Source: Melastoma dodecandrum (Eukaryota; Streptophyta; Magnoliopsida; Myrtales; Melastomataceae). Taken from it: DNA of 64,000 nt. The stretch covers positions 2,232,001-2,296,000 of the forward strand of contig JARUPY010000396.1 of NCBI GenBank assembly GCA_029817715.1. The letters run 5' to 3'. A program made the position numbers and the translations under genes. The notes under the pieces were generated by a model. That model saw only the letters and a program-made list of their open reading frames with translations. It was not told the origin of the DNA and made no database searches. How positions within the stretch are numbered: the stretch's first letter is position 1; the number at the start of each line of letters is the position of its first letter. Of this stretch, positions 1 through 64,000 are shown piece after piece.

Positions 1-847
1 TTTTTAGAACAACCTTTTTGTTATAACTTCGAGCGACCCTTTCCTTTTCGACCTGTATTCGATTCAATGCTTGACAACGAGTCAATTCTAAATTCTCCAA
101 CTCTAGGAGCATCGACTCCTCATAATCATTTGGGCGATTGTCTTGATGAGCCAGAAACCTCATCGATTTATAATGAACTTCGATGGGGAGAATCGTATCA
201 TGCCCATAAACTAAACTATATGGGGCTTAACCAATGCTTTCTCGTTTTGTAACACTTAAAGCCCAAAGTACATCTAGTAGCAACGTATGCCATGATAGAG
301 GATTATCGTCAATCATTTTTTTAATTGCATTTTTTATGATCTTGTTGGTGGATTCTGTCTGTCCATTCGATTGAGCATAGTAAGGCGAAGAATTTGTCAA
401 CACGAATCCAAATTCAGAAGCAAATTCCTTGATTACACTACCATTAAAGACGATAGCATTATCGACCACGACATTCTGAGGAATGCCGAATCGATCAATG
501 ATGTCCGATCGAAGGAAATCTATTACAACACTTTGGGTGACATTCTTATAAGACTTTGCTTCGACCCACTTAGTAAAGTAGTCTATGGCTACAAGGATAT
601 AAGAATGTCCATTGTTCAAGCTTGGTCATATTTCTCCGATCATATCCATAGCCCAAGATCGAAATGGCCAAGGTTTAACTACAAGATGTAAGTGAGTTAC
701 GGGTACATGAGATATTGGCCCATGCCTTTGACACTTTTCGCAACCTTTAGCCATATTTATACAATCCTTCATCATTGATGGCCAATAAAAACCATGTTTT
801 CTAATCGACCAGCACAGATAGAGGCCAGAATGATGAAGACCACACAA
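1..847 (-). pseudogene. integrase of the Tat-like element
   Basis: Integrase inserts the cDNA copy into the genome. The region shows the end of the zinc-binding part (CEKCQRHG near 740), then the catalytic core with its three acidic positions in AMDMIGEI (near 650), VVVDNAIVFNG (near 450) and NGQTESTN (near 355). The core is cut by a stop after AMDMIGEI at about 626 and another near 227. Translation resumes beyond 227 (LVYGHDTILPIEVHY), reaching the window edge. The C-terminal domain is therefore only partly inside the window. Confidence 0.85.
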
Positions 848-1125
848 TCCCTGATGCGCTTATATCATTATGGGAATTGCTTCATCCATATCGACGCATC
901 TTAAAAGGACACCATCATTCTGCTTTCGATACAATACGTTGTCGATTAGCATGTAAAATCGCGCCGACAACTTTACTTGGCAGCTTGCCCCCTTCCCAAG
1001 ATTGGAGAAGAATTCCATGAATGGTATTCTCAATCAGTTGTCGTATGGAAAATACTAACGACGTTCACATGCGTGATATTATTGGCTAATATAGACGATA
1101 ACGATTGTACCTGCCTTTCAATTTC

Positions 1126-1770
1126 TTACAACAGTTGAGGACTAACCTTAAATTCAAAAGCATGTTGTGCCAACTGGTTTGCTTCGGAATTTTCTTCCCT
1201 AGGAACATGTTCGAAGCGCACTTCCTTAAAGATGGAAGATAACTCATGTACATTGTCCAAGTATCGTTGAAGATGGTCGAAGGTATAGATAGTCAATCCT
1301 AGGACATGATTAATGACAAGATGCGAGTCTCCTCGAAATATTGCATATGATACTTGAAGATCGATCATTGTTTGTAAAGCAAAAATTAAAGCTTCATATT
1401 CGACAGAATTATTTGTTAAAACACCGCCGATTGTATAAGCCACTTTATGTTTTACTTTCAAGGGCGATAAAACATAAATCCCTACTCCAGCTCTTTCGCT
1501 AGATACGGATCCATCAAACCATGCTTCCCAGTATTCGATTTGATCTCGGGAATCTGTTGTGTTAGAATCAATGTATTGGGCTAAGAAGTCGGCCAAAATC
1601 TGTCCTTTGATCGACGCATGTGGTCGATATTGCAGGTCAAAAGGAGACAAAATAATGCTCCATTTGCTCAGCCTACCTGAAAACATAAGACTGTCGAACC
1701 ACAATTTAAGTATAGGAGTATTCGATACTACATACACTGTATTGTTTCCAATATAATGTCGTACTTTCAT
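1126..1770 (-). pseudogene. second RNase H-like domain (aRH) of the Tat-like element
   Basis: A 214-codon open stretch. The first part is the end of the gypsy RNase H/connection (LADFLAQYID), and the second part is the extra RNase H typical of Tat elements, with the hallmark run EAWFDGSVSSERAGVGIYV, then SVEYEALIFAL and the catalytic-region FRGDSHLVINHV. It lies between RT and integrase in the same orientation. No stop interrupts it, unlike its neighbours. Confidence 0.8.
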
Positions 1771-1889
1771 TACAGCATGATATAATGAAAGACATAACTT
1801 TTCATGGGCAGTGTACCAACATTCTATTGCGGAAAAAATCCGAAATAGGTAACAAACAACCCACTCTTTTCGTTGATCGTCCTCTTACA

Positions 1890-2886
1890 CTAACATCGAT
1901 CCGAGGACGTTGTAGCTGTCAGTGATATATAGCAGAAAGGGCAATCATATTTAGGTGAAACCAAAACAGGTGGATAGATCAGGTATTTCTTGATAGCTTC
2001 GAAGAACTCTTGGTGTTTATCAGTCCATTCAAAACTATCATATCCTCTTAGCAAGTTAGAAAATGTCGTTGTTCGACTAACAAGATTAACTATGAATCTT
2101 CGTAAATAATTTACTCTTCCCAAGAAAGCTTGAAGCTGTTTTTTAGTCGATGGATGAGGCAGATCCTGTATTGCCTTGATCTTTCTGGGATCTACCTCTA
2201 TCCTCGATTATGGACTAAAAATCCCAAAAATTGACCGGCACGAACACCGAAAGCACATTTCAAGGGATTCAACTTCAAATTATGCTTTCTCATATGAAGA
2301 AAAGCCTTCTGAAGATCATCAACATAGTAATCATTTGTCAAAGATTTTACCACGATATTATCGACGTAAACCTCAACCGTCGACCCGATTAATGGATTAA
2401 AGATAAGGTTCATCGTCCTTTGATAGGTTGCGCCAGTATTCTTTAAGCCGAAAGGCAAGACAACCCATTCAAAAATTCCAAAGGGATAACGAAATGCTGT
2501 CTTGTGAATATCATCTTCGGCGATGAAGATCTAGTTATATCTAGAATAACCATCCATAAAAGACATAAGCTTATGTTCAGATGTTTTATCGATGAGTTCA
2601 TCCGCTATCGGCATCGGATATTCATCTTTTGGAGTTGCTTTGTTGAGATCCCTAAAATCGATACAAACACGAATCTTTCCATTCTTTTTATTAAAGGGAC
2701 AATGGAAGAAATCAATTCTGTATATCGAGATGTCCTTATATACCCAGCGTCGAATAGCTTTTTTACCTCTTCATAGACTTGTTGTCTATGTTCGGTCGAC
2801 AGTCGGCGCGGAGCTTGTTTCACAGGTTTAAAATCTGATTTAGTAGGTAGAGTGTGCTCAACCAATCGTCGATCTAAACCAGGCAT
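1890..2886 (-). pseudogene. reverse transcriptase/RNase H of the Tat-like element
   Basis: RT copies the element RNA into DNA. Motifs seen in order on the reverse strand are VKQAPRRLSTEHRQQVYEEV (2,830-2,770), SIVPLIKR, FRYPFGIFEW and LPFGLKNTGATYQRTMN (about 2,460-2,400), EVYVDNIVVKS (2,370-2,340) and CAFGVRAGQFLGFLV. Then FEWTDKHQEFFEAIKKYL belongs to the RT-RH connection. The catalytic YxDD box reads YVDN, with Asn encoded at 2,357-2,359, so the enzyme would be dead even without the frameshifts near 2,600 and 2,200. Confidence 0.85.
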
Positions 2887-3577
2887 TTCAGTATAATACT
2901 ATTCAAAACAATCTTTGAATTCCTTTAAGAGGACTAGGATCGATTGAAAGAGATATGCATCAATCGAACACTGATAAAAGTAGGTCGCTGAATTGCATCG
3001 TCACTTAAATTATCTATAACTAAAGATTACGAGGCAACATTAATGTGTCTCGATCCTCTAGCGATTCAGCTATTGATTTATCAAAAAACGTTGTTTTATT
3101 CAAGTAGGATGGGATACAACACCAGTCGAATCTACACACGATTACAAACCAGATTCGACTCATCCTCTTCAACACGCTGGTCGGGACTATCTACGTCCAG
3201 TGAACTGGTTTCAAGACACAAATCTAGACTAACTCTAGGCCTAGTTAGTCTATACACTCGTAGTCGCTCCAAGATATCGATGACTACAACCTCCTTATCT
3301 AGATCAAGCATCTTCGACATCTCGGAAGAGTATCTCGGGCTCCAAGTGCGGATTATCAGCATCATTATTCTTCTTCCCAACAGCAAGGGCATTATTATCC
3401 TCTACCTCAGCAAGAACATCATTCTTCTCTCCCTTGGACAGAGTCATTCTTCTCTCCCTTGACAGATCCAGGGATTAATTTAGCAGTTTCCTTAATGGAG
3501 TGAAGGATATCAGAAAGTTCTACCTCTCTCTTGGCCTGAGCCTGAGCTTCGACTGCTGGGGGTACTTTATCATAATC

Positions 3578-4168
3578 TCATCCAGATGCAGCATCGATAA
3601 TGGGATGTAGAGGACCTCCATACTTCATCAGATACTCGAATTTTCCAGTGGATTCACCCAATGGTCTGACATTTGGGTCTCCCAAAGCATACATCTTCTT
3701 CAGACTAATATTGTCGACTGTGCCAATAACATCACCTGTACAAATTTCGACAGGATTAAAATATGCGTTAATAGTTGAGTCGGCCTTAACTACATCGACT
3801 TCAAAATCAAGCCCCAACATAAGTTCTCGATGAAGAGTAGAAGGGATCACAGCTGCCTTATGCAGCCAATCTCAACCCAACAGGGCACTAAATGTAGTGT
3901 CTACATCGACAATGAAGAAAGCAGTATTTATTTCAGATCTTCCAACCTTCAAATTGATTAGAAATATTCCCACACACTTCGACATAATGCCATTGAAGTC
4001 GGTTATACCGACGTCAGTGGTAGTGACGTCTGCCCTGTCGTACCCTAAGTATCGAAGGGTACATAAAAGCATCACATTAACCGTTGCGCCATTATCGACA
4101 AGAACCTTCTTCAAAGGAATCCCATTAAACTCAGCTTCGATATAAAGCGAATGCATCTGGGATCTCAT
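3578..4168 (-). pseudogene. aspartic protease of the Tat-like element
   Basis: The retroviral-type protease cleaves the polyprotein. The active-site run is KKVLVDNGATVNVM at about 4,115-4,075, followed by the flap-like part and FSALLG. A TGA stop at 3,872-3,874 splits the domain at the conserved LLG(R)DWLH motif; a CGA-to-TGA change would explain it. The frame then continues through AAVIPSTLHRELML down to 3,578. Confidence 0.75.
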
Positions 4169-4194
4169 AGAAGAATTAGGTTTAATAAATCAAT

Positions 4195-5139
4195 TTAATG
4201 GAAAACCCACGGGACAACGAACAACTCGAGGTGTCGAAGTCTTAAGGATACCTGGAAAGGTCGGTCGACAATTGGTCCCGCAAACTCCATAAGCAGCATT
4301 ATGACGTTGCACTCTACAGTGTTTTCGGGAACGTTAAACCGGATCGGATTATAATCAGTGTCATCAAAGGTATCTTCGAAGTCTTCATCCACAACCGGTA
4401 TTTCCTTGACCTTAATAGGACCGTCATGTGAAGTAGAATTATCGATCACAGGAAGATCTTCTCGATCAAATCTCTGTTCTTCAACCGATATAGGATCAAC
4501 GGATTTCTGCCGTTTCTCCTCTGCTCTCCTTCGACGTCTTTCTTTCCTTTTCCTACTGCTCTTAGATGGAAGCGAAGATCTATAGTTTCCCACTTGTCTC
4601 CACTCATCATCATTACAAAAAGGAGGATCGATTTTACGTCGACGAGATCGACAATATTCAGGATTTACCTGAACGAACTGTCCTTCTTGAGGATCATATC
4701 CCTCCAATTGTCCAACACCTTCCTTCTGAACAAAGACGGGCATACAATAGAATGGATTTGTGTCGAACATACCTGGAATCGCATCGTCGACAAGGACGAT
4801 ATGAAACATGTTCACAGAGCACATAACAATCAGCTTTTGCAGATAATTGAATGAGCAAATGTGGCAGAGCTGAGAGATCAGAATCTTGTTCCTCAAGATA
4901 GGACTGCATCGATTGCATGTGTCAGCTTTCTCAAGAAACTTTGCAATAGGAGGCCCATCTTTGATAGCCTGCTCGTCAAGATGAGGAGGAGGTCGAAGTC
5001 TGTCCCTTACATCGCCCCTCTTGATAGTCTCCTTCGAAAGATCACTCGATTTGGCAGAACAATCTACACCACTGTTTGCAGTCGGTGGCACCAGTTCAGC
5101 ATCGAGGCAACGAGACACTGCCCTAGACTTCTGAACCAC
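4195..5139 (-). pseudogene. gag-protease linker region of the Tat-like element
   Basis: A 314-codon open frame between the gag zinc knuckle and the protease. It has no domain I can name. It contains a strongly basic run (SRKRKERRRRRAEEKRQK, about 4,570-4,500) followed by an acidic part (PVVDEDFEDTFDDTDYNP). Tat elements often carry a long, variable spacer here. It is part of the retroelement polyprotein and not a host gene, judged by position and orientation. Confidence 0.55.
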
Positions 5140-5599
5140 TTGCCTTTTGTCAGGAAAAACTTCATGGGCTTCAAAAGAGGATCATCTGCCTTTGGGGTGC
5201 CTATTGAATGCCTTCGGGGGCTCTTTATGTGGAACTCCAATTGCAGCTCTTTCGAGTGAAGTCGGATCGAATACTCCTCTGTCTGATGGGACTGAAAAAA
5301 CTTCCTGAAAGTGAAGCACTTGTCGTGGTGTGGGTTTCATCCATATGCCACCAGCAGACTTCGTTCTTCAGCATCGAAGCAGTCACAGGGCAAGAAATGA
5401 CTCCATATTCTAGAAGCCTTTGAATAGCTTGTTGACTACATAAGTCTCTCCAGAAACATGGGATTCCTGAAAAGCACGTCGAACAACATCAACTACGTTA
5501 ATATCGAACGTATGAACCTCACAATCAGCAAAAGGGTTTTTATCGACAAAAGATGATTCTTCAGACTCTTTAAAGCACAAAATTTTAGCTTCGATAAGA

Positions 5600-6871
5600 T
5601 CCTGTATAAGATTTCTGAAAGTTAAGCAATCACGTGTGGCATGAGTGAAAGACCCATGCCATTTGCAATAACTCTGCTTCTTTTCCCTATCAGTTCGGGG
5701 AAGTCAATGACCAGGTTTGAGTTTGATTCGATCTCGCTTATGGAGCCAGTCGAAGGCATCATCAGCCTTTTCAACATCGAATGAATATTTCCGTTCTTCG
5801 TTCGACTTCTGAGACGCCTTGGCTTTAAAGTTCTTCTTCGATAGAGGGTCACAAACGGTTGACTCTCCTTTTATAAACTCCGCCATATCGACTTCGACGA
5901 TCATAGGTTCGACTTGATAAGCTGTTCGATCCCTCGACTCCTCTCGGGGCAGATTTTTCGTATTTGGTAGCTCTCAAAGAGAGTTCGTAGCGGTATCTGA
6001 ACTTCTCTCCCTGAATTTTCTTTCGTATACGAATATCCAAAGCATCCTGAGCTATATTGACGACCTCATCTTCGCTGACTGATATTTTATACCTCAATCG
6101 AGCCTTCCGGAACCCTTGTAGGAATGCCGCTGCTAGTTCTCCAGGCTGCCGCGGCATCTTAGCTAACTCAACCAAAGAAATGGTCGAATCAAGAGTAGCG
6201 AAGGCCTGCATAAACTGAGTTTGCATATCCTGCCAATTTTGCACCGAATTAGGCTAGAGATAGATATACCAGGTGAATGCTGGTCCAGTGAGCGAATTGG
6301 GGAAGAGTCGAAGCTTCCAATAGTCATTGTTCGACGCTTCTCATGTCTGGTAAGTGAACCGAGTTATATGCTCCATCAGTGTAATCTCATCTTCGACAGA
6401 GAAACGTGTGAAATCGGGGAACTTATAACCCCTAGGATAAGGATAATCTCGATCGACGAAATCATGGTAAGGTGTCCTGTAAAGGTTAACCTCTTCCCTT
6501 CATGTAGAACCTGGGACTATCTGCTCTATCATTCGAGCAATCATATCCCTATAGTCAACTGCATCGATGGGCATCATAGGAGCTCTATGGACTTCCCTCT
6601 CCAAGATTCCTATCAACCTCTTGATCGAAGGTAGGTCTACCCCTAGGGACATTGCCGAAAAGGTTCCTCCTTGGAATTTGACCTTCAGTTGGTGGTCTGC
6701 GAGTGGGATTTTCGACTGTGGAACGTGTGTAATGACTCTCCCTTCGATGATGAGGAGGCCCGTAAGCCTGCAGCCTGTATTGATCCTACGTGTTATATTC
6801 AAGATCGACAAAATCGTTATAACGATATGATCGATCAGGCGTGACAAAATCAGTTCGATCATCAGGCACAT
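5600..6871 (-). pseudogene. gag of the Tat-like element
   Basis: Gag forms the virus-like particle. The retrotransposon gag core is visible at 6,244-5,990: NWQDMQTQFMQAF, then AAAFLQGFRKARLRYK and EDEVVNIAQDALDIRIRKKI. After a frame change near 5,850 a knuckle-like motif follows (YCKWHGSFTHATRDC, about 5,685-5,640), then LTFRNLIQDLIEAK. The N-terminal part (6,871-6,500) is open but only loosely gag-like. Several frameshifts are needed to read through it. Confidence 0.65.
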
Positions 6872-7330
6872 TGCGTAATGTATTCGATTCGACTCGTCGA
6901 AAGGCTTGAGTTACCGAGATAGGATCATGGGCGATTTTAATGATCGAAACTCACCCTATGCTTCTCGTCGAGAATTGCAGCCTTTCTTGCCGCAGTTTTA
7001 GGGGAATATTCAGCGTCGATCCTGGTAGTCAACCCTTGGAGTTGTTTCTGCAAATCCACAAGATTCTCCTGATACTTAGCCATGTCCAAAGGGACAGCCT
7101 CTGGCGCGAACGGCAAGACGTTCGCTGCAGGGGAACTTATTCGCTCCTGTGTCTAGACATTTTGCTATCCAGGATTTTGGGCATTTTGTTGCCCATTCCG
7201 ACGACTCTGGCCAATATTGACATTCTGGCCTTGTCCGGAGTTTTCCTCCGAGTCATCATGAGTATCAGCCATTCTGTTAGCCGTACTGCGAGTTGTTGGC
7301 ATTCCGTGTTGCCACACGAAAGTTGTTTCT

Positions 7331-7350
7331 TGCTCCCGGTGTGGTTGCCA
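7331..7350 (-). other. putative primer-binding site
   Basis: On the reverse strand the bases start TGGCAACC and run on through CACACCGGGAGCA. They sit about 10 nt inside the inner LTR edge proposed at 7,361 (TGTGGGCG on the + strand). Position and the leading TGG fit a tRNA primer site; the tRNA was not identified. Confidence 0.4.
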
Positions 7351-7591
7351 AAAACATATTTGTGGGCGAAACACGTCGCGATATATCGAGGACTCAAGTG
7401 TTGAAAGAAAAGTGGTCGCCAATAAAGTATACGAACAAAAGAACAATTAGAATTTCACTACGTATAAAGAAAAGAACTTACAGCCATTGCACAACACTTA
7501 AAACGGTTACGGATAGTAAAGTTGACAATCAAACAGCCCTTCGGGTACATAGAATGATTGTCTGATGTCTTACAATTGACTAGGGCTGACT

Positions 7592-7599
7592 TATTTATA
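7592..7599 (-). promoter_or_regulatory. TATA box of the LTR promoter
   Basis: Reverse-strand TATAAATA in the LTR of the Tat-like element, reading toward gag. Confidence 0.5.
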
Positions 7600-7988
7600 G
7601 ACCTAACGTAAATAACTGTCAACTGACGCAAAATTAACACGTGCTAATTGTCCTAAAACTAACTATCGATCGAGTATCGAAACTATATCGTCGACCAACT
7701 CCTGTTGAAGCATTGACCTTTGTCTTGGAGATCACTTCGACGCTGCATCAACGACCATTCTCCAAATGACATCGATCTTGGTCTCCTTTGAAGTCCATCG
7801 CAAGGCCCAGAATTACGTTTACCATGTAGCCATAACTGTTGTCCTAAACGCATTTTAAACACGTGTTTACTACACTTAAAATTACCATTCTAGCGTCTGC
7901 GACAACGTCAAAGTGCTCCAGCTGTGACAACATCAAAGTGCTTCTACGGCAGCAACAACTGCTGCGACGACACCCTTTGATGGCACCT

Positions 7989-8180
7989 GCTTCTACGCCA
8001 GTCGTCGATAGAGCTACTTCTACGTCAGCCGTCGATGGAGCTGCTTCTACGCCAGCCGTCGATGGAGCTCCTCCTTCTACGCCAGCCGTCGATGGAGCTG
8101 CTTCTACGCCAGCCGTCGATGGAGCTGTTTCTACGCCAGCCGTCGATGGTGCTGCTTCTACGCCAGCCGTCGATGTTGTC
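7989..8180. repeat. 27-bp minisatellite, seven units
   Basis: Seven tandem units of a 27-bp repeat (core TACGCCAGCCGTCGATGGAG), starting at 7989, 8016, 8043, 8073, 8100, 8127 and 8154. A 3-bp CCT insert separates units 3 and 4, so the whole array keeps one reading frame. On the + strand each unit encodes nine residues, ASTPAVDGA. The middle units are nearly identical and the end units diverge. There is no sign that the surrounding open frame (7,863-8,183) is a gene. Confidence 0.9.
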
Positions 8181-8694
8181 TAGAATGTCCATCGATGAAC
8201 CATGGAGTTCTCCATTATCGATGGCGTTTCTCTCTAGGCTTACCGTTACACATGGTCTCGTCGATGTTAGGCTCGATCTTGCCCAAAATCTTGTAAATAA
8301 TATCTAATAAGAAACATGCATGCTTATGTAAACCTAAGACATGGTTAGATTGTCCGTCTACAAAACAAAGACCTGCCTCTTACGCCTAACCAAGAGAAAC
8401 AAATAAAAATGTAAATGAATAAGCGAAACGAGTTTGTCTATGATAAGGAGGAACAACAAATAAAGGAAAGATATAAAAACCAAACAACCAATGAACTGAA
8501 TTAATTAAGGAAAACGATTGGCTTCCCCCTAACTTTCGCTCAATCTCTTGAAATATTTTTCCGCTGTCTATTTAACCGAATCAATTCCTTCTATCGCCAG
8601 AGCAATAACAAAAGGCATAAAAAAAAAACAGAAAAACTCTGTTGAGCATAAACAAGATTTTGTTGTTCTGACAACAAATTCACTCCCCCACGCA
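8181..8694. other. intergenic DNA upstream of pectate lyase
   Basis: AT-rich sequence between the LTR and the pectate lyase promoter. I see no gene or RNA in it. Confidence 0.5.
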
Positions 8695-8703
8695 TATATA
8701 AAA
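8695..8703 (+). promoter_or_regulatory. TATA box for pectate lyase gene
   Basis: TATATAAAA lies 203 nt upstream of the chosen start codon at 8,906, giving a 5' leader of roughly 170 nt if transcription starts about 30 nt downstream. Confidence 0.55.
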
Positions 8704-8905
8704 GTCATGTCTTCCTGCGGTGATCGGATAGAAACCCAGAACTTGGAACAAAGGAAAGAAGATTATGTGGTAAGGGCATACATAGTCTAAGGGAACCCCC
8801 GGTTGTAACCTTCCCTTCCCGAGAGTCCTTGGCGGCAGGGGGTTCCGAGCACGCCTGCAAGCGTACCGCCCCATCGTCATTGGACCTTCCGCCAATCGCC
8901 CGAGA

Positions 8906-10298
8906 ATGGACGCGTCCAGGCTTTGCCTTACCTTCGTGGTGTTGTTGGCCGTTGTTGTCCCCGGACTTGGCTGGAATATCACCGACCACGACGAGTATTG
9001 GCAGAGGCGGGCCGAGCAGGCCTGGAAGGACGCCCTCGAGGCGTATCATCCCGATCCGGAAGCGGTCGCCGCGCATTTCAACTCTCATGTCCACAAGTGA
9101 TTCACCCTCGGACCGTCTGGGTGGTTGTGTTTTTTCTTTTTCACCATTGAGGATGATCGTTTTGCGTGTTTTTTGCAGGGTCTTGGATGGGACGAACAGT
9201 ACGAGGAGGGGGTTGAAGAAATACAAAGGACCGTGCTTGGCGACGAACCCGATCGACAGGTGCTGGCGGTGCCGGGCGGACTGGGCTTCGGACAGGAAGA
9301 GGCTCGCGAGATGCGTGCTTGGTTTTGGCCGCAGAACTACAGGTGGACTGAAGGGAAGGTTTTATGTCGTCACGGATCCTTCCGACAACAACGTGCTAAA
9401 TCCCAAGGTCGGTACTCTCCGACATGCCGTGATCCAGAACCGTCCGCTGTGGATCATATTTGCCCGCAGCATGACCATCAGGCTGAACCAGGAGCTGCTC
9501 ATCACAAGCCACAAGACCATTGATGGAAGAGGCGCTTACGTGCACATCGCGCACGGCGCTGGCATCACAGTCCAGTTCTCAAAGAATGTGATCATACACA
9601 GCCTACGAATCCACGATACCGTGTCAGCAAATGGAGGCATGATTAGGGATGCCGAGGACCATTTTGGCTTTAGGACACGGAGCGATGGAGATGGTATCTC
9701 TATCTTTGGGTCGGTAAATGTCTGGATCGACCACGTGTCGATGTCAAACTGCCAGGACGGACTCATTGACGCAATCCAGGGATCAACTGCCATCACGATC
9801 TCGAACTGCCACTTTACGAACCATAATGATGTGATGCTTCTAGGTGCGAGCGATGTCTTCAGTGGAGATAAGATCATGCAGGTGACGGTCGCATTCAACC
9901 ACTTTGGCCGAGGGCTTGTCCAGAGGATGCCAAGGTGCCGTTGGGGATTCTTCCACATCGTCAACAACGACTACACCCACTGGCTGATGTATGCCATCGG
10001 TGGGAGCTCTCACCCGACCATCATTAGCGAAGGCAATCGTTTCATCGCGCCGCACAACTTGGCTGCAAAAGAGGTCACGAAGAGAGATTACGCGGCCCCG
10101 AGTGTCTGGAGGTCCTGGACTTGGAGGTCCCGAGGGGACCTTATGATGAATGGGGCATTCTTCGTGCAGTCCGGGCAGGCATTGGGTAGGAAGCCATACG
10201 GAAGACTGGACATGATCAAGGCGAAGCCCGGGACTTTTGTCACAAGGCTGACACGGTTTTCTGGGGCGCTCAGCTGCCTACCAGGAAAGAAGTGTTAA
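8906..10298 (+). CDS. pectate lyase (polysaccharide lyase family 1)
   Basis: Secreted enzyme that cleaves de-esterified pectate in the cell wall by beta-elimination with Ca2+. Two exons: 8,906-9,096 and 9,179-10,298, joined over an 82-bp GT-AG intron; the split Lys codon restores frame and gives 436 residues, normal for plant members. Residues 1-22 form a signal peptide ([17 protein letters not shown]). Then comes the plant N-terminal pectate lyase region and the parallel beta-helix core: [34 protein letters not shown], vWIDH (near residue 246) and the substrate-binding RMPRCRWG (313-320). It ends LSCLPGKKC as expected. Start chosen because upstream frames lack a signal peptide. A longer + frame from 8,829 reads through the intron and exon 1 in the wrong phase. 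It looks intact. Confidence 0.95.
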
Positions 10299-11547
10299 GA
10301 GGGGGAAAAAAATATCGATTTTCTCTGGTTTCTGCAGAATATGTTTTCGACTTGCTACTGTTACACCTGCTCTGCAAAGAGAGAAAAAAGAAGAACATAA
10401 GGTCATCGATCAGCTGAAGGAGCTTATATAGAAAGAAGAAAATTTCGAATCATTTTTTATTTGCTTGCGGCCGAATCCGGTCTTACGATCACCATAATTG
10501 CGGTCCTTTCCCTATAACATTCTCTCTGGCGAAGAATTGAAATTAGCCGGCATCCTTTCGATCCACGTTTCGCCAGATTTGAGAGTTCTACTGTCCTTCC
10601 GCCAATGGTAATCACGGTTGTGGTGCTGTGAAACATCGGCAAAAATGCTGTGTTCTGTGGACAACAATCCATCTGCGCTGCTGTGGTGATCTTTTGGCCG
10701 ATTGTGCCTCGAGTTTCGCAGTCTGTATCGGTATCGTGAAAGAGTTTTCAAAACAACTGTATCGTCGTATAATTAAATATTACATCAGAATACTTTGGAA
10801 ACACCATCACGGGTGTAGAGGTCCCAACATCATTTGAAATCATAGAGCTAGTTTGAGTCCCCTGGACGAGGAATTCAAGAACCAGGTTCATCGATGAAAG
10901 ACAACAATGGCATACTGTGTAGCTCGGCATGCCGAGTAATTGACAGCATTTCGCAAATTGCTTCTTCCAGGGGGCCAGATGCGTTAACATATTCCCAGAC
11001 TGTTCTCCTAGACATCATCAATTTCAAGACAGAATTTCCGAAATTTTTGTTTTCTCCACTTTGTCAACTTCTTGGGAAGTCCCTGACGACACCGGCCTCA
11101 ATGAAGTTTTTGCGATCTCTGCACATCAGTGTAAGATGTGATATAGAGTCTAGGATCGGTAGCTGTACTGTGCTGCTGAACATCTGAACTGAACACGAGG
11201 GACCTTAGTTTCGATTGCTCGGTTATTTTGACGTTCGAGTTAATCAACCATCTTACGAATTCAAGACTTGATTGGTTGCTTTGACAAGTCATTCCTAAAT
11301 GGTTTCAGATTTCGATTGTATGCCCGGAAAGTTATATCGGAGCACATACATTTAACACGGGCTTGGGAAATGACGGAGAAGACATGATGACAACATCAGA
11401 GCATGTCCGACAGAGTAGGGATGCAGACGGTTTTCCTTAAGCTTTGCTCGGGATTATCGTCAAAAATGAACTCTTCCTTAGACCAGTTGTGTCGACAAGA
11501 AGCGACAGCAAAGCATAACGAAGCCGAATGAAAACAGCTGCTCTTGC
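10299..11547. other. intergenic, pectate lyase 3' region
   Basis: Includes the likely 3' UTR of the pectate lyase in its first few hundred bases. The rest, up to the AP2 promoter, shows no recognisable gene; short open frames on both strands look random. Confidence 0.5.
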
Positions 11548-11554
11548 TATATAA
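11548..11554 (+). promoter_or_regulatory. TATA box for AP2 gene
   Basis: TATATAA at 44 nt before the favoured start codon at 11,598. This implies a very short leader, or translation from a later ATG (11,658). Confidence 0.4.
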
Positions 11555-11597
11555 GCTCGAAACAATGCGGTTACGAAGAAAGTGGCGGAAAGGAAAA

Positions 11598-13307
11598 ATG
11601 ATGAACTTAATGAATGTCAAGTCGGAGGGAAGCTCCGGAGGGAGGCACAGGACTCGCATGGCCGATCCAATGAAACTGGAGCAACAAATGATGAAATGCA
11701 CTAAGAGACGGCGCCGGGATTTCACCCTTGGACCAGCCGTCAGTGAGGATGGCGGGAGCCAAAAGCAGCAAGGCGATCAGGTAACTGCCGTGACGACCAT
11801 GAAGAGGAGCTCAAAGTTTCGAGGTGTTAGCAGGTAAATCAAGATAGACCATATGCCGAAATCCGATACTTTTAGCTGCTTGCTCTACTGAATTATCTCA
11901 AACGTGGTTGCGGCAGACACAGGTGGACTGGCCGATTTGAAGCGCATCTGTGGGATAAGCAGTCATGGAATGTCACTCAGAAGAAGAAAGGAAAACAAGG
12001 TACTATTCTATCGATCTACATAACCATAAACACCCGTTTTCCTGAGCGACTCCAAGTTTCACTAACTTTTTCATGTTCCATCGACTGATCGATCCTGCTG
12101 CAATTGTCTGGGAATTGTCAGTCTACTTAGGTAAACACTATTTGAAATATAATCAAATCCATCGAAAACATGCAAATATTTTTGCCTTAACGTAAAGTTA
12201 AACTTTCTCAGGTGCTTACGATGAGGAAGATGCGGCGGCGAGAGCATATGATTTGGCTGCACTGAAGTACTGGGGTGCCTCAACATTCACCAACTTTCCG
12301 GTAAGACGAGAATCCAACAAAGGAAAAGGATTGCAAGCTCGAAATGATTCAAGATGACGGCAATTGATCTCTACTTATCAGGTATCAGATTATGAGAAGG
12401 AGGTAGAGGAGATGAAGAGTGTAACCAAGGAGGAATACCTGGCTTCCTTAAGAAGGTTGGTTTCAAGTATATTACCGGTTTCTCTGCCCCCACTGCATAT
12501 TCACCCAATGAACAATCTTCACGTGTGCATTGCTGCAGGAAGAGCAGCGGATTCTCGAGAGGTGTGTCAAAGTACAGAGGAGTTGCCAGGCATCACCACA
12601 ATGGAAGATGGGAGGCGAGGATCGGGCGCGTGTTCGGGAACAAGTACCTCTACCTAGGCACTTACAGTAAGTGCCGTCTTTGGTCATGGCCTGAACAGCT
12701 GAAAATGGATCTAAAAGCACTTTCCCCGACAGGTACTCAAGAAGAAGCAGCACGTGCCTATGACATAGCGGCAATTGAGTACAGGGGGATCAACGCTGTC
12801 ACCAACTTTGATTTGAGTACCTACATCAGGTGGCTGAAGCCAGGGACAAGCACACATGCCGTGGCACTTGAGCAACAAGCTGCAAGGCAAACAGAAGAAA
12901 ACGAGATTGTCCTTGAGAACACTGGGTTTAATCCAAGAAATGAGCCCATCCAGCTTTCCCAGTTCAGTACTAATCCTTTCCGGACGAATTACCTCGAACC
13001 TAAGGAGGACGTGGTCATGCAGCAACTTCCCTTCAACCTGAACAAGAAATCTTCGTCATCTCCTACTGCCCTCGGCCTCCTCTTAAGATCGTCAGTATTC
13101 AGAGAACTCATGCAGAAGAACACGCCCGTCAATGAGGATGACACTGATGCTGAAGAAGCAAAAAACACAATCAACTTCCGCCTTGATGAAGAGTATCCAG
13201 GCCTTCTTTACGATGGAACCACCGGCAATGGCGGGTTCCAGTACATGTGCTCGACAGGCTATGACGAGATAGAACTGAGCGAGGAAGACCTGCAGTTCGC
13301 GCTGTGA
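11598..13307 (+). CDS. double-AP2-domain transcription factor, WRI/ADAP-like
   Basis: Nuclear DNA-binding regulator of the AP2 subfamily with WRI1-, WRI3/4- and ADAP-type sequence. Seven exons placed by splice signals: 11,598-11,833; 11,917-11,999; 12,122-12,130; 12,212-12,300; 12,382-12,455; 12,539-12,666; 12,733-13,307. All phases join, giving 397 residues. A basic run (TKRRRRDF) precedes AP2 domain 1 (about 75-139: [22 protein letters not shown] as two exons, VYL from the micro-exon, [17 protein letters not shown]). The linker [21 protein letters not shown] leads to domain 2 (about 176-239: [38 protein letters not shown]). The C-terminus has [14 protein letters not shown] and ends in the acidic [13 protein letters not shown], possibly activating. 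Start alternatives are 11,565 and 11,658. No damage seen. Confidence 0.93.
12122..12130 (+). other. 9-nt micro-exon (VYL) of the AP2 gene
   Basis: TCTACTTAG is bounded by TTGTCAG on the left and GTAAAC on the right. With one base from the exon before and two from the one after it encodes Val-Tyr-Leu and opens the GAYDEED motif, as in WRI1-like genes. Without it the frame would still hold but the conserved VYL would be lost. Confidence 0.9.
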
Positions 13308-14219
13308 TCGTCTGGAAAAGAAGTAAAACTCATCGAGGACCTATACTTGTGGTAGAGGAGGGAAATAATGGCAATTTTCCTACTCTTTTTCAAATAATGA
13401 GTTCCATTCAGCTTGTTTCTCGGGAGAAAACAAGTCCTAACACTTTGCAATTGAAATTGAAACTACACAATAAGGTTAAGCATGGGACACTATGCAGGTG
13501 CCAGTTCTATGAAATCATAGCAGCGCTCCGTACCACGACTAAATGCGAGAAGAGCCAAAATGGAGAAAACAACATTCCATTCCAGTTGTGAATCCGGGAA
13601 ACAAAGACATCATTATAGTATAGCAGCAGCTCAGTCAGATGCATTAACATGATAAAGAATCGCCAACAGCATCATGCTTAGAGTTTGTGATGATTCAGTC
13701 ACTTGATTTCAGCCAAATCAACCATTCTAATGCCCGCATGAAGGAAATAAGCTTTCCTAGTTCAACAATCTGATCTGAGAAACTCCAGGATGTTATTTTG
13801 TCCACCAAAAGACATTTTGGGGGTAAACAAAACATAGGTGACATTTCCACCATGTAAAGAACCAAAAAGTATCGCCCATCTGCATTAGAATTTAGATCGG
13901 GTGGAAAAAGAAGATGACACGAACCAGGACCGTGTTTCATATAGCAAAATGTCATATAAGTTCAGTAAACAGTGTTTTCTCTCCAAACGACCATAACATA
14001 GGTCATAAAGTTACAAGTAAAGAAAGCCCACCAAACATGTCAAGTTCACAAGAAAAATGAGCAGAACAGGAGTGTGAGTCGGTACTGCTTAATGCCTCCC
14101 CATGAACTACACAGCCACCCTACTCTCACGACCATTCATTTTGCGCTTGCCCAAATGCCTCTTCGCTATGATGTTACACAAGCTACGTTTATTTTGAGTT
14201 CCCAGTATCAAAAGAAATG
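13308..14219. other. convergent intergenic region
   Basis: Lies between the 3' ends of the AP2 gene (+) and the 14,220-16,259 gene (-), so it should hold both 3' UTRs. No coding evidence; short open frames are random. Confidence 0.55.
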
Positions 14220-16259
14220 TCAAAACTGCTTCCTCTTGCTCCTAAAGAGCCTGTCTCGCTTCTTCCATACATATAGCAAACTACCAACAGCAGCCAAAGA
14301 CATTGTCACTGGAAACCATGGGAAAGGCGGATCCTGGAAGCAAACAAGTGATGCCTCAAGTTCCTGGGAAGCATGATAAACAATTGCGTGCATTCCGTAG
14401 AGATCATGATCCGATGACCTCAAGTAATAGAAAGCCATCTCGAAATCATAACGCGACAAAGCCGAGATGGCCTTATCGAGCTTGTGCTTGAAAAGATTCC
14501 ACCTCTGCATGAATTCCTTGTTCTGATTGTGCCTGAGAAAATACTTATCTCCTCCATGAGCAATTACAGACTCGAGAACATCAACCGCACTCGTGATACT
14601 ATAATTGAGGGATGTGAGGAACAGGTTCCTCCGAGCAGCATCCTTTTGAACAAAAGTCAAGGAAGAGGACTCCGAGAACGGCCCAAATGGCGTGTTTCCG
14701 ACGCTCCATGTATAATCCACATGGGTATTGTTATGGATCGGACTCCAAAGCAAGTGTGTGGGCGAGACCCCCCACATGCTCTGTAATATGGAGCCCACTA
14801 ACGGCCGTTCGAGCTCCCTTGTCGGGAGGAACACATGCCGCCCATTACAGCTGTACTCACTCACTGTCTGAGTGTTCTTCGTCCTCACTGCAACAACCAT
14901 GTCCTTGAAAGACACTGCCTGATGATACCGGTCAAGCAAAAACACGCCCGGGACCTCCAAATCGAAGATGTACACGGGAAGCAGCCGAGCAAAATCATCA
15001 TCCTCAGGGATTCCAGCCGACTTCCGGAACTCATCTGTGGAGTCCAAAATCACCTGATGCAACCGCTTCGAGTCGAGATACTCACTCACTATAAGTGTAT
15101 AGTTGTCAAACAAGAATCTTGACGTGTAGGAGTTGGAAGCCCTGGCAATTGCATAAGAGCATATCGCACACTCACTATACTTAACTGGGTAATAGGTAAA
15201 CCTTAAGGACTGGCCCCTCAATAGAAGTCCATTGCTATTCACTTCATCCATGAAACTACGCTCCACATTCCTCCAATCAAAATCCCCCGTCTTACCATCT
15301 CCACTGATAACGTGCACGAATTGAACGATCAACGAGTTCTCGAAAGGGACAGGGACTCTCAGAGACGGAGTGACGAGTACCTGGTACGCGCTCCAGGTTA
15401 TTGAAGCCACATCAGCTACCATCCCTTTCCCAGACCTCGTCTTTCCATGAAGGGTTGCCAGGGGATGAAAATCACCCCTTGGGAGCACCCCGTCGCCGGA
15501 GACTGCGGGGCCGTAATCGACAGGACCCGCACCGAGGTCAATCCAGGCATACCTGTCGTGGCCAGTCCAGATAGTGCCGAGACACTTGGTGACGGCAGGA
15601 GAGAAAGGGTCGGGGTTCCCGGGGGCATAATTGTAGGCATAAGGGCGGGATTGGGGGCCAAGGTCGAGGAAGTAGAGGTAGACAGCAGAAGGGTGGGGAT
15701 CGGACTTAGTGGAGCTCTCGAAGTGCGATCGGATGAGTTTGTCGACGGGGGAGTGAGGGATGGAGGCCAGTGAGGAGCGGAAGTTGGAGGGGGATTGGGA
15801 GAGGGAAGAGGAGACGGACTCGGAGAGGGAGGCGGTGAGGGAAGGCGGGGCGTGGGAGACATGGAGCTGTGGAGAGTGGGAGAGGGATAGAGAGTGGGAA
15901 TCGGAGGAGAACGGGGAGATGACGTGAAAACGGGAGGCGGGGAAGGAGGCGAGGTAGGCGGAGAGAAGAGAGGAGGAGGCTTTGGGGAAGACGGAGCCAA
16001 CGAGGACGACATGGACGGGGACGTAGACGGAGAGGGAGAGGAGGGAGGAGATGAGGTCTCGGTGGTCGGAGGAGGAGGAGAGGGCGGATTTGACGGAGGA
16101 AGGGAGGGAGGGGAAGGAGTCGTTGGTGGCTTCGGGGTCGCGGCCGTACTGGGAGGTGAGGAAGGCGTCGAGGCCAAGGATCGGGGCTGAGTAGGCGGCG
16201 GGCGAGGCGTAGGAGACCATCAGGACGAAGAGGGAAAGCATCGCCGCCGTGGGCGGCAT
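14220..16259 (-). CDS. plant DUF7906-type membrane protein (At3g28720-like)
   Basis: Intronless 679-residue protein of unknown biochemical role that I recall as resembling Arabidopsis At3g28720 (similar length). It starts with a cleavable signal peptide (MLSLFVLMVSYASPAAYSAP) and ends with one membrane segment (WFPVTMSLAAVGSLLYVW) followed by a basic tail (KKRDRLFRSKRKQF), so type I topology with a large lumenal or extracellular part is likely. The N-terminal third is Ser-rich; the conserved core includes KCLGTIWTGHDRYAWIDLGAGP, LPVYIFDLEVPGVFLLDRYHQA, SMWGVSPTHLLWSPIHN. Paired cysteines (CAICSY) suggest disulfides. Start: first ATG, giving the signal peptide. GC content is high over the first 700 bp, producing long shadow frames. 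No breaks. Confidence 0.85.
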   Translation of the reverse strand: MPPTAAMLSLFVLMVSYASPAAYSAPILGLDAFLTSQYGRDPEATNDSFPSLPSSVKSALSSSSDHRDLISSLLSLSVYVPVHVVLVGSVFPKASSSLLSAYLASFPASRFHVISPFSSDSHSLSLSHSPQLHVSHAPPSLTASLSESVSSSLSQSPSNFRSSLASIPHSPVDKLIRSHFESSTKSDPHPSAVYLYFLDLGPQSRPYAYNYAPGNPDPFSPAVTKCLGTIWTGHDRYAWIDLGAGPVDYGPAVSGDGVLPRGDFHPLATLHGKTRSGKGMVADVASITWSAYQVLVTPSLRVPVPFENSLIVQFVHVISGDGKTGDFDWRNVERSFMDEVNSNGLLLRGQSLRFTYYPVKYSECAICSYAIARASNSYTSRFLFDNYTLIVSEYLDSKRLHQVILDSTDEFRKSAGIPEDDDFARLLPVYIFDLEVPGVFLLDRYHQAVSFKDMVVAVRTKNTQTVSEYSCNGRHVFLPTRELERPLVGSILQSMWGVSPTHLLWSPIHNNTHVDYTWSVGNTPFGPFSESSSLTFVQKDAARRNLFLTSLNYSITSAVDVLESVIAHGGDKYFLRHNQNKEFMQRWNLFKHKLDKAISALSRYDFEMAFYYLRSSDHDLYGMHAIVYHASQELEASLVCFQDPPFPWFPVTMSLAAVGSLLYVWKKRDRLFRSKRKQF

Positions 16260-17094
16260 GGTGAGAGGCGTCGGGGGAGGAGGAGGACTCGAGTCGTCGA
16301 TTAAGGGAGCCGCTTGAACTTGGGTGGGGTGAAGCGGCGTGAATTGTTAGGAAACCGGTCAACGGGGCGGTTCATCCTGCCGGATCGGCTCCTTTGAATC
16401 GATCCAGAGTGATCGAACTGTGTAGCCCCGGATCACTTGCTGTTTTTGTAACATTAAATGGCCTAATTAACAAACATAAACAAGATATTAGAACATGTGA
16501 ATATATATATATGGAAAAGTCTATATAGACCTAATAACCTTTGACAACAAATGAAAATTAAGAGGGAGAAATTCTAAAAGAGTATAGAAGAAATTATACT
16601 TACCCATTCACTTTTGGACGTAAATCTGAAGTCACAAAATGGTGAATTAGAAAAATAATCAAGGAAAGACCTTGGTCTAGTAGAAGGAACTGCAGTTCAT
16701 TTAAACAATAAAAATATTCAGTAAGTTGGTAATTAGGAAGATAATTACCCACGATGTGTTCTTTTTTTACTTTAATTGTGAAATACATGTATCTGAGAGA
16801 CTATTACTAATATTGCATATGGGATATTATCCTTTAATAAATTTGTTACTGCCCTTATGGAAATCCATAAAACTACAAAAAGTCTTTGGTTGACCATTAA
16901 AAAAAAAGTTGTTTAGGTGTTGAATTGATGGTATATTAATCTTAGATGCACTAAAAGGGGAATTGTATGGTTTTTCTCTTTCTATTGAGGCCATGAAAAT
17001 AGAGTGATCTTTAATTACTTTTGTAAAGCTACAAAAATGCATGTGTTTGTGAGTGCAAAAATCTTTTAGTTCGTATGTAAATCGGAAATAACAT
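16260..17094. other. upstream intergenic region
   Basis: Promoter side of the reverse-strand membrane-protein gene, then AT-rich DNA to the first LTR-like repeat. A short (AT)n run sits near 16,500. Nothing coding seen. Confidence 0.5.
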
Positions 17095-17700
17095 ATAAGT
17101 CGTCGTATTAAGAATATGGAGAGTTCTGTTTCTAATCACGGACGATGTACTTAATTCCTTTAATTCGATCATCGAAGATTAACGATTATGGAAGATGATC
17201 CTAAGCTCTAGCGGAATATCGGTAGAACTTCGAGATGATGATTTGTTGTCAAAGTTGTTGGGGCTTATGAGCTTGATTCTGCAACACTATGATCTAGATG
17301 AAGTCGTCGGGGCATTTAGGTTTCATCCGACAGAGCTTCGGGGTGAGTTACAGAAGAGCACCGGGACGAAGGACGTCGGCAGAACTTCGACAGGCAGGAG
17401 GTAGGAATAAAAGAGTTATTGAGGAGCCTTCTCATTTCTCTCTCTTATGAAGGTGTTGTGTGTGTTGTCGATCTCTTAATGACTTAAGGAGATCTTTATT
17501 TATAGGTTCAGGGTCAACTTATATTAAGAAACAACTATCACATATTAGGCATTCCTGTGAAATGGACTATGAACCGAATTTGAACTTGAGCATCGACCTC
17601 GATGGAGGGTTGGGTTGGTTTTATGAATTTTATTTATAATGCAAATATATTTTAATTTCGTCCGCAAACAAACAAAATTTGGGCCTTGCATTGACGTTTG
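17095..17700 (-). repeat. LTR-like repeat, left copy
   Basis: Shares a clear colinear similarity with 25,325-25,930 in the same orientation: both contain TTAAGAATAT, TCTAATCACGG, TGGAAGA, GCTCT.GCG.AATATCG, CAGAGCTTC, GAGCCTTCTCAT, AATGACTTAAGGAG and TTTATAGG. A reverse-strand TATAAATA is at 17,497-17,504, which suits a reverse-oriented LTR. The similarity is diverged by many substitutions and small indels. TG/CA ends and target duplications were not found, so a different dispersed repeat is possible. Confidence 0.6.
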
Positions 17701-18124
17701 CACAAATTATATCCATTCATTTAAAGCAAAAATTCCATGTAGACGAGAATTGAGTTATGTCCATCAACTAGGACGATTGGATCTTCCATGAAAATTATCT
17801 TTGCATATTTTTATTTTTGGTAACATAATATCATGAAAGAACCCCAACTCCTTTCCTTGTGCACGGTGGTTATGGGGATTTTAAATAAATAGGGCCAAAC
17901 ACCTATTCCTCATCTCGTAAGTGTCTTTTGTTCGAACATAGGTATGCCGCTGATGTATTCTTCTTAATTGTTTCATGCCAACAATGCCTTCAAGTGTCAT
18001 ATCAACTTACTCTTATACTAGGGATCATCTTCTCTTATAACTTTATTGAGGATTAATAAGAGTTTTGTACGGAAATACGGTTAGTTTTAAAACAAATTTG
18101 CGAAATACGGTCCCAGTTTCGTAA

Positions 18125-18600
18125 AATACGGTTTTACCGTCGAGGGGGCCCGTTCCGAAAACGCGCCCCTATTGTATGCAGGGGCGGGTTTTGGAAACCC
18201 GCCCCTTACGCAGCACCGATTCGTGGGGGAATCACGGAAAAAAGCCTAAGTGTACAAGAGGCGCGGTCTCAAAACGCGCCACTTGAACAGGCAGCCCCCC
18301 CTCGACCCCTCCTGTCCCACCTCTCGTTTTGGGCGTCTGACGGGGGCGGGTCACTCCCCCCAGTCCCCCTTCGTCCCCGGTCCCCGTTTGGACAGTCCCC
18401 CCGACCCCAAATGTCACCCCTCTACCTTCCGCCACTCCCCCCCTTTCCCCCCCTGTTGTTTGGAATGGTACAAGGGGCTGGTTTTGGAAACCCGCCCCGC
18501 CTGTGGGCATACAAGAGGTGCGGTTTAAGACGGCGCCCCTTATTGGAAAACATAAGGGGCGGGTTTTGGAAATCCGCTCCCCGTCTGGCAATACAACATT
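18125..18600. repeat. left terminal region of the MULE, palindromic GC-rich
   Basis: Contains three copies of a hairpin unit, stem GGGGCGGGTTT paired with AAACCCGCCCC around a 3-nt loop (18,181-18,205; 18,475-18,499 and 18,554-18,580 with mismatches), plus a stretch of C-rich sequence (18,290-18,470). The segment 18,205-18,310 (CACCGATTC, AATCACGGAAAAAAGCCTAA) recurs inverted at 24,850-24,965. GC content is far above the flanks. Confidence 0.8.
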
Positions 18601-18989
18601 CCTATGAATAACTTTAGAAACCCTGCTTCAACAAACATAAATAACCAAACTAACTTCGAAACAATTCATAGATAACATCCATACATCCAACACCAAACTT
18701 CGAAACAATCCAACACCCAACATTCAATAACAAAGCCAACGTCTATACATAACGTCCAACATCTAACGTACAAAGTCAAACGTCCAAATTTCATATCAGT
18801 AATGTCCCCTACGCCTCGTAGATTTCCTCCTAACATAAGCCTCACGACGGGAACTTCTAGAACTTCAGGCTGCTCCGATGGAACATCCGGATACAGTTGT
18901 GTAATTTGAGAAGTTCCTTCTCCTTGTTGCAAATGGTCGTACCTGAAGAAGTTATATTAGTTAAGTTATGAAAGTTTAAATGAATCTTA

Positions 18990-20945
18990 AATCGAATGAC
19001 TTACCCGAATTCTCTTGGGCCTTTAATCGGAGCTCTCGGTGTAGAACTGGACCCAAACTCGTAGTAAGGAGTGTCGTAATCACCATAAACATGAGAAACT
19101 TACGAGATGAGCATGTCTTCTCGCACTTCATGGCCCTTCTCGTCAAATACGGGGTCGTCGTATGTCCATGGCTCCTCCTCATGTTCATGATCCTCTTCTG
19201 CAACGTCGATGTGATGAGGATGATCTTCCTCCATATGATCTTCCTCCTCCATATGTTGTTCACCTTGCAGGATGAACTCGTATGCAGGTTGATCTTCCAA
19301 CCTGCCGGTACGACCATACAATCTTACCGGTGCATACTCCCGCATCATTTCCATGGACTCCGCGACAAGAGTAACGAGTTCCGGCTGGTCAGACCAAAGC
19401 TTTATCTTTCGAAAGTTCTTCATCTACATCAGAAATATAGGTTAAAGTTTAAAAATGAATGAGAAAAATGTTAAGAGATACTCATACTCATAAACGACTT
19501 ACCAATGTGCCTAGCATGGAGCCGATTTGCGATATGTGCTGCCTGGTATGCTTGGCATATCATTTTTAGTATCTAACGGGAGACTCCCAAAACAGAGGCA
19601 CGACCATGTTAATCCGATCTTCCCACTCCACAAACACTCGGTGGATCTCTCTCCAGTTGTTCATGGTCTTCCCGCGTAAATCTATTCGATGGAGTGCCTT
19701 GTTTGTGTCACAATCTTCCGGCATGAGTTGATGATCGCCAAACTGACGAATCATTCTATCCGGGAACTGCCACTCTACGATGTAGAAACAAATCAGTGGA
19801 AGTCTTGCACGCCAGAAAGCCTCACCAGATCGGCAGTAATCAGGAAGCATGGCTACCAACTCATCCGGGTAAGGATGCCAAATAATCTGCATATATCAAT
19901 ATGAATGTGTGAGAAGAGTTCGATATAATCAAACGAATTTGTTAGCTATAGAAGTTTACCTTATCCATGCTCTGCCTATCGAATGCCTCTCTGTAGGAGG
20001 AAAGAACATGGGTGGACACCGTGCGTACATCCTTCGCAACGGCCCATCGATGGCTCAAAGGCATATCTTCCACAAAGGGAGTACGAAGTCTCAGAGGTGC
20101 TGTATGAGGGATTCTATCCCATGCCCAAATCTGTAACAGTATCAAGGGACCCTCCATCTGAGATGCCTTATGGTGAGCCGCCTTACACAAACTCCTATAA
20201 AGCCACGTAAGGCATGCTCTTCCCCAACTATAATTTCCAGCCCTCTCAAAGTCAGCTAGCGGAGGCAACCATAATAAGTGCACTAAACTATCTGACTTCA
20301 TTGTGAACAACATCCAACCAATCAGCTGCAGAATATATGCCCTGGTATGCATCTGCACTAACTCCTCAGGGGCATGTATAGGGATCTCACCAAAATTTGT
20401 AGCCAGCCAGCTCAGTCTAATACGACCAGACCTAATGTTGTCACCCCTAGGTATCCGGCCCAGTAACTCTAGACACACCGCCTCATTAGATACGGATGTA
20501 TCTGCTATCACCACATCACCATCTACGGGCAAACTTAGCTGAATTGCCACATCCTGAAGGGTGATAGTCATCTCACCGTGTAACATATGGAAGGTGTGCG
20601 TCTCCGGCCTCCAGCGTTCCGTCAATGCTGTGATGAGGGCCTAGTCCAATGATATGAACGGAAGCTTAGCCACTCCATAGAATCCTACTTGATGGAGGTA
20701 AACGTCCATCCTGGGATCGGTGGAAGCTCCCTTCAGTGATTTCTCTACCTGACGGCAAGTGAGAACGTTATTCTGTAGATAAAACACGAGTTAGTAAAAA
20801 GGTACGAATACATGAAACATATAATGCATACAAGGCATGAATACACGAATTGATATATCACACTATATCCGGCTTCCCATACAGCCGTCGATCGATGCTC
20901 TGCTTGAGCATCTAGAACACTTGTGTTTCTTGGTCCTAGACGCAT
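18990..20945 (-). pseudogene. plant mobile domain (PMD, MAIN-like) gene
   Basis: PMD proteins occur both as host silencing/developmental factors (MAIN, MAIL) and as passengers of transposable elements; the role here is unknown. Exons read leftward: from ATG at 20,945 (MRLGPRNTSVLDAQAEHRS..WEAGY); from about 20,773 (NVLTCRQVEKSLKG.., MDVYLHQVGFYGVAKLPFISLD) through ALTERWRPETHTFHM and the core (LHGEMTITLQDVAIQLSLPVDG) to about 19,958 (donor after MDK); from 19,886 (IIWHPYPDELVAMLPDYCRSG, RLPLICFYIVEWQFPDRMIRQFG); from 19,423 (MKNFRKIKLWSDQPEL, acidic His/Glu-rich run). A C-terminal YYEFGSSSTPRAP run ends near 19,005. An in-frame TAG at 20,641-20,643 and a stop near 19,566 break it. Family call rests on the core motifs. 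Confidence 0.75.
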
Positions 20946-21026
20946 TTTCCTATTATACAATATAACAACAACGGTTAAAAAGAAACACAACTTAAGCATA
21001 AAATAAAAAATCACAACTTATTCAAT

Positions 21027-23712
21027 TTAAACATTGAATAAACACTTATAAAGAATCCTATCAGGACAACTACGTCGGTTATGACCTTCCTTTCTACATA
21101 ACCCACAACTAGTTTTTCGAGATTTCTCCTTGATATCCATTTCATTACGTATATGGGATGACCGTGGACGCCCTTTTGGTCTAACTCTTGTAGGATCGGG
21201 ATTGACTCTCGGGACAGGATATTCCGGCCAATCATCTTTGCAATCAAAAGAATGCCATTTCGAAGCATACACGGCCTTCTGACACTTGAATGAGTAGAAA
21301 TGACTAATCACAGCGGTATGATCTACATGCATGTGTGCATAACATGCCAAAGCATGCGAACATGGAATGCGATAGATTTGCCCCTTCTTGCAGCTGCATT
21401 TCCGCGCTTGAAAAAATACATACTTGAGTCGATGTTTTCCTCTAGTTTTCATGTCAAATCTATCATCCTGTCGATCGAGAAGCACTACTTCGTACTGTTT
21501 GGCCTTTTCCATACATTTAAACAACCGATTTGTACAAACACTTATAAAACTTTCGCCAATTTTCAACGCGGAGTCCGCATCATCCCTTCAGCCTATCCAG
21601 TATGACACTCAGTTATACCATATTTTCCGAACAAGAGCCGAAACAGGAAGATTTCTGGCACCTCTTATATCGGCGTTGTAACTTTCGCTCAAATTTATAG
21701 TCATAAGACCATATCTATAAAAGTCATCCTGACTCAAACACCACTGCTCTTCATTCATCTCGGCGAAAAACTCTCCAGCATCTGGCATTAATTCAAACAA
21801 GCTTCTCATAATGTTTTTGTACTTCATAGTCATCGATTTCCTCGCTCGGCTATCAACTTCCTTTTACAAACAACATTTTTATATCTAGTATTGAAACTGC
21901 TTGCTACATGTCTGAGACAGAATCGCCAATGCGCAAATGGCGGGTTCCAGCCCACCTGTGGATCATGCACAGCTGCCTGAATGCCAGCATGTCTGTCGGA
22001 AATCAAGCATACTCCTCCCGTCCTATCACCAACGACATATCCCTTAAGACATCTCAAGAACCAACTCCAAGAATCATAGCTTTCCTCATCAACCAGTGCA
22101 AATGCAAGCGGCACAATATGGTTATCCCGTCCATAGCACAAGCAATTAAGAGTTTATGCCTATATTTACCATATAGAAATGTGCCATCTATACTCACAAC
22201 TGGCCGACAATGAGTAAATGTCTGAATACACTGTCCAAACGCCCAAAAAAGTCTCTGAAACTATAATACTTCCACATCGCCAAGATTATAAGTTGCACCC
22301 CAATCAACAATTGTTCCGGGGTTGGCAATTCTAATTACATTCATTAGATGCCGCAACTCGTTATAAGATTCATCCCATTCGCCATATTCAACTTCAATTG
22401 CCTTCCTCTTTGCATCCCATACTCGTCTCCGAGTTACTTCGTACCCAAATCTCTCCTTTATTACATTCCGTAGGAACGACACTTTCACTTCAGGAGATTC
22501 TCTAACAAAAGTATGGAAGTAGGGAACCATAAAGTTACAGTCAAGTCGATCATGATCTTGGGAAAGCACTGCATTTAAACATGTATGCACCTCACCAACG
22601 ATGGTTATTTCAAACTCATCATCACAAGCACGTTGAATCGCGCGTAATCTCCACTTGCAACCAAAACCAACCTCAGAACAAAACACAGACCACGTAGCCT
22701 TATCTGACTCCACAATTTCGTAGTTATAATGGTTCTTGATATGGAACATATTCACCGTATGAATGAGATGGTTCTTATGCTTGAAATGCATCCCTTTACG
22801 AAATTCAACCACAGCATCTGGATCGTCCGTCATCCTAACTTCCTCATCATCCTCGAAAATCACCTTCCCAGTATCGCCACTGTCTAGATAGAATGGTAGA
22901 GGTTTTTCCAACCGTTTCTTCCTAGAGGGACTAGCCTCATTAACCCCCACATTGTTATCATCGTTCCCTAAATCAACACCGTTAAACATTTCATCATCAG
23001 TATTCGCCTCATCGGAATTCACTATTGAATCAACAAAATGATTCTCATATCGTCGATAAATAGTTTCGTTTAGAGCTTCTTCATCGCCCACATCACGTTC
23101 TAAATCTTCAAACGGATCACCCTCTTCATAATCGTCTCCGTAGTCATTACCACCATCATCATCCATATCACCATCCTCCTCATTCCCCACATTACCACCA
23201 TATCCGCTACACCCTTCATTCACCAGTACAAATCGACGAAAATTTCTACTAACTTCAAAATTTTCCATTCTCTCTTGCACAACATTTAACCACCCCTCAT
23301 CCACATTCACTCCTACGGCTTGCATGTTACTACCGTGCTTACTTCTTGAATTTGTCGGCCTCCCTTCATTGCTAGAATTCCCAGAAACTGATATCATATA
23401 AACTTCTTGAATGCGATCAACATTTGACATCGCAAACTCACACAACAACCTAACATCTTCATCATCACCAATCGGTACTAGCACAAAATTTATGCCGGAA
23501 GGACCATACGAAGGAACGGGATATCTATGACATATTTTCAGCCTACTTCCTTCGTTTAATCTCATTGCATTAGCAATGACCCTTTCGAATTGGACATAGT
23601 CCACATTACCAGGTACCTTTATACGTTTCACTGGACCCCTATTATAACCTACTCCTTGACAACCATGAATAACTGTCGTATGACCATACATTAACAAATG
23701 AACTTGCGCCAT
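21027..23712 (-). pseudogene. MuDR/MULE transposase
   Basis: Cut-and-paste transposase of the Mutator superfamily. Order: N-terminal PB1-like part (VKRIKVPGNVDYVQFERVIANAM), acidic spacer, MuDR-type zinc/WRKY-like domain (FKHKNHLIHTVNMFHIKNHYNYEIVESDKATWSV..C..GCKWRLRA), catalytic domain (VVSIDGTFLYGKYRHKLL; LISDRHAGIQAAV; NLSESYNADIRGARNLP), SWIM finger (CSCKKGQIYRIPCSHALACY) and CCHC knuckle (CGLCRKEGHNRRSC). Broken by TAG at 22,261-22,263, a frameshift near 22,142, another near 21,830, and TGA at 21,609-21,611 and 21,588-21,590. All zinc ligands and visible acidic residues remain, so decay looks fairly recent. Probably the autonomous-type gene of the 18-25 kb element. Confidence 0.92.
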
Positions 23713-23869
23713 TCAAACGTAAGGGAAAACTTACGTGAATTAGCTACCCTCTCGATCGTAATAATACCTACAACAATTCAAACAACGTATAATTAATCAT
23801 CATAATTGTAATACCAAACAACAATTCAAATAATACCAAACAATAATTCTAAATAATCAAATCAATTTA

Positions 23870-24125
23870 TAAATTTATATACTAAATAATCAATCCTAAA
23901 TTTTCAGTGTAAATTTCTAACATAAATTTATAACCTAAATTTCTATCTCACATTTCTATCCTAAATTTCAATCCTAAATTTCAAACCATATTTTCTAACC
24001 TAAATTTCTATCTTACATTTTTATCCTAAATTTATATCCTAAATTTCTAACCTAATTTTATAACCTAAAAAAATAACCTAAATTTCAAACCTAATTTTCT
24101 AACCTAAAATATCTAACATAAATAA
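23870..24125. repeat. degenerate AT-rich tandem repeat
   Basis: Imperfect repeats of about 12-14 bp built on CCTAAATTTCTAA, upstream of the transposase start. No internal structure beyond the short period. Confidence 0.7.
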
Positions 24126-24129
24126 TTAA

Positions 24130-24390
24130 ACTTACGGATGATAATCGGATGTCGGATGGGCGGAGATCGGAGGTCGGACGTCAGAGGTTGGAGGTCGGAG
24201 GTCGGACGGGCGGACGGAGGACGAGAGGAGGACGGAAGACGAGGAGGACGAGGGACGGGACGAACGAAAGTCGGAGGCGGGGATGATGGAGCACAGGGCG
24301 TAGGAGGACGGAGGTTGGTTTTGGTTGCTGCGTGGAGGTTGCTGCGTCGGAAGTCGGGGGCCGGGGGGCTGATAAATCGACGGAAGGAGT
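24130..24390. repeat. purine-rich GGAGGTCGGA repeats
   Basis: Tandem, degenerate GGAGGTCGGA/GGACG units, strongly G-rich on the + strand. Open frames here reflect biased composition. Confidence 0.6.
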
Positions 24391-24429
24391 AAAGTAAATT
24401 CGAGTTTTAGGGTTTCGGTCCCGATTTCG

Positions 24430-25050
24430 GGACTTATGTCCGTCGGGGGGGGGGGGGGGGGTTCCGAAAACCTGCCCCTTATTGTTTTAACGGAGGGGCG
24501 AGTTTTGGAAACCCGCCCCTTATTGTTTTATTGGAGGGGCGGGTTTTGAAAACCCGCCCCGTCTGACGCCCAATGCCCTTTGGAGAGGCGGGTTTTAGGA
24601 GCCAGGGGGGCACGGGTCGAAGGTTGGGGGGGGACAGGGGGGAGTGTCTTAACTGTTGAAGGGGGGACAAAAGGGGACGGGGGGAGTGACCCGCCCCTTT
24701 GGTGTCCCCCTGGGGGGACAGGAGGGAGTGGCCGAAGGTTGAGGGGGAGACAAGGGGGACTGGGGGGAGTGTCCTAACCGTTGAGGGGGGGACGGGGGGG
24801 AGTGACCCGCCCCCGTCAGACGCCCCAAACGAGAGGGGGGACGGGGGGAGACAGGGGGGTCGAGGGGGGCTGCCTGTTCAAGGGGCGCATTTTGAGACCG
24901 CGCCCCATGTACACTTAGGCTTTTTTCCGTGATTCCCCCATGAATCGGTGATGCGTAAGGGGCGGGTTTCCAAAACCCGCCCCTCACTCGGGCACGCGAA
25001 GGACGTGTTTCCAGACCGCGCCCTTTTTGTATTGGCTTCACATTTCTCAA
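24430..25050. repeat. right terminal region of the MULE, palindromic GC-rich
   Basis: Inverted counterpart of the left terminal region. Hairpin units lie near 24,494, 24,535 and 24,957, and a G-rich run with homopolymers up to about 18 G (24,439-24,460) plus G-rich blocks (24,600-24,880). A sequence like the outer left arm (CCGTCGGGGG..TTCCGAAAAC at 24,430-24,470) appears here in direct, not inverted, orientation, so the ends are composite. Confidence 0.75.
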
Positions 25051-25324
25051 AGTAATTCTTTGTGTTTGTGTTAATATTTGTTCTTCTACCACTCCTCTGC
25101 TCAGATAGTGCGCTCTATAATCCTCCTCGTTCCCACTTGATTTGAGGTGTTGCATATGAAGCAAAAAAAAAAATGATCGTAACGGTAACCATGGATGTCT
25201 TGGAGATTACATGGGCGTTGTGATATATTCGTTTCTGCAAAAACCGTCGCATGTTTGCTATCATGGTAATTGAAATGTATTCGTGGTTATTCACTATCAC
25301 AAAAATGTTCACATATCCAAGGTC

Positions 25325-25930
25325 ACACAAATCGTCGATTAAGAATATAGAAGGCTTTGTCTCTAATCACGGGCGATGCACATGAGTTCTCTAATTCAAT
25401 CCTTAAAGATTAATGGTTGTGGAAGACAATCCTGAGCTCTGGCGAAATATCGACAGAACTTCGGGATGATACGTTGTCGAAGTTGCTGAGACGTATGGGC
25501 TTGATCCGACAACACTTTTGATAGCATAATGAAGTCATCATCGCCTTTGGACTTGATCCATCAGAGCTTCTGGGTGCGCTGCGGAAGAACACCGGGGAGA
25601 AGAATGTCAGCGAAACTTCGACTGGAAGGAGGCGGGAATCCTCCAAAGCTTATTCATGAGCCTTCTCATCTCTCTTTTATGAATGTGTGTTGGTGTCCGG
25701 TCTTTGAATGACTTAAGGAGGCTTCTATTTATAGGCTCCAAGGCTGATTTATATTAGGAGGCTGGCTATTACATATTAGGCAGCTTCTTATGGACCAAAC
25801 CATGGGTCAGTTTTGAACTTCGGCTTAGTTTTTCCCCAAATATTGTTCTTTGGGTGGGGCTTATGGCTTTTATTTATGACCCAAATATATCTATCTTCAT
25901 GGACTATGGGTTTACAAACCATTCATATCT
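25325..25930 (-). repeat. LTR-like repeat, right copy
   Basis: Diverged direct copy of 17,095-17,700, with reverse-strand TATAAATA at 25,726-25,733, 8,229 bp from the same box in the left copy. If the two are LTRs of one element, the MULE sits inside it, but too little internal sequence remains outside the MULE to show this. Confidence 0.6.
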
Positions 25931-26652
25931 AAAGGCTAGTTTTTTATGGGATGCTTGCATAGCCCATTTATAGACCATACACATTGCATAATACATTAAA
26001 TTATAAAGCCTGCGATTAATAACATAGACAAGAATTTGAAGTTTACAATGCCTGTTTGATAACTACATCTACGAATTCTAAAATTATTATTACAACCTGG
26101 GTCTAGTTTCTCAACAATTCATATTGAAAATACTTTCTGTAAAACTTCCTGATCCTTGGCGAGAAGTAACACAAAAGCTTATAAATTACTTTATTAAGAA
26201 GAAAATTGTATTCAAACATGGAGGGAAAATTCATGGATAAATTACGCGATAAGAATTGCGTGTATGAGGGAGGCTCCAGGTAAAAGAAGAAACTAAAAGG
26301 CTTATTTGCCCAAACAAAAGCAATTGTTTTCAAATTGAATGTGTCAGAAGGTATGGATGTAATGCCTTAGGTAAATTAAAGAGAACAAGATACTTATATA
26401 AGAAGAAAAAATTGTGAGATATAATAAAATGAAGGAAAAGGATTTCTAAATGCAGAGTCTTGCTTATAAATCCAACAGGTTTGTGTCGAGGTAACATTAA
26501 AGATAATGATGGGCTTGAAGCCACTGAATGAAAACATGACAAATTTCCCAAATGAACTAAAGGGAAATCGTTGAGCACAATTGCGGTTAGTTTTGTAAGT
26601 AAAAAAACCCAAAAAATGGATTCATGTGAATTAAATGTGTCCAAATAATTTT

Positions 26653-27260
26653 CTAGATGACATAAAACCAACGATTAGGCCATTCCTGCCATTGCCCAAT
26701 TCTCAGTTGGGTCCGTTTCAACTCCTTTTGTTGATATAACATGCCCAAATACTCAACTACTAGAACCTTAAATACACATTTGGATATCTTAACAAATAAA
26801 GTATGCTTCCTCAAAATAAACAATATTATCTTGACATGTCTAATATGCTCTTTCAAGCTTTTGTTGTAAATCAGTTTGTCATCAAAGAAGACTAAGACAA
26901 ATTTCCTCAAATATTGCTTGAATATGGTATTCTTAAGGTGCTGGAAGGTTGATGCAACATTAATCAAGCCAAAAGGCATAACTGAAAACTCATATTAGCC
27001 CTCATGTGTCTTAGATTTGTGCTACACACATCTTTCTAATTCATCACAATCTGCGATTACTGAGATTTCACGTCAATTTTTTTGAAAAGATCATAACCAC
27101 ATACAATTCATCCAATAGCTCTTTTATAATTGGAATTGAAAACTTGTCTTTGATTGTATATTTATTTAATTCTCTATAGTCAATGCACATCCTCCGAGTA
27201 CCATCTTCTTTTTTACCATTACAAAGGGATACAAGAACGGGCTTTGGTTTGGTTTAATCA
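26653..27260 (-). pseudogene. reverse transcriptase fragment, chromovirus type
   Basis: Reading leftward in changing frames: [23 protein letters not shown] (about 27,220-27,150), [17 protein letters not shown], then MPFGLINVASTFQHLKNTIF (26,979-26,920), YLRKFVLVFFDDKLIYNKSLKEHIRHV (26,915-26,830) with the catalytic FFDD intact, and SKCVFKVLVVEYLG. Several frameshifts separate these pieces. Confidence 0.8.
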
Positions 27261-27803
27261 CCTATTTGACCATATTTTCTATAGCCTCTTTTTGTACTAT
27301 TGGGTAGCTAAAGTGCATGACATTAATAGAAGTACCTTATTTGAGATGGATTTTATTGTTAACTCTAAGAAATTAGAGTTATATGTCTCATTTACGAGCT
27401 TAATTAGTGTTAGGCATCCTATATTTATAGGCACACGTAGTTAGTTTGCATGTTATTTTCGTTTTAATCACTTTGCTTGGATACTTTTGCATTTGTAACG
27501 TTCATTGCAAAAAAAGGGGTCGATATGACGCGAAATCCATATCGAGGACGACATCTTAAAGGAGGAGTGACAAGAAGGCAGAGAGTAGAGTTGCCGAGAG
27601 GGAAGTTGGTGGACAGGAACATCAATATGGCCACATGAAAGTTTGGTGTGGCCACACGAGCTTTATTTTTCATCAATTATTGATGTCAGATCATTGCCTT
27701 ACCCTTTACATGTACATACGCTAGTTTTACCTTCAGATTCTCTCACGTTACAGCTACCTAAAAAAATTACTCACATTTATGCAATCGGCCCTGTACCTCC
27801 TCA

Positions 27804-28178
27804 TCACTTGTAACTCTTAGGAAGTCTAACGTTGAAAAACGAGCAAACTTGGACTGATATCATCCCTTTGCTACCTTGCATTCCTCCCTGAGCTTGCATA
27901 TTTCCTCTATTTGATCTTCGTCCTTCCTTCAATTCCCTGACTCGTGTGTTGAGTTCTAGAAATAGGTTAGTCACCAGCAACATAATCTCCCTTTGTTCCC
28001 TCGTCTCTTCACTGAAGTCTTTATGTTGTTGTTGATGCACGCCAATAATTATGTCAAAGAATCCTTGAGATTTCTTTAGAACTCTTCCATGGCCGCCTAA
28101 GATTTCTTGGTGACCGTGAACTTCTACCAAGATCGAGACAATCGATACCACTTCCAATGGACTCCGGGATTTAACCAA
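27804..28178 (-). pseudogene. gag N-terminal fragment
   Basis: A 124-codon frame next to the LTR. It starts inside the primer-site region and includes a helical, charged part (HKDFSEETREQREIMLLVTNLFLELNTRVRELKEG). Position fits the start of gag; no gag core motif is visible, so the call rests on context. Confidence 0.4.
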
Positions 28179-28690
28179 GATCGAGGAACTTGAGGAATGT
28201 TGATCGGTCGATAAGCTCCAAAATCAATCGAACTCTTTCATTCAACCACAAGCTTGGAATCCCAAGTAGTCACAAGATTACAGAGGGAAGGAGATAACAG
28301 AAAAGACTACATATCTTGTACAAGTAGCTAATAGTACACTTATATAGCTAGTCTGTAACTAACTATTATAACCATACTCTTGTTTATCTTTAATCCATTT
28401 GATATAAGCTTCTCCTTGTACTTTTGCTCTCCTTCAGCTCTCATAAAATCTCCTAGCAACAACTCCTCCCCCTTCAAAGATGCTCCCGCAACTCAACTTT
28501 GCTCAATCTTCATTCTTAGCTGCAGATACTCCTAACAAGTCTAACTATCTAGGTTTCCTAAAATAGAGAGATCCTTTGATATCTCAATAACTACTCCCGC
28601 AATTATAGTCTGTTTCTGCACCACCAGGCGACACATGTAAAACCCTCGAGAACACGGTAGCATCACCCCAAACATAACTATATTAAGAAA
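28155..28690 (-). repeat. probable 5' LTR of the decayed chromovirus
   Basis: On the reverse strand it carries TATATAAG (28,346-28,339) followed by a leader (CTTGTGACTACTTGGGATTCC) and runs into TGGTATC, the start of a degraded initiator-Met-tRNA primer site. Limits are approximate. Confidence 0.55.
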
Positions 28691-28722
28691 GCAAACCACA
28701 TTAGAATGATAATCAATCTAAC

Positions 28723-29222
28723 CTTATCGAGGTATTGAAGCTGTTTGTGCCCCTTCTTGATGGTCCTTATGAGCTCGAGCAACCTGTCCACGAGCATCGA
28801 TTTTCCATATCGACGTGAGCTATAACCAAGAAGTTTCGTAACATGTCTTGCGAGAAATCTGCTAGGTCATCCACGACGTCGACCTTGCTCGTCCGCACAT
28901 AACTACAGAACGAGCTGGAGCAACCACCATTTCCTAACATCGATTTGAGAACGAAAAAGCGGCGATTCCTCAATGTCAGGGATCGCGTGAGGTGGTGATA
29001 GAGTTGGTAGTTTCCCATCAGAGGGGAACGACCCCGTGTAAGAAGGTTGCGATGGTGAGTAGTTCTAAGGGAGACATCGGTTGACGCTTGTCTAATTGGT
29101 GGAAGAAGAGATGATGCGGACCACGTTGATTCATGCCCGATCCGGTTTACCTGTGGATTGGGCCGAAGGAATCGACTCGGGTGTTTTGTGGGAAAAGGGT
29201 TTGTTATTTTAATACAACACAA
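28723..29222 (-). pseudogene. GUF1/LepA (EF4) organellar translation factor, exon 1 fragment
   Basis: GUF1 is a GTPase related to bacterial LepA that acts on organellar ribosomes. The fragment holds the start of the GTPase domain: DMLRNFLVIAHVD, then, after a one-base deletion, GKSMLVDRLLELIRTIKKGH and KQLQYLDK, which matches the family around the P-loop. The deletion hits the P-loop (HVD-HGKS), so the GTPase is dead. An apparent splice donor (AAG|GTTAGA) follows at 28,722, then the chromovirus LTR. No later exons occur nearby. The N-terminal 100 codons resemble an organelle-targeting presequence in composition; the true start is unclear. Confidence 0.7.
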
Positions 29223-29902
29223 AATATCCTCGTGACCCTAACTATAAGTCAATTTCTATATGTGGCAATAACTTCAATTGTTTTTTGTGTATGGCCGATT
29301 TAAAGGTATCGTTTTATTTAAGACATTAACGTGATGTTAATTGGACCTTACGTACGTGGGTTAATGGAACATCTCTTTTTTTTTTTTACATGAAAAACTA
29401 ATGTGAATTTTTAAAAATGCATAATATCTTTATATGGCCCATTTATAGACCAAATTTTATTTGTGGCACCAATTTAATTTTTTCCGTTTGTGACCCAATT
29501 TATAGGCATTTTGTTTTATCCTTAATGTGACGACGTCAATGTACCTTATCCATTGGGCTTAACGAACATCTTCTTTATTTGAATGTAATTTCCATTTCAA
29601 AAAATGACACAAATTGTATGTAACCAACCTACCTATATTGTATGTAACAATAACTCTAAATTGCATTGACCCATCAATATGCATGCAAACATCGATTATT
29701 TTCATCCTTAATCTCTGACATGGTCAAATTAAAGAATTCTAACTATTTTACTAAACAAATCAACTAACTTATAATCGCACAATAAATGTTCCTTGCAAAA
29801 AATTCAGACTGGTCTCAATTTCGCGTTGGAAAAAATATGTTTGTTAGGCCACGTAGGTAACATCCCTCCACAAACGAAAAAAAATTGAAGTTGTTTCCAC
29901 GA
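29223..29902. other. AT-rich intergenic DNA
   Basis: No genes or recognisable repeats, apart from poly-T near 29,370. Confidence 0.5.
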
Positions 29903-29911
29903 ATAAAATTT

Positions 29912-30493
29912 GGCAAAATATCAATTTATGACCTCAAGTTTGAGCCAACTTTCTGTTTTTTCATTAACTTAGTTTGTTATATACTCCCCAACTTTTATTT
30001 TTATTTTGATTTTGGCCAATCTTGAATTTTATCGTGCGTAAGCCAAACAGATCTTAATGGACAATTTTTATTTATCGACTAAAAAAGAAAAAAAAATTCA
30101 AAAAATAGGAAATAATATTGAAACCTTTCATTTGTATTTTTTTTATAAAATTTTGATGGACAAATCAAGTGAATTGGAAGCAGAAGTTAACGATTGTTGC
30201 TGATGTCGTCAAAAAATATGAAAAATCGATGAAGGTCGGATGATGTTCTATTAGGGGGTGACTACTACGGATAAAGTAGATTATGTGACGAACGAATGAG
30301 AGGTCGAAACTCAACTATTATAAGACACGGGTCAGACTATATTAAGGCCTTGTTTGGCTTTCGCTAAAAGAAATTCATAATTGGCCAAAATAAAAATAAA
30401 AATAAAAGTTGGTGACAAAATTATATAACAAACTAAGTTAATGACAAAACAGAAAGTTGACTCAGAGTTAAGGCCATAAACGTATATTTTGCC
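29912..30493. mobile_element. Mutator-type MITE with 9-bp target duplication
   Basis: 582 bp with terminal inverted repeats of about 130 bp beginning GGCAAAATAT. Left arm bases such as CATTAACTTAGTTTGTTATAT recur inverted in the right arm. The 9-bp sequence ATAAAATTT flanks both sides exactly (29,903-29,911 and 30,494-30,502). Nine-base duplications and G-starting ends are typical of Mutator-like elements. It encodes nothing. A second, truncated copy lies at 48,472-48,936 in reverse orientation. Confidence 0.88.
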
Positions 30494-30711
30494 ATAAAAT
30501 TTTGACATATAGTTGGGACAATATACGTTCCAAAATTCAACTAAATTTAGAAATTGAGAATCCAATAATTTTTTAGAAATCAATATTACATCAAAGTTAA
30601 TTTTAGTATAATATTTCTTTATGCATATCTCCGTCAAATTAAACAAACAACCTTGAACGAGTACTTAAACCTAGAATTTCCTGAGTTCAACGCATCACCC
30701 AAATCGAAATT

Positions 30712-31708
30712 TCATTCCCGAGGATCCCGGCCAAAGGAACGGCTGTCCGAGTGATGCGAAGATATGCAAATAGCCTTGGCGGCAGCCACGGCTGAATCTC
30801 CCCTCTTCAAGATTTCCTCGAGCTCCCCAATCTTATCCAACAACAACCTGGAATTCGTGTTTGTTGATTGCACTAGCGTGTTTGCCATCTCCAAAGAGCT
30901 GCATAGCTGTGAAATCTCAAGGGACGGGAACAAGAAGAGGAGACACTGAGACGAAGGTAAGATGACGCAATCAGAGTATTATACTGGTATCAATATTGTA
31001 CCTTCAGCGTAAGAGCCGTCCACGAGTGATCCCCCTTAGTGAGTGCTTCATTCAACTTGTTATAGTCCTCCTGCAGGCACTCAATTAAAGTTTAAGTTCA
31101 GTAAACCACATCCCTATAAACATAAGAAAACTGCAAAAGCCAAAGGAGTTGCCTGCTGCATTAAACTCCTCCCCCACCATAAGTCCATGACACATCGTTG
31201 CATTTCTTAGGACTGCTTTATGTCATCGTCCCTTAAGCTTAAAACTACCATCATATGAATTCAAAAATCTCAGGTTCCCTTGCCGATGAGACACGAACCC
31301 TAGGATCATCAAAAAGTGCCAACGGGCAAGGACTGCTCATTACACTACACGAACCCAGGTTTATCAGGGATGGGAGCCCTTCTTTTCACAGCCAAAGCAT
31401 CACAGATTAATGATAATGAGAGTCTGTCCCGATGTGGCCACGAGCCCGGATAGACTAAACATTCAATCGCACATTCTAAACTAACCCAAGTCTATCATAG
31501 CAGCAGGTACCAACCCATGAGGCAGAACATGATAATAAACAGCCGGACGAACCTGGAAGAGCTTGGGGAGATCAGAGGAAGAATGCGCGGTTGTATAACT
31601 GGGCAAGGACAGAAGAGGCGATGGGGATGGCGGTGACAACGATTCAGCACCCCCGACATCGCTCAAGAGATCTCCGATTGACAGGAGCGGTCCTCCCACC
31701 CCTCTCAT
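30712..31708 (-). CDS. small conserved-looking plant protein, unknown family
   Basis: Three exons placed by splice signals: 31,708-31,553, 31,070-31,002 and 30,906-30,712, all phase 0, giving 139 residues. Exon 1 encodes GPLLSIGDLLSDVG and a Ser/Pro-rich linker; exon 2 EDYNKLNEALTKGDHSWTAL; exon 3 an amphipathic, probably coiled-coil helix (LCSSLEMANTLVQSTNTNSRLLLDKIGELEEILKRGD) and a short polar tail. The codon-level integrity across two introns and the heptad-like pattern argue for a real gene, resembling subunits of small coiled-coil trafficking complexes in general style. I do not recognise the family. Start at 31,708 is the first in-frame ATG; an upstream open stretch begins with GTG only. 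Confidence 0.75.
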
Positions 31709-33400
31709 CGCGCCCTCCCCAGTCTCCCACCGCCGAGGCCTACAGTAATCAGCCACTCAATGCTACCTATTGTTGAAGCTGTAAGGGATTCAGCCAGAAA
31801 TCGTCGAGATCGATGTCAAATGCAATGGACAAGGATCAGGAACACACGAAACCCGATAACGAAAGCGCGGTCGCTCCGGATAAGATTGCAATCGCTAAAC
31901 CATCGATCCCAGCAACAATCACGGGGGGTAATCAAGAGAAGTTGGGGAGTAGTAGCAATTCCGTGGTATTGCTAGAACCCTAATTAATCGACGACGACCG
32001 GATTACTTACCGAGGATGAGACGGAAGCCGGGGGGAGGGGGGGGGGGGGTGGTTTCGACCGTCCGGTTGTCTGGAGAGGGGCTTGGAACGTATAGGGGTA
32101 TATTCGGTACTTCAAAGCCGATAGGATGACTGTTGGCGTTGGATTGTAAAATCCGCCAAGAATCCATCCAATAAACAAATTAAAATAAAAAATATTAGCT
32201 TTAGTAGAAAAAATTCTTCAAGACTCGACATTTCCTTATGTAACTATTTTCTTTAGATTCCGACATTTCCTTCTAATATTACCCGAATTTCCTACTATGA
32301 TATATTTTCAGATGATTAAATCACTTTACCATAAAGCATCTCCAATAAAACTCATATGACGCAGGCTCGCTTGTCGCGAAGTGATCGCATATATTTCAGA
32401 GTATTGTTTAAAGAAAGAATAGCATGTTGAATAATTATTTATAAATAATGTATTAATATTTTCTTATCAAATTTATCATTCTTATTTCTGTACGCGAAAT
32501 TTTATTTGACTGATAGCTCGACATATAGCCGACTGTCGATATGTCCTAACATCGTGGACACGTAAATGATCACATGATTAAGCAATTTGTCTAAGACTTC
32601 CCCCTTGGCTCACCTCATGCAAGCTCCGACTAAAAGCTACACGTAGCAACTATATTTTGGAAATTCCAAACAAAAAATTATAACTTGATCTCGATTATGT
32701 ATCTCTACTGTTATAAACCAAATGAGTAGAAGGGATATAAAAACAATACGTTGAGGTAATTTCCACAAAACTTGCAAGTCAAAAATTGGATTCTCGAAAT
32801 AATTAAGTGATGATAACAATATATATGAAAGCAATTATAAACTTATGATGATCTATAAATATAAATGAATGTGATATTGAATGATGAAATATATGTTATT
32901 TTCATGCATGAAAAAGATTCAAGAATGTCTGATACATCATAATCGCAGCCAAATGTAGATGATGATATAGCCAAGTAATGCATGCACTACCTTCAACTTA
33001 TTCTCCAAACTCCATCAAGGTCATCTAATAGTGGTAAAAAGATAAAAATGAACTGTGTTATGTCACATATCTAGAAAGATAAGACGCTCATGTTGCTGCA
33101 ATATATTTGTCCAAACATATAATGCACCACATGATCTGTATCATCCAACAAAAGCGCTTTCTTCAACTACAATAGCTTCAAATTATTATCTTTTATGCAA
33201 TTGTTGGGAAGCAACTAAGTAATCGTACACACTTCGCCTACCAGTTATGTAACTCGAGAAGGGCGACAAGGGGGCAGACTACCTTCATACTGTAAGAGTG
33301 GTCGAGTTGAGTCATCAACTCAAGGAGATAAAAATGCTCGTCTTGAGAAGAGTCCAAATCGAGTTCATCCTACTTGAGATCGATTCATCCTACTAAGATT
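31709..33400. other. intergenic, promoter of the small gene then AT-rich DNA
   Basis: The first ~350 bp are the upstream side of the reverse-strand gene, with a G-run at 32,033-32,050. Beyond 32,170 the DNA is AT-rich with no coding signal. Confidence 0.5.
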
Positions 33401-33419
33401 GAGTTCATTTTACTCGAGA

Positions 33420-33770
33420 GCTACTCAATTCAAGATGGGAATTGTTGAAAGAAGGCTCGATAGTGGGCTCAAAACCTTTAATTACTTTTGTATTTTTATT
33501 TTAATCATTCTGGCTTTTGTCTAGGCCCATTGAGAAATTAAGATTGGTCTTTTTTAGTCCACTATAAATAGGATGTTTAGGTAAGGTTAAAAGAACCTTT
33601 GAAGGACTTTTATAATAGACAATCATTAAGCCTCTTTGGAGTTTTCACTATTTATTTTACCCCCGTAAATTTCAAGCGTGACGAGAATTATCAGAGCGTA
33701 CACATATCGATTGTATTTTCTGTACCCAATTGTTGAGGAGTTCTCCCTTGTCACAATTCCTATGGTGCGT
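33420..33770 (+). repeat. probable 5' LTR/promoter of the forward Tat element
   Basis: Begins near TGTTGAAAGAAGG (33,443), has TATAAATA at 33,563-33,570 and an AT/T-rich leader. No partner LTR was found, so limits are uncertain. Confidence 0.45.
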
Positions 33771-35429
33771 TCACAGTATCCGTGGTAGTCCGAGTCAGAC
33801 CGTACAACCTTCGGCGGTTATTCTATATTTGATGTTGTCGCGTTATATCCCTTTTGTTATTGTTGCATTTGAATTCCGTTGTTGGCATTGTTGGAAGAGT
33901 CATTTAGTTGTTTTGGTCGCGTTTTTGGTTTGCCATCTGCTTTCATGCCAAGGTACCAAGCGGCCAAAATTGCTCCACAAGGAAAACATCCAAGAGACCC
34001 CTCCACCCGAGCAGTAATGGTTGAAACTTTTCCAAGTTGCACACCGCTTCTTCAACTACTTCCACTGACAGTAATGCTCTTGTGGCAACTAAACCCGTGG
34101 TGGTCTTCCCAACTATTGTTGTTGTCTCAACTACTATTGTCGTTGGATCAGTTAAAACATCAGCACCGGCATCGCCTCTTACTAGATCACCCGTCCTCTC
34201 CTCGCAATTCTCCCAAGCCCCGATCTTCACCATCGGAAAATGCATGGCTGGAATCAACATTCGAGTCTACATCCCACCTTTGTTGGCCTTCACAACACCG
34301 GCAATGTAGTCCTCAATGGCTCCACCAACAACATCATCATTCAATCGTAAAACATCTGAAGCGGCCTAAACTATCAACAACACTTCTCTAGGGAACAAGG
34401 TGGAGTCCCTTACAGCGGAGCTATCACCTTTGAAGATGATGATGGTTGAATTCCTCCAGCGGCACCAACGACCTCTCATTCCTATTGTCACCCAAAACCC
34501 GCACCTTCCAACCTACTTGCCTAGGTCATTGGTGCCAACCAACGTACCTGTTGGGACGGTTTTGATGATTCAACGTCCTCCAGCGATTGGTCATGGACCT
34601 TACTCGCTTGATGGAACGCTAGGAAAAGGTTCTTGGCGAATACATAAAAGAGGTCTCTTCTGATGATGTAGAGTGATCTCATGTGTTGCCTGACTTTTCT
34701 ATTTCCTTAGACCAAGAGCTGATCTTCATGGTCTAAAGGTTTTGATGAAATAAGTGCCACTTGTGGACATATTTCTTTTGCAGTATGGTATTGAACTTTC
34801 TGTCACACCTTATGCGCTATATTCTGCATGATGGTTTTGAACTTTCTGTTCTACCCTCTGCAAGAATTAAAACTACCTTCTGCACGTTGGTTATGAATGC
34901 TATGTCATACCTTCTGCAAGAAACTTACTCTTCTTTTTCAACCTTCATTCAACTTCTTTTTGATGTGACAAAAAGGGGGAGAAAATTGTGTTGAGGGGGA
35001 GTACCTAGCTCTGTATTGGTTATAGAAAAATCCTTGATTTTCTATAACTCAATGGGTCGTAGAAGGCTATACCATCTACGGTGTAGAAGCTTATGAGACT
35101 GATACAGCTCATAATCACACCTTCTGCAGGGAATGCGATTCGTGATCTTTTTAAAGTCACTATTGCTGGGAGTGCAGAAATGAAATACCATCATTTTTCT
35201 CGGGCTAAATACAGAAGCTCCTCGCTCTGTATAAATCACAGAAGCCTTTGTGCTCTGTAAATAACCTGCTTTATAACAGAAGCTTCTATGCTCTGCTTCA
35301 CAGAAACCTTATGGTTCTGTACAAACGTGAGACTCTTACTCTCATCTATTAAGGGGGAGTTAGGGGGAGTTCTTGCAAAAACATTTCCCTCAACGATGAA
35401 TGTTTTGTCATCATCAAAAAGGGGGAGAT

Positions 35430-37224
35430 TGTTGGGACGGTTTTGATGAAGAACCGGATCCTCTGTACTACAGAAGGTCGAACATTCTATTCTACAGAAG
35501 CTTCTCTTATTAAGGACTTCTTGTAAGAATTATTTTTGTAATTAAATGATTAGTTATAAATTATTTAATTACGAAATATGCATAATTTGATTAAGATATT
35601 ATCTGATCAAATTACCACGATTTGGTTTCCAAGTAATCATATTGGAGATATTATCTTTCATAGAAGGAAATGTATCTTGTATATACGGAAAGGTTCTATT
35701 GTTTGGTCTACAGGCTTCTGTAAGCTTACTTGACCAATATAGGAACGTTATTTGGATACAAATCATCTACCACCTGTCCAAATACATTCTTACGCGTGTC
35801 CTTATCAGGATGGAACTGATTTTAACTTATTTGGAAGCAAACCAACGATTGTTTCCATCTGTAGAAGGTTATCGAGCAGAACCTTCTGCGACACCTTCTG
35901 TGGTTCACTATTTATGGAAAATATATCATAATCTTATTTTGATTTATTTTCTATCTGAATACTTGCACGTGTATGATATTATTGTAGATTAATTATTTTG
36001 TCAACTAACCTTTAATTTCTTATTTTGCAGATTACATTTTTATCTTTTTCCTTGTGCATTTTCTTCTTAGAATTTTATGTATAAATAGCCACACCTCTCC
36101 CATTATACAATATAACATCCATCCCATTCTGTCCAGAGAGAGCGTGAGCTGTAGTTTCTTTAGTTCTTTAACTCTTTTTGTTCGTTTGAGTTAGTCACAC
36201 AAGGAGCACTAGCGACGGACGGCTGCATCGTTGGTGAAGCCTTCTGGGAAAGTGACGCGGGGGCTCGAGGGACTCGGTTGGAAGCTGCAGGAGACGTTGT
36301 TGGAAGCGTGTCGACGTGGGCAACGTGCAGTGGGCCGGAGAGAAGGGCTGAACCTCGGGAGCACAGAAGGTGAGGGACAGACCAGCTTCTGTTGTGTAGA
36401 GCTCGGTGTGCAGGAACCTAGGACAGAGGCTGCCATCTACTTGCGTGGGGTTTGCCGCGTGCTTGCTCAGGGTCTGCTGCGTGCTTGCGTAGGGTATGCT
36501 ACGTGCTTGTGTGGGGTACGCCACATAGTCGTTATCTCGAGGAGATCGTGCAGGTCGTGTGGAGCCGCCGGAGGGAAAATCCATCCTTGAACAGAGGTCG
36601 ATGTTCGTTTGCGTAAGTTTCGCTACGTGCTCGCGTGGGGTACGCCACGAATTCGTTGTCCTTGAGAAGATTGCGCATTTGCTACCTTGTTAGTCACGTT
36701 AACGCGTGCAATCTACTGTTGTGCAGAATCTTCGGATCTGTATAACTTCCTGTAGAGCAGAACCTTCGAGTCTGAATCTACTTCAATGCAGAACCTTACG
36801 GTCTGTACACATCTCAAGTCACTTCTAATACGAACCATTTTGGTTTGTTAAAGATTGACACATTCTTGGTGCAGAACCTTCTGGTCTGTGCTTTATCACT
36901 CAGTCTTCTGTTGCATAGAACATATTGGTCTATACTACAGAAAGTTGTTTTCATTACAAGTATTGTATTCGTTGCTGCATTGAGTTTGAGTGATAACCAT
37001 CTAGTATTTTGGGTGAAGAGTGGAGTAGGCAAATTTGCCGAACCACTATGAAAAGCTTTGTGTCCAATCAAACATTTTGCGAACACAATCAAACGTTCTG
37101 TTGTACAGAAACCTATCTAAGGTTCTGTGTTACAGAAACTTCCTCTGCTGCGGGGTAAAACGAAACAGCGTTAAAATCCGAATTTGGATATTAATACTAA
37201 TTCACCCCCCCTCTTAGTGTAACA
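35430..37224 (+). repeat. 3' LTR of the copia element (1,795 bp)
   Basis: Complete LTR, preceded by polypurine AAAAAGGGGGAGA (35,416-35,428). TATA box at 36,080-36,087. Ends with the TTCACCCCCCCTCTTAG run common near the ends of such LTRs. It holds many short AGAANNTTCT motifs (see findings). Open frames around 36,200-36,600 are composition shadows. Confidence 0.85.
36080..36087 (+). promoter_or_regulatory. TATA box of the copia LTR
   Basis: TATAAATA, followed 40-50 nt downstream by a CACCTCTCCC leader-like sequence. Confidence 0.55.
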
Positions 37225-37229
37225 GTACC

Positions 37230-38800
37230 ACTAGTGTTCAACCCTTACCCTCCGCCTGTCAGCGGAATGGGAGTAACAAACATGTCGACTTTCAACCCAT
37301 ACCTTCCTTCGGACATGGTCGGATCATCCAAAGTAACACAACCATTTGTGCCATCATACTTCCCTTAACCATCCATGCCGGGGCAAACTCCCTACATGCC
37401 AGCAATAGTTGGGCCAACTCCCGACATTCGGACGTCTTTGCCTACAAAAGGGCCAACTCCCTACATTCTAGATGCTGCTACTCTCAACTTTGGGATTCCT
37501 GCACCAATCATGATAACCTTAGCTCTACAAGAAGAATCAGCCATGAACAACCTTAAAACACGTAACACAACAATCATGGACGAGCTCTCATAGAGCAAAG
37601 CCAGAACAATGCCTTCGAAATAAAGCTTGAAGCTGTGATCTCCTTCATGCAAGAGGGAGACTCATGCCACCTCGCGAAATCAGAAGAATGTCTCAACGCG
37701 ATCCTGGGGTACAAGGCCCACACCTGGGAGCACAACGACTACCAGGTCCCTTAGGTCCAAGTCCCGACAAAGTTTAAGATGCCGGAATTTGAGAAATTCT
37801 ATGAAAAAAGAATGCTCAAATCTACACCTGAGGCATTTTTGCCACAAGAGTTTACCCTGCAAATGATAAGTTTCGAATCGCCATGTTCCAAGAGAGTTTG
37901 CGGAGTCAGCATTGCACTAGTACTACACCAAGGATTTGAACTAGTATGCGACATTCAAGGAGTTAGCCCTCGACTTCCTGAATTATTACAGTTTTAACGT
38001 CGATATGACTCCAAAAATATCGGACCTATGAAAACTAAAGAGGTACCGCACCGAGGACATCAAACAGTTTGCATACCGGTACAGACAGATGGCTTCCCAA
38101 ATTAAGCCAATCCTCAAAGAAAAGGAGATATCGATGAGTTCCTTCAGCTTCTCCCACACGAGTACTTGCCCTACATGATCGGGCAAACGCTTTCAACTTT
38201 CTCCCAGACAGTCATCAACGTAGACAGACTCGATGAGGCTAGCCAAGACAGACTGATTCCTTCCCCTTCTACAAAACCAGCTGGCAAACCCAAGCCCAAG
38301 GAGCAAATAGCGGTTGTATAACACAGTAAGCAGTCCATGAACGTGGCACCACCTCAGGCCTCTTATGCGCCAAGGTCATATGTCACGTCGCAGCAATAAT
38401 AAGGCCCCCAGCACCCATTATTACTTGCTTTTGGTCTCATATTCTCGTTACAACGTCCCCCCAGTAAAAGATAGTTCAACTAGAGCGTCCCAAACGCATA
38501 TTGGAGGATCTAACTCCTACTCCTGACCCATTGGACGTGATGTTCGTTCAACTGAAAGACATGGGCTTCATCAAGCCCGTTGAGGCTAAAACAAGAAACT
38601 CCTCATCGATTGGCTACAACCCCAATGCGGCTTTTCAATATCACTCTGGAGCATTGGGCCATGACACCAAGGACTGCATCGCCCTTCATTTTAAGATTCA
38701 GAATTTGCTAGATGACAGCTCATCACATTCGCTGCACCAGCCACGTCTCCCAACGTTAGAAGCAATCCCTTGCTAGAGCATGTCTGTTATATTGGGACCA
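37230..38800 (+). pseudogene. gag of the forward Tat element
   Basis: Pro-rich repeats (FNPYxP, GPTP) at 37,240-37,500 continue those left of the copia insertion. The gag core follows at 37,780-38,250 (PEFEKF.., then in other frames PYLIGQTLSTFSQTVINVDRL-like runs). A knuckle-like motif AFQYHSGALGHDTKDCIALHFKIQ lies at 38,630-38,710, typical of Tat gags but lacking the first Cys. Multiple frameshifts and stops. Confidence 0.7.
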
Positions 38801-39014
38801 ACCGCTTCGCACTAAATGATCAAGAGGAAGATGTGCACATGTACGAGCTCCAACGGACGAATGTTGGGTAGTTAATGTTGGTCAGGGCAACAGAGGCTGA
38901 AGTAGAGGACGTGGATATAGAGGTGCACACTCCGTACCAGCACGCACCCCTCATCCTGATGGTTTCACCCCAATACTTCCTCGACGGCCTAGGATACCAT
39001 ATGACTACGTCCCA

Positions 39015-40140
39015 ATGGGGGCAGAGCAAATGGGGACTCCTATCATAGTTGAAGCATCACCCCTAGTGGAACCAATGAGTCATATAGTCATTGGTCCAAG
39101 CATCTTTGCGTTTGGTCCCGAGGTCGAATTGATCACTCACTCAGGGAGGATAGTACCAGCTCTAGAGGCCCAGCCGCAGGCCGAGTCATCAAAGACTAAG
39201 GTGCCTTTAAATGAACAAATTCGTAGGGTGATTTATGTTGTCAAAGTGAGCGACTACAACATTGTCGAACAATTGACGAGGAAACATGTTCAAATCTCCT
39301 TGTTGGACCTCATCCATTCATCCGACAAACACAGAAAAATGTTGGAGAAACTTTTAATCGAGGTGCATGTGTCGGAACAAATCGCGGTCAATGCACTCGA
39401 TCCGTACATGAACAACCTTCTTGCAAACAACACCATCACTTCTCAAAAGATGACCTGCTAGAAGGAGGGTATGACCATAATAATGCTCTATTAATCACAG
39501 TTAGGTGTCGTGACACCATCGTCTGCAAGGTATTCCTAAACGGTGGGTCAGGAGTCAATATCATCCCCCTCGCCGTTGCCCAAAAGCCCGGTGTCAACGT
39601 GGAGAAGCTTCTACCTTCAGCCTGACCATTTAGGGCATTGGTTGGTGCAAAACGTCAGGCCCACGACGAAGTGACCCTGGAGATCAAGGTGGGGCCTACC
39701 CTTTTCTCTACCACTTTTCAAAACCTCGAGACGGCGGGTTCCTTCTATATGTTGCCGGGACGTCCCTGGTTGGGGCAATTCCTTCAACATTGCATCAGAT
39801 CATCCGATTCCCTAAAAGCGACAAACTCGTTACGATCAAAGGAAAACATATTATGGAGCTTTGTCGTGAGATTGATTTTCCATACGTTGGCGAACTATTG
39901 ACAACTCAAGCATTCGAGATGGTGAACATGGTCATGAATGACTTCAAATCATATTCCCTAATGAACCGGGGTAATATCTGCTTAGCAAAGCAGTTCATCA
40001 TATTTGGATACAAGCTCGGTCAAGGACTCGGTGCACAGGGGAAAGGCGTTCGCCATTTGATCCATATCCCTATTCAACCAGGGACACGCGGTCTTAGGGC
40101 TAAGGGCACCGAACCAAGGAGACCATGGTGTCCATGACCT
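39015..40140 (+). pseudogene. protease and G-patch region of the forward Tat element
   Basis: The pre-protease segment (IRRVIYVVKVSDYNIVEQL.., MLEKLLIEVHVSEQIAVNAL) leads to the active-site region KVFLNGGSGVNIIPLAV (39,530-39,580), where the expected catalytic Asp is Asn (39,539-39,541). PGRPWLGQ and a G-patch (FGYKLGQGLGAQGKGV, 40,005-40,055) follow, as known in Tat/Retand polyproteins. A stop and a frameshift near 39,620-39,780 break it. Confidence 0.75.
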
Positions 40141-40510
40141 ATGCACCGGTGGCCGGTCATCCATCCGGTTTGTTCGTTCATCAACAACTACGATGGAAGG
40201 CGGGATCTTTTCCGAACAAGCATTAAATCTCAAAATCAAGATACAAGAGCCCGAAGAAGAAGTCAACCAAATGGAAACTTCGAACCCGACCGAGTCAAAC
40301 ATGCTGCTCAAAGGGAACGACACTTCGGATGTACCCGAAAATACAGCAGAACAAGGCAAAACCGAGGTATCTCAATTGGCATCCATTTCAGAATACTAGA
40401 AAACACACCCCTTTAGAAAATGAAGAGGTGATTGACGATCCAAAGTCTCTTAACGGCTATCATGGTCTAGAGCAAGGTCTCCAATGACATGAAGAGCCTA
40501 GGGGGTCACA

Positions 40511-41186
40511 TTGCAAGAACCAGTCTCAGTTAATATCGAAATGGATGAGGACATCAAGGAGTTGTTTATCGGCATAGATCTACCAATAGATGAAGCCGAA
40601 AAGATCGTCGAATTACTCAAGGAGTCATTGGACGTCTTTGCATGGTCCTATGCAAACATGCCGGGATTAGATTCGGAGATAATGGAACATAAAATTCCCA
40701 TTGATTCGCTGATTCATTCCACAAAGCAAAAGCAACGCCGGTACAAGATCGGGCTTGCTCTCACAATTAAAGAAGAGGTTGACAAGCTCCTCAAAGTCAA
40801 CTTCATCGAGGTGGCTAATTATCTACAATGGGTGGTCAACATCGTCTCTGTGATCAAGAAGAATGGAAAGGTCCGAGTGTATATCCACTGCCACGACCTC
40901 AACAAAGCAATTCTCAAAGACGACTTTCCTTTGTCGCACATCGACCTACTAGTGGACAATACCGCAGTCTTAGCAGATTTTCTTTAATGGATGAATTCTC
41001 CGAGTGCAATCAAATATGGCTGAAGAAGACAAGGAGAAAACGACTTTCACAATACCTTGGGGCACATTTAGTTACCAGGTTATGCCTTTTGAACTTAAGA
41101 ATGTTGTGGCAACTTATCAACGCGCAATGGCGGTCTTATTCCTTAACATGATGCACCAATAAATTGAAGTCTACCTCGACTATATG
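40511..41186 (+). pseudogene. reverse transcriptase, 5' part, forward Tat element
   Basis: Segments ESLDVFAWSYANMPGLD, MEHKIPIDSLIHSTKQKQRRYK, EEVDKLLKVNFIEVANYLQWVVNIV, KKNGKVRVYIHCHDLNKAILKDDFPLSHIDLLVDNTA are in one frame to 40,987. After frame changes the palm continues (FGTFSYQVMPF-like, then MMHQ.IEVYLDY) to 41,186, exactly where the Reina-like element begins. Confidence 0.85.
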
Positions 41187-41403
41187 TGACACAGTAGAAA
41201 CGCGTTTCGGATTGAACTCCATCGATTCCGCAAAGAAAATAACAAACCCACACCAATTTCCAAAAAATTTTTCAACAACCATCTTGCCTGTCTTCATTTG
41301 TCAAACCCCCAAAAACAATCAACCCCTCACAATGTTTGGAAAGTAATAACAAAAAAGGAAATCGTCCTAACAAAATGAAAATCAAAGCAAATCGTCCATG
41401 TCA
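41187..41403 (-). repeat. 3' LTR of the Reina-like element
   Basis: 217 bp, starts TGACACAG and ends CATGTCA on the + strand; partner of 45,506-45,722. Confidence 0.9.
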
Positions 41404-41424
41404 GTCTTACCCTCTTGAGAAAAA

Positions 41425-42670
41425 TTAACTCGACCTCGAGTTTTCTTCGACTTCAGGGAATAAAGGTTCTTCGTCCAGATAGAACGGATACACATCAACC
41501 ACATTAAAAGTTAGAGAAATATTAAACAACTTCGGCAGATCAATGACATAAGCATTATCATTGATTCGCTTAATAACCTTGAATAGACCATACTTCTTTG
41601 GCTGTAACTTGCTAAATTGACCCACTGGAAAACGCTCTCTACGAATGAAAATCATCACCTCATCACCTTCAACAAATACTTTCTATCGTCTATGCTTGTC
41701 GATTGCTTCTTTATACCTGGTATTTGCTTCTGTTAGTTTTAACTTCACCTCTGCCTGAGTAGTTTGTACCTGTTCTACCAATGTTTGAGCTGCAATACTC
41801 TTCTTCATGGCTTTTGGCAGTACATGCAAATCTAACACATGATTCAGGGGCTTCAAGTAGATAATTGAGGAAGGGGTTTTCCAGGTGGAAGAGTGGAAAA
41901 ACATTATTATATGCAAATTCCGCTTGAGCCTATGCAAAATCCCTTTGCTTCGGGTTGTCTCCACAAATGCTTCGAATCATGTTACCGAGAGTTCGATTGA
42001 CAACTTCGGTTTGACCATCAGTTTGGGGATGTGCAGTGCTATTATAACGCAGAGAAGACCCAAATAGATACCACAAACTCTTCTAAAAGTGGCTGAGAAA
42101 ACGAGTTTCTCGATTTGAAGTAATGGTCTTTGGGACTCCGTGTAACCGCACAATCTCAGCGAGGAATAAGCAAGCAACATGGGCAGCATCCGATGTTTTC
42201 TTGCACGGTATAAAATGAGCCACCTTAGAGAACCTATCAACCACCACGAACACTGAATCGAAACCACGCTGAGTACGTGGTAATACAAGAATAATATCCA
42301 TCGACAAATCTTCCCATATGTTCTCGGGAATCGGCAGAGGAGTGTATGTACCGGTGTTTTGAGCTTGCCCCTTGGACTTTTGAGAAACAAAACGACGTTG
42401 AACCAACCTCATGATGTCTCGTTTTACACGGCCAAAAGTATCTTTCCGTCACGGCCAAAATGGTTTTCTCTCGCCCAAGGTGACCCGCTAACCACCTCCA
42501 TGTAAGTTGTGAATCAACTTTTCCCGTAGCGATGTGCGGGGGATACAAAGTTGGTTCCCTTTCATCAAATGCCCACTCATAATACAATACTCACTCATGG
42601 ACACTCCATGTTGAACTTTCATCCAAATCTCACTAAAATCTTTGCATCTGCATATAGCTTCTTTAGACAT
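41425..42670 (-). pseudogene. integrase of the Reina-like element
   Basis: Leftward: zinc-binding part ([21 protein letters not shown]), then core with [27 protein letters not shown] (42,310-42,240), [14 protein letters not shown] (the second catalytic Asp appears as Asn, 42,130-42,100), [16 protein letters not shown], and C-terminal GPFKV-like [26 protein letters not shown] (41,590-41,480). No chromodomain is recognisable after it. At least three frame changes. Confidence 0.85.
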
Positions 42671-42684
42671 TCAAAACCTACCAC

Positions 42685-42924
42685 TTAGTTGCTAAGAGTA
42701 GTCAACAGGGCCGCCCTTCTACTCAATGCGTCTGCCACCTGTTTTAGTTTGCCTGATTTTTGTACAAGCTTATATGGAAATTTTTGTAGGAACGCAAACC
42801 ACCAAGCATGCATGGAATTATTGATCCGACATTGACTGCTCAAATATTTTAAGGACTCATGATCTGAATATAAAATAAATTCCTTCCCGATCAAATAATG
42901 CTCCCGCTGTTTTAAAGCTCGCAC
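42685..42924 (-). pseudogene. RNase H of the Reina-like element
   Basis: ALKQREHYLIGKEFILYSDHESLKYL and FPYKLVQKSGKLKQVADALSRRAALL are the C-terminal half of gypsy RNase H, including the D of SDH and ADALSR. The N-terminal half is broken at 42,950-43,100. Confidence 0.8.
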
Positions 42925-43136
42925 AACAGCATAGAATTCCTTATCTTATGTGGACCACTTTTTTCCGAGCCTCACTTAACATCTCACTAAATAATGCAAT
43001 ATGTAGTCTCTCTTGTGATAAAACTGCCCTAATACCCACACCGCTAGCATCACACTCTACTTCAAAAATCTACTGAAAATTCGGTAAAGCCAGGACTGGT
43101 GTCGAACACAACTTCTCCTTAATCATTGCAAAACTC

Positions 43137-43960
43137 CTATCGGCCTCTTGTCCCCATTGAAACCTCCCCTTTTTTTAGACATTCCGTAACCGGGGCAGCC
43201 AAGGTGCTGAAATCCCGAATAAAATGTCTATAAAATATAGCTAGACCATGAAAACTCCTCACTTCGATAATAGTTTTGGGTGTTGGCCAATCGCGAATAG
43301 CTTGAATCTTCTCATCGTCAACATGGATCCCATCCTTGCTTACAACAAAACCAAAAAATAACAACGATGCACTTGTTCAGATTGATGTATAACTTGTTTC
43401 ATTGCAGCACGGTTAGCACTTCCCTCAAGTGCCCCAAATGTTCGTCGATTGCCTTGCTATAAATAAGGATGTCGTTAAAATAAACAACCACTAATTTTTC
43501 TATAAAAGGGTGAAGTACCTTATGCATAAGCCTCATAAAAGTACTAAGTGCATTTGATAAACCGAAAGGCATCACAAACCACTCAAATAACCCATCACAA
43601 GTTTTAAATGTTGTCTTCCACTCATCCTCTGGTCGAATCCGAATTTGATGATACCCACTACGTAGATCAATTTTAGAAAAGATAGTCGAGCCACTCAGAT
43701 GGTCCAACATGTCTTCCAGCCTCAGAATAAGAAATTTATAAGCTATTGTAATCTTATTTATCGCTTGGCTATTGACACAAATCCGTCAAGTGCCGTCCTT
43801 TTTCGGGGTCAATAAGGCGGGTACTGCACAAGGGCTCATACTCTCTTGAATATACCCTTTCTTGAGCAATCCCTCCACTTGTTCTCGTAAAATCTCATTT
43901 TCTCTCGGGCTCATTCGATAATGAGGCAAGTTCGACAAGCTAGCTCCCGAGATAAGGTCG
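43137..43960 (-). pseudogene. reverse transcriptase of the Reina-like element
   Basis: Leftward: [27 protein letters not shown], then [58 protein letters not shown] and [27 protein letters not shown]. The catalytic box is YFND instead of YFDD (Asn at 43,474-43,476). Stops TGA 43,978-43,980 and TAA 43,969-43,971 lie just upstream at the PPM.DI.HQIDL motif. Confidence 0.88.
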
Positions 43961-43981
43961 ATCTGGTGTTAAATATCTCAC

Positions 43982-45357
43982 ATGGGGGGCAGTCCGCTTG
44001 GTAACTCATTCGGCACAATTTCTTCAAATTCTTTTAAGAGTTGCTTTACTGCATTAGGAACCCCATCATTTGAATTTACGTCAATAAGGACATCACAACT
44101 TTTCCCATTAATTTTGCATCTGGTGCGAAATAGTTCATGCCTCTACGACTCTTGTTTTCGCTTGTGTGCAAGCATTATTTTCCTCATTACACACACTTGT
44201 TGCTCTTCGTCAGACTCATCTGGACCACAATGAATCTCTTCATCTTCCCCCGAGCAAGAATCCTCTCCACGCTCAATAATTGTCAATTGTTTATGCCTTG
44301 AACAATCGCTAGAACGATGTCCGAGTTGGTTACACTTAAAACATTTTCCAAGTATCGGCTTGGCATTAAGATTATCTTTTCTCGTAACTCAAAATCAACT
44401 GTCTTCTTATTTGCTACTCTCTCTGTTGCCTTCTTGTCGACTTTGATTGTCCGCTGATCTACCCGCACTTTTCTCCATATCCGCACTGAGCCAATGTTTC
44501 CTCCATACTGGCCAACTCTCTTGATGTCTCAAAGATTCATCTTTTAGTGTCAAGTTTATGGCATCAGTTATTGTAGAAAACATCTGGACGCCAATCCTCT
44601 CCCGAAGTGATGGGAGTAAACCACTCATATATCTTGAAACTCGTTGGCCCATCAATTCCATTAGATTATTCCGTTCGCCTAGCCGCATAAACTCCGCAGT
44701 ATACTCATGCACGCTCCGCGGGCCTTGAGAACATGTTTGGTAAAGATGAAATAAGTGTTGTTCCCAATCTGCCGGCAAAAATCGACGTTTCCATAGTTTT
44801 TGCATCTTTTGTCATGTCGATACTTTTGCTTTCCCTTCTCGGCGCCAATCGTCTTGAACTCTCTCCCACCATGCAGACGCTCCACCAGTCAATTTGTATG
44901 CCACCAATTTGAAACGTCGGTCTGGAGGTACATCCATGTAATATAAAAGACAATTTACCTCTACAATCCAATCAATAAACCCTTCGATGCTAAGGCTACC
45001 GTCAAAATCTAGAAAATCAACCCTCTACCAAAAACTATCATGTCTTCCAGACTCTTCTCGATCACGACCATAATTTCTAGCAAAAACATGTGGATGTTGA
45101 TAACCTCGATTGCCTCTACTCAATACACAATAGTCGCGTCTATAAGGCTCTTGTCCTGGAAATTCGCTTGCAGCTTCATCATCTTCTTCTTCCTCCGACT
45201 CTAACTCAGCAAGAACTCCTCGACGATAATTGTTGTGAACTAATAGAATAGTTTCTTCAAACTGTTGTTTACGAAAATGGGTTTCTCGCGACCTCCCCTC
45301 GACCCTCCGATTTTGACCTGCTTCTAGGCGGTCAAAACACTCTGTTAGCATCAACAC
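43982..45357 (-). pseudogene. gag and truncated protease of the Reina-like element
   Basis: Gag core: FDGSLSIEGFIDWIVEVN (44,990-44,940), KLVAYKLTGGASAWWERVQDDWRR, then LWKRRFLPADWEQHLFHLYQTCSQGPRSVHEYTAEF and RVSRYMSGLLPSLRERIGV. A CCHC knuckle CFKCNQLGHRSSDC is intact near 44,340-44,300. The protease starts (CKINGKSCDVLIDVNSND) but jumps straight to the pre-RT linker (EFEEIVPNELPSGLPPM), so most of the protease is deleted. Confidence 0.82.
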
Positions 45358-45505
45358 AGAATGTTGGATCTCTCATTCGAGAGCCTCGAGACTGCTTTGC
45401 ATTGTCCATAAGTCCTACACCCCCCGATCTTCATTAGTGGGATGGTTGTTACTATTGTCGTGGTTACCCAACATTGCTTTCGCAATGACCCGCTCTGATA
45501 CCAAC

Positions 45506-45722
45506 TGACACAGTAGAAACGAGTTTCGGATCAAACTTCGTCGATTCCGTAAAGAAAATAACAACCCCACACCAATTTTCGAAAAATTCTTCAACAACTA
45601 TCTTGCCTGTCTTTGTCAGTCAAACTCTATAAAACAATCACCCCGTCACAATGTTTGGAAAGTAATAAAAAAAAAGGAAATCGTCTTAACAAAATCAAAA
45701 TCAAAGCAAATCATCCACGTCA
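45506..45722 (-). repeat. 5' LTR of the Reina-like element
   Basis: 217 bp; adjacent to the primer site on its inner side and to the ATATG duplication on its outer side. Confidence 0.9.
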
Positions 45723-46540
45723 ATATGGTTCACCATATCCAAGGCAGAAGACGATCACATGGTTGTTTTCCGCAAGCTGTTTGAGCGACCTAGCAAGTAT
45801 TAACTCCGGCTTAATCCGGCCAAGTGCGTTTTTGGGGCAACATCGAGCAAATTTCTCAGTTTCATTGTCAGCAATAAATGCATCGAGATCGACCCCGACA
45901 AAATCAAGGCAATTCGCGATATCCCAACACTAAAGTTAGTTAAGGAGATTCAGGACTTCATGGGCCGCGTTAACTACATTGGAAAGTTCATATGCAACTT
46001 GGCTGATACGTGCAAACCTATGTTCAAGAAATTGAGGAAGATGTCAGATTTGCAAGGTTGCATTCGAGCAAATTAGAAGTTAACTGACAGAACCACTAGT
46101 GCTCATCTCACGAAAGCCGGGGGATCCTCTTACACTCTACCTAATAGTCAAGGACGAGTCGTTTGGAGCAATGCTCGCTCAACAGTTACCAGGCGTCAAA
46201 AGCATGCAGTTTACTACCTCAGTAAAAATTTCACTGATTGCGAGTCTCGATACACGACTTTAGAGCGTACTTGCTGCACTCTTATTTGGGTTCTACACCG
46301 ACTTCGACAATACACTCTCCCCAACGAAATTCTCCTGATGTCCAAGAGGGACCCTGTTAAGTACTTTTCGACAAGTCGACGGTCACGGGAAGAGTCTCCA
46401 AGTGGTAGCGACAACAAGCTGAGTTTGATATCCGATTTTAGACAATTGCAGATCACATTGCAAAATACCTTGGAACGGACAATTCACCTCTGGAGATCAA
46501 ATTATCAGATGAAAACATCCTACTTGTGGAAACATAGAAA
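45723..46540 (+). pseudogene. reverse transcriptase 3' part and RNase H, forward Tat element
   Basis: Picks up where 41,186 stops: ISKAEDDHMVVFRKLFERPSKY, LRLNPAKCVFG, then CIEIDPDKIKAIRDIP-type and RVNYIGKFICNLADTC runs, followed by RNase H (SRKPGDPLTLYLIVKDESFGAMLAQQL). Interrupted by stops (for example after PSKY). Confidence 0.8.
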
Positions 46541-46911
46541 AGATGGACAATGTACTTTGAGGGTGCTGTCAACTCCTCAAGTTCAAGCATAGGAGCTGTG
46601 TTGATATCCTCGGACGGATGGTTTTACCCAATGGCTGCCAAAGCTACATTCCTTGCACAAATAACATTGTCGAATATGAAGCATGCATTCTAGGCCTACT
46701 ACACGCGCTCGACGTGCGGGTTCAATTTATTGATATCCACGGAGATTCAACACTCACTATCTCCCAGACAATGGAGCATGGCGCACAAGGGATCCAAAGC
46801 TTATCTCATATCAAGACTACTTACAAACGCTCACCCATCGATTCACTGACATTGAGTTCAACTATCTCTCACAAACAGACAATCGTTTCGCTTATGCACT
46901 CGCTACCCTAG
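46540..46911 (+). pseudogene. extra RNase H (aRH) of the forward Tat element
   Basis: WTMYFEGAVNSSSSSIGAVLISSDGWF-like sequence in changing frames, then NNIVEYEACILGLLHALDVRVQFIDIHGDSTL, the typical aRH pattern. Supports the Tat assignment. Confidence 0.75.
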
Positions 46912-46999
46912 CGTCAATGATCCCGTTAGCTAGAGAGATGGATATAGAACCTCTCCACATCAACATCGTCGAAGACCCAGGCAGCATACATATAGAGCA

Positions 47000-48140
47000 G
47001 TATCAGCCTTAGGATTCACAACCATGGTTCACGGACATTTAAAGCATACCTGGAGGCAGGAGATTTTCCCCAAGGCAGCACAGGAAATAAGCGCAAGTTC
47101 ATTTGGAGGATCACAGGGGGTTATTTTCTCGATTGCGACATCCTCTGCAAGAAGTCCTTCACAACAACCCTCATGTGGTGCGTCACCCAGCAGGAGTCCC
47201 AAACCATCATGTTCGACATCCATGAAGGCGTTTGGGAACCACACATGAACGGGTACGCTCTTGCCCGTATGATAATGTGTTAGGGTTATTATTGGCTCAC
47301 AATTGAAGCCGACTATATCAAATACGTCAAGATTTGCCACAAATGTCAGATATACAGTGATAAGGTACATGTTCCTCCAATAAGGATCTACCCACTTTTC
47401 GAACCATGGCAATTCTCAATGTAGGGCAATTCCAAAGCATCCAACATGCATCGATTCATACTAGTCGCCATTGACTATTTCATCAAGTGAATCGAGGCGC
47501 GGTCCTTCAAGAAAGTCACTGCAAACAATGTTATACGATTCATGCGCACAAACATCATTACCAGATACGGGGTTCCAAAGTTGTTGGTCACTGACAATGG
47601 TACAAACTTCAATGGAAGCAAATGGATTCTCTCTGCACGGAGTTTCGAATCAAGCATATCCACTCTTCATTGTATCTTCCACAAATGAATGGCACAGTCA
47701 AAGTCGCTAACAAAAATTTGAAGAAGATCCTTCGTAAAATGGTAATCACATATCGCAATTGGCACGAGAAGCTCCTTTTTGCATTACATGCCTACCTGAC
47801 AATGATGCGCATCCAGCAGAAGAAGTCAAACTATCGACTCTCACGATCTCATCAAAAAGCAACATAACAGAAGAAGAGAATGCCAATCATCAACTCGCCC
47901 ATCTCAACTTCATTGACGAGAATGACTCGTTGTAGTTCACCATATGCAATGCTGTCAACAACGCATGTCCAGAGCATTCAATACGAAAGTTAAGCAAATT
48001 AGATACAAACTAGGTGACTTTGTCCTCAAGCAAATACTGTCAAATGTCAAAGTACAGGGGACATTCACTCCAAATTACGAAGGACCATTCATCGTCAAAC
48101 ACGCTTTCTCAGAAGGAGCTACCATCCTAACATAGATGGA
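47000..48140 (+). pseudogene. integrase of the forward Tat element
   Basis: Core in pieces: MHRFILVAIDYFIK then IEARSFKKVTANNVIRFMRTNIITRYGVPKLLVTDNGTNF (47,440-47,610), then a broken stretch, HSSLYLPQMNGTVKVANKNLKKILRKMV (47,650-47,740; E expected near GTVKVAN is lost), NWHEKLLFALHAYL, and the C-terminal KVKQIRYKLGDFVLKQIL..GTFTPNYEGPFIVKHAFSEGATIL (47,985-48,135). Decayed but ordered. Confidence 0.8.
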
Positions 48141-48471
48141 TGGATGAGAACTGTTATAACCGAACGCAAACGCTCTCCGACATTATTACACCTAAGTTGT
48201 TCCAGGTTTCAAGCCGGAGTTTCGAAACAAACCTCATCAGCCAGTTTCTTCGTATCCCCACTAAGTTAACTAAGACAAAGAAGGCTGACAATATACATGA
48301 AAAGAGAGAATCATACAATTAGTGCTCTCTTAACCACATTAAATGAAATTACATGAGCTTATTTCAAATATATCATTTGTCTAGTGGGCAGGGTCAAAAG
48401 CCCATCACACGAACAATATAAAACTCCCATGACAAAGGCGAGGTTGGCATGGTAGCAAAGCTTCGAGCCAA

Positions 48472-48936
48472 AGTCTTATTGTAGTTTCGTGACAATAAGA
48501 CTTTTATTTTTATTTTGGCTAATCTTAAATTTCTTCTAGTGAAAGTCGGCTTTAATATAGTCTGACCCGTATCCTATAACAATGGATTTTCAACATCTCA
48601 TTCATTCGCCTCATAATACACTTTACCAATAGTAACAACTCTTAATAGACAATCATCCGACTTTCATCGATTTTTCATATTTTTTACACCATTAGCAAAT
48701 CTACTAATTCACTTGATTTGTCCATCAAAATTTTAAAATTAAAAACAAAAACATACGAGAGGTTTCAATATAATTTCACATTTTTTTAATTTTTTTTATT
48801 CTTTTTTAGTTGATAAACGAAAATTGGTTTGTTTCGCTTACGCGTAATAAAATTTAATATTGACTAAAATAAAAATAAAAATAAAAAAAGACAAAACATA
48901 AAGTTACGAAAAGATGTTTTAAATTGATATTTTGCC
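48472..48936. mobile_element. truncated second copy of the Mutator-type MITE
   Basis: Reverse-orientation relative of 29,912-30,493; both share GGACAAATCAAGTGAATT, ATATGAAAAATCGATGAA and GGTCAGACTATATTAA. Its right end matches the MITE terminus (ATTTTGCC ends at 48,936). The left end lacks the terminal repeat and stops at a perfect 12-bp inverted repeat (48,471-48,482 with 48,492-48,503). Confidence 0.8.
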
Positions 48937-49620
48937 TTTTTTTACTCAGTCGAGATCACTCCACTAACACCACCTGTGCTATTCTCATCTTTTGGATCAT
49001 TAAATTAAAATCATTGCCTAAAACATAACATCACCGCTGAATGTTATTTTCCATTACTTAATACTACGATAATGGGATTGGCCATTTAATCCGAATATAA
49101 ACACGTTCAAACAATTTTAACTCAGTTTTTATGAAAAGCTTCCCCCTTTTTTATTGATGATAAAAAAATTAACAATGAACAAGACATTAGATTTATAAAA
49201 AAAAAAATAGTCAAAAGAGATTTAAAATATTTTATTTCTTATTTATTTTTATCTTATTATTTGAATTGGGGATGGATTTTTTTTAGTCAGTATCGTAAAA
49301 TTTTAATTTAATTGAACGGTTTCGAAATTAAATGAGGATGGGGTCCGTGAAATAGGCCACGGTACTTCAGCGGTGGACCACTCTACTTACCATGGTCCCG
49401 TCCACAGGGTAACCCTCTCCCCTCCTCCGAACTTCCTTCCACCCCGGCGGCATATCAACTCCCACAACCCCTCTTTTTTACTACTAACTACAACACACGA
49501 CTAACCTCAGTTTCCACCCAAAACTCACCCCCTCCCCCACCCGCTCAAATCAGTACCTACCCGCATTGCGTTCTTCCTCCCGCTTCCGCTATTGATCTCC
49601 CTCTCACACGGATCTGGCAT
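48937..49620 (+). promoter_or_regulatory. promoter and leader region of the IQD gene
   Basis: AT-rich to about 49,330, then pyrimidine-rich (49,420-49,600, CTCCC-type tracts) as in many plant leaders. A donor-like GTGAGT at 49,621 and an acceptor TATTAG at 50,523 suggest a ~900-bp leader intron just before the ATG. No TATA box is obvious. Confidence 0.4.
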
Positions 49621-50534
49621 GTGAGTGGCCACACTAGTTCAGTTTAAATGTAACTCAGCTTCCCGGTGGGTCCTCTGCGGTGGCCCGTGGTTCGTTTTTC
49701 TTTTTTGGTTTCGTTTTTTGTTGGATATTTGATATGGTGGTGTACGAAGTTTCTGGCTCTGGGCTTCGTCGTTTGTTTGGAGTGCAGATCAAAGTTTGTG
49801 CCTTTGGGGGAGTGGGGAGGGGGATACTACTCACTATCCTGCATTGTTGCTTGGTTGGTTTTGTGGATTTGGTTAGATGGGTTTTCTTTTATCTTGACGT
49901 GTGGTGCTGTCGGATCTGGAGCTTCGTGATTTCCAGTGGTTTGAAGCTAACCCAATAGAGAAGATTTCGAGTTTACGGGGATCGAATATGGTTCCAGATG
50001 CATCACTAGTAGCTGGGGTTTGTGGGCATACTTTCTTTGGTGTATAGCGTTGTTGTTTGGTTTGTGAGATTTTGGGATGAGGGAACGGAGGCCGTGGGTT
50101 TCGCATACTCTCGCTTTGGAGCTGCCTGCAAATGGGGGTTATGATCAGTGCTTGGGTGATTTGTTTGTGTCTTGTGTGGCTTTTTCCTGGATCTGGATTT
50201 TTTTTTGTGGTGTTTGTAAGACTGGGTCTCGGTTTTTAGAGGTTTTGTTTGAGGCTTAGAAAACAGGACCCTTCAGGATGGTCCAAATTCCTTGGGCTGA
50301 AATGCATGTGTAGAAGCAGGTGATTAAGGCGTGTTTTCTTGATTCATGGCTATATAACACAGGTATTGAGGTTAAGAGTTTTGAAGTGGCCGAGGAATTT
50401 GATTAGGAGAAGAGTTTTAATGTTTTTGTGCGATTTACTTATAGGATCCAAACAATTTTCCCACACATGCTTATTCGTTCTATCTTCTTCATGACACATG
50501 GGTTAATTGAACCGAAGTATTAGAACCGTGATCG

Positions 50535-53500
50535 ATGGGGAAGTCAAGAGGAGGAAAATGGATCAAGAGTATGCTCTTTGGAAAGAAAACATCAAAATCT
50601 GGCTTATCGAAGGTAAGAGATGTTGGTTCTCATTGCATGAAATTACAAGGAACATTCAATATTGCTGCTTTTTGTAGATTTGTGGTAGAATCGTTTTTCA
50701 TTTATGAAAAACTTAAGAAGCATGACTCAGAACCTAACACGGCGCGTCTTCTTTTGTTGTTTGAAGAAACTCGGGTCTGAGAAAGAATTGGCTATTTCCT
50801 TCGATGCATCGCCTGAGATTTCTGCTCCACAATCTGTTCCTCTCTCAAATGATCATGCTCCCTTGAGGAAGGGGGAAGATAACATAGAGATAGCAAAAGA
50901 TAATATTGCTGCTGTACAACCAAATGCAGTTTCAGCGGAGAAAAGCCTTGCTGATGCTGAAAGAGAAGGAAAAGCTGCTTCACTTGTGCAGGCAACTTAC
51001 AGAGGCTACCTGGTAATGTTCTTCCTGTGCCTGAACTGGAGCTCCCCACCTGGACCAAGTAGAATAGTAACTGACTGAACTTCATTCCTGTGAAGGCGCG
51101 GCGTGCATTCCATGTTCTTAAGGGGATATTAAGGTTGCAGGCACTCATTCGTGGACATTTGGTGAGGCGACAAGCTGTGGCCACTCTCCGTTGCATGCAG
51201 GCAATTGTTAATCTGCAGAGGATGATACGCGGTCAAATGGTAAGACCTAAATTCATGGCAGCCACTCTGAGGTAAATAACCATGTGTGATTCACCAGTGA
51301 TTGCTGTAAACTGTATTAAAAACTGATTCGATATAGAAATCTCATAGGTAGTTGTAAGTTGTACAAAAAATATTCCCAAGAATTCTACTGGACAATTAGA
51401 AGTGTCCAATGTAGAACAAGAGATTTATTTGATGACTGCCACACTATGCTAATTTGGTTGATGGGACTAATTATGCAGTCAATCAAAGGCCAGTGTTTTT
51501 TTCTCCATTGCTGTATTATTCTACAGCTTTCTGCTGTTGAACATTAGTGAAGAACTGAAGATTATTTTGTATTGCTGTAATTTTGTAAGGAAGTAGTGGA
51601 TGGTAGTACGGGACCCTATGATGAAGCTAATGTATCACCCTGCCTGTCATTACAAACATGGACAATTAACATTCCTTGTGTTCTCTAACTTACTCTATAG
51701 TGTATCTGACTACACTTTATCGTCATGGTTCTGTGCTTCTGAAGTCATCTGGAACGAATCCATCATTCAAGTCAGAAAAGCTGTGGAAAAACTCCTTCAT
51801 TTGCAAGGTATGACTGCTATAGTCTTGCGGTGTTTGTCGTGTTTTGATATTCCTTTATGACGTATGCCAATATACACAATAGATGACATGGATTTTGCAT
51901 AGAGGGCAAGAGTTTCGTGCGCTGGATGTATGACATGGCTGTAACGTGGATGAAATAAATATGTTGGATTTTGCCTATAAGATGGTGAAATAATAGATAT
52001 GAAGTCTATGTACGAAACACATAAAGCAAGTGAATGCTTGTCGTAAACTCTAAAGAGCAATATGCGATATCATGATTCCTAACACGCTTTATGGATGAAA
52101 CTTCCCTTCCTGGCTATGATTCTTTACAGCCCTTGGCTTGCTTTTGTGATCCATGGACATTTATGGGTGTCCTGACTGAGATACTTTGCTTTCACAAATA
52201 ATTTATCCTAGGATAGTCTTGGGGATCATGACACGAGAGATTTCAAACAATGTGGTTGGCCTGTCGTGATTGTCTTGTTTGTAGAATGTAGTGTCAAATT
52301 TGGATAATTTTTCATGTATCATGATTTGTTGACTTAGCTCTTCACTCGATTGTTAGCTGCTTGTCTCCTCGCCTTCTGCTGTGCCCTTGAACCTTCACTA
52401 CGATCCTGTGGATCCTAATAATGCTGAAAACTGGCTGGAGCATTGGTCATCTTCCCATTTTTGGGAAGCTCTTCCTCAAGCAAGGAAAAGTGTTGGCTCA
52501 AGGTTTCAGAAACAGCAGAATGCTGGCCAGCATGGGGAAGTGGAACCATCTAGGTCCAAGAGAGTTGTCAGGAAATCTCCGACTAACAATGCTGACAACA
52601 GTTCTGCTTCTGCATCTGATCTTGAAAAACCAATCCGCGGTCTAAGGAAAAGTTCGACTAACAAACCAGACCCAGTGCAGGAGCAAGCTCAAAGTGAGCT
52701 CGAGAAGGTCAAGAGAAACTTGAGAAAAGTTACTGCCGCTAGTATGGAGGTAATGGAAGGTTTGGAAACTGTCACGGAGAAGCCCAAGATAAGCACTACC
52801 GAAACCTCTTCCCCAACTCCGGATGAATCCGTGAAAGGTACAGAAGAAGCTGCTGAAATAATAGATGCGGAGAAAACATCAATTGTTGAAGAGCCCATAC
52901 AAGTTGGTGGTGAATCTCCTGCAAAGTCCTCGCTGATCTCAGAGATGGTAGATTTGGTTCATGAGAACAGCATATCAGTTGAGATTGATCCTTCAGGAGA
53001 TGATCAAAAAGCTAAAGGAAACCCTGCCACCGTGGAAGAGGTAACACCAAAGGAAGAGGAGAGTGGAAAGGTGGTTCACAAGACCAAGCACAGGATGTCT
53101 CTCCCAGCAAAACAGGAATTGTCGGAGGATGTAGCAGTAAATACTTCCAACCTGCCGAGCTACATGGCTGCGACTGAATCTGCTAAGGCAAAGCTCAAGG
53201 GGCACGGGTCAGCTAGGTTCAGTCAGGATGGGGTTGAAAAAGGTTTTGTCAGACGCCACTCTCTGCCATCTTCTCCCAATGGTAAATTGACCTCAATGTC
53301 GCCTCGAGTTCAGAGGCATGTTCATGTGAATGGCAAATCTGGAGGCAGGGAAGATAGCGGAGGTAAGATACGATATGCATGAAAATTTTCTGCAATCCGA
53401 TAGAAGGGAAAGTTTAAGAAGCTCAGGAGTAAGAAATCCGAAGTACATATGATAATTTACAAATGTCATTCATCGTTATTAGTTGTGCCTACACTGAAAT

Positions 53501-53607
53501 GTTAAACAGCTTTAATGGTTACGCTTTCTTAATGATCATTGGTAATGTTTCTCATCTAATGAAAGCTCGGTACTTGAATTGCAGTGAAACCTGGGTGGAG
53601 GAGGTAA
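50535..53607 (+). CDS. IQ-domain (IQD) calmodulin-binding protein
   Basis: Plant IQ67-domain scaffold that binds calmodulin and, in the family, microtubules or membranes; it resembles the IQD28-31 group. Exons I can place: 50,535-50,612 ([18 protein letters not shown], 26 codons), 50,767-51,012, 51,096-51,239 (or to 51,271), part of an exon ending at 51,807 ([18 protein letters not shown]), 52,357-53,362, and 53,585-53,607 (VKPGWRR, stop). The IQ67 region spans residues about 93-156: [54 protein letters not shown]. The long sixth part has [27 protein letters not shown] and a Ser/Lys-rich tail with [11 protein letters not shown] and [14 protein letters not shown] motifs. The exon between 51,240 and 51,745 is unresolved, so total length is not fixed. 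Confidence 0.9.
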
Positions 53608-54478
53608 CTTTGACCTTACCATGAATATGGCAGCTTCCAATAGCGTGTGATCTTCCAGAGGAAATTGAGCAAATGGCATGAGGTGTTGCATTCAGAGCTC
53701 ATCATCTTCATCGTTCATTGGTGGTCTTTGCGGTGAATGTGTATAGTCAAATAGGGATAGGCTTTCGGCTTTCAACTTGTTTTGGTCTGATCTCCGCTTT
53801 GATGTTTCATTTTCGTCACTCATGTTCATCGTGCCTTAACCTTATTTTATGTTAGTGGAAAGTGGGTTTTGTTGTTCTTCTTTGTCCATTCCCCCGTCTT
53901 CTAGTCGTGAGTCTCTTATGATCAGATTGCGGATGTTTATCATTAATGAGTTAGCATAAGCTCTGCTTGCCCTTGGACTCTGGTGGTCGACAACTGCAAT
54001 ATACCATGCCTTTTGTGTTCGACCATTGGAAGAAGCTATTCGTGGAGCTGGCATAAACAACCGACTGGATACGGCGCATACAGTATGAGCGGCAGTGCCA
54101 ATGGCCAGGTTGCCAGATCTTCCTACAATGAGACATGATCGGTTGGACTTCAACCCAAGCAAATCCTCGGTAGCTCTCATATCGTGAGAGTATCAAACCA
54201 CATGCATGACAAATTGAGTAATTTCAACGACAAAAACTACATCGAATAACAAACTGTTCAGATGTTCTTTCCTAACCAGAAAGGGGGGGATGTTGATTAG
54301 GTTCTCGTCCTTGTCCCATGTTGCTCTTACCACGACACCTGAACTTCCCCACTGCCCTTCGGGATTACAAAAGGGTAAGAATCTCTCTATCCCCCGATTC
54401 CAAATTTGCAATCTCGAGTCGATGCCTAGTGTAAAGTTCCAACCTTGATGGATTTTGAACCTCTTTGCATTGTGGGTT
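53608..54478. other. IQD 3' region and intergenic DNA
   Basis: Starts with the IQD 3' UTR. A 112-codon reverse-strand open stretch (54,180-53,842) has no recognisable domain and no good start context; I do not call it a gene. Confidence 0.45.
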
Positions 54479-56938
54479 ATGGTCGGTTTGACTGAATATG
54501 CAGAAAAATGGGATAGAAACAGAAGACGAGATCGAAGTGGTAGTATTGGGAAGTTGGAGAAGGGGAGATGGTGTTGGGAAGGAAGGAATCGTGCCTCTAG
54601 TCGTTCCTACAGTTATTCTGCTTTGGTGGGGGATTCCGAGGATAAGTCAATGGGGTTAGAGAATAAAAAGGTGTGGATTTGGACGGAGAACAAGGCGGTG
54701 ATGATGGCCGCAGTGGAGAGGGGTTGGAACACCTTCCTGTTTTCGCCTGAAAATCAGCACCTCGCGCTCGAATGGTCATGTGAGTTGCTGTTCTTGAATG
54801 TTTTGAGTTGTTTCCTGGTGCTTTGTCCTCCGGGTTGATGGGTCTTTTATGACCTTTGAATTGGTGATTTGATGTCTGGTTTTGTGAGTTTTTGATTCAT
54901 AAGAGAAAGGAAAAATAGGGAGCTTAGGATATTTGATGATGCTTTCTCATGCATTACTCCGAACTTCAGTTGACATTTTCGGAGAGTAGAATGTGCCTAC
55001 AGCATACTAAATTGGACGCATCTATATGGTGATAGTACAAATGCATTTTGTCGAAGCATCTTAAGAAAGTGAAGCCATCTGTTGTTCTGCTAAAATCGTT
55101 CTTTTTTTGTGATTTCCTTCGTTGAGGATGCAGCAATTGCTTTGATAAATCCTCTGTTTGTTGAAGAGGGTTGCATTTTCGATGGTGAGAAGCACGGAGT
55201 AGCCACAATCAGCCATGTCTCAACTCCCGAAGAGGTACTGATGATTCAATCTGAAGATGGTGGCCCAGTGCAACACCTCGTTGTTGAGCTCCTGGATTGG
55301 CAGGTACTTGGTAGATTTGACTCTCAGTCTTTCATCATCTTATGGCAGTTGTCATGTTCAGTAGTATTTTCCCCTTGCTATGCAAAATGAAGTGCTATTG
55401 ATAATCTTTGCTATTTGATCTTGTTGTTGCATATAATTTTATCTGGACTAATGGGCTCAATTTTTCTTAGATATTGAAGATCTTTCTGAACAATTACATT
55501 TTAGGTTTATTTCATTGGAAGCATTCAAATTTCCCTCGCACTTCCCGCATATGCTGCTTCTGGGTTGTGTTACTGACTTCATTTAATCAGGTAATACCAG
55601 CGGAAAATCTTGTTGCAGCATTTCAAGGAAGTCAAAAGACAGTGCTTGCAGTTTCTACAAGTCCAGGTGAAGCACGAGTTTTCCTTGAGGTAAGGCCAAG
55701 TGATTGAATGTGGGAGATCTGGACTACACAAGCAAAGAAGCTTAAAACTATTTTCCTCATTTGGATGTTTGGACGGCACAAACTATTGTTACATGCCTCT
55801 GTGATCTTTCACATGTGTAGGCACTGGAGCATGGTCTCGGTGGAGTTGTTTTGAAAGCCGAGGATGTCGATGCTGTACTTGGTCTAAAGGTAAATGGCCT
55901 TTAAGCATTCACTATTAGTTTGGGGAATTATTTTTGACAGGGTTGGGGTATGGGATGGATATCAGGACTATTTTGACAGAAGATATGAAGTGAGAGATCT
56001 CCTAGAATTGAAGAAGGGAATCATAACACAAGTCCGTGCCGTCGGAATGGGCGACCGTGCGTGTGTTGATCTGTGTTGCCTGATGAAACCCGGAGAAGGG
56101 CTTCTGGTTTGCTTCTAATCTATTCTTGTTTTCACTGCGTGAGTTCGTTGGCAATTTCATTTCAAATTGGAGAAAGAATCCTTCTGTAGGTCGGATCTTT
56201 TGCGAGAGGGCTTTTCCTCGTTCATTCCGAGTGCATGGAATCGAATTACATTTCTAGCAGGCCCTTCCGTGTTAATGCTGTGAGTTTTAGCATCACAACC
56301 AAACCACACTGAGATCGAGCTCAATGTTGCAATCTCAGTTGCGCTACACGTGTGTTTGTGTCAAGTATATGCTTTATGGAATGCGTAGGGACCTGTTCAT
56401 GCTTACGTTGCTGTTCCGGGAGGAAGAACTTGCTACCTGTCGGAGCTAAAAGCCGGTCAAGAAGTACTAGTTGTAGATCAGAAGGGACATCAAAGAACTG
56501 CAATTGTCGGGCGTGTGAAGATAGAGACTCGACCATTGCTCCTCGTGGAGGCAAAGGTTTGTGCTTCTCCACAGGCATTTCATTTCTACTCTAATTTCAT
56601 GGACTTGACCAATTGGTTACTTTTGCTTCATTACAGCTCAGTTCCGATCCTTCAATGCATTACAGCATATTCCTACAGAATGCGGAGACAGTTGCATTGG
56701 TTCCTTCTCTGCAAGGTCATAACTGGATGCAGTTAAATCTCGCTTAGCACATGTTTTCAATGACGAACCCCCCCCCCCCCAATATCCCTTTCATTTTGCA
56801 GGAGGAAGAGGGGGAGGGGAAACGAAGAGTTCATTGCCGTTGACCACGTTGAAGGTCGGGGACGAAGTCGTGATCAGAACGCAAGGAGGGGCTCGCCACA
56901 CAGGGATCCAAATCGAAGAATTCATAGTAGAGAAATGA
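54479..56938 (+). CDS. 3-dehydroquinate synthase II-type protein (archaeal-type DHQS homologue)
   Basis: Homologue of archaeal DHQ synthase II, which makes 3-dehydroquinate by an NAD-dependent oxidative deamination; plants make it with a different enzyme, so the plant role is open. I recall an Arabidopsis relative, At3g28760. Nine exons, all phases consistent: 54,479-54,779; 55,134-55,303; 55,591-55,689; 55,821-55,889; 55,966-56,106; 56,190-56,279; 56,389-56,556; 56,637-56,715; 56,802-56,938, giving 417 residues. Conserved runs: [128 protein letters not shown]. The N-terminal ~70 residues are Arg/Ser-rich, compatible with a plastid transit peptide; the start is the least certain point, as an upstream exon is possible. 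Confidence 0.92.
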
Positions 56939-57029
56939 ATCAGGGCACAAGTGTAAACAGAAAAAGGGTACTATCACAAACCATGATTTGACCCTTCTAA
57001 AAAAATTATGCTGACTTTGATTTTTTGTT
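56939..57029. other. 3' region of the DHQS II gene
   Basis: Short downstream flank before repetitive DNA starts. Nothing else seen. Confidence 0.4.
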
Positions 57030-58600
57030 TCTAGTGTCCGGATTCACTTGCTTAGCAGATGATAAAGGAGGATGTTTACTCCAAGAAATTCTCACGATCC
57101 AAAGTGTCGAGGAAAGTCTAGCAGTTTGAAATCAGGCTTTAAGGTTAAGGCAAGTAAGTCTATGAGACAAAAAGTCTAAGGTATGGACTTAAACAAGTCA
57201 TAAACAAGTAAGTTTAAGGTATGGACTTAAACAAGTCTACTGAATAAGTCATAACAAATACTATCTGATTTCGAAATTCTTGAAATATGATTGGAGAGCT
57301 TGTTGTATCCTAAGCTTAAGAAAGTTATGGAGTGGTCCCATATTGTGATCTCATACTTTAAGGGACTAGTTAGTTGGAGCAAAAGACTAGAAGTCTACCA
57401 GAGGTAAGTCTATAGTCTTTCGTGAATTAATCAGCATGCATGACCGGATTCCTGAAATTTTAGGGAAGTTGCGTTCCACTAATTTCACCAAAATGCAGGG
57501 CGATATTCATATTCTTGATTGAGTGATCGGCAAAGTATAAATAGGAGAAGTTTTCTCGTAATAAACATCCATTCATCTAAGGCTAAGGCCAAAAGTGTAT
57601 TGTTTGTCGCAAAGCTCTCTTGCTCTCGATTCCCAATTCTCAGTTTTCAGATCGGTTGCCTTCATCACACCACCATCAACATCCATACCTCAACACTCCA
57701 TCATCCATGTCTATATTTCGCCATACCACTATCAACGATCAGTTTTTGCCATTCCAATTTCACAAGTCTACGATGTCCACATCGACTCTACAATATCCAT
57801 ACGTTACAACTATTGTTTATTTTATTCTTCATCATTTTCATGACCGTAAGCACTTGAATTCAATTATAATTCTTTGTTTTCATCAATACAATTACATTTC
57901 AGTTCTACTATTCATTAGGAATGATCGCATTCCGAACCCCCTGAATTCGTGTCAAATATTTCCTTTTTCGACGAGTTATAATTCCGAAAGAGGTCTGTGT
58001 CGCCACCCAAAAGTTAACTTGAGGTGAGTCACTCTCACTTTATATACTAGTCAACTCCTCGTATATCACTATCCTTTCCCAATCCAAACAACCCCTCCAA
58101 GATGACATGACAATCCCCCAGTCCCTTATCCAAATCTCATTGATCTTGGTGATTTGGGTCTTTATTTTTTTCTCGTCGTTTCTTTTATCTCTTTTATTTT
58201 TGGGTTATTTCATTCACTTGGTCTACTGGTTTTTTAGTTTTGCCCTTCCCAGCTGACTTTTGTTGGGTTGAGAGCGCAATTAAATTAGCGATGCGAGCCA
58301 GCATACCTTGAAGAGGATGACACGCGATGATGATGGCCGGTGAGATTCCGGCCAAAACCAAAAGGATGGTTGTGGAGCTGAGGATGTGAAAGAGAGGAGG
58401 GAACATGTTTTGTTTTTTTTTTCAAGTTCTAAAAGTGGTTTTGAGTTGATTAGGATGTGTGTTTCCTTTTTATTCTTTTCAATGAAATAAACAAAAATAA
58501 TAAAAAATCCAAATTCATCTAGCCTGATCAAAAGGGTGGTTAGAGCAAGTTAGCATTAGGAAATCGAAAATTAAAAACAATAAACTTAAACTTATTGTAA
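57030..58600 (+). repeat. LTR-like repetitive DNA
   Basis: Contains a duplicated ~40-bp unit (AGGTATGGACTTAAACAAGTC at 57,179 and 57,219), a TATA box TATAAATA at 57,536-57,543 followed by AATAAAC and a CA-rich leader, which looks like a solo LTR in forward orientation. Ends are not defined. At 58,194-58,406 on the reverse strand a 70-codon open frame begins with a hydrophobic stretch; not convincing as a gene. Confidence 0.4.
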
Positions 58601-60000
58601 ACATATTTATTATGAATGTCATTATGATTTCCATTTATACCTTATTAGTGTACAATCATTTAATATTCCTTCCGTTACAATTATAAAATTCTTTCCGTTA
58701 TAAGATCACTATAAATAAAGAAAGATCTATTGTATATGTACGATTTGAAAATAAACAAGATATTCTTCCCTTTATCTCTTTATTGTATTATTCTATTTCC
58801 TTCTTCATCTTTCCCTTTACTTATTTTACAATACGTTATCAGCACGAAGCCAAATCTCCCTCCTTGTCCTGGAAGCTAAATCAATTGGGGTAGACGATAG
58901 TAACCTCGAAAAATTTCAATTTTATTTTTAATCTCATCATTATTTTTTCTTATAGTCATCATATAGAACCTCACAAAATTGGAGTTCAAGGCCCTTGACA
59001 TCACCGGAAGGAATTACCTTTCATGGATGTTAGATGTTGAAATTCATCTTGCGGCCAACGGTCTTGGAAATACCATCAACGATCAAAACACGGCGTCCGA
59101 CCAAGATAAGGCCAAAGCAATGATCTTTCTTCGCTGTCATCTTCACAAAGGTTTAAAAATTGAGTATCTCACCGTGAAAGATCCCTTGGTCTTGTGGAAT
59201 AATTTGAAAGAAATGTATGATCATTTGAAAACAATCATTCTTCTAAAGGCTCAGTTTGATTGGCCGCATTTTTGCATTCAAGATTTTAAATGGTGAGCAA
59301 ATACAATTCGACATTATTTCGAATTACTTCTCAATTGAAATTATGTAGAGAAACTATTACTGACAGAGACATGTTGGAGAAAACATTCTCCACTTTTCAT
59401 GCATCAATGTGCTCCTGCAGCAACATATCGTGCAAAAGTTTTTGAGAAATATTTTGAATTGATTTCATGTCTCCTTTTGGCCGAACAAAACAACGAGCTT
59501 TTGATGAAGAATCATCAGGCCCGTTCGACTGGATCTGCTCCATTCTCCGTAGTGAATGCGACATCATATGGAGGACAACAACGTGGTCGTGGTCGTGGCC
59601 GTGGTCCCAGTCGTGGCCATGGAAATGGATGTGACGTGGTTATGGTCGAGGACATGGTGGTGGTCGGTATTATTTTCGAAACAATCGTCCCCAATATATA
59701 GAAAAGAGGAAGAGCGACAAAGAGACCATGATGAAAAAAATGGTCAATTCAACAAGACTGTGGAGAATAAATGTTATCGTTACGGCATGAAGGGGTCGTA
59801 CACCAAAACATTTGACCGATCTCTATCAAGAGTCACTAAAAGGAAAAAGGGCGATTGAGACGAACTTCATTTCTGATGAAGGAAAAGTGGCTTCCGGTGA
59901 TGATAAAATAGATTTTGGCTTTGATGATTTCTCCCAATTTGATGTAAGTGATTTTCTTGTCGAGAATGAAAATAATAATAATGTTATTTAATTTTATTTC
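58600..60000 (+). mobile_element. Ty1/copia Ale-type remnant, gag only
   Basis: A short LTR-like region (about 58,600-58,838, TATA CTATAAATAA near 58,710) leads to the primer-site-like TTATCAGCACGA (58,840-58,851), a signature of Ale/Retrofit-type copia elements. Gag follows; no protease, integrase or RT is present before the AT-rich DNA at 60,000. No partner LTR was found. Confidence 0.75.
58979..59992 (+). pseudogene. copia gag (Ale type)
   Basis: Open in pieces: FKALDITGRNYLSWMLDVEIHLAANGLG, DKAKAMIFLRCHLHKGLKIEYLTVKDPLVLWNNLKEMYDHLK, AQFDWPHFCIQDFKW then a stop at 59,294-59,296. It continues with YRAKVFEKYFELISCLLLAEQNNELLMKNHQARSTGSAPF and a GRGRGRG tract (59,580-59,620). The zinc knuckle is lost: CYRYGMKGSYTKTF keeps only the first Cys (near 59,775). 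The tail (NFISDEGKVASGDDKIDFGFDDFSQFDV) ends at about 59,990. Confidence 0.85.
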
Positions 60001-60189
60001 TCCCGATGTATTTATTTATTTTTAAATAAAATTTCATGATTACCTAATTATATGTTTTGTTGTGTATTTTGATAAAATTAAACTTTTAATTTTAAAATAT
60101 TACAAAGTTTCCATGTAGATTATTAAAAATAAAATTCATCCGTGAATGAAAACATTAATTGTTAGAATATACAATCCTATTTAATTCAC

Positions 60190-61000
60190 ATTAATTGAGC
60201 GCATCAATAAAAATGCCTACAAGATTGATCTTCCGGACAGTTTGGAGTTTCAACCACCTTCAATGTCAATGACCTTATTCCATTTCTTGAAGAAAATGAT
60301 TCTGTGAGTTTGAGAACAATCTCTTTTCAACAAGGAGAGGATGATACAAGGACCATCGACGTACCATCTATTAGAGCTGTCAGCACGCTCATCATCGACT
60401 ATCTTGCCCACCGTTGAAGTACGGACAGAGATCGAAATCCCGTCGAAGGAAGTACCCGTCGAAGCAAGTCTGGTCTCGAAGCAGAAACAACTACTCATTG
60501 AATGATACCGCTGAAGTCTAAGAGTTGCGAAGCCGAAGAGTCGCCTGGAGAAGCTGAATCGTTTTCCTTTCATGCATCTACTCATTAATGCGCTTGCATT
60601 TAAGTTTGTGTCATTCCCAATAAGCCATCGTCCATGAATCTGGCCATACATGCATCTTACCTAGGTTCATTTTCTTGCATTTATATTCTTGTTCGTGTGA
60701 TCCCTATATAATGGGCGCCCTTGTAAGAATTTAGACGAAGAATCTTGAATTGAAAAAAAAACTCTTTGTAAGACTTTGTCTTCTGTCCGAAGTGAATGGA
60801 TTCTCCTTCAACCTATTTCTTCATTTGGTGGATTCCAAGTGCGGATTGAGTTGAGCGTTCAACCGATGGTGGTGTTTTTGTATCCTCCGCGTTGTTCCTC
60901 ACTCTCATCTTGTTCGTGATGGTGTCTTTGTATTCACGGTCAAACGAGTCTATCTGAGTTTTCTTTTACGGTGGTGCATCTGTCCGTGGAGGTTGATCTC
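60190..61000 (+). mobile_element. chromovirus 3' end: integrase C-terminus and LTR
   Basis: NAYKIDLP then, after a frame change, GVSTTFNVNDLIPFLEENDSVSLRTISFQQGEDDTRT (60,205-60,360) is the integrase C-terminal end of a Ty3/gypsy chromovirus. LTR-like DNA follows with TATA CTATATAATGG near 60,701-60,712 and an AAGAATCTTG leader. The rest of the element is missing to the left. Confidence 0.7.
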
Positions 61001-61249
61001 AACCCTTCATGTTTCATCATTTAACCACCTATCCTACACACCTTCCGTCCATACTTCACGTCACTCCATTCCGCACCCTTTTCAGTGACGTTCCCTTCGG
61101 CATTGGAATCATCTATTCCCTACCATCCCCGTATCATATCGCCTCGCTCGGGGAGGACATCATCTGCGTCATCGAAGAATCTTGTTGAGTCAACACGACA
61201 TGAAAACTAATGAGTAACTCTAGAGACGCCAAAATTTCATACGAAAAAT

Positions 61250-61892
61250 GGAGGAATCACACACGACATTACCATTGAGCCACGGATGTCCACTGAGTTA
61301 CTCGAGGTATAACTGAAAGGCTCCGACTCGTCCATGAATCCCCCGCAACATGATATGCACACATGTTGGTCAGCGATGGTAGCTCCCTGACATCAACGAA
61401 AAAGCCCACGGATCGGAAATTGGCATAATCTCGCTGGTTTGTGGACAAAAGACTTAAAAACAGAATTTGCATAAGCTTCCAGGCAGGACTACATTCAAAT
61501 ACTTACACTGAGCAAGACGACAGTTTCCACGGCGTAAGCATCTTTGAATGTAACCAAAGTTGTTCTGAAGTGCTCTCAATATCTGCCACGTTACAATTAC
61601 AAGCAGTTTATTGACACGGGAAAAGAAGCAGTCAAACACAAAATTTGAAGAGAACCGCTATCACAAAATTTATAGACAAACACAACACATGCTTTAGTAA
61701 CTGACCATAATATGGAATATAGAAAGGGTTATTACTAGGTCCTAGAGGGAGAATGTAGCACAAACCTAACAATCTCGACATATTCAGCTACCCGCAATGT
61801 GAAAAGAACTCGTACACTAGCTTCTTCATGGCATTTGGAGATAAGGAGCTGACTTCTACAGCATAACCCCCTGGATACATTTGCTTCGTAAC
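61250..61892 (-). pseudogene. RRM protein pseudogene, BPA1/At1g67950-like
   Basis: Relatives are small RNA-recognition-motif proteins that bind the lipid-transfer protein ACD11. Three exons recognised leftward: 61,892-61,766 (VTKQMYPGGYAVEVSSLSPNAMKKLVYEFFSHCG, then frameshifted VAEYVEIVR), 61,582-61,507 (TTLVTFKDAYAVETVVLLS) and from 61,386 (GATIADQHVCISCC, GGFMDESEPFSY). Lesions: a one-base deletion after FFSHCG and an in-frame TGA at the start of exon 2 where relatives have a Gly of SGE. The 3' end is lost at about 61,250. Splice sites are still recognisable, so it came from genomic DNA and not a retrocopy. Confidence 0.72.
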
Positions 61893-62454
61893 CTGAAAGG
61901 TAAGAGAGAATAATGTAGTCCGAGGCTTATTACAGTAAAAATCACACCTACATTGCAAAGACTGACCTAGTGGCAGCAAAAGAAAGAGCAGAAGTCAGAA
62001 CACCACCCTAGTCCTGCCAAGTTAACTAGATTATTCTTTTGAGTACTATCAATCACGAGACACCTAGTTCACTGACAAGTTAGTATACAGGATATATGCA
62101 TTTGCAGCAGGTAATTTTTGTAGGAAGCAGCACTAGACAATGAGATAGTAATCTGGGTAGTCTGGGAACAAGGCAGATGGATGACTGGCAACCAACATTT
62201 CCGAACCAGGGGACCACAATCTGCAAAATCACCATGACAAAACTTGCAACCCCACTTTTCCATTAGCCAAAAGCTATGGCAATACAGAAGAAGGCCAACT
62301 AGACTGCTACAATCTACAAAACTGAACCCGTAGATAGCAAAGCCACAACTGACAAATCCAACTGAGAACCCACATTCCTGCACCATGCAATCGAAAACAA
62401 TGATCGTGACGGTGACCGTCCCGATAGAGTGATGCGTGGTACGAGTTCGCGGAT
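61893..62454. other. upstream of the RRM pseudogene
   Basis: May contain its degraded 5' part, but I could not place an exon. Open frames here carry no domain. Confidence 0.4.
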
Positions 62455-64000
62455 CACATCTAAATTTGTTGTTGAAGAAGGACCCCTATCTTGGCTTTAC
62501 CCCGACTTCACATCTAAATTTGTTGTTGAAACAGATGCTAGCATAGCAGGGTTTTGTGCAGTACTTATGCAGCAAAATCATCCCATTGCTTATATCAGTA
62601 AGTCGCTTTCTCTGAAACATCAAGCTTTATCTGTTTATGAGAAAGAGTTGCTTTCAATTGTCCATGCTGTGAGTAAATGGCATCACTACTTGAGTGGGCG
62701 GCACTTCCTCATTAAAACGGATCATAAAAGCCTCTAGTTCCTGCTAGAGCAACGTCTGCATATTGAGAGTCAGTTCAAGTGGCTGTCCAAATTAATGGGC
62801 TATGATTATGAGATAGTCTATAAACAGGGTAAAGAGAATGTTGTAGCTGATGCCCTGTCGCGTATGCATGGTTTCGAATTGTTTACTATGGTTGTATAGG
62901 ACTGTTATCCAACTCTATTGGATGAAATTAAGCACACATGGCAGGAGGATGTACAGCTTCAGCGCTTAATTGCAGGATTGCAGGATGGCAGTCTGGTTTC
63001 TTCTGTTTTTAAGTGGCAGCAAGGTTTGCTGAAGAGAGGATCTCGCATTGTGGTGGGACATGATTCAGCTGTTCGATTGAAGATTATCTAGGTTTTCCAC
63101 TGCAACTCTGTGGGTGGCCATTCTGGTGTGTGGGCTACCACGAAGCGAATTAGTCGTTATTTCTTTTGGAAGGGCCTGGATAGGGATGTCAGGAACTATA
63201 TACGGAATTGTGATGTCTGTCTTCGCTGCAAGTATGAGAATGTGGCCACTCCAGGACTTTTACAGCCACTGCCTATTCCAGTCGGCATTTGGCAAGAAAT
63301 CTCTTTAGATTTCATTGAAGGGTTACCCCGTTCACAGGGCAAAGAGACTATTCTAGTGGTCGTGGACCGGTTAACTAAATACAGCCATTTTATTGCCTTA
63401 TCTCACCCTTATTCAGCTAAGACAGTGGCTCAGGCGTTCATTGATAATGTGTTTAAGTTGCATGGCTTACCTACCACGGTGGTTAGTGATCGGGACGCCA
63501 TCTTCCTCAGCCGTTTCTGGCAGGAATTGTTTAAACTACAAGGAGTCGAGTTGCACCTTTCCTCTACATACCATCCTCAAACAGATGGGCAAACGGAGGT
63601 GGTCAACCGTTGTCTTGAAACATACCTGCACTGCATGACTGGAGACCGACCTCAAGATTGGTGCAAGTGGCTCTCTTTGGCAGAATGGTGGTACAACAGC
63701 ACTCATCATTCCACCATCCAAATGTCCCCTTTCGAAGCTTTGTATGGTTACGCGCCTCCCTTGCACATTCCTTATTTTCCTGCTGACAATGTAGTTGCAG
63801 AAGTGGATGCAGTATTACGGGATAAGGAAGCCATGATCCATTTGCTGCGGTTCAATCTGGATCGGGCCCAGCATCGTATGGCAATTGGCTGATAAGCATC
63901 GTACTGAACGCGAGTTTGCCATTAGAGATATGGTTTATGTGAAATTGCAGGCTTATTGCCAGGTTAGTGTGCAACGTCGCAGTAACCAGAAGTTATCTCC
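62455..64000 (+). mobile_element. Ty3/gypsy chromovirus (Del/Tekay-like), RNase H-integrase part
   Basis: Forward-strand fragment starting abruptly inside the RT-RNase H boundary and continuing past the window. RNase H: TDASIAGFCAVLMQQNHPIAYISKSL, EKELLSIVHAVSKWHHYL, KTDHKSL, then ENVVADALSRM. Integrase: HHCC domain (HCNSVGGHSGVWATTKRISRYFFWKGL..CDVC), catalytic LDFIEGLPRSQG, VVSDRDAIFLSRFW and [16 protein letters not shown] with D, D and E all kept. One frame holds from 62,455 to about 63,880 apart from TAG stops at 62,735, 62,897 and 63,089; a frameshift follows near 63,880. The 5' half of the element is absent. Confidence 0.9.
63110..63892 (+). pseudogene. integrase core, longest open segment
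   Basis: 260 codons without a stop, covering the zinc-binding part and the whole catalytic core of the Del/Tekay-like element with all three acidic residues. After RAQHRMA the frame is lost and the C-terminal part (LADKHRTEREFAIRDMVYVKLQ) runs in another frame to the window end. Confidence 0.88.

Follow-up and report, generated by a model that had tools for sequence, protein, structure and literature searches.

A dead two-gene MULE of Melastoma dodecandrum carries a plant mobile domain gene behind its transposase gene and belongs to a repetitive family

Results

The element and its termini

The window, by which we mean the whole stretch of 64,000 nucleotides analyzed here, holds on its minus strand a MULE copy that extends from position 18060 to approximately position 25033 and contains a transposase gene and a plant mobile domain (PMD) gene, both enclosed by its termini. 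Its bounds were drawn from homology to three relatives (L024, L025, and L026) and from their common terminus. The left end is exact, since the same GAGTTTTGTACGG terminus starts the relatives, and the left terminal inverted repeat (18060 to 18452, plus strand), assigned by repeat alignment and by this terminus, has its outer end intact. The right terminal inverted repeat (24712 to 25033, minus strand) is long as well but has lost its outer part, about 107 to 117 bp as judged by the three relatives; homology to other copies ends at 25031. Positions 18180 to 18452 and 24712 to 24984 match at 83% over 283 columns. An earlier note on this DNA had placed an element from 18060 to 25050 within inverted repeats; the left end and the repeats held, but truncation has cut the element short on the right, near 25033.

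The 9- to 10-bp target-site duplication that marks MULEs was found in relatives (10/10 positions in L026 and 9/10 in L024, each with both termini present), but a search found none for the window copy, and none was found for L025, whose right end is damaged. Two candidates in the window were rejected: the repeats adjacent to the ends, which are the palindromes described below, and GGATTAATAA, which had 5 matches with one mismatch allowed against a shuffle mean of 7.15. A direct repeat (74%) at 17097 to 17551 and 25329 to 25782 brackets the MULE, and its sequence recurs in the genome in LTR-like same-strand pairs 11 to 15 kb apart; these pairs suggest that the MULE probably sits in the remnants of a large retrotransposon.

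The two genes

The transposase gene (21027 to 23712, minus strand) is of the mudrA type and encodes DNA-binding, MULE, and SWIM domains and a CCHC-like tail. Pfam placed PF03108, PF10551, and PF04434 (SWIM) on its frames, all three above the curated cut-offs. The frame is broken by stops at 22261 to 22263, 21609 to 21611, and 21588 to 21590 and by frame changes near 22130 and near 21850; its own stop codon ends at 21027. An AT-rich 13-bp tandem repeat, found by a tandem-repeat scan, occupies 23910 to 24123 (minus strand) in the transposase leader. The N-terminal part of the PMD gene (19566 to 20945, minus strand) was delimited by Pfam, reading frames, and the start of exon 2. PF10536 matched two exons, at 19942 to 20640 (E 1.3e-54) and 19566 to 19895 (E 1.3e-15), confirming that the gene is multi-exon and shares a strand with the transposase, as the earlier note had it. 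The ATG is at 20945, the main exon covers about 19960 to 20772 and the next about 19566 to 19890, and coding-like frames continue to about 18870. An in-frame TAG at 20641 to 20643 interrupts the gene. An intact gene pair was thus rejected for the window: with both genes interrupted and one terminus truncated the copy is dead, which had escaped the earlier reader.

The spacer between the genes

The transposase stop (21027) and the PMD ATG (20945) are separated by 81 nt, the genes adjoining much as the earlier note had described them (it gave 82 bp). GTAAG occurs at a fixed offset in 24 of the 25 loci read, 13 nt behind the last zinc-knuckle codons (12 nt in L026); the window alone has lost it, by a G to A change at 21049. 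In four comparisons of subfamilies A or B with C or D, GTAAG was the sole common 5-mer site in 45 nt that were 33 to 42% identical, and among 20 additional loci, nine of which were readable by pattern, it was present in nine of nine. In the loci read other than L016 to L021, which a scan left unsettled, an acceptor-like site lies ahead of the PMD ATG. The conserved GTAAG and this acceptor-like site lead us to read the spacer as probably an intron (20950 to 21049, minus strand) whose donor is mutated in the window copy, and to infer that transposase and PMD lie on one common primary transcript.

A fusion of transposase to PMD by splicing was rejected, as the junctions do not bear it out. In subfamilies A and B, copies that have no frameshift at the junction acquire a TGA by the predicted splice, and in subfamilies C and D the transposase stop precedes the donor; the L026 junction carries a 1-nt deletion and differs in frame. 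In the 15 C/D-type loci read, the transposase ATG lies directly behind an acceptor-like AG; L013, L022, and L027 yielded no leader donor. Alternative splicing from a common leader is an idea that might be entertained.

Copies in the genome

The genome searched was an assembly of 373 Mb. The top five hits of a host gene in the neighborhood are all Myrtales proteins, at 65 to 67% identity, which points to a eudicot host, probably of this order. The main PMD exon had at least 40 matches at 91 to 100%, the window included (40 of 364 candidates scored); the PMD gene is therefore not the single-copy locus that the earlier note had named as an outcome against its reading. With 40 of 1322 candidates scored, the terminus (18060 to 18210, 151 bases) had at least 44 matches, and many of these form close opposite-strand pairs. 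The window copy thus belongs to a repetitive two-gene MULE family. A transposase piece was searched for, with 40 of 360 candidates scored, and in 39 of its 40 best matches PMD followed just behind the transposase: 19 were paired by coordinates with PMD-exon matches, two with PF10536 matches, and 18 of the remaining 19 by reading, the exception being L045, with no PMD within the 1.3 kb read behind the match. Conversely, transposase lay just ahead of PMD in 37 of the 40 best PMD-exon matches, 19 of these by coordinates, L025 as a locus with transposase, and 17 of the 20 others by direct reading. The three exceptions included L062, which retains 176 nt of transposase; L050 and L057 had no transposase match in the 1.3 kb ahead of PMD, and in L057 an inverted half of the element lies there. 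A PF10536 profile search gave at least 139 matches (117 of 2690 candidates scored); 25 of the 27 PMD loci L002 to L028 drawn from it carried same-strand transposase sequence, L009 to L028 having been picked by hand and the host-like L001 set aside. L015 has the N-terminal part of the transposase only; L021 and L028 had no tblastn transposase match, though L021 retains a transposase tail. As the same order recurs throughout the genome, the arrangement is not a matter of chance, and the expectation of the earlier note that the two genes travel together was borne out. Open transposase frames of 890 to 904 amino acids are present in L010, L013, and L018.

Five short relatives read from among the close terminus pairs (897 to 1112 bp) have both termini in five of five and 10-bp duplications (10/10 in three, 9/10 in one, and 8/10 in one); no coding match to transposase or PMD was found in any of the five. 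Members without PMD, the other outcome that the earlier note had held against its reading, thus exist in the literal sense, but these also lack transposase; among the 40 transposase matches only the one at L045 answers to that description, over the 1.3 kb read.

Several loci depart from the common arrangement. In L014 (5560 to 7050) part of the transposase and PMD share a single open frame, probably by internal deletion, and in L015 the transposase N-terminus is joined to PMD in a similar way; L028 (2497 to 3960) has two head-to-head PMD pieces without a transposase match. L001 encodes a complete PMD in an open frame of 759 amino acids (799 to 3075), gave no transposase match over 4 kb, and is probably a distant host PMD gene. 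The best genome matches to PF10551 resemble other MULE lineages, and many of them have open frames of 700 to 720 amino acids. The close copy L029 is 96 to 99% identical to window positions 19762 to 21012, a stretch of some 1.25 kb that takes in the main PMD exon, against 87 to 98% elsewhere, with zero silent differences in the PMD columns; conversion or recombination is the likely source of this tract. Segmental duplication as the origin of L029 was rejected, the match to the window staying inside the element.

Selection and co-divergence

Between subfamilies A and B the median dN/dS was 0.110 for PMD and 0.130 for transposase (30 pairs each), and between C and D 0.090 for PMD (54 pairs) and 0.146 for transposase (48 pairs), the pairs being non-independent, the groups leaving out L001, L007, L015, and L028, and the PMD loci having been chosen by a good PMD score, which favors intact PMDs. 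Silent sites were saturated in the remaining four between-group comparisons. Within groups the values were higher, 0.196 to 0.300 for PMD and 0.151 to 0.515 for transposase. These ratios show that between subfamilies purifying selection on PMD has been about as strong as on transposase. Protein distances of PMD and transposase were correlated over 18 loci (Mantel r 0.960, reached by none of 9999 permutations), much of the correlation being carried by group structure, as the highest permuted r was 0.896.

Among 120 listed transposase homologues (135 found), nine also carry PF10536, all from Vitis or Actinidia; in seven of these nine gene predictions a scan placed PMD after transposase. Twelve loci and six of the Vitis and Actinidia proteins together gave a distance correlation of r 0.955. 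The PMD and transposase trees both separate A/B from C/D and both group the Actinidia trio and two Vitis proteins; the branch of P0213 is long and unsure. Many PMD proteins in plant databases are named serine/threonine-protein phosphatase 7 long form homolog, a misleading name, as Pfam lists PMD and no phosphatase in them.

MULEs are described as capturing gene pieces (PMC6446971), and the PMD of the window is broken; both fit a PMD that is a passenger, a captured piece of a host gene useless to the element. Such an origin of the arrangement is highly improbable, being already contradicted by purifying selection on PMD similar to that on transposase, by the presence of PMD behind 39 of 40 transposase matches, and by the same gene order in the Vitis and Actinidia proteins.

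Palindrome arrays in the ends

The palindrome GGGCGGGTTT/AAACCCGCCC occurs nine times in the window element, always in its non-coding ends, four times in the left and five in the right, with no copies in 18795 to 23712 or in the window outside the element. Copies lie in the left repeat (18180 to 18206, with others at 18488 and 18557), in the right repeat (24956 to 24985), and in a 41-bp tandem repeat (24493 to 24560) recognized by a repeat scan. Counts were six in L024, seven in L025, six in L026, 14 to 23, a dense packing, in each of the five short copies, one in the portion read of the close relative L029, and none in five C/D loci despite their having PMD; these are raw, uncontrolled counts, from outside subfamily B, of a motif picked after the repeats were seen. 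We regard the family-specific arrays as a candidate PMD target, although transposase sites could look alike.

The palindromes bear also on the thought that PMD is a transposition co-factor, as mudrB of maize MuDR may be, one that binds the ends and aids cutting or integration with no part in silencing. Terminal palindromes could be sites of transposase or co-factor, and tight linkage and common selection fit any helper of transposition. Other MULE lineages, however, transpose without PMD. MudrB is apparently required for integration according to PMC6446971, but Table 1 of the same paper includes MULE groups without PMD, and the sole clear fold match, in a predicted fold, is to an anti-silencing protein (see below). 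We consider a pure co-factor rather unlikely.

Predicted fold of PMD

The predicted PMD fold, mostly helical, matches the DNA-bound region of VANC21, which has been solved on its DNA target (structure 9lnj), with TM-scores of 0.42 to 0.44, below 0.5, and 11% identity in the fold alignment; the model is not of the window protein but of a homologue, MULE-borne or otherwise, that shares 48% identity with the exon of the window. A VANC fold in the product of the second gene, a mark of VANDAL elements, is thus present in the prediction. A profile of 72 PMD sequences had no match among PDB sequences, VANC21 included. DUF1985 was found below its curated cut-off in P0081 (E 4.2e-6), P0015 (E 0.083), and L013 (E 0.039) and was absent from the L001 PMD; DUF287 was listed in none of these four. 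Among the papers listed in our searches, leaving aside the one on 9lnj and PMC6419827, a meeting report in which both words occur, none evidently links the PMD and VANC folds; PMC13317346 treats VANC and gave no hit for PMD.

Discussion

Because of the predicted fold match to VANC21, counter-silencing, the role that the earlier note had put forward, is in our view the most likely role of PMD. We propose that the transposase and PMD genes would be transcribed as one primary transcript, that PMD would be a VANC-like DNA-binding protein recognizing the arrays of palindromes that its own family carries in its ends, and that its binding would relieve silencing and so allow transposase to be made. 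The short copies without genes, which keep the arrays, would then benefit from PMD and be moved in trans. This explanation as a whole may be right or wrong with about equal readiness on our part.

A different route to counter-silencing would make PMD a decoy of MAIN and MAIL1, joining or blocking their complex with PP7L by protein contact without binding element DNA. According to PMC7156037 and PMC5418596, silencing requires the PMD proteins MAIN and MAIL1, which bind PP7L, and counter-silencing by transposon PMDs has been proposed (PMC8616336; PMC5418596), both of which suit a decoy; the predicted fold, however, matches a DNA-bound protein, and the motif arrays resemble VANC targets, and we judge a decoy unlikely. 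If, on the preferred reading of PMD as a DNA-binding anti-silencing protein, PMD and VANC were one family, the PMDs of MULEs would be sequence-specific anti-silencing factors that read palindromes in their own ends and share a transcript with transposase, and the host proteins MAIN and MAIL1 would be related to an anti-silencing protein of transposons but would serve the opposite purpose; we advance this wider view tentatively and incline somewhat against it. Since VANC21 has been solved on its DNA target, the likeness gives a loose anti-silencing proposal the form of a direct question: does a MULE PMD bind the palindromes arrayed in its own family and lift their silencing? The genome offers material for it in its many related copies, of which some have long open frames, and in short relatives with arrays only.

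Both PMD-bearing MULEs and the anti-silencing idea have already been published. The PMD domain is described in host silencing genes, gypsy elements, and MULEs, and its capture and the anti-silencing proposal for transposon PMDs are set out in the same two papers (PMC8616336; PMC5418596). In several plant MULE groups most members have PMD according to Table 1 of PMC6446971, PMD-bearing groups in that paper being MuDR-9_OS, MULE-Monocots, MDR, MUDRAVI2, MUDR, and part of VANDAL. As described there, these groups are like the window family in their SWIM MULE transposase, long terminal repeats, and PMD inside the element, and some also in 9- to 10-bp duplications; they differ in that PMD is often antisense, whereas here it is sense, behind the transposase and after a probable intron. 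The transposase-PMD fusions described for MULEs of grasses and Amborella (PMC5418596), and the Vitis and Actinidia proteins, fusions as gene predictions only, have the same order of transposase then PMD, whereas the window family has two separate reading frames. MAIN and MAIL1 share PMD (PF10536) with the family but belong to the host and promote silencing (PMC5418596; PMC7156037). For eudicots PMC7156037 describes mainly genic PMD-C; the window family, whatever its clade, provides transposon PMDs in quantity in one eudicot. VANDAL21 of Arabidopsis with its VANC21 (PMC5735166; PMC10398659) is likewise a MULE with a second gene, and the predicted PMD fold and the repeated motifs in non-coding parts are further likenesses, VANC21 being described as binding arrays of YAGTATTAY in non-coding parts of VANDAL21 (PMC5735166). 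Unlike that system, the window family has a different motif, its anti-silencing is only a proposal, and its terminal repeats are long, those of VANDAL being given as absent or short (PMC6446971). The window element is a further example of the published PMD-bearing MULEs, and the link between PMD and VANC is the part worth following.
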